The notes beneath the pieces were generated by a model, which was not told where the DNA came from, ran no database searches, and worked only from the letters and a program-made list of their open reading frames with translations. From NCBI GenBank assembly GCA_016342285.1, contig JAEINQ010000024.1, forward strand, positions 1 through 64,000: a stretch of DNA of 64,000 nt, given 5' to 3'. The stretch comes from Desulfobacterales bacterium. GTDB lineage: Bacteria; Desulfobacterota; Desulfobacteria; Desulfobacterales; JAEINQ01. This document shows, in pieces, positions 1-64,000 of this stretch. A program made the translations under genes and the position numbers. Within the stretch, counting starts at the first letter, position 1. Each line of letters opens with the position of its first letter.

Positions 1-75
1 AGTGTGAAATGCCTAAAATTGTGGAGTCGCTTCGCTCCGGTTTTTTAAGCTAAGATATGGCAGAATTCCTTAATT
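1..75. repeat. Family A repeat, copy 1 (partial)
   Basis: Shares a core (GGAGTCGCTTCGCTCC, then TTAAGCTAAGATATGGCAGA and an AATTCCTTAATTTT tail) with copies at 3155-3310, 20409-20566 and 52961-53096. The left flank contains the motif TGAAATGCCTAAA as in the 52961 copy. The matching inverted right flank is missing, so the copy is cut or degenerate. Confidence 0.75.
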
Positions 76-141
76 TTGACAGCCCCGTAAAAAGCGGTTT
101 CAGGCCGCGAACGGCCATATATCTGAAAGGAACTGTCCGTC

Positions 142-205
142 ATTCCCGCGTAGGCGGGAATCCAGTGATTTCAAAAGAGCCTGGATGCCTGCCTGCGCAG
201 GCATG
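142..205. repeat. Two adjacent short palindromes
   Basis: ATTCCCGC/GCGGGAAT (142-161) and ATGCCTGC/GCAGGCAT (186-205) are two perfect 8-bp stem-loops about 24 bp apart. The first matches a palindrome type that is widely dispersed in Desulfobacterota genomes, from general knowledge. Confidence 0.6.
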
Positions 206-285
206 ACGCCATATATGGCTTTTCAGCTCTGAATTCATATTGTTATCGGGCGTCATCGGAAGCTACTTCCTTAGAAGTTCATTTT

Positions 286-369
286 CACCACGAAGGACAC
301 GAAGAGCACGAAGGATTATAAAATAATATATAATGATTTCAGATTCGTGTGCTTCGTGTTCTTCGTGGT
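286..369. repeat. Inverted repeat of CACGAAG units
   Basis: The left arm (286-314) is built from CACCACGAAGGACACGAAGA-like units. It is the approximate inverse complement of the right arm (346-369), around an AT-rich loop. It lies in a gene-free stretch and no function can be assigned. Confidence 0.55.
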
Positions 370-414
370 TAATTAAAAAAGCGGGCATGTTGGTGATTTT
401 TTACGAAAGCATCA

Positions 415-514
415 ATTTAGACATTTAAGGCATTTCGAATTGGAAGCGAAGTGTCGCCGACCCTTCCAGGGGCAAACCAAAGCATGGCCCTATGGACTTG
501 GATTCTTTACGAAA
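415..514. repeat. Family B repeat, copy 1
   Basis: This copy holds CCCTTCCAGGGG followed by an arm ending in GGATTCTTTAC. It matches the copy at 24605-24712 over about 90 bp, including the stretch before the first hairpin. The element ends at the start codon of the DUF72 gene, so it forms that gene's whole proximal leader. Confidence 0.65.
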
Positions 515-1396
515 ATGGAAAAAAAGGCGGACAAATCAAAAGCATCTGCCGACCCCTGCAGGCTGCGGGTCGGCACCAGCGGATACGCCTACACCGAGTG
601 GGTCGAGGCGGGGTTTTATCCGCCGGATACGTCGTCTGCCGCCATGTTGCCCCAGTATGCGCGGCAGTTTGCGGTGGTCGAACTCAACTACACCTGGTAC
701 CAGATGCCCGGAGCCCAGGCCGTAGAGCGGCAACGGCAAAAGGCCCCCCCGGGGTTTCGCTTCGCCGCCAAACTGACCCGGACCCTGACCCATGAGGTCG
801 ATGCCGATGCCTGGCCCGACGAGGCCACCCGGTACCGCGACGGCATCGCGCCGCTGCTCCAGGCTGGACAACTGGTGGCCGTGCTTATTCAACTCCCCCC
901 TTTCTTTGATCGCACGGCGGCCCATCGGCGACACCTGGCCGCCCTTCTCGATGCCCTGACAGGTCTTCCCCTGGCCGTGGAGTTCCGGCACCGGTCCTGG
1001 GCCATTGACCGCGTTTTCGCGGAACTCGAGCGCCGCCGGGTTACCCTGGTGACCGTGGATGCGCCGGATCTGCCCGGGCTTTTTCCCGCTCTGGACGTGG
1101 TGACCAATCCGGACCTGTTCTACGTCCGGTTTCACGGTCGCAACGCACGCGGATGGCGGTCGGGGAAGATGCAGCTTCAGTTCGACTACGACTACACCGA
1201 CGACGAACTGGGCCGGTGGGTCGAGGAGAAGATTGTTCCCCTGGCCGGCCGGGCCCGCAGCGGGGTCCTGTTTTTCAACAACCATGTTCGCGGCCAGGCC
1301 CCGCAAAATGCCCGGCAGCTTGTGACCCTGCTTGAGGCCGCCGGGCTGTCAACAGTCCGCGCCGTTGATCCGCCTGTCGGACGCTTCGGGGGATGA
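515..1396 (+). CDS. DUF72 (YecE-like) protein
   Basis: A 293-residue protein with the DUF72 opening motif RVGTSGYAYTEW and the conserved FYPP, ELNYTWY, FRHRSW and VRFHGR segments across a TIM-barrel-like fold. The family is widespread and its reaction is not established. I chose the ATG at 515 because an in-frame ATG at 440 lies inside a dispersed repeat and would add a non-conserved tail. The gene precedes the polymerase pair, but a 260-bp gap with an inverted repeat (CCTTTTTGCGA at about 1418 and TCGCAAAAAGG at about 1475) separates them, so co-transcription is uncertain. Confidence 0.85.
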   Translation: MEKKADKSKASADPCRLRVGTSGYAYTEWVEAGFYPPDTSSAAMLPQYARQFAVVELNYTWYQMPGAQAVERQRQKAPPGFRFAAKLTRTLTHEVDADAWPDEATRYRDGIAPLLQAGQLVAVLIQLPPFFDRTAAHRRHLAALLDALTGLPLAVEFRHRSWAIDRVFAELERRRVTLVTVDAPDLPGLFPALDVVTNPDLFYVRFHGRNARGWRSGKMQLQFDYDYTDDELGRWVEEKIVPLAGRARSGVLFFNNHVRGQAPQNARQLVTLLEAAGLSTVRAVDPPVGRFGG

Positions 1397-1655
1397 CGGC
1401 GTCGGGAAAAGCGCCCCTTTTTGCGAGAAGCGATAATGAACCGCAGACAAACGCCGACCATCGCGGACCCTGCTTCGCAAAAAGGCTTACGTCTACGCCT
1501 CAAAGGCTTCGCCGCACAAGATGCCGGGCAGGCGGGGAAAGATTGTTTGCGGTCGCCCTGACCGCCAACAGAGTCGCATCGTCAGGCGAATCGAGGGGGA
1601 TGCCACGGGTGGCTGTGCCTGCGATTTTCCAAGACGTTGCCCTGCGAATATCGCC

Positions 1656-2882
1656 ATGACCCAGCGATCCATCATCCACATCAATGTGGCCGATTTTGCC
1701 GTGGCCGTGGAGCGGGTGGTGGACCGCCGGCTTCGCGGGCGCCCGGTGATCGTGGCGCCGACCGGCGCTGCCCGGGCCGCCGTTTACGACATGAGCGATG
1801 AGGCCTACCAATGCGGGGTGCAAAAGGGCATGCCCCTGGGGCAGGCCCTTTGCCGCTGCCGGGACGCGGTGGTCCTGGCTCCCCACCCGGACCGTTACGA
1901 ACGGGCCATGACCGCCCTGCTTGAACATGCCCGCCGCTATTCGCCTCGGGTGGAGATGACCGATGCCAGCGGCCACCTGTTTGTCGATGCCACCGGCACC
2001 GGACGACTTTTCGGCCCTCCTCCCGACGTGGCCCTGCGCATTCGACGGGCGGTTCGGGCGGACGTGGGCGTGGATCCGATCTGGGCCGTGGCGTCCAACC
2101 GTCTGGTGGCCAAGGTGGCCACCCGGGTGGTCAAACCGGACGGTGAATACATCGTCCGGGCCGGGGACGAGGCCGCCTTCCTGGCCCCGCTGCCGGTTTT
2201 TCTCCTTCCCGGTCTGGAAGCCGAAGAGATCGGCCGGTTGGCCGAATTCAACCTGACCCGGGTCGGCCAGGTGGCCGGTCTTTCCATGGCCCAGCTTTCG
2301 GTGATTTTTGACGGGGCGTCCCGCCGGCTCTACGAAGCGGTGCGTGGCATCGACCCCTCGCCGGTGGCCGTCGCCGGGCAGGTGCCGCCTGCGGTGCACT
2401 TCGACCATGCGTTCGGCGACGATACCAATATTGTCGCCAAGGTCGAGGGCGTCCTGTATGCCCTGGTGGAAAAGGCCGGGGCCGCGCTTCGCCGCCGTCG
2501 GCTCTGCGCCCGCCGGGCGGGCCTGGTGCTGGATTATTCCGACGGCGGACGGACCGTTCGCCAGGCCGTGGTCCAGCCGGCCACGGCCTACGACGCCCGC
2601 CTCTTTGCCGCGGCCCGGACAGCCCTGGGCCGGGCCTGGACCCGCCGGGTCCGCATCCGCCGTCTGACCCTGACCTTTGACCGCCTCACCTTTCCTCCGG
2701 CCCAGCTCAGCCTTTTTGACGCGGATCGTGCTGTCGTCCTGCGTGAAGATCGCCTGGCCCAGACCATCGACGCGGTCCGGGAACGCTTCGGGGGCGATGC
2801 CTTGAAGGTGGGACGGACCTTACGGTCGGTTAGCCGGCGTAAAAAAACAAATGTCCAATGTCCAATATCCAATACCCAATGA
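1656..2882 (+). CDS. imuB: ImuB-like catalytically dead Y-family polymerase
   Basis: A 408-residue DinB/UmuC-fold protein. The first metal-binding Asp of active Y-family enzymes (HVDMD) is Asn10 here (HINVAD). The SLDE acidic pair is replaced by DASGH ahead of LFVDATG, followed by an LFG motif as in ImuB. This fits the accessory subunit of an inducible mutasome that bridges the beta clamp and DnaE2. A clamp-binding motif QLSLF lies near the C-terminus. The last residues (NVQCPISNTQ) and the stop codon are encoded by repeat DNA. dnaE2 follows 440 bp downstream. No imuA/lexA gene is present and I found no LexA box. Confidence 0.8.
   Translation: MTQRSIIHINVADFAVAVERVVDRRLRGRPVIVAPTGAARAAVYDMSDEAYQCGVQKGMPLGQALCRCRDAVVLAPHPDRYERAMTALLEHARRYSPRVEMTDASGHLFVDATGTGRLFGPPPDVALRIRRAVRADVGVDPIWAVASNRLVAKVATRVVKPDGEYIVRAGDEAAFLAPLPVFLLPGLEAEEIGRLAEFNLTRVGQVAGLSMAQLSVIFDGASRRLYEAVRGIDPSPVAVAGQVPPAVHFDHAFGDDTNIVAKVEGVLYALVEKAGAALRRRRLCARRAGLVLDYSDGGRTVRQAVVQPATAYDARLFAAARTALGRAWTRRVRIRRLTLTFDRLTFPPAQLSLFDADRAVVLREDRLAQTIDAVRERFGGDALKVGRTLRSVSRRKKTNVQCPISNTQ
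2846..2882. repeat. GTCCAAT-type repeat at the imuB 3' end
   Basis: Tandem ATGTCCAAT-like units resemble the flanks of family A copies 2 and 3. They run through the last codons and the TGA of imuB. Confidence 0.6.
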
Positions 2883-2900
2883 TTAAGTGGAGGGGACGAC

Positions 2901-3122
2901 ATGGAAAAGACAAAAAGCAAATATGACTTGGAGGATCGACTGATTCATTTTGCTGTTTCGATGATCGATATTGTGGAGACACTTCCCAATACCCGGACCG
3001 CCAACCACATTGGTGGACAGCTTCTCAGGGCAGGAACGTCACCTGCCCCGAATTATGGCGAGGCCCAGAGTGCCGAGTCGCGAAAAGACTTTATTCACAA
3101 AATGAAAATTGCCTTCAAATAG
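2901..3122 (+). pseudogene. Truncated four-helix-bundle (23S rRNA IVS-type) protein
   Basis: The 73 residues match the N-terminal half of the four-helix-bundle family first known from 23S rRNA intervening sequences: helix 1 with DLEDRLIHFAV, then QLLRAGTSPAPNYGEA and ESRKDFIHKMKIA. Family members are usually about 115-125 residues and continue into a third helix with an ETxYWL motif. Here a stop follows at once and no remainder appears in any frame nearby. A good Shine-Dalgarno (GGAGGGG) precedes the ATG. It sits between repeats inside the imuB-dnaE2 cassette and is probably a decayed insertion. Confidence 0.7.
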
Positions 3123-3154
3123 TTGACACTGATAGGTCCACCCGTTGCTGCGAG

Positions 3155-3310
3155 AAAACAAACAGCAGTTTCAAAGACAATTTCGAATGTCCAATACTCA
3201 ATTTCGAATGTTCAAGTGTGGAGTCGCTTCGCTCCGCCAAATTAAGAAAACTATAAATGGCAGAATACCTTACTTGGGAATTGGAAATTGAGCATTCGAC
3301 ATTGGACATT
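3155..3310. repeat. Family A repeat, copy 2 (inverted-repeat flanks)
   Basis: The left flank carries the motif CGAATGTCCAATACTCAATT. The core is GTGGAGTCGCTTCGCTCCG and TGGCAGAATACCTTA. The right flank is the approximate inverse complement of the left (motif ATTGAGCATTCGACATTGGA). Homology with the 20409 copy begins 25 bp further left, in AAAACAAAC. The dnaE2 start codon lies 13 bp beyond the element. Confidence 0.75.
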
Positions 3311-3322
3311 TATCTTTTTATC

Positions 3323-6300
3323 ATGATTCCCTTAACCATCCACTCATACTACTCCCTCATGTGGGGCACGGCTTCTCCGGCCCGACTCTGCGCCGCGGCC
3401 CGGCGCATGGGCTACGACCGCCTGGCCCTGACCGACACCGACAATCTCTATGGGCTCTGGCCCTTTCTCGCCGCGTGCCGCCGGGAAGGACTTACGCCCG
3501 TGGTAGGGGCGGAACTGACCGATTGCGTCTCCAACCGCCGGGCGGTTTGCCTGGTGGAAAACGATCGGGGCTACGGCAACCTCTGCCGGCTCATTACCCG
3601 GCGCCACGGCCCCAAACCCTTTGACCTGGCCAACGTCCTGCCGGATTTTTCCGAGGGTCTGACGGTACTTACCCGTTCGGCGCAGCTCCTGGAACGCTGG
3701 CATGGGGCCGGCGTTTTTGTCGCCGGCGCAGCGCCCCGAAAACCCGACGGCGCGGCGCTCGCCCTGAAGAAAACCTGCCGGCGCCTGGGGGTTTCCCTGG
3801 TTGCCACGCCGGGCAGTTTCTTTGTGGAGCCGGAAGATGCCGTGGTTCACCGCATGTTGCGCTGCATTGACCGCGGCACTACCTTGTCGCGACTGGCGCC
3901 GGCCGATGCCGCCCCGGCCGATGCCTTCCTGGGGTCGCCCGAAGAATATGCCCGTCGCTTTGCCCCCTGGCCCGAGACCGTGGCGGCGACCGGCGCTCTG
4001 GCCCGGCGGCTGACCTTCACCGGGCCGGCGTTCGGGCTGGTGTTGCCCCCGTGGGCCGACGACAAGGGGCGGTCTCCCGAGACCCTGCTGCGTGAGGCCG
4101 CCTATGCCGGGGCCCGGCGACGCTACGGCGATCTGTCCGAGGCGGTGGTGGATCGTTTGGAACACGAGCTTCGGATCATTGCGGATATGGGGTTTTCTTC
4201 ATATTTTCTCGTTGTTCAAGACATCGTGCGACGCAGCCCCCGCATCTGCGGTCGGGGGAGCGGGGCCGCCTCCCTGGTGGCCTACTGCCTGTTTATCACC
4301 AATGTCTGCCCGGTGCGCCACAACCTCTACTTCGAACGGTTTCTCAATCCGGGAAGAAAAGACCCGCCGGATATCGATGTCGATTTTGCCTGGGACGAAC
4401 GCGATGCGGTCATCGCCTCGGTGATCGACCAGTACGCCGGCCACGCGGCCATGGTCTGCAACCACGTGACCTTCGGGCCCCGCATGGCCATTCGGGAGGT
4501 GGCCAAGGTCTACGGCCTGCCCGACGGAGAGATCGGGCGGATTTCCAAGCGGCTGCCCTGGCTGTGGCGGACCGAGGGGGCCGACGCCGATCTGCTGGAG
4601 CGGATGCGGCGCCTGCCGGTGATGCGCGGGGTCGATTTTCCGCCCCCCTGGCCGGAAATTATTGCCCTGGCCCAGCGGATCGTCGGCGTTCCCCGGCACC
4701 TGTCGGTTCATTCCGGCGGGGTGGTCATTACCCCCAATCCCTTGGAAGACTACGTGCCCGTGGAGACGGCGCCCAAGGGGGTGCCGATCATTCAATGGGA
4801 AAAGGAAGGCGCCGAGGCGGCCGGCCTGGTCAAAATCGATCTTTTGGGCAACCGCAGTCTGGGCGTGATCCGCGATGCCGTGGCCGACCTGGGTGAGAAC
4901 GGCATCGATTTCGACGAGGGGCGCTGGGACCCGGAGGCGGACGAAAAAACCCAGCAACAAGTGGCGCTGGGCCGGACCATGGGCTGCTTTTACATCGAGA
5001 GTCCGGCCACCCGCCTGCTTCAGCAAAAGGCCCGACGGGGTGATTTTGCCCATGTGGTGATCCACAGCTCCATCATCCGGCCGGCGGCCAACGCCTTCAT
5101 CCGCGAATATGTGCGGCGGCTTCACGGCGGCGCCTGGGAGCCGATCCACCCCCTGCTTGCCGACGTTCTGGACGAGACTTACGGCATCATGGTTTACCAG
5201 GAGGATGTGTCGCGCACGGCCCAGGCCGTGGCCGGGTTTTCGGCGGCGGCCGCCGACGGGTTAAGGAAAATCATGTCGAAAAAGGACAAAGGGCGAAGAC
5301 TGGAAGACTATCGAAGAGCGTTTGTCGAAGGTGCCGGGGACCGGGGGGTGACCGCGGAGCAGACCGAGGCCATCTGGCAAATGATGATGAGTTTTTCCGG
5401 GTACAGCTTCTGCAAGCCCCACAGCGCCAGCTACGCCCGGGTGTCGTTCCAGGCCGCCTATTTGAAGGCCCATCACCCGGCCGCGTTTATGGCGGCGGTG
5501 ATCAGCAACCAGGGCGGATTTTACTCTGCCTTTGCCTATGTCTCCGAGGCCCGGCGCTCAGGGGTCCGGATTCTGCCGCCGGATGTCAACCAAAGCTGTA
5601 TTCGTTGGAAGGGAAGAGACGATGCCATGCGCGTGGGATGGTTGTCACTCAAGCACCTCGGCCTTCAGACGCAGGAGGCGCTTGTCCAATGCCGGCGGCA
5701 GAGACCGTTTCGCAGCCTGGCCGACCTGCTCGACCGCGTCGGCCCCGAAGATCCCGAGGCCCGGGCCCTGATCCATGCCGGCGCCGCGGACGCCCTGCAT
5801 CCGACCGCCACCCGGACCGAATTGCTCTGGGAACTGGCCGACTGGCAGAAACGGCGGAAGAAAAGCAAGGCGCGGCCCTCGCTCTTCGATGCGGTTTCGG
5901 ACGTGGCCCGGCCGTCTTTTCCGCCCGAAAACGAAACCGAACGGCTACGCCGGGAATTTGCCGTTCTGGGGTTTCTCTGTGATCGTCACCCCATGGCGCT
6001 TTTTGCCGAGGCCGTGGGGCCTCTGGGGGTGATCAAGGCCGGGGCGTTGGCCGCACACGCCGGCCGGCGTGTGCGGGTGGCGGGGCTTCTCATTACGGGC
6101 AAGACGGTGCACACACAAAAGAACGAGCCCATGCAGTTTCTCACCTTTGAGGACGAAACCGGCCTGGTGGAGGCCACCTTCTTCCCTGAAGCCTACCGCC
6201 GGTTTTGCCACGTTCTCGACCGCACCCGTCCCTTTCTTCTGACCGGTATGGTGGAAGAAGACTTTGGCGCCGTGACCCTGACGGTATCCCATGCCGCACC

Positions 6301-6451
6301 GTTGGCAAAGAGCGGTGAAACGCTTCGGGTTTGCATCCCTGAAGGCGGTGAGAAAAGAAGGGCGGGGGCATCCTTTTCCAATGCCCTTCGGCGTCCATGG
6401 CAATCGCCCGTCTTGACAACCCCTTCGAGTAAAGGTAAAACCGCAAAATAA
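3323..6451 (+). CDS. dnaE2: Error-prone DNA polymerase III alpha, DnaE2/ImuC type
   Basis: A 1042-residue C-family polymerase, the usual length for DnaE2 and shorter than replicative DnaE. It has an N-terminal PHP domain (HSYYSLMWG; ALTDTDNLYG), then the palm with SGAASLVAY and the catalytic PDIDVDF near residue 350. The third acidic segment is KIDLLGNRSLG, the clamp-proximal region is rich in SFCKPHSASYA, and a C-terminal OB fold (RVAGLLITGK) closes the protein. The PHP metal ligands look degenerate (TDTD instead of TDH). With the inactive ImuB upstream this forms a translesion-synthesis cassette. The start at 3323 excludes repeat-encoded residues, but I see no strong Shine-Dalgarno. Confidence 0.9.
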   Translation: MIPLTIHSYYSLMWGTASPARLCAAARRMGYDRLALTDTDNLYGLWPFLAACRREGLTPVVGAELTDCVSNRRAVCLVENDRGYGNLCRLITRRHGPKPFDLANVLPDFSEGLTVLTRSAQLLERWHGAGVFVAGAAPRKPDGAALALKKTCRRLGVSLVATPGSFFVEPEDAVVHRMLRCIDRGTTLSRLAPADAAPADAFLGSPEEYARRFAPWPETVAATGALARRLTFTGPAFGLVLPPWADDKGRSPETLLREAAYAGARRRYGDLSEAVVDRLEHELRIIADMGFSSYFLVVQDIVRRSPRICGRGSGAASLVAYCLFITNVCPVRHNLYFERFLNPGRKDPPDIDVDFAWDERDAVIASVIDQYAGHAAMVCNHVTFGPRMAIREVAKVYGLPDGEIGRISKRLPWLWRTEGADADLLERMRRLPVMRGVDFPPPWPEIIALAQRIVGVPRHLSVHSGGVVITPNPLEDYVPVETAPKGVPIIQWEKEGAEAAGLVKIDLLGNRSLGVIRDAVADLGENGIDFDEGRWDPEADEKTQQQVALGRTMGCFYIESPATRLLQQKARRGDFAHVVIHSSIIRPAANAFIREYVRRLHGGAWEPIHPLLADVLDETYGIMVYQEDVSRTAQAVAGFSAAAADGLRKIMSKKDKGRRLEDYRRAFVEGAGDRGVTAEQTEAIWQMMMSFSGYSFCKPHSASYARVSFQAAYLKAHHPAAFMAAVISNQGGFYSAFAYVSEARRSGVRILPPDVNQSCIRWKGRDDAMRVGWLSLKHLGLQTQEALVQCRRQRPFRSLADLLDRVGPEDPEARALIHAGAADALHPTATRTELLWELADWQKRRKKSKARPSLFDAVSDVARPSFPPENETERLRREFAVLGFLCDRHPMALFAEAVGPLGVIKAGALAAHAGRRVRVAGLLITGKTVHTQKNEPMQFLTFEDETGLVEATFFPEAYRRFCHVLDRTRPFLLTGMVEEDFGAVTLTVSHAAPLAKSGETLRVCIPEGGEKRRAGASFSNALRRPWQSPVLTTPSSKGKTAK

Positions 6452-6696
6452 AGGTATTCCGTTCCATCAATTGGCCCAATCCGCAAGAAATACTGTTCGG
6501 GAGCAAGGCGGGAAACGTTCCGAAAGGTTCGATCCCCGCAGGTTCCCGGTGATTCATGGCCTTATCCACAAATCGGTGGCGGGCCGCGGTTCTGTTTTCA
6601 TGTCCGGGGTGATTTGCACGGCCTTTGTCGATTCCGAAGGTCGTCTGTTTTGGCTGCTGATCGATTCATCAACAACCAATCAAGGGGAGAGGTGCC

Positions 6697-8403
6697 ATGG
6701 TGTACAGTGATCGATTCTGGAAGAAGAACTGGGATACGGATGTTGAGGATCTGGACCCCCAGGCGTACGAAACCACCTATGTGGAGATGATCAGAAAGAC
6801 TTTTGAGGAATTTCCGGACAAGCCGGCCTTCCGATACCTGGGTGTGAGCATTACCTACGGCGAAATCGACAAATACGCCAACCAGTTCGCCAATATGCTC
6901 ATCAAAAACGGGTTTGCCAAAGGCGATGTGGTCGGCATCAATCTGCCCAACACGCCCCAGTATCTGATTGCGCTCATCGGTTCCTTGAGGGCCGGTTGCA
7001 TTATCTCAGGCGTTTCGCCGCTCATGTCCGCCGATCAGATCAAGTACCAGTTGAACGATCTTTCCAGCACCGGGAAGAAAGTTGCTTTTGTCACCCTGGA
7101 TGCAATCTTTGAAGCCCATGTTACGAAGATCGCAGCCGACGTGCCCGGCCTCAAACTGGTGGTTGTCACCAATCCCGTCAGTTTTCTTCCGAAGATCAAA
7201 CAGTTTCTCGGCAAACTGCTCAAAAAGGTGCCCACCGGCAAGGTGACCCCGCTGGCCGGAAAGACGGTGCTGGAACTTCATAAGGATGTTTTTGCCAAAT
7301 ATCCGACCACGCCGGCGGACGTCAGCGTGACCCCCGACGATCTGGGCTGGATTCAGTACACCGGCGGGACCACCGGCGACCCCAAGGGCGCCATGCTCAC
7401 CCACCGAAACGCGGCCCACAACATCATGTCCATCTGCCACTGGGTCGGCTGGGAGCGGGCCAAGGGGACCCTGCTGTCCGGATTTCCCATGTTTCACATC
7501 GCCGGCCTTACGGTCTGCGAAAGCGCCATTTACCTCGGCTGGACCCAGGTGCTGATTCCCAATCCGAGAGATACCGATCACATCTGCGAGTGCATCGAAA
7601 AATTTGGCCCCACCAGTCTGGTGAACGTGCCGTCTTTGTACCAGATGCTCATGGCCAACCCGAAATTCGGCGAACTCGATCATTCGGGCCTGGGGATTTG
7701 CATCTCGGCGGCCTCCCCGTTTCCCAAGGAGTCCCAGGTGGAACTGGAGAAGATCATCGGAAAGGGGAAATTGCTGGAACTTTACGGCATGACCGAAACC
7801 TCTCCGGTTTCCACCATGAACCCGGCCAAGGGCGAAAAAAAGCTGGGCACCGTCGGCATGCCCTTTTGCAATACCCTCGTTAAGCTCGTCAAGCCGGAGA
7901 CCGGCGAAGAGGTTCCCCTGGGAGAGGCAGGCGAGATTTGCATTGCCGGTCCCCTGGTCATGAAGGGGTATTTTAACAAGCCCGAAGCGACCGAACAGGC
8001 CGTGGACAAAGACGGGTATATGCACACGGGAGATGTCGGGATCATGGACGATCAGGGTTACATCCAGATCGTCGACCGGACCAAGGACATGATTATCGTG
8101 GGCGGATTCAAGGTCTTTTCCAGCAAGGTGGAAGACATCCTTTCCAAACACCCGGCCATCGCCATGATGGCCCTCATCGGAGAGCCGAACCCGGCCCGGC
8201 CCGGTTCCGAAGTGGTCAAAGCCTACATTCAGGTCGATCCGTCCCACAAGCTTGCCGGCGATGAAAAGGCTTTGAAGGAAGATATTTTGGCCTTTGCCAA
8301 GGAGCACTGCTCACCCTACGAGGTCCCCAAGGCAATCGAAATCATCAAGGAAATTCCGCTGACCCCGGTGGGAAAGGTAAACAAAAAAGTCCTTCGGAAA
8401 TAA
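6697..8403 (+). CDS. Long-chain acyl-CoA synthetase (AMP-forming), FadD type
   Basis: A 568-residue ANL-superfamily ligase that activates a carboxylic acid to acyl-AMP and then acyl-CoA. It has the P-loop-like YTGGTTGDPKGAML, the LYGMTETSP motif, HTGDVG, the hinge DRTKDMIIVGGFKV, and the C-terminal catalytic Lys in PVGKVNKK. The Shine-Dalgarno AGGGGAGAGG precedes the ATG. It stands alone between dnaE2 and a convergent stress-protein gene. The closest paralogue in the window is the 22541-24238 gene (shared FPMFHIAGL/FPLFHLAGL and NVPSLYQMLM). Chain-length or aryl specificity cannot be read from sequence alone. Confidence 0.9.
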   Translation: MVYSDRFWKKNWDTDVEDLDPQAYETTYVEMIRKTFEEFPDKPAFRYLGVSITYGEIDKYANQFANMLIKNGFAKGDVVGINLPNTPQYLIALIGSLRAGCIISGVSPLMSADQIKYQLNDLSSTGKKVAFVTLDAIFEAHVTKIAADVPGLKLVVVTNPVSFLPKIKQFLGKLLKKVPTGKVTPLAGKTVLELHKDVFAKYPTTPADVSVTPDDLGWIQYTGGTTGDPKGAMLTHRNAAHNIMSICHWVGWERAKGTLLSGFPMFHIAGLTVCESAIYLGWTQVLIPNPRDTDHICECIEKFGPTSLVNVPSLYQMLMANPKFGELDHSGLGICISAASPFPKESQVELEKIIGKGKLLELYGMTETSPVSTMNPAKGEKKLGTVGMPFCNTLVKLVKPETGEEVPLGEAGEICIAGPLVMKGYFNKPEATEQAVDKDGYMHTGDVGIMDDQGYIQIVDRTKDMIIVGGFKVFSSKVEDILSKHPAIAMMALIGEPNPARPGSEVVKAYIQVDPSHKLAGDEKALKEDILAFAKEHCSPYEVPKAIEIIKEIPLTPVGKVNKKVLRK

Positions 8404-8440
8404 GGACTCCCCCTTGCGGTGTCAGTTCAATTCGAAGTGG

Positions 8441-8467
8441 GAATCCACGTCTTTTGGGCGTGGATTC
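8441..8467. terminator. Bidirectional hairpin between convergent genes (family B half-element)
   Basis: GAATCCACG and CGTGGATTC form a perfect 9-bp stem followed by a T-rich stretch. It lies between the stops of the acyl-CoA synthetase and the convergent stress-protein gene. The arms match the second hairpin of family B. Confidence 0.55.
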
Positions 8468-8495
8468 TTTATTCACGCTGCACTTATCGTCCTTA

Positions 8496-9428
8496 TCACG
8501 CAATCCAGACGGACCGTTCTTTGGCCAGTTGCAAAACCTTTCTGCTGACGCGGCCCATCAGGAATTCCTCTACCATTGTCAGTCCTCGCCTGCCCAAGAC
8601 GATGGTCCCGTATCCCCGTGCAACGGCTTCCTTGGCAAGGGTTGCCGCGCGGCTGTATCTGTTTTCCAATACCTCTCTGACAATGCGTTCTTCACTGAAT
8701 CCCCTGTTCACCAGCAAGTTCTTGGCTTCCACGAGTTTGGGGATGATGGCCCTGGTGTTTTCATCCACCCACTGGGCCTCGTGCCCCGAGTTGAAAACCG
8801 TCTGGCTTCGGTAAGGGATCTCCATCGGCCTGACCACATGGCTGATAAGGATTTCAGTCCTGGATGGGTCTGCCAGCGCGGCCACCTGATTCACCGCCCG
8901 CCAGGAACCTTCGGAACCGTCGAAGGCAATGAGGATTTTTCCCGGAGACGGGTTGCCGCCCACGACGATCAACGGGAGCCCCTTAATGACGCCGACCAGC
9001 TTTTCGGCGACGCTTCCCATCAGGATATCCTTGATTCTACTGACGCCTGTCCGTCCGATCACCGCGGCGGAAAATCCTTCTTTCGCCTTTTGCAGGATGT
9101 CCCTGGATATCCCCTTATTTTTCTTGGCAATCTCTACGGAGATGGCGTCTTGAGAAAAACCCGAGTCTTTCAGGCTTTCACACGACCGATCCATGAACGC
9201 TTCCATGTTTTTTTTCATCTGAGACGCCCAGGCGCTGATCGGAACCACGCTGGATCGAAATTCGAGGTCTTTTCTTAAATCCAGGAAGGCTTCCGGGACT
9301 GGGGAACCCACATGGTAAAGCAAAACATGGGTCTTTTCGGGAGGGAACGTGATGCCGGCAAACCGGACCGCTTCCAATGCCTGGTCCGACCCATCGACGG
9401 CGACCAGGATGTTTCGAATTTCGCCCAT
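8496..9428 (-). CDS. Tandem universal stress protein (two UspA domains)
   Basis: A 310-residue cytosolic protein of two Usp folds. Domain 1 starts with NILVAVDGSDQ and ends with the ATP-binding signature GRTGVSRIKDILMGS. Domain 2 starts with ILIAFDGSEGS and ends GRRGLTMVEEFLMGR, where the last Ser of the GxxGx9G(S/T) motif is Arg, so only the first site looks fully canonical. The start at 9428 has an AGGAGG Shine-Dalgarno; upstream in-frame codons are not Usp-like. Tandem Usp proteins usually serve in stress or starvation responses. No operon partner is evident. Confidence 0.9.
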   Translation of the reverse strand: MGEIRNILVAVDGSDQALEAVRFAGITFPPEKTHVLLYHVGSPVPEAFLDLRKDLEFRSSVVPISAWASQMKKNMEAFMDRSCESLKDSGFSQDAISVEIAKKNKGISRDILQKAKEGFSAAVIGRTGVSRIKDILMGSVAEKLVGVIKGLPLIVVGGNPSPGKILIAFDGSEGSWRAVNQVAALADPSRTEILISHVVRPMEIPYRSQTVFNSGHEAQWVDENTRAIIPKLVEAKNLLVNRGFSEERIVREVLENRYSRAATLAKEAVARGYGTIVLGRRGLTMVEEFLMGRVSRKVLQLAKERSVWIA

Positions 9429-9755
9429 GGGATAACCTCCTATGCGTTGAAATTGAAATATCGGAAGGCCTTGGCGATGACGGTCTTCGCGTTGCGGATG
9501 CGATGTCTCACATGGTTTAAATGCAGCGGTCATGCCATCCGGACGGGGAGATCGTTGGGTTGGGTTTGAGGCTGGGGATTGTTCGGTTTTTTTGGAATTG
9601 AACGGAAATGGCCGGCCGCCCTGATCGCCTGGGCGGTGTCGGTATTCTTTTCAGGGTGTAAAGCGCGGGGAAATAGAGACCCTTCGCGAAGACGAAACGG
9701 TTTCAGCTTTGAACGCCCAACGTTTTGGGCTCGACGGCATTTGGTTCTTTCGGAA
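9429..9755. other. Gene-free gap between uspA-like and metF genes
   Basis: It should hold the stress-protein promoter and the metF 3' end, both read leftwards. I see no convincing terminator or recognisable motif. Confidence 0.4.
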
Positions 9756-11324
9756 TTACCCGTCGCCATCCTTGCCGTCGATCAGACGGCAAGTGGTCTC
9801 CCGGCATACACGGGAGATGTCGTTGCCGACACTGTGGTGATCGCGGCGCAGGTGAAAATTGAGCCACGAGGCCGTGCGGTCGAGTTCCCACATGCGCGGC
9901 GGCACGCACCCGGCACACAACTCCGATACCTTCCCTTGGGATGCCCAGCGATTGTGCGCCCGGAACCAGACGCACGGGCGATCCGGATTCACTTCGCACA
10001 TGCCTTGCCGGCTGCCGCCGCAGGCCCCGTTTCGCATGTGCTTGGGGCAGCCCGATTCCGGGCAGAGAAAACCCACGTGTTGGATGGCGCAGTCCCCGCA
10101 TTGCCGGCACCCCAATAGGAGTCGTTTGACGGGATGTTCGGCCAGGTGCATGAACAGCCGCCCCCAGATGCCGCTGTCCAGGTGCTCGCAGACCGTTCGA
10201 AAAAATGATGCCATGGGGGCGTCGAAATTAAAGAATAGATTGTGGGACCGCTGCATCAGGGAAAAAATCATTCGGTCCAACCCGTCCAGAGGCAGGCGGT
10301 GTTTTCCGAACAGGGGTGCGGTCACCTTTGCTGGCGGCTTTTCGCGGAAGGCATAAAAGCCATTCGGCTGGGGGCTGTCGAAGCCGGGAAGAAATCCCTG
10401 CCAGTTGTCGCCGATCGCTTCCATGCGATCCAGGATACGCCCGACAATGGAAAAATCCCGGTGGATGCCGCCGATGTGGATGCCCCGGTACCCCAGGCCC
10501 CGCAGCACCGCTCCCAGCCGTGCTGCCCGTTCAATGGCAGCGGTTTTTCCCTGCCGACTGTTTTTCCACTCCCTTTCCACGGTTTGAAGGAGTTGCGAGG
10601 GGACCACTGCGCCGGGTACGCGGCCGCTGTGCATGACCCGGGCTGCCTTGGGGGTGAGCAGATAGACGGACCCCAGGGTCGGCACCCCAAGGCCCATGTG
10701 GCGCTGGATACCGATCAGCTCGGAAAATTTTCGCCCATCGTACCCCAATTGGGTGATGACGAACCGGGCGCCGGCCGCCACCTTACGGCTCATTTTGGCG
10801 TACTGGGCAAAGCACTCCCCTTCGCTCTGCTTGAACGGGGATACGGCGCAGCCGGTGAAAAAGCCGTCGGGATCGCCGGCGGCGTCCATCCGTTGGCTGA
10901 TCAGGGATAGCAGGATCTGTAAGGTCACCGAGTCCAGGTCAAATACCGGCGCACCCTGTCCGCCGAAACCCGTCCCGGCGTAGTCGCCGGTCAAGGCCAG
11001 TATGTTCTTCATCCCCATCATGGCCAACTGCAAAGCCCGGCTCTCCATGCCCACCCGGTTCATGTCCCGGCAGGTGAAATGGACGATGACGTCCATGCCC
11101 AGGGAAAAGATCCGGTAACCGATGGCGTCGGGACTCAGGGACGGGTTGCCGCCGGGATTGTCGGTAACGGAGACCGCCGAGATCCGGCCGTCGGAAAAGG
11201 CGTCCCTGGCAATGCCCATGACCGTATCCACCGATCGTCCCGTGGATTCCCTCCCGGGTACCAGTTCCAGGGTTATCACGAACTGGTCCGGATCCATGAT
11301 GTCATTTTGAAAGACACGCAGCAT
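9756..11324 (-). CDS. metF: Methylenetetrahydrofolate reductase fused to a MetV-type Cys-rich domain
   Basis: A 522-residue protein. The N-terminal 300 residues form the MTHFR TIM barrel (VITLELVPGRES, DNPGGNPSLSP, LALTGDYAG, ARFVITQLGYD, GVPTLGSVYLL). The C-terminal part is a MetV-like domain with clustered Cys (CRQCGDC, LCPESGCPKHMRNGACGG, CEVNPDRPC). It would reduce methylene-THF to methyl-THF. In acetogens and sulfate reducers MetF works with MetV in the methyl branch of the Wood-Ljungdahl pathway, and here both appear in one chain. AGGAA lies 9 nt before the ATG. It is monocistronic as far as visible. Confidence 0.85.
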   Translation of the reverse strand: MLRVFQNDIMDPDQFVITLELVPGRESTGRSVDTVMGIARDAFSDGRISAVSVTDNPGGNPSLSPDAIGYRIFSLGMDVIVHFTCRDMNRVGMESRALQLAMMGMKNILALTGDYAGTGFGGQGAPVFDLDSVTLQILLSLISQRMDAAGDPDGFFTGCAVSPFKQSEGECFAQYAKMSRKVAAGARFVITQLGYDGRKFSELIGIQRHMGLGVPTLGSVYLLTPKAARVMHSGRVPGAVVPSQLLQTVEREWKNSRQGKTAAIERAARLGAVLRGLGYRGIHIGGIHRDFSIVGRILDRMEAIGDNWQGFLPGFDSPQPNGFYAFREKPPAKVTAPLFGKHRLPLDGLDRMIFSLMQRSHNLFFNFDAPMASFFRTVCEHLDSGIWGRLFMHLAEHPVKRLLLGCRQCGDCAIQHVGFLCPESGCPKHMRNGACGGSRQGMCEVNPDRPCVWFRAHNRWASQGKVSELCAGCVPPRMWELDRTASWLNFHLRRDHHSVGNDISRVCRETTCRLIDGKDGDG

Positions 11325-11893
11325 TCGTGTGGGTTCCTGTCGGTTGCGTCATGACGGGGCGGTTCGTTGCCATTGGTCTGGATCACGTACCCTTAGTATC
11401 ATACCGTGTCCTATTCGATTGACAACCATTTTGATCGTGCTACGGTAATCTGGTTCGCTCCGGTCACCCGCTTCGGCCTGTGTCCCCTCGTTGCCTCATC
11501 GACGCTCGCCGGCCGACCCGGCAGAAAAGGTTACGCCTTCGCAGACCATGTCCCGCGGACAGGCTAAACCCTATCGTTGCATAAAAAACACAACAAAAGC
11601 ATACAAGTATCTGTTATCGCAATTTAAAAACAAGTTTCGACGCCAACGTATGGATATCACCACCGGTTGATTCCCAAATTATTTTTTACCCTTCGGGAAA
11701 GCCGGAGAACTCCAGATCCGGCGTTGCAAAGGATTCGCAGTAAAGCACCACGACTTCACCCTTTGCGCCTTGGCTCTGGAGCCCTCCGACTTTTGCAACG
11801 TTAGGGTAAAGGTCCGGCGTCCCTTGCCGATAATACCCCTACACCGTTAAAATAGACCCGAAACGTTTGCTTCGAACCGATCATCAGGCGCGT
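11325..11893. other. Long intergenic region between divergent metF and a hybrid kinase
   Basis: About 570 bp without a credible gene. It contains TTGACA at about 11420 and a short inverted match (CGTTGCAAA near 11723 with TTTGCAAC near 11793). It presumably holds the promoters of both flanking genes. No recognised RNA or operator was seen. Confidence 0.4.
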
Positions 11894-14191
11894 ATGACCC
11901 GAGCTGATCCTCCAACAAAAGTTTCGATCCTTGTCGCCCTATTGGAGCAATGGACACGGCCCCCCGCCGAAACCCGGGACGACCCCCTTCGGTATTGGCA
12001 GGAGCGCGTTTTGTTGACCGCGCTTTTTGCCTCGGTGGCTTTCGGCCTTTTTGCCTACGTGCCCAGCATGTGGCTCTCCATCAAAGAGGGGCTCTGGTTG
12101 GTGGCCCTGGCCGATACGCTGATTTACGCCCTGATGTTGGCGGTCTTTGTCCGTCGCGACCTTCCGTACGTCGTTCGCAGCGGGAGCCTCGTCGGCGTCA
12201 GTTACCTTCTGGGCCTGGTTTTGCTGGTCGTTTTGGGACCCATCGGCGCCGGGCCGGTGTGGCTTTTCGCCTTTCCGGTCTTTGCGGGCCTTCTCATGGG
12301 GTTCAGGGCGTCACTGGTGGCCTTGGTCATCAACGCGGTCACGTTGGTCGCAACCGGGCTGTTGATCTGGACCGGGATTATGCCGTGGTCGACGCCGGTG
12401 GAAAACCCCATCGCCAAATGGCTCGTTTCCGGGGTAAATTTCATGTTGCTGGACACGGTGACGGCCATATGCATTACTGTTATATTGACCGGTCTTCGCA
12501 CGTTGCTGCAGCAGGAAAAGACGCTTCGTGCATCGGTGGAGACCAAACACCGGGATCTGGAGGATGCCCACCGGCGCCTGGGACAGGAGATTCGGGATCG
12601 CCAGGCGGCCAGCGACCTGCTCAAAGAAAGCCAGGGACGGCTCAAGGCCATTCTCGATTCGGTGAACACTGGAATTTTGATCGTCGATGCCCGGTCACTG
12701 GAAATCGTGGACGTCAACCCGGCCGCCGCCGCCATGATGGGCGCGCGGCAGGAAACCGCCCTTGGCCGTTCCTACCACGACTACATCATTGAAACGGCCA
12801 CACCGCTGGCGGTTCGGTCCGTTGATTCCCCACGGGAAGGCAACGAAGCCGATCTGGTTTCCGAAGACGGCACCCGGCGGCCCATCATGATCAACATGGT
12901 CCCGGTGCATCTCAACCATCGTCTCCACCTGCTGGCCAGTTTCCTTGACATCGCCAAGTTGCGAAAGGCCGAAGAAGACCGGTTGCGGCTGGAGACGGAG
13001 CTTTCCCAGTCGCGCAAGATGGAAGCCGTCGGTACCCTTGCCGGCGGCATTGCCCACGACTTTAACAATATCCTTGCGGCGGTGATCGGTTTTACCGAAC
13101 TGGCCATGGACGAAGCTGTCGGCAACACTGCTCTGGAGAACAATCTGGAAGAGGTGCTCCGCGCCGGCGAGCGGGCCAAGAATCTGGTGCGTCAGATTCT
13201 GGCCTTCAGTCGACAGGATGAATGCCGACTTCAACCCCTGATTTTAGGAAATACGGTCGACGAAACCATGCGTTTGATGCGCGCCACCATACCGGCCACC
13301 GTCACCATTGACGCCCGGGTTGAAAGCCGGGCTGCCGTTATGGCCGATTCGACCCAGATGCACCAGATTGTCATGAATCTGTGCACCAATGCCTGGCATG
13401 CCATGGATGAAGACCGCGGTGTGCTGGAAGTCGGCCTGGCCGAACATACCGGCCAACTGCCGACACTTGACGGGCTGCCGGCGCTGCCCCCCGGCCACTA
13501 CCTGCACCTGTGGGTCCGGGATACGGGGGTGGGCATGGTGCCCGACACGGCACGGCGCATCTTCGAGCCCTTCTTTACCACCAAGGAGGCCGGCCATGGG
13601 ACCGGCATGGGGCTTTCCGTGGTTCACGGCATCGTCAAAAGCCACAGTGGCGGTATTTCGGTGGAAAGCGTCCCCGGGGAGGGAACGACATTTCATATCT
13701 ATCTGCCCGTGGTTCCGGCCATTGAGGAAGAGCCCCCGGACGGCGATCCCGAACCGTTACGCGGTGGCCGTGAGCGAATCCTGCTGGTTGACGACGAACC
13801 CCGGGTGACGGAAGTCCACTGCAAGTCGCTTCAAGGGCTTGGCTATCACGTCGCCGTTGATCATGACGGAATTGCCGCCCTGGACCGGTTGACGACGGAT
13901 CCGGCTGCCTTCGACCTGGTCATCAGCGACATGGCCATGCCCGGCATGGCCGGCGATCAGTTGATGCAGGCCGTCCATGCATTGCGTCCGGACCTGCCGG
14001 TGATCCTGTGCACGGGGTATTCCCGGCGCTTTGACTTGAAGGACCTCAAGGCCATTGGTGCCGCTGCTGCCGTACTCAAGCCGCTGGCACGCGGCGAGCT
14101 GGCCCGGCTGGTTCGCAGTGTCCTCGACGGTCCGGCCCCAGACCTATCTCCCGAGTTCCACAACCAACAAAAATCTGCAAGCGGGAAATAA
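11894..14191 (+). CDS. Membrane-bound hybrid histidine kinase (PAS-HisKA-HATPase-REC)
   Basis: A 765-residue sensor. About six hydrophobic segments occupy residues 40-210 with no large periplasmic loop. A coiled coil and a PAS domain (SVNTGILIVDARSLEIVDVNP) follow. The HisKA box is GGIAHDFNNILA with phospho-acceptor His388. The ATPase has NLCTNAWHAM, VRDTGVGM, FFTTKEAGHGTGMGLS, and the receiver has Asp679 (VISDMAMPG). It can autophosphorylate and relay internally; no separate output regulator adjoins. I prefer the ATG at 11894; a TTG nine codons upstream is possible and neither has a strong Shine-Dalgarno. Confidence 0.88.
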   Translation: MTRADPPTKVSILVALLEQWTRPPAETRDDPLRYWQERVLLTALFASVAFGLFAYVPSMWLSIKEGLWLVALADTLIYALMLAVFVRRDLPYVVRSGSLVGVSYLLGLVLLVVLGPIGAGPVWLFAFPVFAGLLMGFRASLVALVINAVTLVATGLLIWTGIMPWSTPVENPIAKWLVSGVNFMLLDTVTAICITVILTGLRTLLQQEKTLRASVETKHRDLEDAHRRLGQEIRDRQAASDLLKESQGRLKAILDSVNTGILIVDARSLEIVDVNPAAAAMMGARQETALGRSYHDYIIETATPLAVRSVDSPREGNEADLVSEDGTRRPIMINMVPVHLNHRLHLLASFLDIAKLRKAEEDRLRLETELSQSRKMEAVGTLAGGIAHDFNNILAAVIGFTELAMDEAVGNTALENNLEEVLRAGERAKNLVRQILAFSRQDECRLQPLILGNTVDETMRLMRATIPATVTIDARVESRAAVMADSTQMHQIVMNLCTNAWHAMDEDRGVLEVGLAEHTGQLPTLDGLPALPPGHYLHLWVRDTGVGMVPDTARRIFEPFFTTKEAGHGTGMGLSVVHGIVKSHSGGISVESVPGEGTTFHIYLPVVPAIEEEPPDGDPEPLRGGRERILLVDDEPRVTEVHCKSLQGLGYHVAVDHDGIAALDRLTTDPAAFDLVISDMAMPGMAGDQLMQAVHALRPDLPVILCTGYSRRFDLKDLKAIGAAAAVLKPLARGELARLVRSVLDGPAPDLSPEFHNQQKSASGK

Positions 14192-14344
14192 GCCGGCCTT
14201 CTCCCGACGGATCCAGACCCGGGGCAGGGCGATAATCCGGAGGCTCAACCGGTTGGCGAATTGTCATTTTTTTTGACATTGGCCGGATCTCGCGCTACCA
14301 TATCTTCTCCGAAAACCCCTGGCCCGCGACACCCATATGCCGAA

Positions 14345-14463
14345 GGTAAGCGTTTACAGGGCATCACGCCGAGGCGTGACTTTGTTCCCGGGCATTTGAA
14401 TTACGAACGAGTACGTCTGCATGCCCGGCGCCTTGCATTTACGGCACCCTGTAAACGCTTACC
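14345..14463. repeat. 119-bp nested cruciform element
   Basis: A perfect 17-bp inverted repeat (14345-14361 with 14447-14463, GGTAAGCGTTTACAGGG) encloses two further stems: TCACGCC/GGCGTGA (14364-14370 and 14373-14379) and CCGGGCAT/ATGCCCGG (14388-14395 and 14421-14428). As RNA or extruded DNA it would be a three-way junction. It lies between the hybrid kinase and the RND operon. The other gap DNA (14192-14648) holds only a small stem AATCGGG/CCCGATT near 14562. Confidence 0.7.
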
Positions 14464-14648
14464 GTGCGAGGGCTTGGAATTCCTTGTTTGCTTCAACCCT
14501 GTGAACAGGTACTGCCGAAGTGTTAGAAATGCAGCCCCTTTAAGGCATTTGCAGGGAGGAATCGGGATTTCGACCCGATTGCCTCCATGGACCGAGTTGT
14601 TCCCGAGCCGCGCCGCATCGGCAGTTCTCGCTTCTAACGGGAGGTTCG

Positions 14649-15737
14649 ATGAAAAAACGCTTTCTCATGGTCGTCTTTTGCATGCTGGCCGCCCTGCCGT
14701 GTCCCGCCTCTGGTGGCAAGTCCTCCCAAGGACCGCCGCCGGCATCGGTTGCCGTGACCCCCATTGTGGACGGGGTGGTAGAGCCCGTTCAGGAGTTTGT
14801 CGGGTCGATCGTTTTTGCCCATGTGTCCCGGGTTGCCGCCGAGGTGGCCGGCAAGGTCGAGGACGTGACCATGGAAGAGGGGCGCCCGGTCACGGCGGGG
14901 CAACCCCTGGCAGTTCTCGGTACGGACCTGCTCGATTTGACCATTCGAAAGTCACAGGCCACCCTTGCCAAGGCAACGCTGGAGAAGGAACGTGCTGAAA
15001 AAGATCTTCGCCGACTGGAGACGCTTTCCAGGGAAAACTCCATCGCCGTCACCGTCTACGAGGACCAGCGCACCAAGGCGCTGATGCTTGGCCAGCAGGT
15101 CGCCGCACTGACGGTCGAGCTGGACCGCAACCGGTTGATCCGCGGGAAGATGACGGTTTATGCACCCTTTTCCGGCATCGTTATTAAACGACACCTGGAA
15201 AAAGGGGAGTGGGTGGCGGCCGGAAGCCCGGTGGCGGTCGTGGCCATGGACAGAGTGGTTGATGCTGTTTTAAATGTGCCCGAACCCATTCTTGGCTATT
15301 TGAGCCAAGGCATGCCCGTGGATGTTCAAAGCGGGGGGCGCACCCACCCCGGCCGGTTCTTTTCCGTCATTCCCAGCGGGGACGTGGCGACCCGCACCTT
15401 TTCCATCAAAATCCGCCTGACGAAGGCCAGCGGCCTCATGGAGGGAATGACGGCCCGGGTGGCGCTGCCCGCCGGCAAAGCCGTCGGCGGCCTGCTCGCC
15501 CCCCGGGATGCGGTGATCGGCAAATCCGGCCAGGACGTCGTCTTCGTCCATCTCGACGGAGTGGCCAAAATGATACCGGTCACCGTTCTGGGGTACAAAG
15601 GAATGATGATCGGCATTGCCGGCCCTGGGCTTCGTGTCGGCATGGCGGTGGTGATCAAAGGGAATGAACGGATCCGTGCCGGTCAGCCGTTGAAGATTGT
15701 CGACAACCAAATGCCCGGCAAACAACCCGCCCAATAG
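14649..15737 (+). CDS. RND efflux periplasmic adaptor (membrane fusion protein)
   Basis: A 362-residue HlyD/AcrA-family adaptor. The signal peptide covers about residues 1-22. A split lipoyl/biotinyl half follows (VAGKVEDVTMEEGRPVTAGQ), then an alpha-helical hairpin, the second half-motif (APFSGIVIKRHLEKGEWVAAG) and beta-barrel/membrane-proximal domains. It links the inner-membrane pump encoded 11 bp downstream to an outer-membrane channel, which is not encoded here. The Shine-Dalgarno is GGGAGG. Confidence 0.9.
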   Translation: MKKRFLMVVFCMLAALPCPASGGKSSQGPPPASVAVTPIVDGVVEPVQEFVGSIVFAHVSRVAAEVAGKVEDVTMEEGRPVTAGQPLAVLGTDLLDLTIRKSQATLAKATLEKERAEKDLRRLETLSRENSIAVTVYEDQRTKALMLGQQVAALTVELDRNRLIRGKMTVYAPFSGIVIKRHLEKGEWVAAGSPVAVVAMDRVVDAVLNVPEPILGYLSQGMPVDVQSGGRTHPGRFFSVIPSGDVATRTFSIKIRLTKASGLMEGMTARVALPAGKAVGGLLAPRDAVIGKSGQDVVFVHLDGVAKMIPVTVLGYKGMMIGIAGPGLRVGMAVVIKGNERIRAGQPLKIVDNQMPGKQPAQ

Positions 15738-15748
15738 TCGAGATCCCC

Positions 15749-18700
15749 ATGGACGTTGTACGCTTCTCCATTGAAAAACCGGTGACCGTTATTGTCGGTG
15801 TTATCCTGGTGGTGATGTTCGGGGTGATCGGGCTGCAGCAGATGCCCTACCAGCTCAGCCCTACGGTGGTGGAACCGGAGATCACCGTCACCACCTCATG
15901 GCGGGGCGCGACCCCCTACGAGATCGAACGGGAGATCATTGAGGAGCAGGAAAAAGTCCTCAAGGGGATTCCCGGCCTCAAGGAGATGGAGAGCGACGCT
16001 TTTAACGGACAGGGAACGGTGACCCTGAGGTTTGTCATCGGGACCGACGTGGACAACGCCCTGCTGCGGGTATCCAACAAACTGGGCGAAGTCAAGAGCT
16101 ACCCGGACGATACGGACCGGCCCGTAATCAACGCCACAGGGTCTGCCACCTCGCCGGTGATCTGGACCGTCATGAGGACCGAGCCGGGCAACCCAAGGGA
16201 CATTCAGACCTACCGGTCCTTTTTCGAAAACGAGATCCGCCAGCATCTGGAGCGGATCGAGGGGGTGGCGGATCTGTTCGTGGGCGGCGGGCGCCTGGAA
16301 GAACTTCACGTGGTGGCCGACCCGGAAAAGCTGGCTGCCTACGGGTTGACCATCGGCGCGCTGATTCGGTCCTTGGCCCAGGCCAACGCCTCCGTCTCTG
16401 CCGGAATCATGGGGGTCGGCCGGCGGGATTTCCGAATTAGAACCACCGGTGAATTCAACGCCATTGATGATGTGGAACAGGTCGTCCTCAAATCCACCGG
16501 GCAAAAACGGATATTGTTAAAGGACGTGGCCCATGTCGAAAGAGGGTTTGCCAAAAAAACGTCGGCGGTGCTTCACAACGGCCAGGGCGGTATGGCCATG
16601 GGTATCAAGCCCGAGCCGGGCACCAATGTGCTGGCCCTGACCGACAGGGCCTGGACGGTGATCCAGTGGCTCAACCGCGAAAAGATGGCCCCCGAAAAGA
16701 TTCGCTTTGAGTGGGTCTACGACCAACGGCATTATATCCGCGGTGCCATCGACCTGATCCGCCAGAATATCCTGATCGGCGGCCTGCTGGCGATTTCCAT
16801 CCTTTTGTTGTTTCTGCGAAGCATCCGCTCCACGGGCGTGGTGGCCACGGCCATACCCATCAGCGTCATCGGTACCTTTATTTTCATGCATGCCTTTGGC
16901 CGGAACCTCAACGTGGTCAGCCTGTCGGGCATCGCCTTTGCCGTGGGGATGCTGGTGGACAATGCCATCGTGGTCATCGAGAACATCGATCGGCATCGTT
17001 CCATGGGCAAGCACCCCCTGCAGGCGGTCCACGAGGGGACCCTGGAGGTCTGGGGGGCGGTGCTGGCATCGACCCTGACCACCGTGGCGGTTTTTCTTCC
17101 GGTGGTTTTTCTCCAGGAAGAGGCCGGCCAGCTCTTTCGCGACATCGCCCTGGCCGTGGTGGCCGCGGTCCTGCTCAGCCTGATCGTTTCGGTGACGGTG
17201 ATTCCAGCCCTTTTCAATCTGGTCTATTCCATATCATGGTGGAAAAACCGAAAGAAGAAAAAGGGCAGCGGGCCCATCGGCCGCCTTGCAGCCGGTTTGG
17301 TCAGAGCCGTCGTTGCCGTCGTGGGTTTTTGCATACACAATTGGCGGCGCCGCCTGGTCACCATCGTTACCTTGACCGGTCTGGCTGTTTTTGCCGTCAC
17401 CAGCCTGTTGCCGAAAATGGAGTATCTGCCCCAGGGAAACCGGAATTTCGTGCTGACCCTTCTGGTGCCGCCCCCCGGGCTGTCGGTGACCGAACGCCAG
17501 CAGATCGGCGACGACGTTTTCAAAGCCGTCGGTCCCCACATGGGAAAAGACGTGGGCGGGCTTCCCGGCATCGAGAATATGTTCTATGTCGGGGCTGATC
17601 GGATCATGCTTTTCGGGGCCATGAGCACCCATCCGGACCGGGCGGCCGAACTCATTCCATTCTTTTCCCGGCAGGTCTATTCCATTCCCGGCATGTTCGG
17701 CGTCAGCCTGCAGCCGGGCATCTTCCAGACCAGTCTGGGGAAGGGCCGAACCATTGATTTGGACATCAGCGGAGAGGACTTAAACCGTATTGTCGTTGCT
17801 GCCGGAGTCCTTTTTGGAAAGATTCGCTCCGGTATTGCCGGTGCCCAGATTCGGCCGATTCCTTCCATGGAACTGCTTTATCCGGAGGTGCGGGTGGTGC
17901 CGGACAGGGATCGGTTGGCCGCCCTGGGCATGAGCGCCCGGGAACTGGGTGAAGCGGTGGACGTACTCATGGATGGCCGGATCATTGGTGAATTCAAACA
18001 GGAGGGAAAAAAGAAGATCGACCTGATCCTCATGTCCGGGCTGGTGGATATGGAAACCCCCGAAACCCTCTACGACACCCTTATGGTTACCCCCAGGGGC
18101 GATACCGTGCCCTTGTCGAGCCTGTCCGCGCTCAAGCGCACGGCGGGCATTACCCAGATCCGGCATCTTGAGCGCAACCGCACCATCACCCTCCAGGTCA
18201 CCCCGCCCACCACCCTGCCCCTGCAGGCGGCCATGGAAACCATCGAAAATGAGATGATCGCACCGCTACGGAAAGCCGGCGCCCTGGCCGGCGTCAGCGT
18301 ACGCATGAGCGGTGCGGCAGACAAGTTGACCGAAACCCGCGGCGCCCTTCAATGGAATTTTATTCTGGCGGCCATGATCGCCTACCTGCTCATGGCAGCG
18401 CTTTTCGGCAACTTCATCTATCCGCTCATTATCATGTTCACGGTCCCTCTGGCCGGGGCAGGCGGTTTCATCGGCCTGCGCCTGCTCAACCTCTTTGTCA
18501 ACCAACCCATGGATATCCTGACCATGCTCGGCTTTGTCATTCTCATCGGGGTGGTGGTCAACAATGCCATCCTCATCGTTTACCAGGCACTGAACCATGT
18601 GCGGCACCACGCCATGGACTATCGCGAGGCGGTCCTGGAATCGGTCCGGGTCCGGTTGCGGCCCATTTACATGAGCGCCCTGACCAGCATTTTCGGCATG

Positions 18701-18865
18701 CTGCCCCTGGTCGTCTCTCCCGGGGCCGGCGCCGAGCTCTACCGCGGACTGGGCAGCGTGATTCTGGGGGGTATCGCCATATCCACCATCTTTACCGTCT
18801 TTGTGATTCCGGCCCTGCTGATGTTTGTCATTCCCATGGAGCACCGTCACTTGACGGATGCCTGA
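15749..18865 (+). CDS. RND-family inner-membrane efflux transporter
   Basis: A 1038-residue protein with the RND layout: TM1 at residues 10-30, a large periplasmic porter domain, TM2-6, a second porter domain and TM8-12. The TM4 proton-relay segment reads GMLVDNAIVVIENI, so the Asp-Asp pair of AcrB is Asp-Asn. The second half has LTMLGFVILIGVVVNNAIL. It likely exports a hydrophobic or amphiphilic compound with the adaptor upstream. No TolC-type gene or regulator accompanies the pair, so the outer-membrane partner must lie elsewhere. Confidence 0.9.
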   Translation: MDVVRFSIEKPVTVIVGVILVVMFGVIGLQQMPYQLSPTVVEPEITVTTSWRGATPYEIEREIIEEQEKVLKGIPGLKEMESDAFNGQGTVTLRFVIGTDVDNALLRVSNKLGEVKSYPDDTDRPVINATGSATSPVIWTVMRTEPGNPRDIQTYRSFFENEIRQHLERIEGVADLFVGGGRLEELHVVADPEKLAAYGLTIGALIRSLAQANASVSAGIMGVGRRDFRIRTTGEFNAIDDVEQVVLKSTGQKRILLKDVAHVERGFAKKTSAVLHNGQGGMAMGIKPEPGTNVLALTDRAWTVIQWLNREKMAPEKIRFEWVYDQRHYIRGAIDLIRQNILIGGLLAISILLLFLRSIRSTGVVATAIPISVIGTFIFMHAFGRNLNVVSLSGIAFAVGMLVDNAIVVIENIDRHRSMGKHPLQAVHEGTLEVWGAVLASTLTTVAVFLPVVFLQEEAGQLFRDIALAVVAAVLLSLIVSVTVIPALFNLVYSISWWKNRKKKKGSGPIGRLAAGLVRAVVAVVGFCIHNWRRRLVTIVTLTGLAVFAVTSLLPKMEYLPQGNRNFVLTLLVPPPGLSVTERQQIGDDVFKAVGPHMGKDVGGLPGIENMFYVGADRIMLFGAMSTHPDRAAELIPFFSRQVYSIPGMFGVSLQPGIFQTSLGKGRTIDLDISGEDLNRIVVAAGVLFGKIRSGIAGAQIRPIPSMELLYPEVRVVPDRDRLAALGMSARELGEAVDVLMDGRIIGEFKQEGKKKIDLILMSGLVDMETPETLYDTLMVTPRGDTVPLSSLSALKRTAGITQIRHLERNRTITLQVTPPTTLPLQAAMETIENEMIAPLRKAGALAGVSVRMSGAADKLTETRGALQWNFILAAMIAYLLMAALFGNFIYPLIIMFTVPLAGAGGFIGLRLLNLFVNQPMDILTMLGFVILIGVVVNNAILIVYQALNHVRHHAMDYREAVLESVRVRLRPIYMSALTSIFGMLPLVVSPGAGAELYRGLGSVILGGIAISTIFTVFVIPALLMFVIPMEHRHLTDA

Positions 18866-18905
18866 AGGTGTGAGGGCCGGCCTGGGACCTGTGAAGCCCC
18901 AAAAT

Positions 18906-20324
18906 TCAGAAGTAGTTCTGCAGTCCGGGCTCGATAAACTCGTGGCCGAGAATGTCGTCGGGCAAGGGATCTGCCGACACCTCTCCATCCGGGGCTTTTT
19001 GAAGGATGACGTTTTCAAAAGCGGCGCACTGTTCGGCGGTGATGGTTACGTCGGGGCAATGGGGCTGTCTTTCAACGTAGATTTTGGAATTCGGGGAAAG
19101 CCGGATCTCTTTGAAGGGATTGCGATAGCTCATGTGGGGGCAGAGGACCGCTTCGGCATAGCCGACCTGCAATTGAACCGTTTTGCGGTCGATCACGGGC
19201 CAGAGCGATGGGTGGAAGCGGAGCCGGTCTTTTTTTCCGGTCATTTGCCAAAGGCGGATCTCGACCCCCTGCTTGGAAAGCTGGTCTGCCTGTCGCGATA
19301 TTTCTTCCGGCCCGCCCCATGCGGCAAGGGTTCGAATGAAGCCGCTTTTTGTCACGCTTTCATGGCCATTGAGAACAAATGGGGCGTTTTTCTTCCGGGC
19401 CGCGGCCCTTTGGCAGCGGTGCTTGTATACGAAAGAGCAGTAATTGACGGGCAGCCCGACGCCTTTTTCGAGGGCTTGCTGCATCAATGCCAGGGCTGTC
19501 CATTCGGATTCGAGCACCGTCGCTTTTTCACCGTGAAGATAGGTATAGTCACGGGTCATCAGTCGGGCGCGGTTATGGGGCGTCAGGCGCAGCTGATGGA
19601 GGTTGAGGTAATTGACCCCCATGGCCCGCATTTCAGGCAGCAGCGCCGCCAGTTTGTCCAGATCCTCGGGAATGGCGGGGATTTCAATGGTGACGCAAGG
19701 GATGCGGCCCACGGCCAGGGCCACTTTTTTCAGGTCGTAGGCGGCTGCGCTGATGTCGAAGCGGATTTCATTCACCCCCACGGCTCGCAGTGCTTCGACG
19801 CGATCGGCCGTGAGCAGGGTGCCGTTGGTGTAAAGCCAGACGTGCAGGTCATCGCCCATGCGGCGGCGAACCGCCTTGATATAGCCCAGGGTCCGGTCAA
19901 AGGTGAGCAGCGGCTCCCCGCCGCTGATGCTCACCCCGGAAAAACCGAGGCGGTGAACGAAGGTGGCATAGTCGGCGGGATTGGGAAAGGGGATACGGTT
20001 TGTCGTGGGAACGCCGATCTCCTCCTGGGACGTGGGGCAGTAAAAGCAGCGGCAATTGCACTTGCCGTTGATGAACAGGCATGACCAGCTTCCCTGGCCG
20101 CAGAGGCGGCACCCGGGGGAGAGCGGCCCCAGGTGCGGTTTGGTTTGATGAAAGGCCTGTTCGATGCCCGAACCCATGGCGGTCAGGGCTCGGGCGCGCT
20201 TGGCTTCGAACGCCAAGGCACGATCCGGGAGTACCCACGGAAAATCATGGGCTTGTTGACCGAATTCGGCCATATTGGCTTGGATGAGCCGGGCTTGACG
20301 AGCATGGATATTCGTTTCAAGCAT
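18906..20324 (-). CDS. Radical SAM protein with extra N-terminal Cys cluster
   Basis: A 472-residue radical SAM enzyme. The [4Fe-4S]-SAM motif is Cys89-x3-Cys93-x2-Cys96, followed by the SAM-binding SGGEP segment. Three more Cys (72, 75, 82) precede it closely and may bind an auxiliary cluster. The C-terminal 200 residues match no domain I recognise. The start at 20324 follows GAAGG; upstream codons look non-coding. It converges on the RND operon with a 40-bp gap. Substrate unknown; no peptide-like or cofactor-pathway gene adjoins it. Confidence 0.75.
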   Translation of the reverse strand: MLETNIHARQARLIQANMAEFGQQAHDFPWVLPDRALAFEAKRARALTAMGSGIEQAFHQTKPHLGPLSPGCRLCGQGSWSCLFINGKCNCRCFYCPTSQEEIGVPTTNRIPFPNPADYATFVHRLGFSGVSISGGEPLLTFDRTLGYIKAVRRRMGDDLHVWLYTNGTLLTADRVEALRAVGVNEIRFDISAAAYDLKKVALAVGRIPCVTIEIPAIPEDLDKLAALLPEMRAMGVNYLNLHQLRLTPHNRARLMTRDYTYLHGEKATVLESEWTALALMQQALEKGVGLPVNYCSFVYKHRCQRAAARKKNAPFVLNGHESVTKSGFIRTLAAWGGPEEISRQADQLSKQGVEIRLWQMTGKKDRLRFHPSLWPVIDRKTVQLQVGYAEAVLCPHMSYRNPFKEIRLSPNSKIYVERQPHCPDVTITAEQCAAFENVILQKAPDGEVSADPLPDDILGHEFIEPGLQNYF

Positions 20325-20408
20325 CGGTTGCCTTCGTCGATGGCGGCTAAATCCGACACACGCCATCGCTTTCAGTGGGCGAACCCCGAAAGGTGCCATC
20401 TTCGGGGT

Positions 20409-20566
20409 GAAAACAAACGGCGGCTTTCAGGACAATTTCGAATGTCCAATCCTCAATGTCGAATACCCAAGTGAGGCGTCGCCTTGCTCCGCCAATTTTT
20501 AAAAGGCTGAAACGGCAGAATACCTTACTTGAACATTGAGCATTGAAAATTGGATATTGGACATTG
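20409..20566. repeat. Family A repeat, copy 3
   Basis: Begins AAAACAAACGGCGGCTTTCA, parallel to copy 2. It has the CGAATGTCCAAT flank, a diverged core (GAGGCGTCGCCTTGCTCCG, CGGCAGAATACCTTACTT) and an inverted right flank (TTGGATATTGGACATTG). Family C follows directly. Together they fill the gap between the two minus-strand genes. Confidence 0.7.
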
Positions 20567-20630
20567 CCCCCCCCCCTCTCTGGGGGGGAGCTTCTTGAGG
20601 CCACCCACTCTGCGGGTGGAACCTCACTGG
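20567..20630. repeat. Family C repeat, copy 1
   Basis: CCCCCCCTCTCTGGGGGGG followed by CTTCTTGAGGCCACCCACTC and the stem GCGGGTGG. The stop codon of the acyl-CoA synthetase (complement of TCA at 20624) lies inside the element. Confidence 0.65.
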
Positions 20631-22426
20631 GCGTACAGGGCCTCAATGCGGTCGCCGAAGGCATTGTGTACCTCGCGGCGTTTGAGCTTGAGGGTGGGGG
20701 TGAGGATGCCGTTTTCAGGTGAAAACGCCTCGGGCAGGATCAGAATTTTCTTCGGTGTTTCGTAAACGGCCATCTCCTTGCACGCGTCATTGACTTCCTG
20801 TTCGATGCGGGCGATGAGCTTGGGATGGGTGACCAGGGATTGGGGGTCTTCGGGCAGGCCCTGTTCCTTGGCCCAAGGCATGACCACCAGCCAGTCGGGC
20901 ACCACGATCGCCACGTTATAGGGCTTGTTGGCGCCGTGGATCATGGCGCTGTCGATGAACATGCTCAGCTTGATGGCTTCTTCGATGTCGACCGGAAAGA
21001 CGTACTTGCCGTTTTCCAGCTTGTACTGTTCTTTGATGCGGCCGGTGATATACAGGTACCCGTCCTTGTCCACCCGGCCCAGGTCGCCGGTATGCAGGCC
21101 GCCGTCTTCGCGGAGGACTTCGGCGGTGGCGTCGGGTAGGTTATGGTAACCCACCATGACATTGGGTCCGTAGGCGATGACTTCGCCTTCCTCGGCGTTG
21201 TCCAGCGCCACGGAGTGGTCGATTTTTACCGAACATCCCGGGATGGGGCGTCCCACGCTGCCGGGGCGGTTGGTTTCCGGGGTGTTGACCGTGTGGGCCG
21301 GAGAGAGTTCGGTCATGCCCCATGCCTCGCAGACCGGGATCCCGATGTCATAAAAGAATTCGGCGATCTTGGGATTGAGTGCGGCGCTGGAACTGAGCGC
21401 CATTTTCATCCGCCCGCCGAATTTCTCCCGCACCTTGCTGTAGACGATCTTGTCCACAATGGCCAGTTTCAGGTTGTTGAGCCATCCTGCGTTCCCGCCG
21501 CTGGCGCGTTTTTCCGCGGCCGCCGCAAGGCCCATGTCAAAGAGGAACTTGGCCAGCCCGCCCTGCTTTTCCATTTTGTCCTTGAGACCGGTGTAGACCT
21601 TGTTAAAGATTCGGGGCACGGCGATGAGCAGGGTCGGCCGGACCAGGGCCAGATCGTCCACAATGGTCGCAGGGCTCTCGGCAAAACCGGTCTGGCCGCC
21701 GAAATTGATCAGCATGTGGAGCTCGGCGGTCTGGCCGAAGGAGTGGGCCCAGGGAAGAAATGAAAGGGTGCGGTCGCCGGCGGAGACATAGTCGGGCAAG
21801 GTCATGGTGGCCGCCACGGCGTTGGAGGCCAGGTTGTAATGGCTCAGCAGCACCCCTTTGGGGTTTCCCGTTGTTCCGGAGGTGTAGATCAGCCCGGCAA
21901 TGTCTTCTTTGGCCGGTTTGATGGCAGGCACCGGGTTGGCCTTTCCGATTCTTTCCAGTTCGGCCAGGGTGTTTTCCCCCTTCCCCTCAATGACGAAAAT
22001 CTTTTCCAGCCCTTCGATTTCATCGGGGAAATCCTTGACCTTGTCGAGGATATCATCCCTGGAGACCAGCAGCACCTTAACCCCGGAATCCTCGATAATA
22101 TACTTCATGATCCGCTTAAGCTCGGCTTCGTACATGGGGATGTATCGGGCGCCGAGGCCATAGGTGGCGTAGGCGGCAATGGCCCATTCGTTGCGGTTGT
22201 TGGCGATGATGCCAACCCCATCCCCCATGCCCACGCCGGCAGCGGCCAGCCCTCCCCTGAGATGATCCACCCGCTGGGCCACATCTGCGTAGGTGATCCA
22301 GTCGTAGTCGGTTCCGGCCTGGTTCTTGGTGCCGAAGAGCTGGTTGTCCTTGAACTTTTTTACCGCGTTTTCAAAAAGGTCCACCAGATTGTCCGGGCCG
22401 CCCAGTTCCGTTGCTGCATGCGTCAT
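20624..22426 (-). CDS. Long-chain acyl-CoA synthetase (FadD15-like)
   Basis: A 600-residue AMP-forming ligase of the long-chain type: YTSGTTGNPKGVLLSH, LPWAHSFGQTAE, EAWGMTELSP, LHTGDLGRVDKDGYLYITGRIKE and the C-terminal LTPTLKLKRR, whose Lys closes the adenylation site. Its insert-rich architecture resembles bacterial FACS15/ACSL proteins rather than the 6697 paralogue. The ATG at 22426 has an AGGAG Shine-Dalgarno; the longer reading frame is rejected. The gene lies 114 bp downstream of another synthetase on the same strand and may share its transcript. Confidence 0.9.
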   Translation of the reverse strand: MTHAATELGGPDNLVDLFENAVKKFKDNQLFGTKNQAGTDYDWITYADVAQRVDHLRGGLAAAGVGMGDGVGIIANNRNEWAIAAYATYGLGARYIPMYEAELKRIMKYIIEDSGVKVLLVSRDDILDKVKDFPDEIEGLEKIFVIEGKGENTLAELERIGKANPVPAIKPAKEDIAGLIYTSGTTGNPKGVLLSHYNLASNAVAATMTLPDYVSAGDRTLSFLPWAHSFGQTAELHMLINFGGQTGFAESPATIVDDLALVRPTLLIAVPRIFNKVYTGLKDKMEKQGGLAKFLFDMGLAAAAEKRASGGNAGWLNNLKLAIVDKIVYSKVREKFGGRMKMALSSSAALNPKIAEFFYDIGIPVCEAWGMTELSPAHTVNTPETNRPGSVGRPIPGCSVKIDHSVALDNAEEGEVIAYGPNVMVGYHNLPDATAEVLREDGGLHTGDLGRVDKDGYLYITGRIKEQYKLENGKYVFPVDIEEAIKLSMFIDSAMIHGANKPYNVAIVVPDWLVVMPWAKEQGLPEDPQSLVTHPKLIARIEQEVNDACKEMAVYETPKKILILPEAFSPENGILTPTLKLKRREVHNAFGDRIEALYAQ

Positions 22427-22540
22427 GCCATTCTCCTGCAATGATTTAGAGGTCTGCCAATGTTGATCTTCCCGCTGCAATCTACGACAGGCGAAAATAA
22501 AAATCAATCCATCGTGGCGGCGCGATAATGCGAGCGATCT

Positions 22541-24238
22541 TCATCGAAGGGCCTTCTTGTCCACCTTGCCCACGGCGGTCAGCGGGATCTGGCCGATGAA
22601 TTCGACAATCTTGGGCACCTTGTAAGGGGCCATATTCTCCCGGCAAAAGGCGATGATGTCGGCTTTGAGGCCATCTTCGCTATTTTCCCGGCCAGCCTCT
22701 GATCTCTGAACGACCGCCTTGACGATCTCACTTCCCGGCCGGTCCGGGTTAGGAAGTCCAACGATGGCGCAGAATTCCACGCCCGGGTGTTCATAGAGTT
22801 TTTCTTCCACCTCCCGGGAGAAGACCTTGAACCCGCCGACGATGAGCATATCCTTGACCCTGTCGGCGATGGTGAAATAGCCGTCTTCGTCCATTCGGGC
22901 CACATCGCCGGTATAAAGCCATCTCTCCCCCTGGAACTCCCTGAGGGCATGGGCGGTCTCCTCGGGCTTGTTGTGATACCCTTTCATAACCTGGGGGCCG
23001 TTGGCGATGAGTTCGCCTTCTTCTCCCAAGGGGACCTCCCGGGTGCCGGTCTCCACGTCGACCAGCTTAATCCGGGTGCTCTGGACCGGAATGCCCACGG
23101 AGCCGATCTTTTTCCGGCCGCGGAAAGGGTTCATGGTCAAAATGGGACTGGTTTCGGTCATGCCGTAGACTTCCAGCACCTTTTCCCGGCCGACCACCTT
23201 TTCCATGGCCTGGATCGCCTCTACGGCAAAGGGGGCGGCCCCGGAGACGCAGGCCTTGGTGTTGGAAAAATCGAGAGCGTGGAATTCGGGCGCCTCCAGA
23301 AGCATCTGATAGAGGGACGGGACGTTGGTGAGCAGGGTAGGGCGGTATTTCCCGATTTCACCGCAGATGTGTCCGGTGTTGCGCGGGTCCGGTATGAGGA
23401 TCTGGGGAATTGCGGCGGCCAGGGACGCCATCCCCACCATGAGGCCCGCCAGATGAAAGAGGGGAAAGGCCGAACACATCACTTCCCGGTCCGGATGGAA
23501 ATCGAGCCAGTTGAGGATCTGGGAAATATTGACGGTGATGTTCCGGTGGGTCAGTTGGGTCCCTTTGGGAAGCCCGGTGGTGCCTCCGGTGTACTGGAGC
23601 AGGCAGATGTCGTCCGGGGTAATGTCTGCCCGGGGCGGTGCGGGTTCGGCCGACGCCAGGGCATCCTTGAAGGAGACGACCGTCTTGCCCGGAATCGGGT
23701 CGAGCCTTCCACTGGGGATTTTTTTCAGGAGCTTGCCCAGAATCCGTTTGACGGCGGGCAGGTAGTCACCGATGCTGGCGGCCACGCAGATGTCCAGGCC
23801 CGAAACCTCGTTGCGGACCGCCTGGACCCGGTGCTCGTAGATGGCGTCCAGGGTCACCAGTGCCCGGGCGCCGGCATCGTTGATCTGATAGGCCATCTCC
23901 TTGGGAGTGAGAAGGGGCGAGATGCCGGTGACGACGCAGCCGGCGCGAAGGGCGCCGGTGAGGGCGATCAGATACTGGGGAATGTTGGGCAGGTTGATCC
24001 CCACGACGTCTCCCGTGCCGATGCCATTGGCGGCGAGAAAGGCGGCGAATCGGCGCGACAGCTCATCGAACCGGCCATAGGAAAAGCTCACCCCCATGAA
24101 ATACATGGCCGGCCGCTCGGGATGGCGGACCATGGCGTCTTCTAAGAGGCTGGCATAGGTGTGATCGCTGATGGTCACTTCCGGGTCCAGTCCCGCATCG
24201 TAAGACTTCAGCCAGGGTTTTTCATCGTAGGTCGCCAT
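22541..24238 (-). CDS. Acyl-CoA synthetase (AMP-forming), FadD type
   Basis: A 565-residue ANL ligase. It has LQYTGGTTGLPKGTQLTH, EVYGMTETSP, LYTGDVARMDEDGYF, DRVKDMLIVGGFKV and the catalytic Lys in TAVGKVDKK. It is close to the 6697-8403 protein throughout, so the two are probably paralogues from a duplication. The ATG at 24238 is 5 nt after AGGAGAG. Upstream in-frame residues are not conserved. It is the probable first gene of a two-gene synthetase operon, consistent with fatty- or aryl-acid use. Confidence 0.9.
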   Translation of the reverse strand: MATYDEKPWLKSYDAGLDPEVTISDHTYASLLEDAMVRHPERPAMYFMGVSFSYGRFDELSRRFAAFLAANGIGTGDVVGINLPNIPQYLIALTGALRAGCVVTGISPLLTPKEMAYQINDAGARALVTLDAIYEHRVQAVRNEVSGLDICVAASIGDYLPAVKRILGKLLKKIPSGRLDPIPGKTVVSFKDALASAEPAPPRADITPDDICLLQYTGGTTGLPKGTQLTHRNITVNISQILNWLDFHPDREVMCSAFPLFHLAGLMVGMASLAAAIPQILIPDPRNTGHICGEIGKYRPTLLTNVPSLYQMLLEAPEFHALDFSNTKACVSGAAPFAVEAIQAMEKVVGREKVLEVYGMTETSPILTMNPFRGRKKIGSVGIPVQSTRIKLVDVETGTREVPLGEEGELIANGPQVMKGYHNKPEETAHALREFQGERWLYTGDVARMDEDGYFTIADRVKDMLIVGGFKVFSREVEEKLYEHPGVEFCAIVGLPNPDRPGSEIVKAVVQRSEAGRENSEDGLKADIIAFCRENMAPYKVPKIVEFIGQIPLTAVGKVDKKALR

Positions 24239-24911
24239 TGAAACTCTCCTATCGCTGGTGGTTTGGGATCGGTGTCCGGGACACTGTCGCGACGAGGCGG
24301 TTTTGTGCCGGTGTCGCCCATGACCCGCATCGGTCGTTTCGAATAACCAGGAAGCCGTTTTTATATCAACGCCGGTCCGAAGCGTCTGCCGGACCATTCT
24401 TTTTATCGGTGATGTGATGTATCAGGGTGGGGCCTGTCTGTTCATCGCCTGCCGGTAGGCCGGCCGGATGGGGCGTTGTATTCCATGTTGCTGTTCCGGG
24501 ACATGATTTCGACTGTCTGCTTGCCGGTATGCAATCATTGGATCTAAAACGATCAGACGATAATGCCTTATACCAAGCCGGGCAACCTTTTTCAATTCAA
24601 AGTAGGAATCCACGTCTTTTAGGCAATTTAGGCATTTCGAACTGAACGCGAAGTATCGTAGCCCCTTCGAGGGGCAATCCAAAGCCTGGTCCTCCGGGCC
24701 AGGATTCTTTACCATCGGGTGTTCGGTCGCCCATGGGCGAGCCGAATTCAATGCCGATCGGAAATTGACAGGACGGCGTCCTTCCGGGGTTCAATGGGCT
24801 GTTGCCCGGACGATGGTCCGGACGCCCAAATCCGGCGCTGGCCATTGACGGAACCACCCTTCATGTGCGATTGACTTTTAATTGCATAGGAATCTTCAGG
24901 GGGGGGCTGTA
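24239..24911. other. Intergenic region with family B copy
   Basis: Divergent spacer of about 670 bp. Apart from the family B element (24605-24712) I see no gene, RNA or operator in it. Confidence 0.45.
24605..24712. repeat. Family B repeat, copy 2 (full length)
   Basis: It starts with GAATCCACGTCTTTTAGGC, then a TTAGGCATTTCGAACTG-like stretch. Hairpin 1 is CCCCTTCGAGGGG and hairpin 2 is CCTGGTCCTCCGGGCCAGG, followed by ATTCTTTACC. It is the best template for the family. Confidence 0.7.
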
Positions 24912-27320
24912 TTGCCGATCGTTTTACGGAAGATACCGAACAGGGCCGGATGGGCTATCCTTGGTCTGGCATCGCTGGTGGTCGCTGCTTTACTGCCGTC
25001 GGGAACAGCCTGGGCACAGAGCCCCCCGCCCCGCGTTGAAAACGGTGTCATTGATCTGCGGACCTGGGATTTTGCCCGGAGCGGTTCCGTTGCCCTGGAC
25101 GGCCAGTGGGCGTTTTACTGGCGGCAGTTTCTGACGCCTGAAAAAAACGGCGATACCATGGACGCCGAACCGCAATCTTTTCTCAAGGTGCCCTACGTCT
25201 GGAACGACCATCCTCTGGGGGCAGAGCGGCTTCCGGGGTTCGGCTACGCCACATACCGGATGCGCATCCTGCTTTCGCCGGAACCGGAACCCCTGGCGCT
25301 GCATGTCATCGATGTGGCCACCGCTTGCACCGTATATGCCAACGGCCGGCTGGTTTACCGCGCCGGTCTGCCCGGGACATCCCGGGAAATGTCAACGCCC
25401 GGTTTTCTTCCCGGGGTCGCTGATCTGGGTCCCGTGGCCGGTGAAATTGATCTGGTGGTCCACGTCGCCAATTTCCACCATCGCCAGGGCGGTCTGTGGG
25501 ATCGGATCACCATCGGACGGCCCCAGCAGATGCATGCCATGCGGGAAGGACGGATCGTTTTCAACATGGTTCTCTTTGGCAGCCTGCTGTTGATGGGGCT
25601 CTACCACCTGGGAATTTACGGGCTGCGCCGGGACGCTCGTTCATCGCTCTATTTCGGCCTTGCTTGCCTGACCGTCACGCTACGGACGCTGACCACCGGC
25701 GAGCGGTATCTGGTCCAGCTTGTTCCCGCCTTTCCTTTTGAATGGTTGAGCAAGCTGGAATACTTGGGCTTTTACCTTGCCATAGGCTGTTTTGCCCTCT
25801 TCACCCGGTCCCTGTTTCCCGAAGAATCCGATCGCCGCATCCTCTTCGGAATCGCGACCCTGGCCGGGCTTTTTTCCCTGCTGGTACTGACGACACCGCT
25901 TCGCATCTATTCTTACTCGACCCCGGTTTTTGAGGGGATTACCGTTCTGGCCCTGGGGTACGGGATGGTCATACTCGGGCGGGCCTTGAGGAAAGAGCGA
26001 TCCGGAGCCGAAATATTTCTGGCAGGATTTCTCGTGCTTGCCGCGACCGCCATCAACGACATCCTCTATTCGCGCCAGGTGATCCACACCTTTTACATGG
26101 TGCAGTTCGGTTTGCTCTTTTTTATTCTGTCCCAGTCCTTTTTGATTTCCCGGCGATTCTCGGAGCTTTTTGACGTGGTGGCAGCCCAGCGGATCAAACT
26201 CAAAGTAAGCGAGGAGAAGTACCGACAACTGGTGGAAAACGCCAACGAGGCCATTTTTATCGTCCAGGACGGAACCTTTAAATTTGCCAATACCCGTACC
26301 GAAACAATTTTCGGATTCGACGCCCGGGAACTGAGCGCACTGCCGTTTATGTCCAGTGTGTATGCCGATGACCGGCCCATGGTGAAAAAGCATCTGGATC
26401 GGGGCGTGGCCAGCGGCATGGGGGTTGCCACCGAAACATTCCGGCTGGTCAAACGGTCGGGCAGAACGGTTTGGGTGCATCTCAACGCCGTGCCGACCAC
26501 CTGGGAAGACCGGCCGGCCATACTTAACTTTCTCAGTGACTTCAGCGGCCGGAAACAGATGGAAAACCAGTTGCACCGAGCACAGAAAATGGAAGCCCTG
26601 GCCACCCTGGCCAGCGGCCTTGCCCAGGATTTCAACAAGTTCATCGCCAATGTGCTGCAAAACGCCGAACGGGCGATGATGAATTTGCCTGCGGATAGTG
26701 AGTCCAGGTCCTTTTTACAGAAAGTGATGGATGCCGGTCTCAGCGCTCGGAAACTGGTGGAACAGGTGCTGGTGTTCAGCCGCAAAGGGCACCGGGCAAA
26801 GCGTCCGATTCGGGTTGCCTTGGAAATCGAGGAGGCCGTGCGGATGCTCCGGGCAGCTCATGCGCCAAACATCACCATTCGCACGGATATCGCCGCCTCC
26901 ACGGCCATGATGATGGCCAACGGTGCCCAGATCCGTGACATTCTGCTCAACCTGGCAAACAATGCCACCGATGCCATGAAAGAGGCCGGGGGCATCCTGC
27001 AGATCGGTCTTCACGAGGTGACCGTCACGTGTGGTTCGTGCGAGTATGCGGGCGGGCTCAATCAGGGCAACTATGTGCGACTGACCGTTGCGGACAACGG
27101 CCGCGGGATTCCCGAAGAAATCCAGGATCGTATTTTCGAACCCTATTTTACCGCCAAACCGGCCGGCGAGGGGACGGGGATGGGACTCTCTGTCGTGATG
27201 GGAATCGTAAAGCGCCACAAGGGCGACATCGGACTGGTCAGCTCGTTGAATACGGGAACCACATTTCACGTCTACCTGCCGACCATCTCCTTGAGCAACG
27301 GCGCCGGGATGGCCGAATAG
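24912..27320 (+). CDS. DISM-type sensor with histidine-kinase-like domain lacking the phospho-acceptor His
   Basis: An 802-residue protein: signal peptide to about residue 35, an extracellular 7TMR-DISMED2 domain (IDLRTWDF, DGQWAFYW), seven TM helices (about 200-420) and one PAS domain. The DHp-like helix reads LASGLAQDFNKF where active kinases have GGIAHDFNN, so Gln572 replaces the His. The ATPase keeps the N box (NLANNATDAM), VADNGRGIP, FEPYFT and GEGTGMGLS. It may bind ATP and act on a partner, but cannot autophosphorylate on the usual residue. TTG at 24912 follows AGGGGGGGG; an upstream TTG (24882) has no Shine-Dalgarno. Confidence 0.82.
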   Translation: MPIVLRKIPNRAGWAILGLASLVVAALLPSGTAWAQSPPPRVENGVIDLRTWDFARSGSVALDGQWAFYWRQFLTPEKNGDTMDAEPQSFLKVPYVWNDHPLGAERLPGFGYATYRMRILLSPEPEPLALHVIDVATACTVYANGRLVYRAGLPGTSREMSTPGFLPGVADLGPVAGEIDLVVHVANFHHRQGGLWDRITIGRPQQMHAMREGRIVFNMVLFGSLLLMGLYHLGIYGLRRDARSSLYFGLACLTVTLRTLTTGERYLVQLVPAFPFEWLSKLEYLGFYLAIGCFALFTRSLFPEESDRRILFGIATLAGLFSLLVLTTPLRIYSYSTPVFEGITVLALGYGMVILGRALRKERSGAEIFLAGFLVLAATAINDILYSRQVIHTFYMVQFGLLFFILSQSFLISRRFSELFDVVAAQRIKLKVSEEKYRQLVENANEAIFIVQDGTFKFANTRTETIFGFDARELSALPFMSSVYADDRPMVKKHLDRGVASGMGVATETFRLVKRSGRTVWVHLNAVPTTWEDRPAILNFLSDFSGRKQMENQLHRAQKMEALATLASGLAQDFNKFIANVLQNAERAMMNLPADSESRSFLQKVMDAGLSARKLVEQVLVFSRKGHRAKRPIRVALEIEEAVRMLRAAHAPNITIRTDIAASTAMMMANGAQIRDILLNLANNATDAMKEAGGILQIGLHEVTVTCGSCEYAGGLNQGNYVRLTVADNGRGIPEEIQDRIFEPYFTAKPAGEGTGMGLSVVMGIVKRHKGDIGLVSSLNTGTTFHVYLPTISLSNGAGMAE

Positions 27321-27537
27321 ACTCGATATGGCCGGAACGTTTACAAACAGCCTCATTGTTTTGCTCTACACCGACGGTCTGCCACAGGCCTGCCTGCAGA
27401 TTGACAAACCGACGGTTTTCGGTGAGAGTAAATTAAACGATGTTTTCAACCTGGGTTCAAGAATCGCTGTCAGGGTCTTTCGTGGAAAAAAAGCGGACAC
27501 CGAGAGCCGACCCACTCTCCGTAAGGCGGATTTCACC

Positions 27538-28341
27538 ATGTCCATACAAAGGAATCGGCTGCAGGAGTTGATGAAAATCAATGTCAATGAACCGTCAGCC
27601 CGCACTCTCTTGCTGGATCACCTTGAGTCTCTGGCCACCATCGACGACGACACACTTCAGAAAAGGCTTCTCAAAGATCTCGTTCGCAACTATGTGGCCC
27701 TGGAGAGACGGGTCGACACGCTGTTGAAAAACACCCTGCCTGCCAGCGTGGCCGAAACCATCAAATACGAAGGACGCTACCCTCCCACGCCGTGTGAATG
27801 TTCCATCCTGTTTACCGATTTTTGCGGCTTCACCCGTATCTGCGAGGCGGTTTCCAGCCAAGCCATGGTGGAGACGCTCGATACCCTCTTTGCCGCGTTT
27901 GACGACCTGGTCGATGCCCATCACGGGACCAAAATAAAAACCATTGGAGACGCCTATATGGCCGTATTCGGTGCCCCCACCCGGGTCCCCGATCATGCGG
28001 TGATGGCCGTGCGCGCGGCCCTGGCCATGCAGGCCTTCATGGGCCGGTTCAATCGTCGGGCACCGCGTCCCTTTGGCATGCGGGTCGGCATTCACAGCGG
28101 ACAGGTGACGACCGGCGTGGTCGGCAAGGAGCGCATGCAGTTCGATGTATTCGGAGACGATGTGAACATCGCCGCCCGGTTTGAATCCTCCGGGGAGCCG
28201 GATCGGATCAATGTCTCCGAGGCGACGTATCTGGCGGCCAGAGACCACTTCAGCTTTGAAGCCCGGGGAGAGATCCCCCTAAAGCACAAGGCGGCCATGC
28301 GGGCTTTTTTCGTTTCCGGAGAATTACCCGCGGTGCAATAA
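27538..28341 (+). CDS. Class III adenylate cyclase
   Basis: A 267-residue soluble protein with a short N-terminal helix region and a C-terminal CHD cyclase domain. Metal-binding Asp94 (LFTDFCGFT) and Asp138 (IGDAY) are present. The adenine-selective pair is Lys134 and Asp208 (FGDDVN), and the transition-state residues Asn210 and Arg214 are intact, so ATP-to-cAMP activity is expected. The start at 27538 is the first with family-like sequence. It lies 217 bp after the DISM pseudo-kinase and 21 bp before the ODP gene, on the same strand. No membrane segment is visible. Confidence 0.85.
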   Translation: MSIQRNRLQELMKINVNEPSARTLLLDHLESLATIDDDTLQKRLLKDLVRNYVALERRVDTLLKNTLPASVAETIKYEGRYPPTPCECSILFTDFCGFTRICEAVSSQAMVETLDTLFAAFDDLVDAHHGTKIKTIGDAYMAVFGAPTRVPDHAVMAVRAALAMQAFMGRFNRRAPRPFGMRVGIHSGQVTTGVVGKERMQFDVFGDDVNIAARFESSGEPDRINVSEATYLAARDHFSFEARGEIPLKHKAAMRAFFVSGELPAVQ

Positions 28342-28362
28342 GACCATGCAGAGGAGGGTATG

Positions 28363-29172
28363 ATGGGCGACGTTTCCCGTTACGGGCGGCCGATCCGGAT
28401 CGCCGATGGGGTGTTCTGGGTCGGCAGCCGCAATGAAGACGAAACCTTGTCCTGCAATCCTTTTCTGATCGTTCAAAATGACCAGGCCGTGCTGATCGAC
28501 AGCGGCAGCCGAAGCGATTTTGCCGTGGTCATGATGCGGATCCTTCAGGCCGGTATCGATCCCCGCCAGATCGTGGCATTGATCTACCAGCATTACGATC
28601 CGGACCTTTGCGGGTCCATGGCCAACTTCATTGAAATGTGCGACAACCCCGATCTTGAGGTGGTTTCGGAACACAGCAACAACCTGTTTATCTCCTATTA
28701 CATTCCCATGGATCGGAAACACCTGCTGCGATCCGTGGATGCCTACCATCACCGGTTTTCCTTCTCAGGCCGGGAATTGTTGTTCGTGCCGGTTCCCTAT
28801 TCCCACAGCCCGGGCAGTTTTGTGACCTACGACGTCGCCACCAAGACCCTCTTTTCCAGCGACCTGTTTGGCAGTTTCGCCCCGGCCGGCGATCTGTTCG
28901 TTGAACTGGCCGAGGATTGTTACCACTGTAAGGATTTTGATCAATGCCCCCGGAATCGGCCGGCATGCCCGCTGAAAAGCATCGCGCTGTTCCATCAGCA
29001 GGTCATGCCCTGTCGAAAAGCCCTGGGTTACGCCATGGGCCAGGTGAAACGGCTCGATATCGAACGCATTGCGCCCCAGCACGGCGGCATCCTCAACCGG
29101 CGGCGCGACATTGATCATGTCATTGACCGGCTTGAAGCCTTAACGGAAGTCGGCATCGACGGCATCTGCTGA
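28363..29172 (+). CDS. ODP-family (FprA-like) metallo-beta-lactamase diiron protein
   Basis: A 269-residue stand-alone MBL-fold protein resembling the diiron domain of flavodiiron proteins without a flavodoxin domain. Ligand candidates are His77-x-Asp79-x-Asp81 (where FprA has HxExDH, with the final His replaced by Leu), His148, Asp167 and His240. A Cys-rich insert (CYHCKDFDQCPRNRPAC) is unusual. Such proteins bind or reduce O2 or NO, or act as sensors. AGGAGG lies 5 nt before the ATG at 28363. It is followed by a second diiron protein gene, hinting at a joint oxygen-sensing role. Confidence 0.8.
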   Translation: MGDVSRYGRPIRIADGVFWVGSRNEDETLSCNPFLIVQNDQAVLIDSGSRSDFAVVMMRILQAGIDPRQIVALIYQHYDPDLCGSMANFIEMCDNPDLEVVSEHSNNLFISYYIPMDRKHLLRSVDAYHHRFSFSGRELLFVPVPYSHSPGSFVTYDVATKTLFSSDLFGSFAPAGDLFVELAEDCYHCKDFDQCPRNRPACPLKSIALFHQQVMPCRKALGYAMGQVKRLDIERIAPQHGGILNRRRDIDHVIDRLEALTEVGIDGIC

Positions 29173-29217
29173 TCGTGTTTCGGGCAATGCTTCCACAGAC
29201 AAAAAGGACAACAAGCC

Positions 29218-30141
29218 ATGGGATTGAAAGACTACCAGAACAAGATCATACGGCAGTTCCAGACTCAGGAGCTTCTTTTGGCGGATCTCTATACCGAATT
29301 CGGTCGACGGTTTCCCGAGGATCGGGATTTCTGGGACCAGTTGGTCCGTGAAGAGACCATGCACGCCCGGTTGATCGAAAAACTTCATGACGTGGTGAAA
29401 AAAGGGTCGATGATCTTCGATGAGGGGAAGGTGAAAACCTATACGTTGACAGCCATGATCGAACGGATTGAAGCCCTGGTGCAAGGGGCTCGCCGGGGAG
29501 ACCTCAACAATCGCAGGGAGGCCCTGGCCCAGGCCCTGGACTTGGAGTCGGCCTTGATCGAAAAAGGGGTCTTTACGCATTTTGAGCCGATGACCGACAA
29601 TGCGCGCGCCGTACTCAAGCGCCTCAACAGCGAAACCCTCGATCACGTGGTCCGGGTCCGGCGCATGCATGCCGGCGCCCGCCCGGCCCCGAAGCAACAG
29701 GAGGAAACCGAAGGCATCCCTATGGGCGATCCCCGCATCCAATGGACGCCGGCGCTTTCGGTCGGGATCGAAGAGATCGACAATCAGCACCGGAATCTTT
29801 TCGACCTGATCAATCGTGCGACGGCTATGCAGGCCAGTTCAGGTCGGTTCGAAGCGGTTTCGGATCTGATTCGGGAGATGATCCGGTATTCCGACGAGCA
29901 TTTCAAGACCGAAGATGCCGTGATGATCGGCGCTGATTTTCCTCTCTTTGCGACCCATCGGCGGGAACACCAGAAATACATGGAAAAGATCCGCGTCTTT
30001 GTGGACGGCATCAAGGGCGAACGCCAGGATCTGATTGAAGAGATATTGGATTTTCTTGCGGTCTGGTGGCTTGAGCATATTACCGAATCGGACAGTCGGT
30101 ATGCCCGATGGCTTCAAAGTCAGGAGACTGACCGTTCATGA
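29218..30141 (+). CDS. Ferritin-like domain fused to bacteriohemerythrin
   Basis: A 307-residue two-domain protein. Residues 1-150 look like a ferritin/rubrerythrin-type four-helix bundle with acidic and His positions suited to a diiron site (QELLLADLY, REETMHARL, LDLESALIE, ETLDHVVRVRRMH). Residues 170-300 are a complete hemerythrin with His191, His228, Glu232, His247, His251, His287 and Asp292, the full ligand set. It should bind O2 reversibly. The linker is rich in Gln and Glu. It is 45 bp downstream of the ODP gene and probably co-transcribed with it. Confidence 0.8.
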   Translation: MGLKDYQNKIIRQFQTQELLLADLYTEFGRRFPEDRDFWDQLVREETMHARLIEKLHDVVKKGSMIFDEGKVKTYTLTAMIERIEALVQGARRGDLNNRREALAQALDLESALIEKGVFTHFEPMTDNARAVLKRLNSETLDHVVRVRRMHAGARPAPKQQEETEGIPMGDPRIQWTPALSVGIEEIDNQHRNLFDLINRATAMQASSGRFEAVSDLIREMIRYSDEHFKTEDAVMIGADFPLFATHRREHQKYMEKIRVFVDGIKGERQDLIEEILDFLAVWWLEHITESDSRYARWLQSQETDRS

Positions 30142-30429
30142 GCAGAGCCGTGCAGATTTTTCCTGAGAATGCGTTCCCGGATCTTTCGGCAGGATGGATC
30201 AAATTCGGTTCCTCGCTATTTCGTGTGGGGGCCAGGAGGGTGTCGGCTCGCGGCCCGAAAAACGCGCCGCTAAGCGCCCGTAACCCCGGACAGCGCCCTG
30301 TTTCAGTAGAAAAGGCTGATATTTTCAATTGTTAAAAAGCTGTTGCGGCCGGACGGGTTTCTGTCCGGGGTAACGGGCCCTAAACGGCAGCTGGATAACC
30401 GTGTTAAACGATTTTTGGAAAGGGAAAAG

Positions 30430-31104
30430 ATGAAAACGATTCTGATCGCAGACGATGACCGGGTGTTAAGGCAGCGGCTGGTCCATGCGCTGAGCAAGGC
30501 CAGGGGAGATCTGGTCCTGATTGAAGCCGGGGATGGCGAAGTGGCCGTAAAAGCGCTGAAAGACAACGCCGTGGGCCTGGTGATTACCGATATCAATATG
30601 CCCAAGGCCAGCGGGCTGGTGGTGCTGGCCTACCTCAATGCCTTTTTGCCCCAGGTGCCGTGTTTTGTGATGACCTCCTACGGCACTTCGCGTCTCAAGG
30701 CCAAAATGCCTCCCGACCTGCTGCGCTTTTACCAGAAACCCTTCGACCTTCAGGATATGGCCCGGTCCGCGGTGGCGGTTCTGGAACGCAAAGTCGATCC
30801 TGAAGCCTGCCGAGGGGTTGCGCTCGTTCATTTGCTGGATCTGTCCATGGCTGAAGGGGTGACCTGCACCATCGTTGTGACCGGGCCGGAAGGAATAAAA
30901 TGTCGGCTCTATCTTGTAGACGGCCAACTCTGGGATGCGGTGATCGATGATCGCCGCGGTGAAGCGGCTGCCGTTGAATCCCTGGCCTGGTCCAGGCCCG
31001 AGTATTGCATTGATTACATCATCCCCGATTCCGTGGAAAAAAACATCCATGTCTCCCTGGACGACCTGCTGCGAACCGTGAGCCTATGCCCCAAGACCCG
31101 ATAG
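30430..31104 (+). CDS. Response regulator with PATAN/DUF4388-type output domain
   Basis: A 224-residue protein. The receiver domain (residues 1-125) has the acidic pocket (ADDD), phospho-acceptor Asp54 (ITDINMP) and Lys in QKPFD. The C-terminal part begins ALVHLLDLSMAEGV and includes LYLVDGQLWDAV, like the DUF4388/PATAN domain found in deltaproteobacterial signalling proteins. The start at 30430 follows AAAGGGAAA. It closes the signalling and diiron gene run, 288 bp after the hemerythrin gene. No DNA-binding domain is present. Confidence 0.82.
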   Translation: MKTILIADDDRVLRQRLVHALSKARGDLVLIEAGDGEVAVKALKDNAVGLVITDINMPKASGLVVLAYLNAFLPQVPCFVMTSYGTSRLKAKMPPDLLRFYQKPFDLQDMARSAVAVLERKVDPEACRGVALVHLLDLSMAEGVTCTIVVTGPEGIKCRLYLVDGQLWDAVIDDRRGEAAAVESLAWSRPEYCIDYIIPDSVEKNIHVSLDDLLRTVSLCPKTR

Positions 31105-31383
31105 CGTCTTTTTCCCTTTTTTGTTTGCTTCGTCCCGGGTCAGAAAGGCGTTTTTACATCCCGGAACCCTTGAATTGATGCGCCGGCGAATCTGATCTCC
31201 GGCATGGTCGGGATCGGTGAAGATCACCACCCCTTTTTGCCGGCGCGCCGCGGCGATAAGCTGAAAGGTTTCTTCGGTGATGCCGAAACCGCTGGTGATA
31301 ATCATTTCCGCGTCCACGGCACGGCGGACGGCGGAAACATCAGACTTGCCTTCCACCACGATGATTTCCCTGATGCAGGTCAT
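31084..31383 (-). CDS. Stand-alone Toprim protein resembling the RNase M5 N-terminus
   Basis: The 99 residues carry EIIVVEGKSDVSAVRRAVDA (catalytic Glu) and VIFTDPDHAGDQIRRRI (the DxD of Toprim), then VPGCKNAFL as in RnmV. RNase M5 matures 5S rRNA and normally has a C-terminal domain of about 80 more residues, absent here. The gene overlaps the 3' end of the response regulator by 21 bp in convergent orientation. An ATG further upstream (31491) overlaps the divergent lipoprotein start and is less likely. Function unknown but probably nucleic-acid cleavage. Confidence 0.7.
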   Translation of the reverse strand: MTCIREIIVVEGKSDVSAVRRAVDAEMIITSGFGITEETFQLIAAARRQKGVVIFTDPDHAGDQIRRRINSRVPGCKNAFLTRDEANKKGKKTLSGLGA

Positions 31384-31489
31384 GGTCTTTAAATTTCCGT
31401 TTGCCAATTTTTCTGCGATCCCATAGACTCCCCCTGGATTTGCCCCCGCTGCCATAACACCAATCGGATTGGATGGGAAAGGAGATGCC

Positions 31490-32842
31490 ATGTTGAGAGT
31501 CCTTCACCGGATTGCCCTGGTCGCTTTGATTTCTTCGGTATTGCTGTCCTGCGGGCCGTCTTCGCGTGTTTACCAGGCCCCCCCGGAGGCTTTGGCCTTA
31601 GCGTCCAAAGCGGTAACATATCCGAAAACCTCTTTTGTGGTCATCACCGACCCCCATGTCTACGACCCGGCACTCGGCGTGACCGGCAGCGCATTCCAGG
31701 CCTATCTGGACAAGGACCGAAAGCTGCTGAAGGAAAGCGAAGAGCTGTTTGATGCGGCCATTGATCGTGCCGCTACCGAAGAGGCCGATTTTGTCATCAT
31801 TTGCGGCGATATGACCAAGGATGGGGAAAAGAACAACCACCTTATGGTGGCCGAAAAGCTCAAACGGTTTCAAGCGGCTGGCAAGTCGGTCTTTGTCGTG
31901 CCCGGCAACCACGATGTGGCCAACGGGGAGGCGGTCCGGTTTGTCGGAGATCATTCCGAGCCGATTCCATCGGTCACCGGGGCTGAATTTGCCGACATTT
32001 ACCGGGACTTCGGATACAACGCCGCCCTGGATCGGGATCCGGCCTCGTTGAGCTATCTGGCCGAACCGGTGCCCGGCCTGTGGCTGCTGGCGGTGGATTC
32101 GTGCAAATGGAAGGACAACCGCCCCGGCCACCATGCCATCACCGGAGGTGCTTATTCCCCGGAGACCTTTGGATGGATCGAGGCCACCCTCATGCGGGCT
32201 CGCCAACAGGGAAAAGCGGTGATTGTCTTTCAGCACCACGGCATCATGGAGCACTACCCCCACAATGCCAAATTTTACGGCGACTACCTGGTGGATGACC
32301 ATGACGCGGTTGCGGAGATGCTTTCCACCTTCGGTGTTTCCCTGGTGTTCACCGGTCATTTCCATGCCCAGGACATCTCCAGACGGGTTTTCGACGAAGG
32401 CCGACGCACCATTTACGACATCGAGACCGGATCCCTGGTGACCTCGCCGTGCCCCTACCGGCGGGTCCGGGTTACCGACGGTCAAAAGGCGGTCATCGAC
32501 AGCCGGTTCATCGACGCGATTCCCTCCCATCCGACGGATTTCAAGACCTATGCCGCCGATTACGTCTACCAGGGAACCATCAAGCTGGCCGACGAAGCCT
32601 TGATCAAATACAAGGTCAGCGAACCGGGCCGGGTCAAGTTCAATCCCCAGGTATCAAGGGCCTATGTGACCCATCTCAAGGGGGACGAAAAAGCGCGGAT
32701 TGTCATCGACACCGACGGTGCCGGGCTGTGGGGAAAATTCGTGATGTTCATGCAAGAGGACCTGCTCTACGGATGGACCACCGATCTGCCGCCGGCCGAC
32801 AACCGGCTGACCATCGATTTGACCACCGGGAAGAGCGAATAG
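31490..32842 (+). CDS. Calcineurin-like metallophosphoesterase lipoprotein
   Basis: A 450-residue protein with a lipoprotein signal (lipobox LLSC, Cys21). The two-metal phosphoesterase motifs appear in order: TDPHV, GDMTKDG, GNHD, QHHG and GHFH. A C-terminal beta-rich region of about 120 residues follows. It is likely anchored in the envelope and hydrolyses a phosphoester of unknown identity. The Shine-Dalgarno AAGGAG lies 7 nt before the ATG. The MITE-like element starts 17 bp after the stop. Confidence 0.85.
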   Translation: MLRVLHRIALVALISSVLLSCGPSSRVYQAPPEALALASKAVTYPKTSFVVITDPHVYDPALGVTGSAFQAYLDKDRKLLKESEELFDAAIDRAATEEADFVIICGDMTKDGEKNNHLMVAEKLKRFQAAGKSVFVVPGNHDVANGEAVRFVGDHSEPIPSVTGAEFADIYRDFGYNAALDRDPASLSYLAEPVPGLWLLAVDSCKWKDNRPGHHAITGGAYSPETFGWIEATLMRARQQGKAVIVFQHHGIMEHYPHNAKFYGDYLVDDHDAVAEMLSTFGVSLVFTGHFHAQDISRRVFDEGRRTIYDIETGSLVTSPCPYRRVRVTDGQKAVIDSRFIDAIPSHPTDFKTYAADYVYQGTIKLADEALIKYKVSEPGRVKFNPQVSRAYVTHLKGDEKARIVIDTDGAGLWGKFVMFMQEDLLYGWTTDLPPADNRLTIDLTTGKSE

Positions 32843-32859
32843 ATAGTGCCCATCCATAA

Positions 32860-32999
32860 CAGGCTGTTGAAAAACTATTGCGCTCGACAATACGGCGTTA
32901 AAATTCGGCTCAATATTCTCATTTATAGAACATAAACTCCGCTATTTCGCCGAATTTTGCCTTGTCTTGCCTTCGCTCATGACGTTTTTCAACACCCTG
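32860..32999. mobile_element. MITE-like element, 140 bp
   Basis: Terminal inverted repeats CAGGCTGTTGAAAAAC and GTTTTTCAACACCCTG (15 of 16 matching). An internal pair AAAATTCGGC / GCCGAATTTT makes the element almost fully palindromic. No ORF. The TIR type is familiar from non-autonomous elements of Deltaproteobacteria, from general knowledge. Confidence 0.7.
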
Positions 33000-33040
33000 A
33001 TAAAGGGCCAATTTACCCGATATTGGTGTTGCCGAAAAAA

Positions 33041-33140
33041 AGGATTCAAGGCTTCGAGGGTTCAAGGGCTCCAGTGAAGGCTCCTACGGCCTGTTCGGTT
33101 TTCCTCGGCCCCTTGACCCCTTGAATCCTCGAACCCTCCA
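33041..33140. repeat. Inverted repeat of GATTCAAGG/TTCGAGG units
   Basis: The left arm has TTCGAGGGTTCAAGGG (about 33053-33068). It is complementary to CCCCTTGAATCCTCGAA (about 33116-33132) around a 47-bp loop. It lies between the MITE-like element and the nrdJ stop. No other feature is visible in 32843-33218. Confidence 0.5.
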
Positions 33141-33218
33141 GCAAATAAACGACCCTTTCGGCTCGGTGAAACAGAACAAAATGAGGACACCCCATGGAAA
33201 GGACATTGGTGAAAGCGC

Positions 33219-35711
33219 TTAACCGCACTTGGTAAACCCGCAGAAATGGCATTTCTGGCAGCCTTCCTCAAAACTGACGGTCTGGCCGCACTCGGGGCAG
33301 GTTTCCCCCATCAGGCCCCGTCCAGGCCCTTTTTTGGTGCCGTCGCCGTCTTTCATGTAACGCCTTTCCAGTACCCGTGCGATGGCGTCGGGGATGGAGA
33401 GCACCAATCCATCCTCTTGAAAGACCGGATGCTCACCGCCGATTCCCTTGAGTTGGTCGACGATCCGAGACAGTTTGATGCCCGACCTTAAGGCCAGGGA
33501 AACCAACCGGCCGATGGCCTCGGTCTTTGCCGTGGTGGATCGGCCGGATTTGCCGATGGTTGCAAAGACTTCAAAGGGGAGTCCGTTGTGTTCGGTAACG
33601 GTGATGTAAAGATTGCCAAGGCCGGTTTTAATGCGGGTGGTAAATCCCTCCAGGGTATCCGGCCGGCCGCGGACCGCGGTCAGAAGCTTGTTTTCCGCAT
33701 CTTTTTCCCCGCCCGAAACGGAAAGCACCTGATTGGCCTTGCTGCCGTCACGGTAGATGGTGACCCCCTTGCATCCCAGGTCGTAGGCCATGTCGTAGAC
33801 CTTCATGACATCTTCCCGGGTTGCTTCGCCGGGCAGGTTGACGGTTTTGGAAACCGCGTTGTCCGTATGCTTTTGAAAGGCGGCTTGCATGCGCACATGC
33901 CATTCGGCGGAGATGTCATGGGCGGTGGCGAATATCGCCCGGATGTCTTCGGGAATACCGTCCATGTGGCGGACACTGCCGGTCTTGGCGACGGTCTCCA
34001 TGAATGACTCGGAGTAGAACCCGCGCTTTTTGGCCACTGCCTCGAACCAGGGATTGGCTTCCAGCAGGTGGTCGTTGTCCATGACGTTGCGGACAAAGCT
34101 CAAAGCGAACAGCGGCTCAATACCGCTGGAGCAGTTGGCGATGATGCTCAGGGTTCCCGTGGGGGCGATGGTGGTGGTGGTGGCGTTTCGAAGGGTGCCG
34201 CCGTTGTTTTTTGCGTAGACACTTTGCGGGTAGTTGCCGAAGGCGCCCCGGGCTTCGGCCATGGCCGCGGAGGCTGCATGGGATTCGGTCTGAATAAAGG
34301 ACATGACCGTTTCGGCCGCCTCCAGGGCACCCTCGGAATCGTAAGGGATGCCCAATTGGAAAAGCAGATCGGCAAACCCCATAACCCCTAAGCCGATCTT
34401 TCGGTTTCCCTTTACCATGGCGTCGATTTCGGGCAGCGGGTAACGGGACATGTCGATGGTGTTGTCCAGGAAATGGACCGCCGTCCGGACGGCCTCACCC
34501 AGGGCCGGGTAGTCGATGGCCGGCCCGCCGGGGGCGCCCATGGTCACGAATTTGGCCAGGTTGATGGAACCGAGGTTGCAGGCCTCATGGGGCAGCAGCG
34601 GCTGTTCGCCGCAGGGGTTGGTGCTTTCGATTTCCCCCAGAGCCGGCGTCGGGTTGTCCTGGTTAATCCGGTCCAAAAAGATGATGCCCGGATCGCCGTT
34701 TTCCCATGCGTGGCCCACCAGGGTGGTATAGACCATCCTGGCGTCGAGTTCGCCTGCCTTGGCCCCGGTTCTCGGGTCGATCAGATCATAGGTCCGGGCG
34801 GCCCGGACGGCCTCCATGAAGGTTTCGGACAGTGCAACGGAGATGTTGAAATTGTTCAGATTGCCGTTGTCCTTCTTGCAGGTGATGAACTCCAGGATGT
34901 CCGGATGGTCCACACGGAGGATGGCCATGTTGGCCCCGCGCCGGGTTCCCCCCTGTTTGACCTGCTCCGTGGCCGTGTTGAAGATTTTCATGAAGGAGAC
35001 CGGGCCGGAGGCGATGCCGCCGGTGGTGCCCACCATGGAGTTCTTGGGGCGCAGCCGGGAAAAGGAGAACCCGGTGCCGCCGCCGGATTTGTGGATGATG
35101 GCGGCATCGCGAAGAGAGGTGAAAATGCCTTCCATACTGTCTTTTACCGGCAGAACGAAACAGGCTGCCAGTTGGCCGAGGCGTCGGCCGGCATTCATCA
35201 GGGTAGGCGAGTTGGGCAGAAACCGGCATTCGGCCATGAGGTCGTAAAAGGCCTCTTCCGTGGCTGCCAGGTCAGCCCCATCATCGTAAAGGGCGTCGGC
35301 CTGGGCGATGTGTCGGGCCACCCGGCGGAACATATCCACCGGTGTTTCGACCGGCACGCCATTGTCGTCTTTTTTCAGATACCGGCGTTCGAGAACCGTT
35401 TTGGCGTTTTGGGTCAAGTGCAGGCCGTTTCGAATAAAAATGGACCGGGCCAGGGGGATCGTGGAAGGCGCACTGACGCCGCTTTCGCTCAGCTTGGCCG
35501 TGAGCAGTTCGTCGATGAGGGGTTGGCTGATGTAACGAATGTTCAATTCATCGATGGCCTCCCGCATGAACCGGCTGATCCCTTTTGCCTGCTCGGCACC
35601 GATGGCGCTTTTCAGGGAGAGCATTTCGGAAAAGCGCTGGTCGTCCCACTGGTAGCTCTCCAGGTCGATGTTGCCTTCGTCGGTGGCGATGATTTTGGGT
35701 TTTTGTTCCAT
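33219..35711 (-). CDS. nrdJ: Adenosylcobalamin-dependent ribonucleotide reductase (class II)
   Basis: An 830-residue NrdJ. Characteristic segments are CRFLPNSPTLMNAG, LAACFVLPV, KSGGGTGFSFSRLRP, the active-site loop STNPCGEQPLLPHEACNLGSINL (Asn, Cys, Glu radical residues), and ATTTTIAPTGTLS. A C-terminal zinc ribbon (CPECG and CHFCG) ends with CG. It makes deoxynucleotides with B12 rather than oxygen, suiting an anaerobe. The start at 35711 follows AAAGGA; upstream codons are not conserved. Paired NrdR-like boxes and a structured leader precede it. Confidence 0.93.
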   Translation of the reverse strand: MEQKPKIIATDEGNIDLESYQWDDQRFSEMLSLKSAIGAEQAKGISRFMREAIDELNIRYISQPLIDELLTAKLSESGVSAPSTIPLARSIFIRNGLHLTQNAKTVLERRYLKKDDNGVPVETPVDMFRRVARHIAQADALYDDGADLAATEEAFYDLMAECRFLPNSPTLMNAGRRLGQLAACFVLPVKDSMEGIFTSLRDAAIIHKSGGGTGFSFSRLRPKNSMVGTTGGIASGPVSFMKIFNTATEQVKQGGTRRGANMAILRVDHPDILEFITCKKDNGNLNNFNISVALSETFMEAVRAARTYDLIDPRTGAKAGELDARMVYTTLVGHAWENGDPGIIFLDRINQDNPTPALGEIESTNPCGEQPLLPHEACNLGSINLAKFVTMGAPGGPAIDYPALGEAVRTAVHFLDNTIDMSRYPLPEIDAMVKGNRKIGLGVMGFADLLFQLGIPYDSEGALEAAETVMSFIQTESHAASAAMAEARGAFGNYPQSVYAKNNGGTLRNATTTTIAPTGTLSIIANCSSGIEPLFALSFVRNVMDNDHLLEANPWFEAVAKKRGFYSESFMETVAKTGSVRHMDGIPEDIRAIFATAHDISAEWHVRMQAAFQKHTDNAVSKTVNLPGEATREDVMKVYDMAYDLGCKGVTIYRDGSKANQVLSVSGGEKDAENKLLTAVRGRPDTLEGFTTRIKTGLGNLYITVTEHNGLPFEVFATIGKSGRSTTAKTEAIGRLVSLALRSGIKLSRIVDQLKGIGGEHPVFQEDGLVLSIPDAIARVLERRYMKDGDGTKKGPGRGLMGETCPECGQTVSFEEGCQKCHFCGFTKCG

Positions 35712-35822
35712 GGGCAATCCTTTTGGCACGGGTATCGCGGGATGCGAAAATCCGTGTCTGGTTAGCAAGTTGTCCTGAAGATCCGTAAACTTCCGGTAGG
35801 CCGGTTTTCGCCTGCGGTCCAA

Positions 35823-35940
35823 CGCGTTCCTCTTGCCTGCGAGGGTGTCTCGAACCGGCGGTGCCGGCAGGATCGGAAGATTATCCCGACCGGGTGAGAT
35901 GTGGGGGTCAGGCTGCCGCCGGGCTCATGGCAGGGACGCG
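35823..35940 (-). ncRNA. Candidate structured leader RNA of nrdJ
   Basis: Read on the minus strand, CGCGTCC (from 35940) can pair with GGAACGCG (ending 35823) and close a domain. Inside are CTGCC/GGCAG, TCGG/CCGA and CCTGC/GCAGG enclosing CCGGC/GCCGG. I could not match it to the cobalamin riboswitch consensus. It may be an unclassified regulatory RNA or simply GC-rich leader. Confidence 0.3.
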
Positions 35941-35955
35941 TTATTAATGGATCTC

Positions 35956-36003
35956 ATACCATATGTTGTATGTCAAGTCGGAATTATTTCCCATATATGC
36001 CAT
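35956..36003 (-). promoter_or_regulatory. Pair of NrdR-like boxes upstream of nrdJ
   Basis: Box 1 at 35956-35971 (ATACCATATGTTGTAT) agrees with 12 of 16 positions of the NrdR consensus ACACWATATATWGTGT. A weaker box at 35988-36003 (TTCCCATATATGCCAT, about half) starts 32 bp away, the usual three-turn NrdR spacing. TTGACA is also present on the minus strand next to box 1. Confidence 0.5.
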
Positions 36004-36173
36004 TTCTCCGTTGGTGGCGGAGGGGCGACCGGCGGATTGCCCGGCCCGGGCCGGCTGGGGGGTAGAACTATATTGATGCTAAAGTGTTTATCGATTTTGG
36101 CCGATATCCCATGCCATAGAAGCATTTGCCCTGTTCATCGTTAGAAATTTCCGGCCCAGCCAAGGAGATACCC

Positions 36174-37241
36174 ATGTCGGCTTTTGAAGAAACCCGCGGA
36201 AGATGGTATCTGCAACACGGATTTCGACACCATCTGCTCGTCCTCCAGTCCCTGATTTTTGCCCTTCTCCTGGCGGTGATTCTGTATATTTTCCAACGAA
36301 ACGGTGTTGCCCTTGAGGCCTCCCAACTATTGCTGGTGGCCATGGTCCTGTTGTTGGTGCTGGCCGGAATGATGAGGCTTTGCCAGCTTTTCGACCGGTT
36401 TTTCGGACTTGCCGTGCTGGTGGAGGAAACCGGCATGTCACAAAAAAAAGGGGACGCCGGGCAACCCGACGCAGGAGAACCGCGGCAGATCTCTTTTTCG
36501 TTCAACCGCCTCATGCAACGGTTCGAAATGGACCTCAATTTTTTGGTCGGTGATATCGCCGAGACCCTGTCGTCTACCTGTAAAAACATTCGGTTTCAAA
36601 AGCGGTTGGCAGCGCATCTACCGGCGGTCGTTGCCGATCCGGGGCAGATGACCCAGGTGATGATGAATGTGATGCTCAATGCCACTGAGGCCATGGCCAA
36701 GGGTGGAGACCTTGTTATCGAGACGGCGCGGGTGACGCCTGCCGATGCCCCTTCAGACGGCTTTCAGACGGTGCATGAAACCGATGTGCGGCTGATGGTT
36801 ACCGATACGGGTACGGGGATGGACAGTGCCTCCGAGGCCGACCCCAGAGAAGCGGCAGCCCGAGGGGAGGCGACGGTGTTGATGGTAGATGACGAGGAAA
36901 TCGTTCTCGAGGTTGGGGCCATGATGCTTCGCAGCCTGGGATACCGGGTTTTTGAAGCGTCCAATGGCAGGCAGGCATTGGAAATTATGCGGCGGGAGCA
37001 GGACCATATTGATCTGGTTGTTTTGGATATGATCATGCCGGAGATGTCCGGTGAAGCGGTTTTTGAACGCCTGCGGGCGGTGAAGCCGGGGGTTCGGATT
37101 CTGCTCTCCAGTGGGTACGCCCGGGAAGGGCAGGCCGATCAGCTCCTGGCTCGAGGCTGTGACGGTTTCTTGCAAAAACCCTTTGGACGCGCGGAACTGG
37201 GCAAGGCCATATCGGAGATAATCGACGTGGCGGAAGGGTAA
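36174..37241 (+). CDS. Truncated hybrid kinase: two TM helices, partial HATPase, REC
   Basis: A 355-residue protein with two TM helices (about residues 20-45 and 52-80). An ATPase N box (MNVMLNATEAMAKGG) and a G1-like VTDTGTGMD follow, and then the receiver starts almost at once (TVLMVDDEE; phospho-acceptor Asp285). The F and G2 boxes, about 80 residues, are missing, as is any HisKA His. It is therefore unlikely to be a kinase; the receiver may still take phosphate from another protein. AAGGAG supports the start at 36174. The reading frame is intact, so this is a deletion derivative rather than an obvious pseudogene. Confidence 0.75.
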   Translation: MSAFEETRGRWYLQHGFRHHLLVLQSLIFALLLAVILYIFQRNGVALEASQLLLVAMVLLLVLAGMMRLCQLFDRFFGLAVLVEETGMSQKKGDAGQPDAGEPRQISFSFNRLMQRFEMDLNFLVGDIAETLSSTCKNIRFQKRLAAHLPAVVADPGQMTQVMMNVMLNATEAMAKGGDLVIETARVTPADAPSDGFQTVHETDVRLMVTDTGTGMDSASEADPREAAARGEATVLMVDDEEIVLEVGAMMLRSLGYRVFEASNGRQALEIMRREQDHIDLVVLDMIMPEMSGEAVFERLRAVKPGVRILLSSGYAREGQADQLLARGCDGFLQKPFGRAELGKAISEIIDVAEG

Positions 37242-37246
37242 ATAAT

Positions 37247-37267
37247 CCCGGTCCAGGGGACCTGGGT
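37247..37267. terminator. Hairpin between convergent genes
   Basis: CCCGGTCC/GGACCTGGG around AGG forms a short GC-rich stem between the REC protein stop and the convergent acyl-CoA synthetase stop. No U-tract is present, so this is only a candidate. Confidence 0.35.
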
Positions 37268-37285
37268 CTTCGGGTTGCCCTGGCA

Positions 37286-39229
37286 TTAAGCTTCGTACAT
37301 CTGATCAATTTTTCCAGCATAGTCTTCGACGATCACCCGCTTTTTGGTTTTCTGGGTCGGTGTGATGCGGCCGTTTTCCTCGGTGAAGCGATCGGCAATA
37401 ATGGTGTAACGTTTGATTTTCTCCCAGTGTTCCAACCTTTCGTTGGCCGCCTGCACCTCCTGGTCGATCATCTCCCGCAGCAGGGAATGGTCGATGAAAT
37501 CGTCTCCGACCGCGGTGTAAATCGGCACGCCGGTGGCCTTGGACCATCGGATTCGGCCCTTGTCATAGGCAATGCCTTTCTTGTCGAACAGGTCGATGAA
37601 GGTGCCAAAATTGGGCACGATGAGCGCTGAAATGAAATTTCGCTCGTCGCCGATCACAAAAACCTGCTCGATCACGCTGCTGGTTGAAAACAGGCCCTCG
37701 ATCTTGGCCGGGGCGATGTTTTTCCCTACAGCGGTGCAGATGATCGCTTTCTTTCGGTCCACGAGGCGAAAATAGCCGTCATCGCTGAATTCCACCAGGT
37801 CCCCGGTTCGAAACCAGCCGTCCTCGGTGAACACCTGTGCATTTTCCTCCGGCAGATTGAGGTACCCCTTGAACACCCCGGCGCCGGAGATTTCCAGTTC
37901 GCCGTCGGCGGCGATCCTCGACCATCCGCCATTGGCGTTGCAGCCGATGTATCCCGGCTTGCATGCGCCCAGGGGGTTAAGGATGCAGGCGTTACAGCTT
38001 TCCGTTGATCCGTATCCTTCCACCACGGCCAGGCCGATGGTGTAATAGAATTCGAGCAGTTCCGGTGCAATGGCGGCACTGGCCGAAAAGGCGAAGCGGA
38101 AACGGTTGCCGAAAAGTCCCCGGATTTTGTCAAACAGCCGGTCAGCGATCCGGAATTTCAAACGCAGCCAGGGCGATAGACGTCCGGCCAGATCCAGGGT
38201 CGGCGACATGTCGTAACGGCCGAGTTCGTCTCTTCGATGCTTTTTTGCCGCTTCCCCGACACCGAGGGCCCAGTCGAAAATCGCTCGGCCCAGACGGCTT
38301 TGCGCCATTTTTTGCTGAAAGGTGATGTAAATTTTTTCATACAGGCGGGGCACACAGTTGATCCAGGTGGGGTTGTATTTTTGCATATCCTCCAACAGGG
38401 TGCCCGGCTTGTCCGCATAGGCGATGGACGCTCCCCGCAGAACGGCCAGCATCTGGCAGGAGCCTCGTTCGAAGATGTGGGCCAGGGGCAGAAAACAGAG
38501 GGTGCGGTCGTTTTCATCCACCACCATGCCGTTGCGCTCAAAGGATTCGATCACCCCTTCCAGGCGCGACGAGATGCTCCACTGGGTCAGGGGAACGCCT
38601 TTGCTGCGTCCGCTGGTCCCGGATGTGTACAAAATCGTGCAGATATCTTCCAGGCCGACCCCCTGACGCCGCTGGGTGAGCACACCCGGATTGGCTTGTT
38701 CCCAGGCCTTGCCTTGTTCGATCAGTTCCCCAAGTCCGATGACCGGCTCATCAACGCTGCGAAACGCCAGGTCCATAACAATGATTTTTTCAAGGATCGG
38801 TGGATCTTTCAGAAAGGGTCGAACGCTTTCCAGAATGGCTTCGTCTCCGGCAAACAGGACGTGACAGTCGGCATCGTTTAGAATATAGGCCACTTCGCCG
38901 CTGGAAAGGGTTGGATAAATGGCCACGCTGGTTGCCCCGCTGCAGGTCAGGGCCAGGTCCACCTGGGTCCAGTGGGCGCCCGAAGGGGCCATGATAGCCA
39001 CCCGGTCTTTTTGCTTCAAGCCCAGACTCAACAGGCCAGAGCCGATTGCTTCGGCCCGCCGCCGTAAGGCGGACCATGTCATGCGGCCGTGGTGGTCTTC
39101 GTGATACAGAGCGGGGTTGAAGAGTTGGGCGGTTCGGTCCGGGAACCGGTCGCAGGTTTCATAAAAAGACTGGGGAATGGTCTTGAGTTCCTTTTCCATC
39201 CAGCGCCAGGATTCCTTGATCTCAACCAT
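37286..39229 (-). CDS. Long-chain acyl-CoA synthetase (ACSL-like)
   Basis: A 647-residue AMP-forming synthetase with LYTSGTSGRSKGVPLTQ, FLPLAHIFERG, VEGYGSTESCNA, FRTGDLVEFSDDGYFRLVDRKK and a C-terminal TPTQKTKKR Lys. It belongs to the eukaryote-like long-chain branch, distinct from the 6697 and 22541 genes. The ATG at 39229 follows GGAGGAA; the first 49 codons of the longer frame are rejected. It is a single gene with no beta-oxidation neighbours. Confidence 0.9.
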   Translation of the reverse strand: MVEIKESWRWMEKELKTIPQSFYETCDRFPDRTAQLFNPALYHEDHHGRMTWSALRRRAEAIGSGLLSLGLKQKDRVAIMAPSGAHWTQVDLALTCSGATSVAIYPTLSSGEVAYILNDADCHVLFAGDEAILESVRPFLKDPPILEKIIVMDLAFRSVDEPVIGLGELIEQGKAWEQANPGVLTQRRQGVGLEDICTILYTSGTSGRSKGVPLTQWSISSRLEGVIESFERNGMVVDENDRTLCFLPLAHIFERGSCQMLAVLRGASIAYADKPGTLLEDMQKYNPTWINCVPRLYEKIYITFQQKMAQSRLGRAIFDWALGVGEAAKKHRRDELGRYDMSPTLDLAGRLSPWLRLKFRIADRLFDKIRGLFGNRFRFAFSASAAIAPELLEFYYTIGLAVVEGYGSTESCNACILNPLGACKPGYIGCNANGGWSRIAADGELEISGAGVFKGYLNLPEENAQVFTEDGWFRTGDLVEFSDDGYFRLVDRKKAIICTAVGKNIAPAKIEGLFSTSSVIEQVFVIGDERNFISALIVPNFGTFIDLFDKKGIAYDKGRIRWSKATGVPIYTAVGDDFIDHSLLREMIDQEVQAANERLEHWEKIKRYTIIADRFTEENGRITPTQKTKKRVIVEDYAGKIDQMYEA

Positions 39230-39449
39230 TAACATTCCTCCAAGGCCATCAAGCGGCAATCTCGATTGTATAGCGGTCTCCCATGGTTGCTTCCCGCTCA
39301 GTTGAAGCCGGCAGGTTTTCCAGAAACCGCCACGTGGGGTCACTGACACAAAATGAAAGTGATTCTTAAAAATCAAGCAATCTTTTCTTAATGCGCCTCC
39401 TCAGAAATAGCAAATCTTTTTGCCGATTGCCGAAACGCCCTGCTTGACC

Positions 39450-39632
39450 GGGGGGGTGGGGGGGGGCTTGTCAGGCCCCTGGTGGCTCACTCTAACTTGA
39501 AGCCACCACTTTAAGTGGTGGATCCGGAAAGGTTTGCCCGTTCCGGGGGAGAGAAGGTCTAAGTGGATATTGGACATTGAGCCCCCCTGTGGGGGACCTC
39601 CTGAGGCCACCCGCTCTACGGGTGGGCCTCGC
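39450..39632. repeat. Composite repeat: G-tract, CCACCACTT hairpin and family C copy 2
   Basis: A G-rich tract (39450-39468) is followed by the hairpin CCACCACTTTAAGTGGTGG (39504-39522), a GATATTGGACATTG fragment of family A type, and family C (CCCCCCTGTGGGGG, CTTGAGGCCACCC-like, CGGGTGG). The same module order occurs inverted at 62420-62585. Confidence 0.6.
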
Positions 39633-39641
39633 TTTTTCCCG

Positions 39642-39893
39642 TCAGTCCCCATCAGCGGCTTTTCGGGCCGCAAGCGCCATGGCCACCTGATCCTTCCACT
39701 GGGTCGCCGACAAGGCCCAGCGACGGCGCTGGTCGGGGTCCGGGTCCCGATGGAAGGCCGAGCGCAGTTCGCCGACGCTCATGCAGTCGTAGCAGTATGC
39801 CGCAAAGGAGTCGTCCCGGAGAAAGACCGAGGGGCTGGTCTCAGGGGATCGGAATATCAGGGCTTTCAAGTCATCGAGGGTATCGGCATACAT
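39642..39893 (-). CDS. Small hypothetical protein
   Basis: 83 residues starting MYADTLDDLKALIF and containing a CYDCMS motif and a Trp-rich C-terminal half (RRRWALSATQWKDQVA). It is acidic at the start and basic at the end, with no TM or signal peptide. AGGA lies 10 nt upstream of the ATG. I do not recognise a family. The family C repeat ends 10 bp past its stop. Confidence 0.5.
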   Translation of the reverse strand: MYADTLDDLKALIFRSPETSPSVFLRDDSFAAYCYDCMSVGELRSAFHRDPDPDQRRRWALSATQWKDQVAMALAARKAADGD

Positions 39894-40119
39894 GGGATCT
39901 GTCGGTCCTCACTTCCAAAGGGCGATCTGCGCGTCAATAAAGCCGTTTGAAGCCACGGAAAGAAAGCGGCCATTTGAGCGCATCCGTGCCGTTTCTCCCA
40001 AAGCCATTCAGGGGGGGAAGATAGATGATAATGACTTGGAGGTCAATGGGCGTGGAATCTTTACGGGGAGGATGGGTGGGCGGTCGGCGTCAGACGGCGA
40101 CCGCCGCCTTCCCGTCTGT

Positions 40120-40560
40120 TCAGCTTTCCGGTGGGGTTTTCATCTTGCGATCCTTCATGGAAAATTCCAGGACGATCTGTCCCCATCCGCCGCAGCGGAT
40201 TCCGACGTCGTGGCAGGCCACCCGTTTGAAACGCATGCCGTTGGGGTCGGCACCGGCGTAAAAGAGTTCGTTTCCGGCATGCACCGCAGAGGCAAACGCC
40301 TTGAGGGCATAAACGCAGATCCGCTTCGGTCCGCGGGTGGTCAACAGATTTCCGGCCCCGTCAAAATAGAACCGGTCCCCCACGCGGTGACGGCTGTTGC
40401 AGCCGTGGGAATGGACCACTTCGGCGATGATGGTCTGATTCATCAGTTCCGGGGCCTTGTCCATCACTTCCTGGTTTCTCGGGTTCTTTTCAAAGAGGGA
40501 AATTTCTTCGTCGCTGTAGCCTAAATGGTCCTGAATCAAACGGGACAGGGCTGGGTCCAT
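40120..40560 (-). CDS. TIGR04076-like conserved hypothetical protein
   Basis: A 146-residue soluble protein. The core IIAEVVHSHGCNSRHRVGDRF, then RICVYALKAFASAV, and RVACHDVGIRCGGWGQIVLEF resembles the short TIGR04076 family (C-x-x-GH-x-VGD pattern, Cys near the end), whose function is unknown. It has an extra N-terminal helix of about 40 residues (MDPALSRLIQDHLGYSDEE). AAGGAG precedes the ATG. It lies downstream of the ECF sigma gene on the same strand, with a family C repeat in between. Confidence 0.65.
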   Translation of the reverse strand: MDPALSRLIQDHLGYSDEEISLFEKNPRNQEVMDKAPELMNQTIIAEVVHSHGCNSRHRVGDRFYFDGAGNLLTTRGPKRICVYALKAFASAVHAGNELFYAGADPNGMRFKRVACHDVGIRCGGWGQIVLEFSMKDRKMKTPPES

Positions 40561-40600
40561 GGTGGGCTCCTTCTTGTCTATGGATATTAATCATTTTACC

Positions 40601-40652
40601 CTTCTCTGGGGGGCTTCTTGAGGCCACCCGCTCTTCGGGTAGAGACTCACGG
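40601..40652. repeat. Family C repeat, copy 3
   Basis: TCTGGGGGGCTTCTTGAGGC followed by CACCCGCTCTTCGGGTAGAG and ACTCACGG. It contains the stop codon of the sigma factor gene (complement of TCA at 40647). Confidence 0.65.
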
Positions 40653-41459
40653 ATGGCCTGGCGTTGCCAGCAAACGCTTGACCATCGGGGCAAAGGCCTC
40701 TGGCGGACGTCGCGGCGGATAGGTATCAAAGAGTGTGGCGATGCGTTGGAGATCATTGAGATTCGCCATCCGGTCTTCCAGGCCTTTGCCCACAGGGGCA
40801 AAAAAGATTCGGCCGGCGTAAGCGGGGTGTTTCGGATCGATCCAGCCTTTTTTTACGTCACTGGGAAGCTGCCGGGTGCATTGACAAGGGTTTTGTGGAT
40901 CGATCAGGCCGCAGTTTTTTTTCATAAAACGGCGCACCCGGGTCCGTCCCCGGGACAGGCGCTGCCTGAAGGCGGCCGGGGTGATGTCAAGAATGAAGGC
41001 CCCTTCTACGCCGGTGACGCCGAAGATATCCCCCAGTACAAAGGCGAGTCGCAGGTCGCGGTTGAGGCAGACCAGAATCGCCTGCATGCAGTTGGACCGA
41101 AGTTCGTCCACCAGCAGGTGCTGCTCCGGGCTGGCCGTTTCGCGGGCCGTGCCCTGTCTCTCGATACCCTCCTCGAAGACCTCAAAGGAGAGACCCATTT
41201 GTTCGATCTTTCGCTGCCGCGTGGTGAGCAGGTGATTGGCCGCGATACGGTAGACCCAGGTGTAAAATGCGCTTTCTCCGCGAAAGCTGCCCATGCGGGT
41301 GATGACTTTGATGAGAATCTCCTGGGCCGCATCCTCGGCATCACTGGGGTGTCCAAGCATGCGAAGGGCCAACTCGTAGACCTTGCCCTGAATCCCTTCA
41401 ACGATGGTCGCCAGGGCCTGCCGGTTTCCCGCCTGTGCCCGGATTACCTCTGTTTCCAT
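40647..41459 (-). CDS. ECF-type RNA polymerase sigma factor with Cys-containing C-terminal extension
   Basis: A 270-residue sigma-70-family regulator. Region 2 is GHPSDAEDAAQEILIKV and FRGESAFYTWVYRIAANH. Region 4 is reduced and diverged (EGAFILDITPAAFRQRLSRGR). An extra C-terminal portion of about 90 residues has CGLIDPQNPCQC, a Cys motif that could bind metal or serve redox control. No anti-sigma gene adjoins it. I prefer Met5 of the longest frame (41459), which has GGGAGA 5-6 nt upstream. Target promoters are unknown. Confidence 0.8.
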   Translation of the reverse strand: METEVIRAQAGNRQALATIVEGIQGKVYELALRMLGHPSDAEDAAQEILIKVITRMGSFRGESAFYTWVYRIAANHLLTTRQRKIEQMGLSFEVFEEGIERQGTARETASPEQHLLVDELRSNCMQAILVCLNRDLRLAFVLGDIFGVTGVEGAFILDITPAAFRQRLSRGRTRVRRFMKKNCGLIDPQNPCQCTRQLPSDVKKGWIDPKHPAYAGRIFFAPVGKGLEDRMANLNDLQRIATLFDTYPPRRPPEAFAPMVKRLLATPGHP

Positions 41460-41619
41460 GGGGTCTCCCATGTTTTGGTTTGAATCGGACGCTTTGTCCC
41501 GGTTCGGCGCGGTTCGTTCCGGGACGTCGCTTTGGATTTTTTACAGGTTAGACCCATTGAAAACGAAACTGTGACATGATTTTTTACAGGCTTGGTCACT
41601 TTAGACCGCCAGGGTCACG

Positions 41620-41702
41620 CCACACGGGTCGGGGTCGGCAACCAGCCCCTTTGCGGGGCAACCCATGGACAAGTCCGCTGGCGTGGAATCTTTGCCGGTA
41701 AA
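41620..41702. repeat. Family B repeat, copy 3
   Basis: CCCCTTTGCGGGG hairpin followed by CAACCCATGGACAAGTCCGC and TGGCGTGGAATCTTTGCC. It is downstream of the 88-residue gene and diverged from the full copy at 24605. Confidence 0.5.
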
Positions 41703-41722
41703 GGGGAAAATCCTGTTACCCA

Positions 41723-41989
41723 TCAACCCAGGTGGCGCCGCATGCGCTGTTCCCACAGCGTTGCATCCAAAACGCAGATGTCTCCCTGATCGTCGCGGGT
41801 GGCGATGACCTTGCCAAACCGGTTCGGGTCAAGATTCGGGCAGGCGATGCCCTCCCATTGGGAAAAATTCGGCTGTGGTGCGATAAACTGATCCAGTTTA
41901 TCGGCAGACACGGTGACGCTAAGGCCCGCGTCCGGCAGGATGATGAAGTCGATCTCTTTTCGGCTATCGTGGACGAAATAGGCTATCAT
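41723..41989 (-). CDS. Small conserved-looking protein downstream of the F0 genes
   Basis: 88 residues, MIAYFVHDSRKEIDFIILPD at the start, FSQWEGIACPNLDPNRFGKV in the middle. Soluble, mixed charge, with no recognised motif. AGGAGG lies 6 nt before the ATG at 41989; the longer frame upstream is not credible. It lies 157 bp after the last F0 gene on the same strand and could be on the same transcript. Confidence 0.6.
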   Translation of the reverse strand: MIAYFVHDSRKEIDFIILPDAGLSVTVSADKLDQFIAPQPNFSQWEGIACPNLDPNRFGKVIATRDDQGDICVLDATLWEQRMRRHLG

Positions 41990-42145
41990 GGCTGGCCTCC
42001 TTTCCTTGAGCGGCCGGGCGGCACTGGCCGTCTCCGGGCGTTCGGGTATTGGATCGGTTCTTGGATAAAAAATCATAATACATGAACGCACGGTTGGCGA
42101 GGTCCAACAGCCCAATTGGTTGGGGGGGGGCGGCAGGGCAGGCAC

Positions 42146-42742
42146 CTATGGGGCGGAAATGGAAGAGACGAACCGATTTGTCCATCGGCGGTTGTCACTG
42201 TCGGTCATCCGGTCGGGAAGGGTGGCGAGTACGGCGTCCATGGCCATATCCACCATTTCGGCCCTCAGGACGGACTTGGCCCCGAGGATGCGGGTTTGCG
42301 TCTGACGCTCGGCACCGACCAACATCATCCGGGCCTGGATTCTGGCTGCCTCGATGATGGCCGCCTTTTCCCGCTTGCCCTCTTGCAGGAGACGCTGGCG
42401 AAGCGTTTCCATCCGGGCATCGCTGGCTGCCAAAGCGGCTTTGGCCTCGGCGACCTCTTTTTCGGCCTTGGCCTTTTCGGTTTCGAGCCGCAGCAGATGG
42501 TTGGCCCAAAGGGATTTCTGATTTCCCAGGAAATTTTTCAATGGGCCTCTTCCGTATTTGATCAACAGAGAGACAAGAATAACGAAATTGATCCAGCGCA
42601 TGGCCAGATCATAGGTCGGCCGCCACTGGTGTGCGTCGCCGGCGGCAAGGGCATTTCCGCCCGTGGCGAGCATTATGAGCATCAGGCCGGCGGCCCAGGG
42701 GGCCAGGTGACGCGGAACCTGCGGCATGCGCCTGCAAATCAT
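42146..42742 (-). CDS. atpF: ATP synthase F0 subunit b (second b-type)
   Basis: A 198-residue stator subunit. An N-terminal hydrophobic stretch (APWAAGLMLIMLATGG) could be a signal peptide. A membrane anchor follows at about residues 50-65 (WINFVILVSLLI), then a long charged amphipathic helix (LRLETEKAKAEKEVAEAKAA) typical of b subunits. It overlaps the preceding b gene by 4 bp (ATGA). It forms, with the other b, a probable b/b' heterodimer that would hold F1. No F1 gene follows it. Confidence 0.85.
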   Translation of the reverse strand: MICRRMPQVPRHLAPWAAGLMLIMLATGGNALAAGDAHQWRPTYDLAMRWINFVILVSLLIKYGRGPLKNFLGNQKSLWANHLLRLETEKAKAEKEVAEAKAALAASDARMETLRQRLLQEGKREKAAIIEAARIQARMMLVGAERQTQTRILGAKSVLRAEMVDMAMDAVLATLPDRMTDSDNRRWTNRFVSSISAP

Positions 42743-43191
42743 GCGGGCCTCCGTTCAATGATCTTTTCCAGGATTGCCATGGCAACGGCCTCTGATTCAA
42801 CCCGAAGCTCCTGGCGGGCCTTGGCCAGATCAACGGCCACCTGGCGTTCCGATTCCTTGCGCCGTTTCACGATTTCCTTTCGGGCATCGGCAATGAGCGT
42901 TGCGGCTTCGGCCTGCCCGGCTTTCAGGGTTTCCTCATTGAGTCGGCGGGCATGGTGCTTGACGTCGGTCTCTCTATCGGTCAACTGGGCCACGAGGTCG
43001 AGCACCTCCTGCTTTGTGCGGCCGATCTCCTGTTTCATCCCTTCCAGGTGGGTCTGTCTTTCATCCATGGCCCGGTTGAGCGGTCGAAACATGATCCGGT
43101 TGATGATCGCAAGAAACACGAGAAAGGAGATCACCACCACTATCAGGGTTTCGTTGATGGTGATCAGTGCGGTCGTTTCGATGATGGTCAT
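42739..43191 (-). CDS. atpF: ATP synthase F0 subunit b
   Basis: A 150-residue b-type stator protein: a short N-terminus, one TM helix (VVVISFLVFLAIINRI, about residues 18-35), then a continuous charged helix with repeated Arg, Glu and Lys (HLEGMKQEIGRTKQEV). No signal peptide. Next to the single-hairpin c gene (14-bp gap) and overlapping the next b gene. The atpB-atpE-atpE-atpF-atpF order puts both b genes in the F0 cluster rather than with F1. Confidence 0.88.
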   Translation of the reverse strand: MTIIETTALITINETLIVVVISFLVFLAIINRIMFRPLNRAMDERQTHLEGMKQEIGRTKQEVLDLVAQLTDRETDVKHHARRLNEETLKAGQAEAATLIADARKEIVKRRKESERQVAVDLAKARQELRVESEAVAMAILEKIIERRPA

Positions 43192-43204
43192 GGGTTCTGA
43201 TCCT

Positions 43205-43453
43205 TCAGACCACGAACAGGAGCAGCAGGGCGATCACCAGGGAATAGATGCCGGTCGACTCCGAAACCGCCTGGCCCACCAGCATGGTCCGGGTCAGCAG
43301 GCCGGCTTCTTTCGGATTTTTCCCGATGGCTTCACAGGCCTTGGCCGCGGCCATCCCTTCACCGATACCCGGGCCGATGGCGCCGAGCCCCATGGAGATC
43401 CCCGCTCCGAGAAGTGCTGCCGCCTTGACGATGTCAACGCCTTCGATTGCCAT
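43205..43453 (-). CDS. atpE: ATP synthase subunit c, single hairpin, Na+-type
   Basis: 82 residues forming one two-helix hairpin with the polar loop KNP. Glu65 is the ion-binding carboxylate. Ser66, Thr67 and Tyr70 match the Na+-site residues of Ilyobacter tartaricus c at the same numbering, and Glu32 stands where that protein has Gln32. This points to Na+ coupling, though H+ cannot be excluded. AGGAGG lies before the ATG. It presumably shares the rotor ring with the four-hairpin c encoded just upstream. Confidence 0.92.
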   Translation of the reverse strand: MAIEGVDIVKAAALLGAGISMGLGAIGPGIGEGMAAAKACEAIGKNPKEAGLLTRTMLVGQAVSESTGIYSLVIALLLLFVV

Positions 43454-43513
43454 TGGTTCCTCCTTTGGCTTTTTCTGGAAAAGCCGGTCCTTTGGGCCGG
43501 ACGACGGCCCGTA

Positions 43514-44488
43514 TCAGATAACGAAAATCAGTACCAGGCTGACCACCATGGCATAGATGGCTGTGGATTGGCTCACCGCCTGCCCCACCAGCATGACGCG
43601 CATGAGATCGCCTGCGTATTCGACGTTTCTGGCCACCCACCGCACCGCTCCTTCGGCCACCATACCGTTGCCGATGCCCGGTCCGATGCCACCGAATCCC
43701 GTGCAGAGTCCGGCACTGAAAAGGGCCGCGGCGGCACTGAGCGAAGGCGACGGTGGATAGGATTTGAAGATCAGAATGAAACTGACCAGGAGTCCGAAGA
43801 CCGAAGGAGTCTGGGACACGGCCTGTCCCACCAGCATGGTGGTGGTGACGTTGGGGGTCGTGTCGGGGTTGCGGGCCACCCCTTCGCAACTCGCACCGGC
43901 GGCGAGGCCGCCGCCGTATCCCGAGCCGATGGCCGCCAGTCCCGTACTCAGACCGGCGCCGATCAGGGCCGCCCAAGTCGGATTTGTCGATGCCGTGCCC
44001 GGGTCCTTGAACATGAGCATCAGGGCAACCACCATGGCAAAGATGGCCGGGGTCTGACAGACCGCGGTACCGATGAGCATGTTGGTGGTCAGGCGTCCGG
44101 TGACCTGGGGCTGCCGGGCAAGGCCCTCGCAGGCTTTTCCGGCCGGAAATCCGGCGCCGATGCCGGACCCTATGGCGCCCAGTCCCATGCACAGGCCGGC
44201 GCCCAACAGAGCGGCCGCGTTGAGCATGGTGGGGGCGGGGATGTCCATGAACAGGAGCAAAATGGCGATGACCAGGGAGAAGATGGAGGCAGACTCGGAT
44301 ATGGCTTGACCGACCAGCATGGTTTTGATGATGTCGCCGGAGACGTCGCTGTTGCGAGAAATAGCTACGGTGGCTTTTGAGGCGGTGTATCCTTCGCCAC
44401 TGGCGGCGCCGATGGCCCCCATCCCCATGGCCACGGCCGCGCCGAGGTAAGCGGCGATCTGTACGGCGGTATGGGCGTCAAGCGTCAT
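43514..44488 (-). CDS. atpE: Four-hairpin fused subunit c with a single conserved carboxylate
   Basis: 324 residues made of four c-type hairpins in tandem (about residues 1-81, 86-162, 168-243 and 247-324), so eight TM helices. Each has the GxGxG-type helix 1 and a polar loop (RNS, RQP, RNP, RNV). The ion-site Glu appears only in hairpin 1 (Glu65, partner Glu32). At the equivalent positions hairpins 2, 3 and 4 have Gln145, Gln226 and Gln307, with Ala112, Gly193 and Asn274 replacing Glu32. Fused c subunits with lost carboxylates occur in V/A-type rotors and Acetobacterium. The frame is open and overlaps nothing, and the start lies 2 bp after the atpB stop. Confidence 0.92.
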   Translation of the reverse strand: MTLDAHTAVQIAAYLGAAVAMGMGAIGAASGEGYTASKATVAISRNSDVSGDIIKTMLVGQAISESASIFSLVIAILLLFMDIPAPTMLNAAALLGAGLCMGLGAIGSGIGAGFPAGKACEGLARQPQVTGRLTTNMLIGTAVCQTPAIFAMVVALMLMFKDPGTASTNPTWAALIGAGLSTGLAAIGSGYGGGLAAGASCEGVARNPDTTPNVTTTMLVGQAVSQTPSVFGLLVSFILIFKSYPPSPSLSAAAALFSAGLCTGFGGIGPGIGNGMVAEGAVRWVARNVEYAGDLMRVMLVGQAVSQSTAIYAMVVSLVLIFVI

Positions 44489-44490
44489 GG

Positions 44491-45165
44491 CTATTTGACC
44501 TGTACCGATATGTAGACCACGGTCAGCATGGTGAAGACGAATGCCTGAATGGTTCCGACAAAGAGCCCGAAGAAAGCGTTTAAAAACGGCGGCAGAACCA
44601 GGCTGTAAGTCAGGTGGGAGACCACCAGAATAATGATGGAGCCGCCCATGATGTTGCCGAATAGCCGAAAGGAGATGGACACGATTTTTGCCATTTCGCC
44701 GACAAGGTTCAGCGGCATCAGAAAAAAGACCGGTTCAAAATAGGCTTTGAAGTAGGTTTTGAACCCTTTGGCGCGAATGCCGGCATAATGGGCGATGACG
44801 AATCCGAGAATGCCCAGGCCCAGCGGAATGTTCAGGTCCTTGGTGGGTTCTTCGAGCATCGGTATGATGCCCAGCCAGTTGGAGAGGAGCAAAAAGAGGA
44901 ACAGGGCGCAGATCATCGGTGCGTAGGTTTTGGCCAGCTGTTTGCCCAGGGCTTCTTCGGTGAGTCCGTAAAGCTGGCGGACGATGAGTTCGCCCATGAT
45001 CTGGAAAGGACCGGGGATCAGGGAACGCTTGGCGCCGGCTGCCAGGCCGAAGGCGATGAGGGCGACGAAAACGATCCACATCATGACCAGGACTTCCAGA
45101 TTGATGGTCACGTTATAACCGCCCAGGGTGATTACGGCTTGGTGGATTCTACCCAGTTCTTCCAA
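44491..45165 (-). CDS. atpB: ATP synthase F0 subunit a
   Basis: A 224-residue membrane subunit with five to six TM helices. The essential Arg is Arg167 in SISFRLFGNIMGG. Other family segments are SNWLGIIPM, PTKDLN and FNAFFG-like C-terminal helices (GTIQAFVFTML). It forms the ion half-channels against the c ring. A TTG at 45165 with GGGAGG 8 nt upstream is my preferred start; a further in-frame TTG at 45186 exists. A family B element sits between it and atpI. Confidence 0.9.
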   Translation of the reverse strand: MEELGRIHQAVITLGGYNVTINLEVLVMMWIVFVALIAFGLAAGAKRSLIPGPFQIMGELIVRQLYGLTEEALGKQLAKTYAPMICALFLFLLLSNWLGIIPMLEEPTKDLNIPLGLGILGFVIAHYAGIRAKGFKTYFKAYFEPVFFLMPLNLVGEMAKIVSISFRLFGNIMGGSIIILVVSHLTYSLVLPPFLNAFFGLFVGTIQAFVFTMLTVVYISVQVK

Positions 45166-45282
45166 TGTCCGGTCCTCCCGGCGCAATGCCCGGCGTCCTG
45201 TTTGGACGGCCTTTTGAAAGTCGCTTTTTAACCACGGAGACCACCGAGAATTGTCTTTGATTTAATCAGTAAAGGACAGCCC

Positions 45283-45331
45283 CTTCCAGGGGCAACCCAA
45301 GGCCACGTCCTCTGGGCGTGGATTCCTTACT
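45283..45331. repeat. Family B repeat, copy 4, inside the F0 operon
   Basis: Contains CCCCTTCCAGGGG, then GCAACCCAAGGCCACGTCCT and CTGGGCGTGGATTCCTTAC. It lies in the 180-bp spacer between atpI and atpB and could act as an internal terminator or processing site in either orientation. Confidence 0.7.
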
Positions 45332-45345
45332 ATTTTACGTCCCCG

Positions 45346-45735
45346 TCAGGTCCGCCTCACATGGTCTGCCATGAGACAGAGATGGATCGAAAATATGCCG
45401 ACCACCGTCATGGGGAAATCGAATTGGTCTGATTTGACGGCCATGACCAGGGGCACGGCCTTGAGGGCGGTTCTGCCGGCCATCGCGGCCAGGGACCGAA
45501 GCGCCGCCTGGCCTGCCGACGACCTCAGCCTTGCCGGCAGCGTCTGGGCCATCAATACGAAATCAACGGCCGCAAAGGTCGTTCCGAGAATCAGCCCTTT
45601 TCCCAAGGCATGGTTCCCCGTGGCCAGGAGCAGTGTGCCAACGGTCAGAGAAAGACCCATGGCCATGGTGCAGTAGCGCCGGGTGACCTGCCTAACGGTC
45701 ATTGGGTTCAGGTTGGTCGTCTTTTTTGGGTTCAT
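45346..45735 (-). CDS. atpI: AtpI-like ATP synthase assembly protein
   Basis: A 129-residue hydrophobic protein with about four TM helices (MAMGLSLTVGTLLLA, GLILGTTFAAVDFVL and others), matching the ATP synthase I family that aids c-ring assembly and Mg2+ or Na+ handling. GAGG precedes the ATG at 45735. It overlaps the atpZ 3' end by 44 bp, implying translational coupling. The frame is placed upstream of atpB as in other F0 clusters. Confidence 0.8.
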   Translation of the reverse strand: MNPKKTTNLNPMTVRQVTRRYCTMAMGLSLTVGTLLLATGNHALGKGLILGTTFAAVDFVLMAQTLPARLRSSAGQAALRSLAAMAGRTALKAVPLVMAVKSDQFDFPMTVVGIFSIHLCLMADHVRRT

Positions 45736-45976
45736 CTCGGATGACCTCCATGATCTGCCCATAGGCCACCGTTGCCCCGCCGACGATGCCGAAAATGGTT
45801 AGAAGCACCGTTAAGGCGCCCTTTAGCCCCAGAACCTGATCGAGCCATCGACCGGCAAAAAAGCAACCCAAAATGCAGCCGGCCATGGTCAGGCCGAGCT
45901 GCATGACGATGGATACAGTTTCCGACCAGGCGCGGTTTTTGTTATAGCTAAACGGCTTGTTGGCGAATTCAATCAT
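45692..45976 (-). CDS. atpZ: AtpZ/AtpQ-like small F0 accessory protein
   Basis: 94 residues with two TM helices (GLTMAGCILGCFFAGRWLD and GALTVLLTIFGIVGGAT) and a charged tail. The AtpZ family partners AtpI in c-ring assembly. It is the first gene of the F0 operon; a TTGACA-17-TATTAA promoter lies about 105 bp upstream on this strand. Confidence 0.8.
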   Translation of the reverse strand: MIEFANKPFSYNKNRAWSETVSIVMQLGLTMAGCILGCFFAGRWLDQVLGLKGALTVLLTIFGIVGGATVAYGQIMEVIRDEPKKDDQPEPNDR

Positions 45977-46078
45977 CGGCTCAATCTCAATTCAGGCAAA
46001 CGTTTTGGGGGAGGCGGCTTCCCCTGGTGAAACTCAATTTGATTCAGAGGCCGTTGAGGGATAGAGAATGTAATACAT

Positions 46079-46107
46079 TTAATAAAGCCAATTCATTAAA
46101 TTGTCAA
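46079..46107 (-). promoter_or_regulatory. Sigma-70-type promoter of the F0 operon
   Basis: On the minus strand TTGACA (46107-46102), a 17-bp spacer and TATTAA (46084-46079). The hexamers match the consensus in 6 of 6 and 4 of 6 positions. It points into atpZ. Confidence 0.6.
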
Positions 46108-46129
46108 ACATGAAATCATAGGGTATGAT
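46101..46129 (+). promoter_or_regulatory. Sigma-70-type promoter of the cytidylate-kinase-like gene
   Basis: TTGTCA (46101-46106), a 17-bp spacer and TATGAT (46124-46129), each 5 of 6. The -35 overlaps the -35 of the minus-strand promoter by five bases. Confidence 0.6.
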
Positions 46130-46270
46130 ACTTGGTAATCTCCGGGCATAAACCGTATCTTCGTTCTCATCCTGTTTCTCCATGTTCGCCTGTTTTCCAA
46201 TGTTTTGACGCCTGTAGGCGGTGCCTGCCCATATCCGACCCCGTCAACCCCTATTTCCAAGGAGGCATCT

Positions 46271-46900
46271 ATGGCTGTGGTTACGATTTCGAGAATGTTC
46301 GGTGCTGGTGGCAAAACATTGGGCGAGATGATTTCGCAGCGACTGGGATATACTTTCTACAACAATGAGTTGATCCAGATGGTGGCCAAAAAAGCCAAGG
46401 TGTCCACCGACTGGGTGGAGTCCATGGAAAAGGAGGCGGGGGGGAAACTCCAGAAATTCCTTTCGGGCCTTGTTTCCAAAAGCCTGGTGGACCGGGTGCT
46501 GGACAATCAGCGCGGGTATCTCGACGAAGAGGTCTACGTGGACATGCTTCACCACATCATCCTGAAAATCGCCGATGAGGGAGATGCGGTGATTCTGGGA
46601 AGGGGCAGTCAATACATCCTCAAGGCCCACCCCGATGCGTATCACGTGCTACTGGTGGCCGACACGGTCCACCGGGTTACGTTCATCGAAACCCACTACG
46701 ACCTGGTCCCCAAGCAGGCGGCCAAGCTGGTGAGCATTGAGGACCTGCGGCGGGTCAACCTTTACCGCAAATTCGGTAAGATCGATTATGACCAGTCGGA
46801 CCACTACCACCTGGTGCTGAACATGAGTCGAATCGACCTGGATACGGCCTGCCGGGTCGTCTGTGAGTTGACCGGCGTCTGTGGGGTCGCTTCGCCCTGA
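46271..46900 (+). CDS. Cytidylate kinase-like family protein
   Basis: A 209-residue P-loop protein of the cytidylate-kinase-like family (AAA_26/PF13189 type). The loop is SRMFGAGGKTLGEMIS, followed by YNNELIQMVAKKA and a lid region with VILGRGSQYIL. The nucleotide substrate is not established in this family. GGAGG lies 5 nt before the ATG. The start at 46271 is preferred over longer forms because the leader is not family-like. It is transcribed divergently from the F0 operon. Confidence 0.85.
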   Translation: MAVVTISRMFGAGGKTLGEMISQRLGYTFYNNELIQMVAKKAKVSTDWVESMEKEAGGKLQKFLSGLVSKSLVDRVLDNQRGYLDEEVYVDMLHHIILKIADEGDAVILGRGSQYILKAHPDAYHVLLVADTVHRVTFIETHYDLVPKQAAKLVSIEDLRRVNLYRKFGKIDYDQSDHYHLVLNMSRIDLDTACRVVCELTGVCGVASP

Positions 46901-46951
46901 TCCATGGACGCCGGGTGCGCTGCAAACCGGAGCTGCCCGCGATTTTTTGGC

Positions 46952-46992
46952 CCGGGGATCGGGAGGTGAACACCGGGGATCGGGAGGTGTGG
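46952..46992. repeat. Two-copy direct repeat
   Basis: CCGGGGATCGGGAGGTG occurs twice with a 21-bp period. It lies just after the kinase-like gene. Confidence 0.6.
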
Positions 46993-46993
46993 G

Positions 46994-47341
46994 TCATGGC
47001 ATGTGGGCGGACGCGCCGCCGACCAGGGCCTTCCATCCGTAGTAAATCCATGCCCCGTATTCGGACAGCACCCAGCGCACCTGGTGTCCGCTTCGCCACC
47101 ACGTTTGGGGGTCGAAGGGATCCTCGCGTGCCGCCACGGGGCAGATGGCCAATTGCCGGCCGAATCGTTTTTTCCAGATGAAATGTGCCCGGCGGGTGTG
47201 GGACTTGCTGGTGGTCAGGAGCACACGGGTGATGCCCCGCCGTATCAGTTCCGTGCCGACCGCCTCGGCTTCACTGACCGTGTCGTAAGGGACAGACGAG
47301 TCCCGCGTCATATGCCGAGGCGTGTGGTGAAATGGCATCAA
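46994..47341 (-). pseudogene. Remnant of a DUF218 (YdcF/SanA-like) gene
   Basis: The 115 residues resemble only the C-terminal part of DUF218 proteins: DTVSEAEAVGTELI, VLLTTSKSHTRRAHFIW and WVLSEYGAWIYYGW. The N-terminal half with the GG-type start motif is absent and the preceding DNA gives no matching frame. Probably a 5'-truncated pseudogene. Confidence 0.55.
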
Positions 47342-47435
47342 TGTTGGTCAAATGTCGACCAGGCGATTTTCAGTAAAGATTTTCGAATTGAGTGAAAAAC
47401 GTGCAAAAACGGTTTGATATCTGTTTTGTCAGTTT

Positions 47436-47450
47436 TGGCACGTCAATTGT
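47436..47450 (+). promoter_or_regulatory. Sigma-54 (-24/-12) promoter of the GGDEF-like gene
   Basis: TGGCACG-TCAA-TTGT fits TGGCACG-N4-TTGC at all but the last base, with correct spacing. Transcription would start near 47462, about 127 nt before the ATG. The leader contains short stems (GGGAA/TTCCC at 47466 and CGCC/GGGCG). Confidence 0.65.
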
Positions 47451-47588
47451 AAAGACTGGGTGCAAGGGAAGTTTGGTTTGCGATTCCCAAAGAACCGCCG
47501 ATGGGCGAAGCCGTAACCAAAACAGGTGTCCCGGGATCCGGTGGCCCGGGCATGCCGGCTTCGACCCGAAAGACACAGGAGGTGCACC

Positions 47589-48503
47589 ATGTCCGTATCC
47601 ATTACCGACAAGAGGTTTCGAAGGGTTTTCGTCTCTTTTTTTCTGCTTTCATGCATGATGCCGCTTTTGGTGATGATTCTTATGGTTTACCAATATACGG
47701 TGCCGTTGCTGACGCCGGGCCAGTTTGATGCGCTGCGGCCGGTTTACAGCACCGGTCTTTCCACTGTGCTCGTCTTTCAGATACTTGGTTTTTTCCTGTT
47801 ATTGTGGTGGGTCAATTCCCTGGAGACGCTGACCCGGGAGATTGAATCCATTTCCAGTCAGCATCTTTCAAAGAACATTGTCCCCTTGATGCAAAAAACC
47901 AATGAGCTTGAGAAAATCAGCGTTCTTGTCCGGCGCCTGGGCGAGACCCTTCAGGAGAAAGTTCACCAGGTCGATGCCGATGCCACCCAGATCAAGGCGC
48001 TTTCTGCCCGCCTGACCTTTCTGGCCAGCACCGACGAGTTGACCCAGCTCTATAACAAGCGGTATTTCAAACAGAAACTGTCTGAAGCGGCCCGGCGGGC
48101 CCAAAAGATCGGCATGTCTTTCTGGTTGGTGCGCTTCGAAGTGGATCATTTCTCCAGCTTTGGTGAAAAGAACGGAGACCAGGTGCTCAAGGAACTCGGT
48201 CAGGTGGTACGAAAACACCTGCCGACGATGGCGATGCCTTTTCGCATGGGAAGAAACGAATTCGCTTTTATTTTGTCTTCGGGGGACGGCCGGGAGGCGG
48301 CCAAGGTGACCCATCGCCTCTCCCGGGCTGTCGCGGAACATCATTTTAACGATGATGCCGGATTGCCCCTGGGCAGCGTGACCATTTCCTGTGGCATCGC
48401 CGGCTTTCGCGATGACCCGGCGGTCCTTTACGCCGACGCCTGGAGAGCACTGGCCACGGCCCAGAGAAACGGCCGTCCCATTGAGGTGGCTGCTGCCGCG
48501 TGA
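47589..48503 (+). CDS. Membrane protein with degenerate GGDEF domain
   Basis: A 304-residue protein: TM1 (about residues 11-35), a small periplasmic loop, TM2 (55-75), a HAMP-like linker, then a GGDEF fold (STDELTQLYNKRYF; RFEVDHFSSFGEKNGDQVL). The catalytic loop is G221-R-N-E-F instead of GG(D/E)EF, so diguanylate cyclase activity is doubtful; c-di-GMP or GTP binding remains possible. AGGAGG lies before the ATG at 47589. It probably depends on sigma-54. Confidence 0.8.
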   Translation: MSVSITDKRFRRVFVSFFLLSCMMPLLVMILMVYQYTVPLLTPGQFDALRPVYSTGLSTVLVFQILGFFLLLWWVNSLETLTREIESISSQHLSKNIVPLMQKTNELEKISVLVRRLGETLQEKVHQVDADATQIKALSARLTFLASTDELTQLYNKRYFKQKLSEAARRAQKIGMSFWLVRFEVDHFSSFGEKNGDQVLKELGQVVRKHLPTMAMPFRMGRNEFAFILSSGDGREAAKVTHRLSRAVAEHHFNDDAGLPLGSVTISCGIAGFRDDPAVLYADAWRALATAQRNGRPIEVAAAA

Positions 48504-48530
48504 GGCTTTAATTCTGGCATCACTCCCAGT

Positions 48531-48556
48531 AGGAATCCACGTCCCGTGGGAGCGGC
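48531..48556. repeat. Family B half-element
   Basis: GGAATCCACGTCCCGTGGGA matches the start of family B but lacks the second hairpin. Confidence 0.4.
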
Positions 48557-48649
48557 CAGGGTCAGTTGGCTGTACTGAGAAACCGATGTTACCAGTGACT
48601 AAAGTCACTTGTCCCCGGAAGCATTTTGCACTTCATCATGGGAAAACCC

Positions 48650-48678
48650 ACGCCTGGTTCCACGGGCCAGGCGTTTTT
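48650..48678 (+). terminator. Intrinsic terminator downstream of the GGDEF-like gene
   Basis: ACGCCTGG and CCAGGCGT form a perfect 8-bp GC-rich stem (48650-48657 and 48667-48674) followed by five T. It is 147 bp after the stop. The remaining gap up to 49006 has no gene except one 11-bp stem. Confidence 0.7.
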
Positions 48679-48921
48679 GCACGCCCCCCTCCATCCAGTT
48701 GGAAAAGCCGGACACGCCCTGGGCAAACCTGACAGCAGAGCAATTTTTGCCGTCAGTTTTTTGCCGCTCGGCAATATCCGGTCTATGGGAAAATTTGCCA
48801 GCCCCATTCGCGGTCGATGCAACATTCCTGAATTTATTCAATATTTGAATTTGAGACATCGTAATTTGCAGTTGGTACGGGTTTTGCTTTTCCATATTCA
48901 CGCTTTCTCTTTCTTCCTATC

Positions 48922-48949
48922 GGGGTGGCTCCTTTTCGGGAGCCACCCC
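48922..48949. other. Perfect 11-bp stem upstream of the 61-residue gene
   Basis: GGGGTGGCTCC and GGAGCCACCCC with a 6-nt loop; no U-tract. It lies 57 bp before the ATG and could stabilise or regulate the leader. Confidence 0.5.
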
Positions 48950-49006
48950 CTCCCTTAGAAGCCCCGTTGCTTCTTCAAGGCATTCATCGGCACAGGAGGC
49001 ACCACC

Positions 49007-49192
49007 ATGGAATCGGTTATCGACCTGACCATTCAGGGCAACCTGGAAGAATACGCCCGCGAAAAAAGACTATCTCCGGATATGATCGAGTCATGGGTCT
49101 CGGCGGGGATGCTTTCCCCCCAGGAGACGACCGGTGCCCAGAAACTGCTCAAGATGCTTCGGACCAAAAGCCCATATTCAAGGGTTCGATAA
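49007..49192 (+). CDS. 61-residue hypothetical protein
   Basis: MESVIDLTIQGNLEEYAREK at the start, then a helical segment and a basic tail (LLKMLRTKSPYSRVR). No TM or signal peptide. AGGAGG with a 9-nt spacer supports translation. I do not recognise a family. It ends 7 bp before a -35-like TTGACA that leads into the Trp leader, so it is a separate unit. Confidence 0.6.
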   Translation: MESVIDLTIQGNLEEYAREKRLSPDMIESWVSAGMLSPQETTGAQKLLKMLRTKSPYSRVR

Positions 49193-49199
49193 AGTTGAC

Positions 49200-49228
49200 T
49201 TGACAAATTCATCGGCCTTGGATATGTA
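49200..49228 (+). promoter_or_regulatory. Promoter of the Trp-leader/iorAB unit
   Basis: TTGACA (49200-49205, 6 of 6), a 17-bp spacer, TATGTA (49223-49228, 3 of 6). A perfect 9-bp inverted repeat, ATCGGCCTT (49211-49219) and AAGGCCGAT (49250-49258), spans the -10 and may be an operator. Confidence 0.5.
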
Positions 49229-49259
49229 GTGGCAGTTTTCAACCAAGGAAAGGCCGATC

Positions 49260-49301
49260 ATGAAACCGACATGCTGGTGGTGGTGGTGGCAGCGCCCATG
49301 A
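49260..49301 (+). CDS. Trp-rich leader peptide (13 residues)
   Basis: The frame reads MKPTC, then five consecutive Trp, then QRP and TGA. GGAAAGG 7 nt upstream gives it a Shine-Dalgarno. Chance of five TGG in a row in such a position is low. The codons (GGTGGTGG run) can pair with CACCACC at 49310-49316. It resembles the leader peptides of trp attenuators. It ends RP-stop, as TnaC does, but the spacing from Trp to Pro differs. It precedes the 49397 terminator and iorA. Confidence 0.75.
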   Translation: MKPTCWWWWWQRP

Positions 49302-49396
49302 AGCTTGCTCACCACCTGGAAAAAACGTCCGATTGATTTCAGAGCTGTGGGAAGCTTCGGCAGGCGCGCGAAGGAGCCCATGGCTTTTTTTATTAC

Positions 49397-49435
49397 ACAG
49401 CCAGGGCTTTTTCGACAAGTCCTGGCTGTTTTTTT
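49397..49435 (+). terminator. Attenuator terminator ahead of iorA
   Basis: ACAGCCAGGGCTT (49397-49409) pairs with AAGTCCTGGCTGT (49417-49429): 13 bp with one G-U, 7-nt loop, then seven T. It ends 17 bp before the iorA start codon, so without read-through iorA is not transcribed from the upstream promoter. An alternative pair, GCTGTG (49344-49349) with CACAGC (49396-49401), would break it. Confidence 0.85.
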
Positions 49436-49452
49436 CGATCAGGAGGAAAGTC

Positions 49453-51282
49453 GTGAAAAAAAAGGTGTTGATGCTGGGCAACGAGGCCATCGCCCAGGGG
49501 TTGGCGGAATGCGGATGCCGCGTGGCAACCGCCTATCCCGGGACACCGTCTTCGGAGATCCTGGCTTCGGTGGCCGATCTTGTGCGAGCACACGATCTGG
49601 ACATGCATGTGCAGTGGGCCGTCAATGAGAAGGTGGCTTTTGAGATCGCCTATGCCGGGGCCATGAGCGGTTTGCGGACGGCGGTGGCCATGAAACAGGT
49701 GGGGCTGAATGTGGCTTCGGATCCGCTCATGAGTGCCGCCTACATGGGCGTGCGGGGCGGGTTTGTTGTGATCAGCGCCGACGACCCCGGTCCTCATAGC
49801 TCCCAGACCGAGCAGGACAGCCGGCTCATGGCCATGATGGCAAAAATTCCGGTGCTTGACCCCGGGTCTCCGCGCCAGGCTCGCGACATGATTGCCTTGG
49901 CCTATGAACTGTCCGAAACCCATGAAATACCGGTGATGCTCCGGCCCACCACCCGGGTTTGTCATGCCCGGCAGGACGTGGCGCCCGGTCCGGTTTTTCG
50001 GTCGGCCACCGTGCCGGATTTTCAAAAAGATCCGACCCGATGGGCGGCGACGCCTAAATTCCGGTTTCACCTCCATGGCCGGTTGGAGGAGAAGCTGGTC
50101 GCTGTTGCCGAATTTGAAAAGACCGCTCCCCGCCAGCTCAATGAATCGGCGACCGGAGCGCGGGCCGTTGTTGCCTCGGGGGTGGCGGCGGCCCACGCCG
50201 AAGAAATTCTTCGCGCCCTGGGGCTCTGGCAGACCCTGCCCCTGTTCCAGGTGATTCAGCCCTTCCCCTTGCACCGGGCCTTTGTGGCGGACCTGGCCGA
50301 ACGTTTCCCGGAGATCCTGGTCATCGAAGAGACCATGGGTGTCATCGAAATGCAACTGGCCGATCGAAGCCGGGTCCGCGGTAAGCTTGACAACGTCGTA
50401 CCGCGGGTCGGTGAACTGGGACCCGAAACCGTGGAAAAACTGATCTGTGAGTTTGCCGGCGTTCCATTCCAGATCGCTTCGGTGATCGCGGCGCCGGGCC
50501 GGCGGCCGACCCTGTGCGCGGGATGCCCCCACCGGGCCAGTTTCTTCGCCATCAAAAAGGCCGCGCCACGGGGGATTTATACCAGCGATATCGGTTGCTA
50601 CACCCTGGGGCTCAACCTCGGCGCCGTGGATACGGTGCTTTGCATGGGCGCTGCCATCAGTCAGGCCGCGGGGTTTTACCAGGCCTACAAGGGGGAGGCG
50701 AAGCCGCCGAAAATCGTGGCAACCATCGGCGATTCCACTTTTTTTCATGCGGGGGTGCCTGCCCTCATCGATGCGGTGACGCAGTCCGTGCGGTTTGTGC
50801 TGGTGATCCTGGACAACCGGACGACAGCCATGACCGGCAATCAGCCGACCCCGGCCACGGGGATCGGCGCTGGTGGCGAGCCGCTTCGTCCACTCGACCT
50901 GGAACGCCTGGTGCACGGCTGCGGGGTGGATTACCTGCAAACAGCCGACCCTTACGATCTGCCCGCATTCATCGAAACCCTCAAGGATGCCGTGGCCTGG
51001 AGCCGTGAGAATGGTCCGGCCGTGGTGATCTCCCGTCATCCATGCCTGCTGGATCGACGTCAGGGCGGATCGGAACCGTTCATCGACATTCGGATTACCG
51101 ATGGCTGTGACGGCTGCGGTTACTGCATCGAGCATTTCGAGTGTCCGGCCCTGATCATGGCAGACCATGCCGAGCGGGTCACCATTGACGCTGCTCTGTG
51201 CAGCGGATGCGGTGTCTGTATTCACGTCTGTCCGAAGAAATCCATCGAGGCTGTCGCATCCGACCTCCGGGAGGGGAAATGA
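49453..51282 (+). CDS. iorA: Indolepyruvate:ferredoxin oxidoreductase, alpha subunit
   Basis: A 609-residue subunit. The N-terminal pyrimidine-binding half (AYPGTPSSEIL, AMKQVGLNVASDPLMS) and the C-terminal TPP domain (CAGCPHRASF, TIGDSTFFHAG, LDNRTTAMTGNQPTP) are followed by two [4Fe-4S] motifs (CDGCGYC, CSGCGVCIHVCP). It converts arylpyruvates to aryl-acetyl-CoA with ferredoxin, reversibly. The GTG at 49453 has AGGAGG 6 nt upstream; the longer reading frame would run through the terminator. iorB overlaps by 4 bp. Confidence 0.95.
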   Translation: MKKKVLMLGNEAIAQGLAECGCRVATAYPGTPSSEILASVADLVRAHDLDMHVQWAVNEKVAFEIAYAGAMSGLRTAVAMKQVGLNVASDPLMSAAYMGVRGGFVVISADDPGPHSSQTEQDSRLMAMMAKIPVLDPGSPRQARDMIALAYELSETHEIPVMLRPTTRVCHARQDVAPGPVFRSATVPDFQKDPTRWAATPKFRFHLHGRLEEKLVAVAEFEKTAPRQLNESATGARAVVASGVAAAHAEEILRALGLWQTLPLFQVIQPFPLHRAFVADLAERFPEILVIEETMGVIEMQLADRSRVRGKLDNVVPRVGELGPETVEKLICEFAGVPFQIASVIAAPGRRPTLCAGCPHRASFFAIKKAAPRGIYTSDIGCYTLGLNLGAVDTVLCMGAAISQAAGFYQAYKGEAKPPKIVATIGDSTFFHAGVPALIDAVTQSVRFVLVILDNRTTAMTGNQPTPATGIGAGGEPLRPLDLERLVHGCGVDYLQTADPYDLPAFIETLKDAVAWSRENGPAVVISRHPCLLDRRQGGSEPFIDIRITDGCDGCGYCIEHFECPALIMADHAERVTIDAALCSGCGVCIHVCPKKSIEAVASDLREGK

Positions 51283-51836
51283 AACAAACCATGGAACAGC
51301 AGATTGTCATCAGCGGGGTCGGCGGTCAGGGAGTCCTTTTTGTGACGCGGCTGCTGGCCGAGGCGGCCATCGCCGGAGGGCGGTCAGTGATCACTGCCGA
51401 AACCCACGGTATGGCCCAGCGCGGGGGTACGGTTTTGTCCCATCTGAAGATCGGCCACTGGTCCAGTCCCATGATCCGCCGGGGACAGGCCGACGGTATC
51501 TTGTCCCTGAAAGCCGAAACCATGGCCGCCCACAGCCATTTTCTCAAGCCTTCGGCCTGGGCTGTGGTCAACGCCACGGCGACAGATGATATGGAAGGCG
51601 GCGATTTGCGGTCCCCCGTGGCCGCTGACGCCATTGCCGAACGGATTGCCAATTCGCGCGCCGTCAATCTCATCATTTTGGGAGCGGCTCTGGGGCGGGC
51701 GGAACGAAACCCCGCCGAAGTGTCGCTTTTTTGCACCTTCGACGATATTATAGCCGTGGTCGAGAGCCGCTTGCATGACAGACCCCATATGCGTGACCGG
51801 GCCATTGAGGCCCTGAACGCCGGCCGTTCGGCTTGA
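51279..51836 (+). CDS. iorB: Indolepyruvate:ferredoxin oxidoreductase, beta subunit
   Basis: A 185-residue gamma-type POR-family domain: ISGVGGQGVLFVTRLLAEAA and ETHGMAQRGGTVLSHLK. It completes the heterodimer with IorA. Its ATG overlaps the iorA stop (ATGA), so the two are translationally coupled. TRAP transporter genes follow 90 bp downstream on the same strand. Confidence 0.95.
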   Translation: MKQTMEQQIVISGVGGQGVLFVTRLLAEAAIAGGRSVITAETHGMAQRGGTVLSHLKIGHWSSPMIRRGQADGILSLKAETMAAHSHFLKPSAWAVVNATATDDMEGGDLRSPVAADAIAERIANSRAVNLIILGAALGRAERNPAEVSLFCTFDDIIAVVESRLHDRPHMRDRAIEALNAGRSA

Positions 51837-51926
51837 AAAGAGACGATATTCCGGCATTCCAGCGACCCGGCCGATTGGCTGGAAGGGTGTTCAAGAGAGC
51901 AAACCGAAAAGACGAAGGAGAAGACC

Positions 51927-52949
51927 ATGAAAAGAGCAGGAAGCGTTTTTCTGGTAGCGATTTTATTGGTTTCAGGGCTGGTCTGTCTGGGTGCTACCGG
52001 CACGGCGACCGCTGGTGCCGTCAAACTCAGCTATGCCAATTTCCCGCCGGCACCCACGTTTCCCTGTGTTCAGATGGAGCGCTGGAAAACGGAGGTCGAA
52101 AAACGGACCCACGGGGCCGTGGCCATCGACACCTATCCCGGCGGCACCCTGCTGGGCGCCAAGGAGATGATGGACGGGGTCATCGCCGGCCAGGCCGATA
52201 TCGGCAACCTGTGCATGGCCTACCAGCCCGGCAGGTTCGTATTGACCAATGCCACCAGCCTGCCGCTGGATATTCCCGATGCGCGAACCGGCAGCGTGGT
52301 TTTGTGGGAACTCTACAAGAAGTACCTGCCCAAGGCCTTTGACAAGGTCAAGGTCCTGACCATGTTCACCACGGCGCCGGCCAACATCATGTCCAAGATG
52401 CCGATCCGCAACCTCGACCAGCTCAAGGGGGTGGACCTGAGGGCGTCGGGCGGTGCGGCCCAGATTCTCAAGGCCTGGGGCGCCAACCAGGTCGGCATGC
52501 CCATGTCGGCCACTCCCGAGGCCTTGCAAAAAGGGGTGGTTCAGGGCCTGTTTTCCTCTCTGGAAGCCATGAAAGATTTCAACTACGCCGAGTTGTGTCG
52601 GTACGTGACCTTGACCGATACGGTGATCTACCCCTTTGCCGTGGTTATGAATATGGATGCCTGGAACCGGCTCCCGGCCGATGTTCAGAAGGTTATGAAC
52701 GACCTGGGCACCGAGCAGGCCGAGTGGACGGGCAATTACATGGACAACCATGTCAAGGATTCCATTGCCTGGTCCAAGAAGACCTACAACGTGGAATTTA
52801 TCGCGTTGCCGGCGGCGGAGAAACAGAAGATGAACGGGCTGCTCCAACCCATCACCGACAAGTGGATCGCAGACGCCAAGGCCAAGGGCTTTGCCGCCGA
52901 GGCCATTGTCTCCGACATTCGGGCGCTGACCAAGAAATACGGTCAATGA
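51927..52949 (+). CDS. dctP: TRAP transporter substrate-binding protein (DctP family)
   Basis: A 340-residue periplasmic binding protein with a Sec signal peptide (residues 1-28). The fold-typical GVIAGQADIG and the carboxylate-binding Arg172 (LKGVDLRASGG) mark the DctP/TAXI-type SBP. It catches an organic acid; C4-dicarboxylate, keto acid or aryl acid cannot be separated here. AAGGAG lies before the ATG. Close to iorAB, so an arylacetate or aryl keto acid is a testable idea. Confidence 0.9.
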   Translation: MKRAGSVFLVAILLVSGLVCLGATGTATAGAVKLSYANFPPAPTFPCVQMERWKTEVEKRTHGAVAIDTYPGGTLLGAKEMMDGVIAGQADIGNLCMAYQPGRFVLTNATSLPLDIPDARTGSVVLWELYKKYLPKAFDKVKVLTMFTTAPANIMSKMPIRNLDQLKGVDLRASGGAAQILKAWGANQVGMPMSATPEALQKGVVQGLFSSLEAMKDFNYAELCRYVTLTDTVIYPFAVVMNMDAWNRLPADVQKVMNDLGTEQAEWTGNYMDNHVKDSIAWSKKTYNVEFIALPAAEKQKMNGLLQPITDKWIADAKAKGFAAEAIVSDIRALTKKYGQ

Positions 52950-52960
52950 AATTGCCGGCA

Positions 52961-53096
52961 AGTGCCTAAAATGCACTAAAGTTTGAAATGCCTAAAGTTA
53001 TGGAGTCGCTTCGCTCCGGCTCTTTTTAGCTAAGATATGGCAGAATTCCTTAATTTTAGGCACTTTAGGCATTTTAGGCACTTCAAACTTTGAGCA
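52961..53096. repeat. Family A repeat, copy 4 (TGCCTAAA flanks)
   Basis: Left flank AAGTGCCTAAAATGCACTAA and a TTTGAAATGCCTAAAG stretch; core ATGGAGTCGCTTCGCTCCG and AGCTAAGATATGGCAGAATT; right flank TTTTAGGCACTTTAGGCATT inverted against the left. It splits the dctP-dctQ interval. Confidence 0.8.
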
Positions 53097-53104
53097 TCCA
53101 ATGG

Positions 53105-53160
53105 CAACCTCTTCCAGAAACGACCCAAGGCCACGTCCTATGGGAGCGGATGCTTTACTG
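53105..53160. repeat. Family B repeat, copy 5
   Basis: Holds CTCTTCCAGAAACGACCCAA, then GGCCACGTCCTATGGGAGCG and GATGCTTTACTG. Hairpin 1 is eroded. It ends shortly before the dctQ Shine-Dalgarno. Confidence 0.55.
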
Positions 53161-53178
53161 AGCAAGGTGTAGGAGAAT

Positions 53179-53664
53179 ATGTTGGAACGATTCTGCAACG
53201 CCGCGAGCCGGTATCTTGTGGTAGCGGGTGGGGTTTTTCTGGTGGCCATGATGGGGCTGACCTGCGGCAATATCCTGTTTCGGCTGGTGTGGGTGCCCAT
53301 TCGCGGGACCTTTGAGTTGATGGGCTTTTTCGGTGCTGTCGTGGCCGCTTTTGCCCTGGGCTATACCCAACTCAGGCGCGGGCACATCGCCGTTGACGTG
53401 CTGGTCAATACCTTTTCGGATCGTACCCGGCTGCTGCTGGTGCGGATCAACAGCCTCCTGTGCGCGGTCTTTTTTGCCGTGGTAGCCTGGCAGTTGGCGG
53501 AAAAAGGGCATGTGCTGCGATTGACCGAAGAGGTGACCGAGACCTTGAGGGTCATCTACTACCCGTTCGTTTACGGCGTGGCCCTGGGTTTTGCCTTCCT
53601 CGCCCTGGTCTTCATGCTGGACCTGCTTCGCACCCTGAGGCCGGCTGCGGGAGGTGGCCATTGA
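53179..53664 (+). CDS. dctQ: TRAP transporter small membrane subunit (DctQ)
   Basis: A 161-residue protein with four TM helices and the family features (GTFELMGFFGAVVAAFALGY; RRGHIAVDVLV). It links the binding protein to DctM. AGGAG lies before the ATG. Its stop overlaps the dctM start (TTGA). Confidence 0.9.
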   Translation: MLERFCNAASRYLVVAGGVFLVAMMGLTCGNILFRLVWVPIRGTFELMGFFGAVVAAFALGYTQLRRGHIAVDVLVNTFSDRTRLLLVRINSLLCAVFFAVVAWQLAEKGHVLRLTEEVTETLRVIYYPFVYGVALGFAFLALVFMLDLLRTLRPAAGGGH

Positions 53665-54965
53665 GCCTGGCCCTGGTTGGTATTATCGGCATCCTGGTCT
53701 TGCTGGCGGTCCTTTTCTTTCTGGGTACGCCGGTGGGGTTTGCCATGGCCATGGTGGGCTTTGCCGGGTTTTGCTGGGTGGTCTCGTTCAAGGCCGGGCT
53801 CAACATGCTTAGCGCTGTCCTCTGGTCCACCTTTTCCAAATACGGCCTTACGGTGATTCCGCTCTTCATCTTCATGGGGCAGATCGCCTTCTATTCCGGC
53901 GTTAACGAAAAGCTCTACCAGGCGGCCTATCGATGGGTGGGGCATATCCGTGGCGGTATTGCCATGGCCACGGTCATGGCCTGTGCGGCTTTTAGCGCCA
54001 TTTGCGGGTCCAATGCCGCCACAGCCGCCACCATGACCACCGTGGCGCTGCCCCAGATGAAAAAATTCGGCTACCACCCGCGACTGAGCACCGGGGCCGT
54101 GGCCTGCGGTTCGACCCTGGGGGTGGTGATCCCGCCCAGCGTGGTGCTCATCGTCATCGGCCTGTCCACCAAACAGTCCATTGCCAAACTGTTCTATGGC
54201 GGGGTTGGGGCCGGTATCCTTCTGGCCCTGCTGCTGATGGCCACGATCTATGCCATTTGCCGCGTCTATCCCAACTGGGGGCCGGTGGGCCCCAAGACCG
54301 GCATGGGTGAGAAACTTCGGTCCCTTTCCGGTGCCCTGGAGATGGTCGTGCTGTTTCTGCTGGTGATGCTGGGACTCTACACCGGTTTTTTCACCCCGAC
54401 CGAAGCCGGCGCGGCCGGGGCGTTTTTTGCCCTGATCATCAGCCTGGTCCAGGGCCGGCTGGGTTGGAAGGGGTTTGTCGCCTCGGTGAGCGACACCCTG
54501 CGCATCTCCTGCATGGTCATCGTCATCGTGGCCGGAGCCATGATCTTCGGACGGTTTCTGGCCGTGACCCGCATCCCTTATGATATCGCCACCTGGGTGG
54601 TGAGCCTGCCTGTGCCCCGGGTCGTGGTCATGGCCATCATCTTTTTAATCTACGTGATCGGCGGGGCGGTCATGGACGCCCTGGCCCTGCTGCTCATCAC
54701 CATTCCCATTTTTTTTCCCGTGGCCGAACAGCTCGGCTACGATCCGCTCTGGTTCGGGGTCGTCATCACCGTGATCACCACCCTGGGGGCGGTCACGCCG
54801 CCGGTTGGGGCCACCACCTACGTGGTGGGAGGCCTGGCCAAAGACATCCCCCTGGGAGAGGTGTTCAAGGGGGTCACCTATTTTCTACCGGCCTATGTGC
54901 TTTGCGTGATCCTCCTGATGATCTTTCCGGGGCTGGTCACCTGGCTGCCCGGAATGATTCAGTGA
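53661..54965 (+). CDS. dctM: TRAP transporter large membrane subunit (DctM)
   Basis: A 434-residue permease with about 12 TM helices; FLGTPVGFAMAM, SNAATAATMTTVALP, GSTLGVVIPPSVVL and GAVTPPVGATTYVV are DctM signatures. Length equals the family norm when TTG at 53661 is used; GGGAGG lies 6 nt upstream and the TTGA overlap couples it to dctQ. The longer frame beginning inside dctQ is rejected. It drives uptake with the Na+ or H+ gradient. Confidence 0.93.
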   Translation: MSLALVGIIGILVLLAVLFFLGTPVGFAMAMVGFAGFCWVVSFKAGLNMLSAVLWSTFSKYGLTVIPLFIFMGQIAFYSGVNEKLYQAAYRWVGHIRGGIAMATVMACAAFSAICGSNAATAATMTTVALPQMKKFGYHPRLSTGAVACGSTLGVVIPPSVVLIVIGLSTKQSIAKLFYGGVGAGILLALLLMATIYAICRVYPNWGPVGPKTGMGEKLRSLSGALEMVVLFLLVMLGLYTGFFTPTEAGAAGAFFALIISLVQGRLGWKGFVASVSDTLRISCMVIVIVAGAMIFGRFLAVTRIPYDIATWVVSLPVPRVVVMAIIFLIYVIGGAVMDALALLLITIPIFFPVAEQLGYDPLWFGVVITVITTLGAVTPPVGATTYVVGGLAKDIPLGEVFKGVTYFLPAYVLCVILLMIFPGLVTWLPGMIQ

Positions 54966-55278
54966 GTTTTGCAGAAAAAATGCTTGATTTTTGGACCTTG
55001 TCCTGATAGGGCCTGCCTCAGAGGCTGTGAACCACCCCTACTTCTCTTTCGGTGCGATACTATCTGACCTCCAGCGCTTCTGATTGTGGTTCCGGTCCTT
55101 ACAATGCCTGGGTCGTCCGCTGATCTGTGTGAGTCCATGTAGCCTCCACTGCCGCGGCCCAGGCATTTCTTTTTCTTCTTTCGACCTCCGCGCCGATCGA
55201 TTTCCCGGTATCCATTCAAGATTTTCGCAGCAGTGCCGATACCCTTATAAGGCTGAAAAAAAGGAATGTTTCTGAGAA
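54966..55278. other. Unassigned intergenic region between dctM and the DISM kinase
   Basis: 313 bp. A 112-codon frame exists on the minus strand but has Lys- and Arg-rich low-complexity content and no Shine-Dalgarno, so I do not call it. Pairing such as GCCTGGG (about 55106) with CCCAGGC (about 55158) suggests a structured RNA or leftover repeat. Promoter not identified. Confidence 0.35.
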
Positions 55279-58200
55279 ATGAAAAAATCGTTCCCACTTT
55301 TGTGGTTGATGATTATCCTCGCCATCATGGTTTTCCTGGGGGCCTGCCGCGATACCGGTGTGCGCAAAACCGTCCCCCGGATCAGCAACGGCGTCCTTGA
55401 CCTGAGGACGTGGGATTTCCGGTTTGACGGGATTGTCACCCTGTCCGGTGAGTGGCGATTTTACTGGAAAGCGCATTTGGCGCCGGAGAGCGTGTTCGAC
55501 CCGGCCGTGACCCATGCGGCCGATCTTATCCAGGTTCCCGGCACCTGGAACGGTCGGGATCAAAATGGAGAAAAAATATCCGGTGACGGCTTTGCCACCT
55601 ATCGGTTGAAGATCCTTCGACGTCCCCAAAAAGAGCGTCTCGCCTTCAGACTGCTCGATATGGGAACCGCCTTTCAGATGTATGTCAACGGGAATAGGCT
55701 GGTCTCTTCCGGCCGGCCCGGTCAAACCGCCGATACCACAATCCCGTTTTTTTCCCCCGGAATTACCGAATTCGATGTCGATTCAGATCAGATCGACGTT
55801 GTTGTTCATGTCTCCAATTTCCATCACCGGTCAGGGGGTATGTGGGAATCGATCCAATTGGGATCCGTCCTTGAGGTCAGAACCGCCAGAGAGACGCACC
55901 TGGTTTATGATTTTTTCCTTTTGGGCAGCATTCTGATTATGGGCCTGTATCATATAGGCCTGTATTGGGTCCGAAAGGATGATAAGACCTCACTCTATTT
56001 CGGAATTTTCTGCCTCCTCATGGGGATCCGGCTCCTTGCCACCGGGGAACGGTATATTTTGCACTTTGTTCCGGGCATGGGCTATGAATGGCTGAATAAA
56101 ATCATCTATCTCTCCTTTTACGGATGCGTTCCGATCTTTGTCATGTATGCGAAAACCCTTTTTCCCCAGGAGGTTTCCGGAAAAATCAATCGGGCCTCCC
56201 AGGTCGTGGCACTGGCCCTTTCCCTATGGGTCCTGGCGGTGCCTGCCCGTATATACACCAATACCATGCCGGGGTTTCAGTTATGGACGCTGTTGCTTTT
56301 TCTTTACGGGGTCTGGGCCATCATCCTGTCCGCGTTGAGAAAGCGTAGCGGGGCAAGGATATTTCTCCTGGGGTTTCTGGCGCTCTTTATTACTACGGCA
56401 AATGACATCCTATACACGCGCCAGATAATCGATACCGGTCATTTTTTCCAGACCGGGTTCTTCATCTTTATCTTCTCCCAAGCGTACATCATTTCAAGGC
56501 GTTTTTCCGCGGCATTCTCAACCATTGAAAAACAGCGACTTGAGCTGCTCGCCGCCAATGACGACTACAGGAAGGAACTCAAGTATCGCAAACATGCCGA
56601 AAACGACCTGAAGGAATCCGAACACAAATACCGTCTTCTGGCTGAAAATGTGTCCGATATCATCTGGGTCCTGAACCTGTCGACGCTGACCTTTGATTAC
56701 ATCAGTCCGTCCGTGGAGCGAAATCGCGGCTTTACCCCGGAAGAGGCCCGGGTGCTGAGCCTGGAACAAACACTATCGCCCGAATCCTTGAAGCATGTGA
56801 CCGAAATCATGCAGGAAGAATTGCTGCACGATCAAGGCGAGGGCATGGCAGACAATCGCTCCAGAACCGTCGAAGTGCAGCATTCGGTCAAGGGTGGGGG
56901 GTATGCCTGGGCCGAAGTCACTGTCTCTTTTATTCGGGACCGCGACGGCCAGCCGACGGCCATCATGGGCGTGAGCCGGGATATCGCCGATCGAAAACGG
57001 GCCGAGACCGCCATCATCGAAAGTGAGAAGAAGTACCGGGATCTTTTTAAAAACGGATCGGACCTGCTCTGCATTCATGACCTGAACGGAAACCTGCTGG
57101 AGACCAATCTCCACTACAAGAGAGCGTATGGATGGACCCGGGACGATCTGGCCGGCCTGAACATCCGCAATATGATGCCCGACAGGTTCAAGGACAAGTT
57201 CGACCGGTATCTGGAGCGGGTTCTGGCCACGGGGTCGGATGAAGGCCTGATGACCGGTTACACCAAGTCCGGTGAGAATGTGGTGATCGAGTACCGCAAC
57301 CGGATCATCACCGGAAGCGACGGCGTCCCCGTGGCGGTCCAGGGGGCGGCCCGGGATGTCACCGAGCGCATCCGTGCGGAAAAAGCGCTTCGGGAAAGCG
57401 AGGAAAAATACAAAGAGATTGTTCAGTACGCGCCTTCGGGAATCTACGAATTTGACATGGAACGACTCCGGTTCATCAGCGTCAACGATGTCATGTGCCA
57501 ATACACCGGTTACACCGAAACGGAGTTTTTGGCCCTCGACGCCTTTGAGCTTTTATCCGAGGAGAGCAAGGAAACCCTCAATAACCTGATTGAAGAGGTG
57601 TTTTCAAAACAGCCGCGTGAACTGGCCGCCGAATACCGGCTCCGGGGGAAAGACGGAAGAGAATTCTGGGTTCTGTCGAACGCGAGATTCTTTTATGAAA
57701 ATGGTGTCCCCAAACGGGCCATGGCCGTGGTCCACGACCTGACGGCGATAAGACAGGCCGAAGAGGAACGAAGACAGCTCGAGATCAAGCTGCACAATGC
57801 CAAAAAACTCGAATCCCTGGGAACTTTGGCCGGCGGGGTGGCCCATGATTTGAACAATATCTTGAGCGGGGTGGTCAGTTATCCTGACCTTTTGCTGCTT
57901 GACCTGGACAAGGACAGCCCGCTTCGAGCGCCGTTGCTGACCATCAAAAAGTCCGGCGAAAGAGCCGCCGAAATTGTCCAGGACCTGTTGACCCTGGCGC
58001 GCAGGGGGGTCGAAAACCGAAAGGTTGTCAGTCTGAATCAGATCGTCGGTGATTTCCTGGCATCGCCGGAATACAACAAAATGCTGGCGGCCCACCATCG
58101 TGTCCGGGTGGAAACGAATATAGGGGAAAATGTACTGAATGTCATCGGCTCCGACGTGCACCTGTCCAAAACATTGATGAATCTGGTGGCCAATGCCGCC

Positions 58201-58938
58201 GATGCCATGCCGGCCGGCGGGAAGGTGACCATTGCAACGTCAAGCTGCTATCTGGACAAGGCCACCAGTGGCTTTGAGTCGATTCCCGAAGGGGAGTACA
58301 CCACCCTGACGATCTCCGATACGGGAATCGGCATGCGCCCGTCCGACCTGGACCAGATTTTCGAACCCTTTTACACCAAGAAAGCCATGGGCCGAAGCGG
58401 TACCGGACTGGGGATGTCGGTGGTCTGGGGGACGATCAAGGACCATGGCGGATTTGTCGACATTGTTACGGAAGAGGGTTCGGGCACCACTTTTACCCTC
58501 TATTTTCCCGTGACGCGGCTGGAAAAAGAAATGCTCGAATCCGTTTATATCGAAGACTATCTCGGCAAGGGCGAGTCCATCCTGGTGATCGATGATTCCA
58601 GGGAGCAGCGGGATTTGGCCGAGCGAATGATGCAGCGGCTCGGCTACACGGTAGATACCGCTGCCGGTGGCCAGGAGGCGGTGGCAATGATCAAGCAGAC
58701 CGCCTATGATCTGTTGATCCTCGACATGATCATGCCTCCGGGCATCAACGGATTGCAGACCTATAAGGAAATTCTTCGCGTCGTACCGGAGCAAAAGGCC
58801 GTCATTGCCAGTGGGTTCGCCGAAACGGAGATGGTCCGTGAAACCCAGCGGCTGGGGGCGGGCCTCTATATCAAAAAGCCTTACACGTTAGAAAAGATCG
58901 GCCTGGCCGTCCGATCCGAACTGGACCGGCAAGGTTGA
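55279..58938 (+). CDS. Large DISM-PAS hybrid histidine kinase
   Basis: A 1219-residue sensor. N-terminal lipobox-like signal (VFLGAC), 7TMR-DISMED2 domain (LDLRTWDF, SGEWRFYW), seven TM helices (about 195-410), three PAS domains with PAC tails, HisKA with His856 (GGVAHDLNN), full HATPase (NLVANAADAM, ISDTGIGM, RSGTGLGMS) and a receiver with Asp1149 (LILDMIMPPG). It is a close relative of the 24912 gene in its N-terminal half but keeps an active His. It is likely a complete phosphorelay sensor of an extracellular ligand. Confidence 0.9.
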   Translation: MKKSFPLLWLMIILAIMVFLGACRDTGVRKTVPRISNGVLDLRTWDFRFDGIVTLSGEWRFYWKAHLAPESVFDPAVTHAADLIQVPGTWNGRDQNGEKISGDGFATYRLKILRRPQKERLAFRLLDMGTAFQMYVNGNRLVSSGRPGQTADTTIPFFSPGITEFDVDSDQIDVVVHVSNFHHRSGGMWESIQLGSVLEVRTARETHLVYDFFLLGSILIMGLYHIGLYWVRKDDKTSLYFGIFCLLMGIRLLATGERYILHFVPGMGYEWLNKIIYLSFYGCVPIFVMYAKTLFPQEVSGKINRASQVVALALSLWVLAVPARIYTNTMPGFQLWTLLLFLYGVWAIILSALRKRSGARIFLLGFLALFITTANDILYTRQIIDTGHFFQTGFFIFIFSQAYIISRRFSAAFSTIEKQRLELLAANDDYRKELKYRKHAENDLKESEHKYRLLAENVSDIIWVLNLSTLTFDYISPSVERNRGFTPEEARVLSLEQTLSPESLKHVTEIMQEELLHDQGEGMADNRSRTVEVQHSVKGGGYAWAEVTVSFIRDRDGQPTAIMGVSRDIADRKRAETAIIESEKKYRDLFKNGSDLLCIHDLNGNLLETNLHYKRAYGWTRDDLAGLNIRNMMPDRFKDKFDRYLERVLATGSDEGLMTGYTKSGENVVIEYRNRIITGSDGVPVAVQGAARDVTERIRAEKALRESEEKYKEIVQYAPSGIYEFDMERLRFISVNDVMCQYTGYTETEFLALDAFELLSEESKETLNNLIEEVFSKQPRELAAEYRLRGKDGREFWVLSNARFFYENGVPKRAMAVVHDLTAIRQAEEERRQLEIKLHNAKKLESLGTLAGGVAHDLNNILSGVVSYPDLLLLDLDKDSPLRAPLLTIKKSGERAAEIVQDLLTLARRGVENRKVVSLNQIVGDFLASPEYNKMLAAHHRVRVETNIGENVLNVIGSDVHLSKTLMNLVANAADAMPAGGKVTIATSSCYLDKATSGFESIPEGEYTTLTISDTGIGMRPSDLDQIFEPFYTKKAMGRSGTGLGMSVVWGTIKDHGGFVDIVTEEGSGTTFTLYFPVTRLEKEMLESVYIEDYLGKGESILVIDDSREQRDLAERMMQRLGYTVDTAAGGQEAVAMIKQTAYDLLILDMIMPPGINGLQTYKEILRVVPEQKAVIASGFAETEMVRETQRLGAGLYIKKPYTLEKIGLAVRSELDRQG

Positions 58939-58995
58939 GTAAAGAATCCTGGCCCAGAGGACCATGCTTTGGTTTGCCCCTGGAAGGGGCTGGGT
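58939..58995. repeat. Family B repeat, copy 6 (inverted)
   Basis: AGTAAAGAATCCTGGCCCAG, ACCATGCTTTGGTTTGCCCC and TGGAAGGGGC: the inverse complement of copy 1. It begins at the stop codon of the DISM kinase. Confidence 0.7.
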
Positions 58996-59040
58996 TACCG
59001 ACCCCATATCAGTGTGGAGTGACTAAATCCAGATCCAAAT

Positions 59041-59076
59041 CGGGATCGCTATGGAAATCGATTCCGATAGCGATCC
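59041..59076. repeat. 36-bp palindrome
   Basis: GGGATCGCTAT and ATAGCGATCCC flank a GGAAATCGATTCCG-like centre. It lies after the kinase; possibly a transcription stop or a dispersed palindrome. Confidence 0.55.
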
Positions 59077-59159
59077 CGACCCCGATTGCATCAAGCCCGA
59101 AGATTGTTTCAGGGACGGCCTGCTGCCTTTTGCGTTATGGTTTGGTCGTGCGCGAGAGG

Positions 59160-60167
59160 CTATCCGCCGATGGCGCACATTTGCTGGGAGACCTGGGCTG
59201 GGCCGCGACGGGACAGGTGGTGTTCGGACGGTTTTTTGGCAATGGCCTCGAAAAACAAGTTTTCAATGTCGGCATCGGTAGCGCCCGATCGAAGCGGCCC
59301 CTTGAGATCGACCTGCACATCGGACATGAGACAGGGGCGAAGCTGGCCGTTGGCCGTAAGCCGCAGCCGGTTGCAGGTGCTGCAGAAATGGTGGCTGATG
59401 GCGCTGATAAAGCCGATCTCGCCTGCCGCTCCGGGGAGCCGAAACCGCCGGGCCGGTCCGTCGATACGGCCGTTTTCCACCGGTTCCAGATGGCCCAATG
59501 GGGATAGGGCGGCCTGAATCTCCGGGGTGAGCATCTGGCAGCCCACATCCATTCCCGATGTTCCCATGGGCATGAATTCAATGAAGCGGACGTGAAGGGG
59601 ACGGTCGATGGTCAGCCTTGCCATGTCGATCAATTCGTTGTCATTAACCCCGGCCATGGCCACCACATTGATCTTGATGGGTGAAAGCCCCTTTTCCATG
59701 GCCTTTTCAATGCCGGCCCATACCCGGTCGAATCCGTCCCGGCCGGTGATGGCGGCAAATTTCTCCCTCTCCAGCGAATCGAGGCTGACGTTGATTCGGT
59801 TGATGCCGGCGACGACGATCTGATCCATGTGCGTGGCCAGGGTCATGCCGTTGGTGGTCAGGGAGACGTCCTCAATCCCTTCCATTCGGGTCAACTCGCT
59901 CAAAAAGTCAAACACCCCTTTTCGCACCAGGGGTTCGCCGCCGGTCACACGGACCTTGGTGATCCCCAGGCGGACACCGGTCCGCACGATCCGCAGAATC
60001 TCCTCGTATCGCAGAATGTCATCATGGGCCAGTTTCGGGATTCGGTCCCTGGGGACGCAGTAGATGCAGCGAAGATTGCACCGGTCGGTGATGGAGACGC
60101 GCAGGTAGTTGAGTTTTCGCCGGCAGGCGTCGATGAGCTGTGGTGTGATTGGATTGAGGTTCGTCAT
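59160..60167 (-). CDS. moaA: GTP 3',8-cyclase (molybdenum cofactor biosynthesis)
   Basis: A 335-residue radical SAM enzyme with Cys30-x3-Cys34-x2-Cys37, VTGGEPLVR, NVSLDSL and the second cluster Cys region (CSTCNRLRLTANGQLRPCL). It ends in a Gly-Gly C-terminus as MoaA does. It makes the first molybdopterin precursor with MoaC, not encoded here. Its ATG overlaps the gpgS stop by 4 bp, which couples it to a glycosyltransferase rather than to mo genes. Confidence 0.95.
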   Translation of the reverse strand: MTNLNPITPQLIDACRRKLNYLRVSITDRCNLRCIYCVPRDRIPKLAHDDILRYEEILRIVRTGVRLGITKVRVTGGEPLVRKGVFDFLSELTRMEGIEDVSLTTNGMTLATHMDQIVVAGINRINVSLDSLEREKFAAITGRDGFDRVWAGIEKAMEKGLSPIKINVVAMAGVNDNELIDMARLTIDRPLHVRFIEFMPMGTSGMDVGCQMLTPEIQAALSPLGHLEPVENGRIDGPARRFRLPGAAGEIGFISAISHHFCSTCNRLRLTANGQLRPCLMSDVQVDLKGPLRSGATDADIENLFFEAIAKKPSEHHLSRRGPAQVSQQMCAIGG

Positions 60168-61138
60168 GGGTCGATGTGAAACTTTCGCCGGTAGTCGGGG
60201 TTGTCGATGATTGGGGGACGCTCCAGCGCGGTCAGGCGAAGGATGTCCGGATGATAGGCGCCCTTGACCAGGTTGTACTGAATCATCTCCTTGAACAGTT
60301 CGCTTTTCAGGTTGATCAGCCCTTGCTTTTCGATGCGATCCAGAAAAGTCGCCATGATGACGAAAGCCATCTTGCCTAGTGCCCGGGTATCCTGATTGCG
60401 GTGGACCCGTTTTTCCAGGTCCACCTGGGCCATGACGTCGATGCCCCATTCTTTGCAGATATCCAAAATCATGCTGGTCTCAATGCCGTATCCGATGGGA
60501 AACGGTATTCTCTCGAAAACCTCCCGGTAACCGGCGTACTCCCCGGACAGGGGCTGAAGAATCTGGGTCAGCTCCGGGTAGAACAGGGAAAAGAGCGGGC
60601 GTATGACCAGTTCGGTGACCCTGCCGCCGCCGGTGGGTCGGATCCGGTTCTTTCCCGTGGCAATGGGCCGGTCATAAAACCCCTTACTGTACTTGATCTT
60701 CCGGTCCGTGAGAAGCGGGCCGATGAGTCCGTAAGCAAACCGGTGGTGAATGTTTTTGATGTCCGCATCCAGGTAGACGATAATGTCTCCGCGGGTGATG
60801 TAAAGCGCCTTCCACAGGTTTTCCCCCTTTCCCTTGAACTTTTCCAGGTCCGGCAGGATGTTGTCGGCCTCGTAGACATCGGCGCCGTAGTCGGCGGCGA
60901 TCTCCCGGGTCCGGTCCGTGGAGCCCGAATCGACCACCACGATCTCGTCGATGAGCGCAAACCGCTGCATCAACTCGGAACGCATGATCACGATCTCCTT
61001 GGCGATGGTCCTTTCTTCGTTAAGGGTGGGCAGGCACAGGGAGATGGTCAGTCGGTGCTCTTTTTTCAGCGCCACCAGACGGCCGATATCCTGAAACTGG
61101 GAATAATGAAAGGTATTTTTTTCAAGCCACGGGCTCAT
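60164..61138 (-). CDS. gpgS: Glucosyl-3-phosphoglycerate synthase-like glycosyltransferase (GT81)
   Basis: A 324-residue GT-A enzyme close to GpgS: SLCLPTLNEERTIAKEI, VVVDSGSTDRTREIAADYGA, LPDLEKFKGKGENLW, YLDADIKN (metal-binding DxD), KGFYDRPI, TGGGRVTELVIRPL and PLSGEYAGYR. Known GpgS enzymes transfer glucose to 3-phosphoglycerate, giving glucosylglycerate after dephosphorylation, a compatible solute. No gpgP gene appears here. The start overlaps the preceding peptidase stop by 17 bp. Confidence 0.85.
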   Translation of the reverse strand: MSPWLEKNTFHYSQFQDIGRLVALKKEHRLTISLCLPTLNEERTIAKEIVIMRSELMQRFALIDEIVVVDSGSTDRTREIAADYGADVYEADNILPDLEKFKGKGENLWKALYITRGDIIVYLDADIKNIHHRFAYGLIGPLLTDRKIKYSKGFYDRPIATGKNRIRPTGGGRVTELVIRPLFSLFYPELTQILQPLSGEYAGYREVFERIPFPIGYGIETSMILDICKEWGIDVMAQVDLEKRVHRNQDTRALGKMAFVIMATFLDRIEKQGLINLKSELFKEMIQYNLVKGAYHPDILRLTALERPPIIDNPDYRRKFHIDP

Positions 61139-62288
61139 CGCACACCCCGCTGTCGATGGCCATGATGGTTGCCACGATCTGGGCGATACCCCGGAACATG
61201 GGCTCGATCTCGATGGTGGCGTTCTCCAGGTGATGGTTTTCACCCCGACTAATCCCCAGGGTCACGGCCGGAATGTTTCGGGAAAGAAAGATGGACAGCT
61301 CCGACTCGCTGTGGGCGCTGACCGGTTTGAGACCGAGACGGTGAATGATCTCACCGGCCCTCTTGACCAGCGGATGGTTGTATTTGAGATTGCAGGCGCC
61401 CACATTGCTGATGGTGTTCATCTTCAAGTTGACCCCGTATTCGTGGCTGGCCCCTTCGACGATGTCGACGATGTCCTTGTAGATGCTTTTTACCATGGCA
61501 TCGGTGTCGCTCTGGATTTCCAGGCCCAGGGTGGCGTCGTAAGCGATGAGGCCGTGTTTGAACCCGCCGTCGATTTTCCCGAAAATGACCCGGGAGCGCG
61601 GCCGCTGGGGCAGACGAAGCTGGAGAATTCGGTTGATGATGTCGTTGATGACCAAAATGGCGTTGGGACGGAACAACGGTTCCCGGGCATCGTCAGTCTC
61701 CATGCGGCATTCGATCTCCACCCGGATCATGCCGGCCGAATAGTAGTCCAGCCGCCCGATTTCGGCCCCTTCGATGACGACGGCACCCCGGATGGGGGTG
61801 GACCAGGTCTTGAGCAGGTGGCGGATTCCCCGCAGGTTCCCCTTTCCCATGGACTGAATCACCCCGGCCAGGACGATGTCCGACTCAAAGTGCAGGTCGA
61901 GGCGCCGGAAAATTTCCGGCAGGGTGGCCAGGACCCCCACGCCGACGGAGTTGTCCGCAATTCCGGGTCCCTGAATGGTGTCCTGGTTGACGGTGTAGTT
62001 GAAGTCGCTGTCGCCGGAGAAAAAGGTGTCCAGATGGGCCACCACGAAAATGGGCGGCTGGTTCCGGGCGGTGCCCCGAATAATGCCGATGGGGTTTCGG
62101 TAGCCGTCGGTGGTACATTCATCCACCTGAAAATCGGCGAGGCGGTCCATGAACAGTTGGGTCCGGCGTTTCTCCTTGAAGGTGGGCGACGGGGTCTGAC
62201 CGATGAGAACGATATTGGTGATCAAGGTGTCGCGGATCGACTGAAGTGTCTCGACGAACCGGGGCAGGCGTTCGATATAGGTCTGCAT
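61122..62288 (-). CDS. M20/M28-type zinc peptidase-like protein
   Basis: A 388-residue protein with the two-metal pattern VVAHLDTFF, GPGIADNSVGVG, VIEGAEIG and AHSESELSIF; length and order fit M20/M42-like peptidases, although EE at the catalytic site reads EGAE. Substrate unknown. AGGAA precedes ATGATG; I use the second (62288). It opens a tightly overlapping operon with gpgS and moaA. Confidence 0.8.
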   Translation of the reverse strand: MQTYIERLPRFVETLQSIRDTLITNIVLIGQTPSPTFKEKRRTQLFMDRLADFQVDECTTDGYRNPIGIIRGTARNQPPIFVVAHLDTFFSGDSDFNYTVNQDTIQGPGIADNSVGVGVLATLPEIFRRLDLHFESDIVLAGVIQSMGKGNLRGIRHLLKTWSTPIRGAVVIEGAEIGRLDYYSAGMIRVEIECRMETDDAREPLFRPNAILVINDIINRILQLRLPQRPRSRVIFGKIDGGFKHGLIAYDATLGLEIQSDTDAMVKSIYKDIVDIVEGASHEYGVNLKMNTISNVGACNLKYNHPLVKRAGEIIHRLGLKPVSAHSESELSIFLSRNIPAVTLGISRGENHHLENATIEIEPMFRGIAQIVATIMAIDSGVCDEPVA

Positions 62289-62419
62289 CATGCTTCCTCG
62301 CTTCCGAAGGACGCCGGCGGCCATCCGTGGCGGCGGTCGGTTCCGAAACGGAACGATTCCCGTAGTATACGATTAAACAACATACACAACCACCCTGGGT
62401 AGGTCAACGGTCGGATGAT

Positions 62420-62585
62420 CAGTGAGCCTCCACCCGCGGAGCGGGTGGCCTCAAGAGGCCCTCCATAGGAGGGCTTAATGTCCAATATCACGGCAGCCGT
62501 TCTCGCCGGGACGGTAGCGATAGCGGAGCCTCTTCCGGTCCACCACTTGAAGTGGTGGTTTAATGCCGGAGTTAGAGGGTAAGGG
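62420..62585. repeat. Composite repeat, copy 2 (inverted), with family C
   Basis: GTGAGCCTCCACCCGCGGAG, GCGGGTGGCCTCAAGAGGCC, then TAATGTCCAATATCACGG and CCACCACTTGAAGTGGTGG: the order of the 39450-39632 composite, reversed. It lies between the peptidase operon and the PAS sensor. The rest of 62289-62802 contains nothing recognised. Confidence 0.65.
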
Positions 62586-62802
62586 CTTTTGGGTTGAAAT
62601 ACCCCGGCTCCCCGTGCGGCGAACAATCCCGACAATTCCTGCCCTGAACCCATGGGCCACGGTCGATCAAGCCTGAGCGTAAGTGGCTTAAATTGCGGCT
62701 CAAGTTTTTTAAAAACAAGCCGATCTATTCAGGCAACGGGGACAGATATTCGATCCAGGGACATTTCCATCTTGCCAACGACCTCATGACACAGGTTTAA
62801 GA

Positions 62803-64000
62803 ATGACCAACATCGTTTCCATCCATCGGGGGGCCGACAGGCAGGGGGGGGCTACGACGCCCGGTCTGGAAAATAGGGAGGCCCACTACCGTCTTTTTTT
62901 TGAGACGGCCCGGGACGCTATTTTGACCATTTGCGCCGGTGAAGTGGTCGATTCCAACCCGGCGGCCCTGCGGCTTTTTGAATGCAGCGCTTCGGAACTG
63001 GCCGGGCCTTTTCCGGAACGGTTCTCCCCGCGATACCAGCCGGATGGGCGGCTGTCGGCAGAGGCGGCCCGGAAGCGGATCGCCCTGGCCCTGGGCGGCA
63101 GTTCCCAGTTGTTCCCCTGGCGCCATCAGCGCCGAGACGGCCAGCCTGTAGAGACCGAGGTTTCCTTAAACCGGGTCGATTCCAACGATACCCCCATGCT
63201 TCAGGCCGTCATTCGGGACGTGACCCACCGGACCCATTCCGAGGAGTCGATTCGAGCCGGCGAGATGCGTTTCCGGGGCCTTTTCGACGCCATGGTGGAA
63301 GGGGTGGCCATCCACCAGATGGTCTACGGACCGGACGGTCACGCCGAGGACTACATCATCGAAGAAGTCAACCCGGCCTTTGAGCGGATTATCGGCCTTT
63401 CCAAGGAAAAAGTGGTGGGGGGGCGTTCCACGGCGGTATTTGGAACCGACACGCCGCCCTACCTGGAGATCTATTCCCAGGTGGCCGAAACCGGACGGGC
63501 CACCACCTTTGAAAGCCATTTTGTGCCCATGGGACGACATTTCAGCATTTCGGTATTCGCCCACGGGCCCGGGCGGTTCGCGACGGTTTTTTCGGACATC
63601 ACCGACGCCAAGCAGGCTGCGGCCGAACTGGCCCGGAACAAGGTCTATCTGGAGATTCTGCTGGGAAAACGCGACCTTCAACTGGCCGAAACCGGCGAAC
63701 AGCTTAAAAATGAGATCGACCAGCGCCTTGCGGCCGAAGCCTCCTTAAAAGAAAGCGAGCAGCGGTATCGCAGTGTGTTTGAACATGCCGGATCCGGGAT
63801 GGTGATCCTGGAAAGCGACATGACCATCTCTCTGGCCAACGCCGTGGTGGAGCGGATCACCGGCTACAGCCGCCTGGAGATCGAGGGGAAAATGAAAGGG
63901 CTCGATTTCCTGGTGCCTGAAGATGCACGGCAAATCCAGGCCCAACGCCTCCAGCGCTTGCGGGGTGAAGCGGTTCCGGATGAATACGAGTGCCGGCTTC
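62803..64000 (+). CDS. PAS-domain sensor protein (3' part outside window)
   Basis: An open frame of 399 codons that continues past the window end. PAS 1 (YRLFFETARDAILTICAGEV), PAS 2 (FRGLFDAMVEGVAIHQMVYG), a coiled coil (EILLGKRDLQLAETGEQLKN) and PAS 3 (YRSVFEHAGSGMVILESD) are visible. No TM segment is present in this part. In this genome type such a chain usually ends in a histidine kinase or GGDEF output, but this is not visible. The ATG at 62803 has only a weak AGG upstream. Confidence 0.85.
   Translation, partial: MTNIVSIHRGADRQGGATTPGLENREAHYRLFFETARDAILTICAGEVVDSNPAALRLFECSASELAGPFPERFSPRYQPDGRLSAEAARKRIALALGGSSQLFPWRHQRRDGQPVETEVSLNRVDSNDTPMLQAVIRDVTHRTHSEESIRAGEMRFRGLFDAMVEGVAIHQMVYGPDGHAEDYIIEEVNPAFERIIGLSKEKVVGGRSTAVFGTDTPPYLEIYSQVAETGRATTFESHFVPMGRHFSISVFAHGPGRFATVFSDITDAKQAAAELARNKVYLEILLGKRDLQLAETGEQLKNEIDQRLAAEASLKESEQRYRSVFEHAGSGMVILESDMTISLANAVVERITGYSRLEIEGKMKGLDFLVPEDARQIQAQRLQRLRGEAVPDEYECRL

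Follow-up and report, generated by a model that had tools for sequence, protein, structure and literature searches.

A conserved tryptophan leader with re-pairing RNA hairpins, a putative attenuator, precedes iorAB in Desulfobacterales

The iorAB-dctPQM operon of a Desulfobacterales bacterium (GenBank assembly GCA_016342285.1, contig JAEINQ010000024.1) is preceded by a short leader frame with five consecutive tryptophan codons and by RNA segments that can pair in alternative ways. The window, i.e. the whole stretch of DNA analyzed, comprises positions 1 to 64,000 of this contig (64,000 nucleotides). Sequence comparison with relatives confirmed that this Trp leader with switching hairpins before iorA is real, and the element is very probably a ribosome-mediated tryptophan attenuator controlling the operon. 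The original prediction had read the site as ribosome-mediated trp attenuation upstream of iorAB, and the comparison strongly supports this reading. A lack of leader conservation in relatives had been set beforehand as the refuting outcome; conserved leaders are present, though 23 of 36 iorA orthologues are without a detectable one. We further propose, on balance with somewhat more confidence than doubt, a phylum-wide tryptophan starvation regulon built on one RNA switch (trpE-A, trpB2, iorAB, aryl-CoA ligase genes and TRAP or LIV-type importers). Under it the indolepyruvate ferredoxin oxidoreductase (IOR) would run in reverse on imported indoleacetate, and a single ribosome stall would open two tandem terminators by domino re-pairing. 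The features in the window are as follows.

49200-49228, + strand: candidate promoter, TTGACA (49200-49205), 17-nt spacer and weak TATGTA (49223-49228), from sequence
49245-49253, + strand: Shine-Dalgarno-like AAGGAAAGG of the leader peptide, read from sequence
49260-49301, + strand: leader peptide frame MKPTCWWWWWQRP with its stop codon, read from sequence
49300-49316, + strand: segment 2, GAAGCTTGCTCACCACC, partner of segment 1 or 3, overlaps the leader stop codon
49341-49358, + strand: segment 3, AGAGCTGTGGGAAGCTTC, partner of segment 2 (antitermination) or 4 (termination)
49370-49391, + strand: segment 4, GAAGGAGCCCATGGCTTT (49370-49387) with a T7 run (49385-49391), partner of segment 3 or 5
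49397-49412, + strand: segment 5, ACAGCCAGGGCTTTTT, 5' arm of terminator T2, other partner segment 4
49417-49435, + strand: segment 6 (49417-49434) with its T run, forming the 3' side of terminator T2
49453-51282, + strand: iorA-like gene, indolepyruvate ferredoxin oxidoreductase alpha homologue, GTG start (TIGR03336, domains)
51279-51836, + strand: iorB-like gene, beta subunit, start overlapping the iorA stop (ATGA) (NF004916, PF01558)
51927-52949, + strand: dctP, TRAP transporter substrate-binding protein (NF037995, over cut-off)
53179-53664, + strand: dctQ, TRAP small permease (PF04290; no NCBIfam match)
53460-54965, + strand: dctM, TRAP large permease, open frame (TIGR00786, over cut-off, frame residues 89-497); true start probably near 53660-53720

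The leader frame starts with ATG at 49260 and ends with TGA at 49299-49301. Its 13 codons encode MKPTC, five tryptophans and QRP, and the five consecutive TGG codons (49275-49289) constitute segment 1. The frame and its own Shine-Dalgarno are present in the sequence as originally described. Of the promoter claimed with them, TTGACA is found at 49200; the -10 element is weak and a consensus promoter scan gave no leader promoter there. Among 61 aligned leaders, 53 contain at least three Trp codons and 50 are preceded by a Shine-Dalgarno-like motif (loose pattern). Where the upstream sequence suffices (59 leaders), 48 have TTGAC at -110 to -30 relative to the leader start.

A promoter and terminator scan predicted a terminator of 13 pairs at 49397-49429, upstream of iorA. 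The end of its stem lies 23 nt, and the end of its T run 17 nt, before the GTG at 49453, in agreement with the predicted 13-bp intrinsic terminator ending 17 bp before iorA. This terminator (T2) is, however, the second of two hairpins. The first, T1 (3:4, 49341-49387, then T7 at 49385-49391), is terminator-like and had been overlooked together with the 4:5 pairing; T1 is absent from the output of the terminator scan for the window. The resulting anatomy consists of six segments, for which the proposed roles are stop for 1:2, 3:4 and 5:6 and go for 2:3 and 4:5. Duplex energies in the window, for segments picked by hand, are -13.6 (1:2), -15.0 (2:3), -20.0 (3:4), -20.5 (4:5) and -22.7 kcal/mol (5:6). 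All five pairings are found in 10 of the 11 leaders given duplex analysis; the remaining one, L062, ends at 3:4. Two of the pairings had been foreseen: the Trp codons are complementary to CACCACC (1:2) in the window, and GAAGCTT at 49300 can pair with AAGCTTC at 49352 (2:3), a pairing that is also conserved in relatives.

From these directly observed segments, their complementarity and their spacing we infer how the switch would respond to tryptophan, i.e. by ribosome stalling and by termination. When charged tRNA-Trp is scarce, the ribosome would stall on the TGG run and cover segment 1, leaving free segment 2, which starts 10 nt past the last TGG and would then pair with segment 3. With 2 paired to 3, segment 4 would escape from 3 and pair with 5, so that hairpins 3:4 and 5:6 remain unformed and RNA polymerase would continue into iorA. 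When tryptophan is plentiful, the ribosome would arrive at the stop codon, which overlaps segment 2, and mask that segment; 3:4 and then 5:6 would form and transcription would stop.

In its predicted mode of action the switch resembles trp attenuators, and its six segments are arranged as in the his attenuator. In trp attenuators of the E. coli type a leader with a run of Trp codons is combined with a 2:3 antiterminator that competes with a 3:4 terminator, and the stop codon lies at segment 2. The element described here shares the short Trp-run leader, the 2:3 versus 3:4 choice and the position of the stop codon, and in relatives it precedes trpE operons, as trp attenuators do. It differs in being found also before iorAB, paaK-like and trpB2 genes, and in the second hairpin 5:6 and the 4:5 pairing that many members add. 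The his attenuator has a full scheme of six segments, A to F. Its terminator stem E+F and its region C have been described (Johnston et al. 1980, cited in PMC10065794, as far as given there). The likeness lies in six segments with alternating pairings, one stall re-pairing the whole chain; unlike in the his attenuator, Trp replaces His and 3:4 is often U-tailed, making both hairpins terminator-like. Ribosome-mediated trp attenuators are also found in actinobacteria, and Corynebacterium diphtheriae carries attenuators on trpB1EDGC and trpB2A (PMC1262725, accessible part). As in the Desulfobacterales relatives, more than one Trp operon per genome, trpB2 included, thus carries an attenuator in C. 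diphtheriae; this is a member of another phylum, and ior and ligase genes are unmentioned in the accessible part of that paper (PMC1262725). Neither the window nor the loci of four relatives reached the gathering score of any Rfam family, and at a relaxed threshold the leader gave five sub-threshold miRNA or snoRNA matches, at chance level; a known Rfam element was therefore rejected. No report that connects attenuation with ior or phenylacetate-CoA ligase genes was found in the open-licence literature, and PMC2965389 makes no mention of tryptophan, indolepyruvate or Desulfo-.

Conservation was first assessed at iorA. Of 96 genomes searched, 36 (that of the window included) have an IorA orthologue of at least 47% identity, and in 13 of these 36 loci a leader was found by eye or by model. 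One of the 13 (L065) sits before a trpB2 gene that is itself upstream of iorA, and two of the 23 leaderless loci have less than 330 nt of upstream sequence. The 96 genomes contain no second member of the family of the window, and carriers of the element are scattered over many families of the order. Leaders of relatives include MKTIHANWWWRAD, MKHIFWWWWYKP, MIRRSWWWWWQTP and MQFMYWCWCWRT. On the 3' side of the Trp codons they have the blocks GAAGC-n-GCTCACC, GTGAG-n-GCTTC and GAAG-n-GCTCAYGGC in common.

A covariance model of segments 1-4, R1, was built from eight leaders. Within the order, 88 of 389 genomes have a match (E<=0.01). Of 395 genomes sampled from the phylum, 22 match (E<=1e-4), and 19 of these lie outside the order; a class-level search gave none outside the order among the matches listed. 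Beyond the first set, 54 R1 matches were fetched, leaving aside 28 order-level matches with E >3e-4. Six fetched loci (L174, L175, L177, L178, L180 and L181), with no Trp leader seen or a partial model match, were left out of the resulting alignment A3 of 61 leaders. Two further, antisense rows of A3 are left out of the leader counts and included in the pairing statistics for 2:3 and 3:4.

R1 does not contain coding sequence of downstream genes, so that its association with particular genes is an independent test. The nearest identified downstream gene of the 61 leaders is iorA in 32, a PaaK-like ligase gene in 10, trpB2 in 6, a trp-operon gene in 11 (trpE in 9 of these) and dctP in 1; one leader has no identified downstream gene. 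One PaaK-like ligase was scanned and scored 397.7 bits against a PaaK cut-off of 646.3, and the one TrpB2 scanned is over its cut-offs. Outside the order, the 17 loci that were fetched show the same kinds of genes, a comparison leaving out the phylum matches G696 and G402, which had no locus. Here the first gene is iorA in five loci, trpB2 in five, trpE in three, and trpD and a paaK-like gene in one each; of the remaining two, one has a DAHP synthase gene followed by trpE and the other reaches the contig end ~120 nt after the leader. The genomes G259 and G277 have two copies each, one before ior and one before trpB2. The DAHP synthase gene preceded by the switch (L313) encodes the first step of the shikimate pathway.

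Among named genomes, 80 iorA loci were scanned for a W-leader up to 450 nt upstream, and 26 of the 80 have a sense-strand R1 match (E<=0.05). Records in which iorA-like genes follow the element are from Desulfobacterales, and a few others are labelled Syntrophaceae or Syntrophobacterales. The cultured Desulfosarcina alkanivorans, D. widdelii, D. cetonica, Desulfospira joergensenii and two Desulfobacter showed no W-leader in the <=450 nt upstream of iorA. Scanning 800 nt upstream of 30 trpB2 loci revealed a clear Trp leader in L182 only. In a FastTree phylogeny of 56 IorA proteins (33 with leader; L177 coded as 'no leader') leader presence is clustered and at least 11 changes are needed, a distribution that gain and repeated loss may fit alike. 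Two loci show partial forms of the element. Upstream of iorA in Desulfonema magnum (L219, 6771-6980) segments like 3 to 6 are present, and the Trp leader is replaced by a long inverted repeat, which suggests a decayed or re-purposed attenuator. Upstream of a trpB2 gene in G123 (L157, 601-735) the RNA segments are kept and the Trp codon run is lost, possibly a pseudo-leader.

The proteins encoded by the operon are best called IOR-like, since both lie just under curated cut-offs: the iorA-like protein scores 636.8 bits with TIGR03336 (cut-off 650.9) and the iorB-like protein 207.1 bits with NF004916 (cut-off 227). The domain set expected of an IOR is present, with TPP and 4Fe-4S domains united in a single alpha chain and accompanied by a POR beta chain. 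The iorA-like protein is the sole full-length IOR-alpha-like protein in the genome, the next match scoring 75 bits. A full trp gene set (trpE, G, D, C, F, B and A) is also present, with trpE at 506 bits against a cut-off of 517.7 and trpB assigned by position and by 29% identity to TrpB2. R1 has one match in this genome, and no Trp leader was found at its trp genes, trpB2 or ligase homologues; only ior would thus respond to the switch. A ligase gene is absent from the operon, though it lies beside ior in many relatives, and ligase homologues are found elsewhere in the genome (58% and 41%).

An attenuator on a gene pair thought to be catabolic had been the puzzle of the original prediction; this puzzle largely dissolves. 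IOR probably works in the synthetic direction here, switched on when tryptophan is scarce. Because trpE operons, trpB2 and aryl-CoA ligase genes carry the element upstream as well, iorAB is probably synthetic or serves salvage in these bacteria, and a gene switched on at tryptophan shortage argues for aromatic amino acid synthesis or salvage from arylacetates. The operon would thus be turned on to supply tryptophan: the TRAP transporter would import an arylacetate, with indoleacetate as the natural guess, and the oxidoreductase would run as a reductive carboxylation to the arylpyruvate. The trp gene set of this genome, the missing ligase gene in its operon and the lack of a leader at those genes count against the synthetic or salvage reading. 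In Methanococcus maripaludis IOR makes aromatic amino acids from aryl acids (Porat et al., Major et al., cited in PMC4162585, PMC3462420, accessible parts). The anabolic use of IOR homologues proposed here resembles this case, which concerns an archaeon for whose IOR an attenuator is unmentioned in the accessible parts of these sources (PMC4162585, PMC3462420). If correct, this reading provides a sequence-based answer on the ambiguous direction of IOR for a group of environmental anaerobes, names a small regulon and provides substrate candidates for its TRAP and LIV-type transporters.

The role usually given to IOR is in fermentation. The best surviving alternative, which we nevertheless consider unlikely, accepts this role: tryptophan attenuation would be real and the operon catabolic, IOR oxidizing tryptophan-derived indolepyruvate, with attenuation limiting waste or tying the operon to translation status. 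Besides the fermentative role, the window itself fits this alternative, as the complete trp gene set and the lack of a ligase gene in the operon mean that salvage is not needed. Induction at tryptophan shortage has, however, the wrong sign for tryptophan breakdown. The presence of the element before trpE operons and trpB2 also stands against catabolism, as does the composition of the ior operons under the switch, which are often iorA-iorB-ligase-TRAP or iorA-iorB-ligase with an LIV-type importer (a label drawn from neighbour reading and a single weak family match, which scored 74.6 bits where the cut-off is 477). Furthermore, 7 of 36 loci have a trpB2-like gene at most ~7 kb away from iorA. 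A serA-like gene is found directly upstream of iorA in L068, L069, L071 and L074, with trpB2 near in L069 and L074; the one serA scanned (L071) is over the TIGR01327 cut-off. This adjacency suggests a link of serine supply with the making of tryptophan.

Alternative pairing was followed through alignment A3. The 2:3 helix was not imposed on the alignment and is not part of the R1 structure; 90.7% of its cells are paired, with 37 double changes, and sliding the partner lowers pairing to 37-53%. Of its 12 pairs, 7 changed on both sides, as high in 2 of 500 shuffles, and its covariation score was reached in 0 of 500, shuffles that ignore relatedness. The 3:4 helix, to which the alignment was fitted, is 94.2% paired with 50 double-change cells. 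A second hairpin with a T-rich tail is present in 53 of the 61 leaders. In these 53 the mean 4:5 duplex energy is -15.6 kcal/mol versus -9.9 kcal/mol for shuffled arms, and 4:5 beats the shuffle mean in 52 (Wilcoxon p 2.8e-10, the sequences being related and so not independent). Taken one by one, 23 of 43 non-trp leaders have a 4:5 pairing that reaches significance against both kinds of shuffle. A diagnostic 4:5 position in 28 leaders (segment 4 first) has T-A in 8, C-G in 8, T-G in 10, T-T in 2 and C-A never. By a crude count, the segment 4 window ends T-rich in 44 of 61 leaders, and both hairpins are followed by T-rich tails in 39 of 61. The two hairpins of some trp-operon leaders (L162, L165, L169) are nearly identical copies, resulting in almost perfect 4:5 pairing. 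As a natural set of attenuators, many with tandem U-tailed hairpins, the 61 aligned leaders may be of use for RNA work.

These data bear on a simpler switch, in which the second terminator alone matters and is opened by 3:5 or by 2:3 alone. The original prediction had proposed such a 3:5 pairing, GCTGTG at 49344 with CACAGC at 49396. The two motifs are indeed complementary in the window, and leaders like L062 do without the second hairpin and have 3:4 alone. CACAGC is, however, present in 1 of 53 second hairpins; the 3:5 pairing is not conserved and was rejected. With 3:4 conserved with covariation and 4:5 above shuffles in 52 of 53 leaders, the simpler switch is improbable.

The geometry of the leaders is that expected if a stalled ribosome frees segment 2 and a ribosome at the stop codon masks it. 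Among the 42 non-trp leaders with at least three Trp codons, the distance from the end of the last Trp codon to segment 2 is exactly 10 nt in 34, and in 32 segment 2 starts within the stop codon. TnaC is a nascent leader peptide that senses high free tryptophan and induces its operon. A TnaC-like leader with a catabolic logic would share the presence of tryptophan in a leader peptide ahead of a tryptophan metabolism gene. TGG runs at a fixed distance from segment 2 and alternative hairpins point to codon stalling instead, and the residues flanking the Trp run vary among leaders, which makes this mode of sensing more doubtful still than the simpler switch. In A3 leaders the second place of the Trp run is often taken by Cys, Phe or Tyr (WCWWW, WFWWW, WYWWW); such leaders may sense other amino acids, or the substitution may merely preserve RNA pairing.

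The attenuator reading was also followed by masked folding, in which the footprint of the ribosome was blocked with assumed edges. RNA ending at 49411 switched as expected: a ribosome placed on Trp codon 1, 3 or 5 gave 2:3 and 4:5, and one placed on the stop codon gave 3:4. The ribosome-free RNA to 49411, less in line with a switch, also folded into 2:3 and 4:5. The shorter and the full-length RNA were also less in line. In RNA to 49391, 2:3 formed for a ribosome on codon 1 only, and codons 3 and 5 gave 3:4; full-length RNA contained 5:6 in every ribosome state and 3:4 with the ribosome on codons 3 and 5. Since 5:6 forms in full-length RNA in all states and 3:4 forms at 49391, antitermination would have to be kinetic. 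In known attenuators antitermination hinges on the order and speed of synthesis.

The run TGGTGGTGGTGG occurs 33 times in this genome, versus 28 times for the reversed pattern, and a W-rich mini-ORF was seen at 7 others of 30 fetched loci containing it. The one inspected among these 7 (L004) is antisense and inside a long frame. With such counts, and W-rich mini-ORFs at other runs, the TGG run alone was dropped as evidence. The whole leader folds with z = -2.54, 3 of 200 shuffles being equally good. A chance TGG run next to an ordinary upstream terminator, as a genome rich in TGG runs might offer, is of negligible probability and refuted by the comparison, since leader, spacing and pairings are conserved in relatives and the element recurs in the order and the phylum with gene specificity. 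Elsewhere in the window (43514-44488, - strand) lies a gene for an ATP synthase c subunit of four fused copies (324 aa; PF00137, four stretches). It adjoins the ATP synthase a subunit gene and encodes an unusual rotor subunit.
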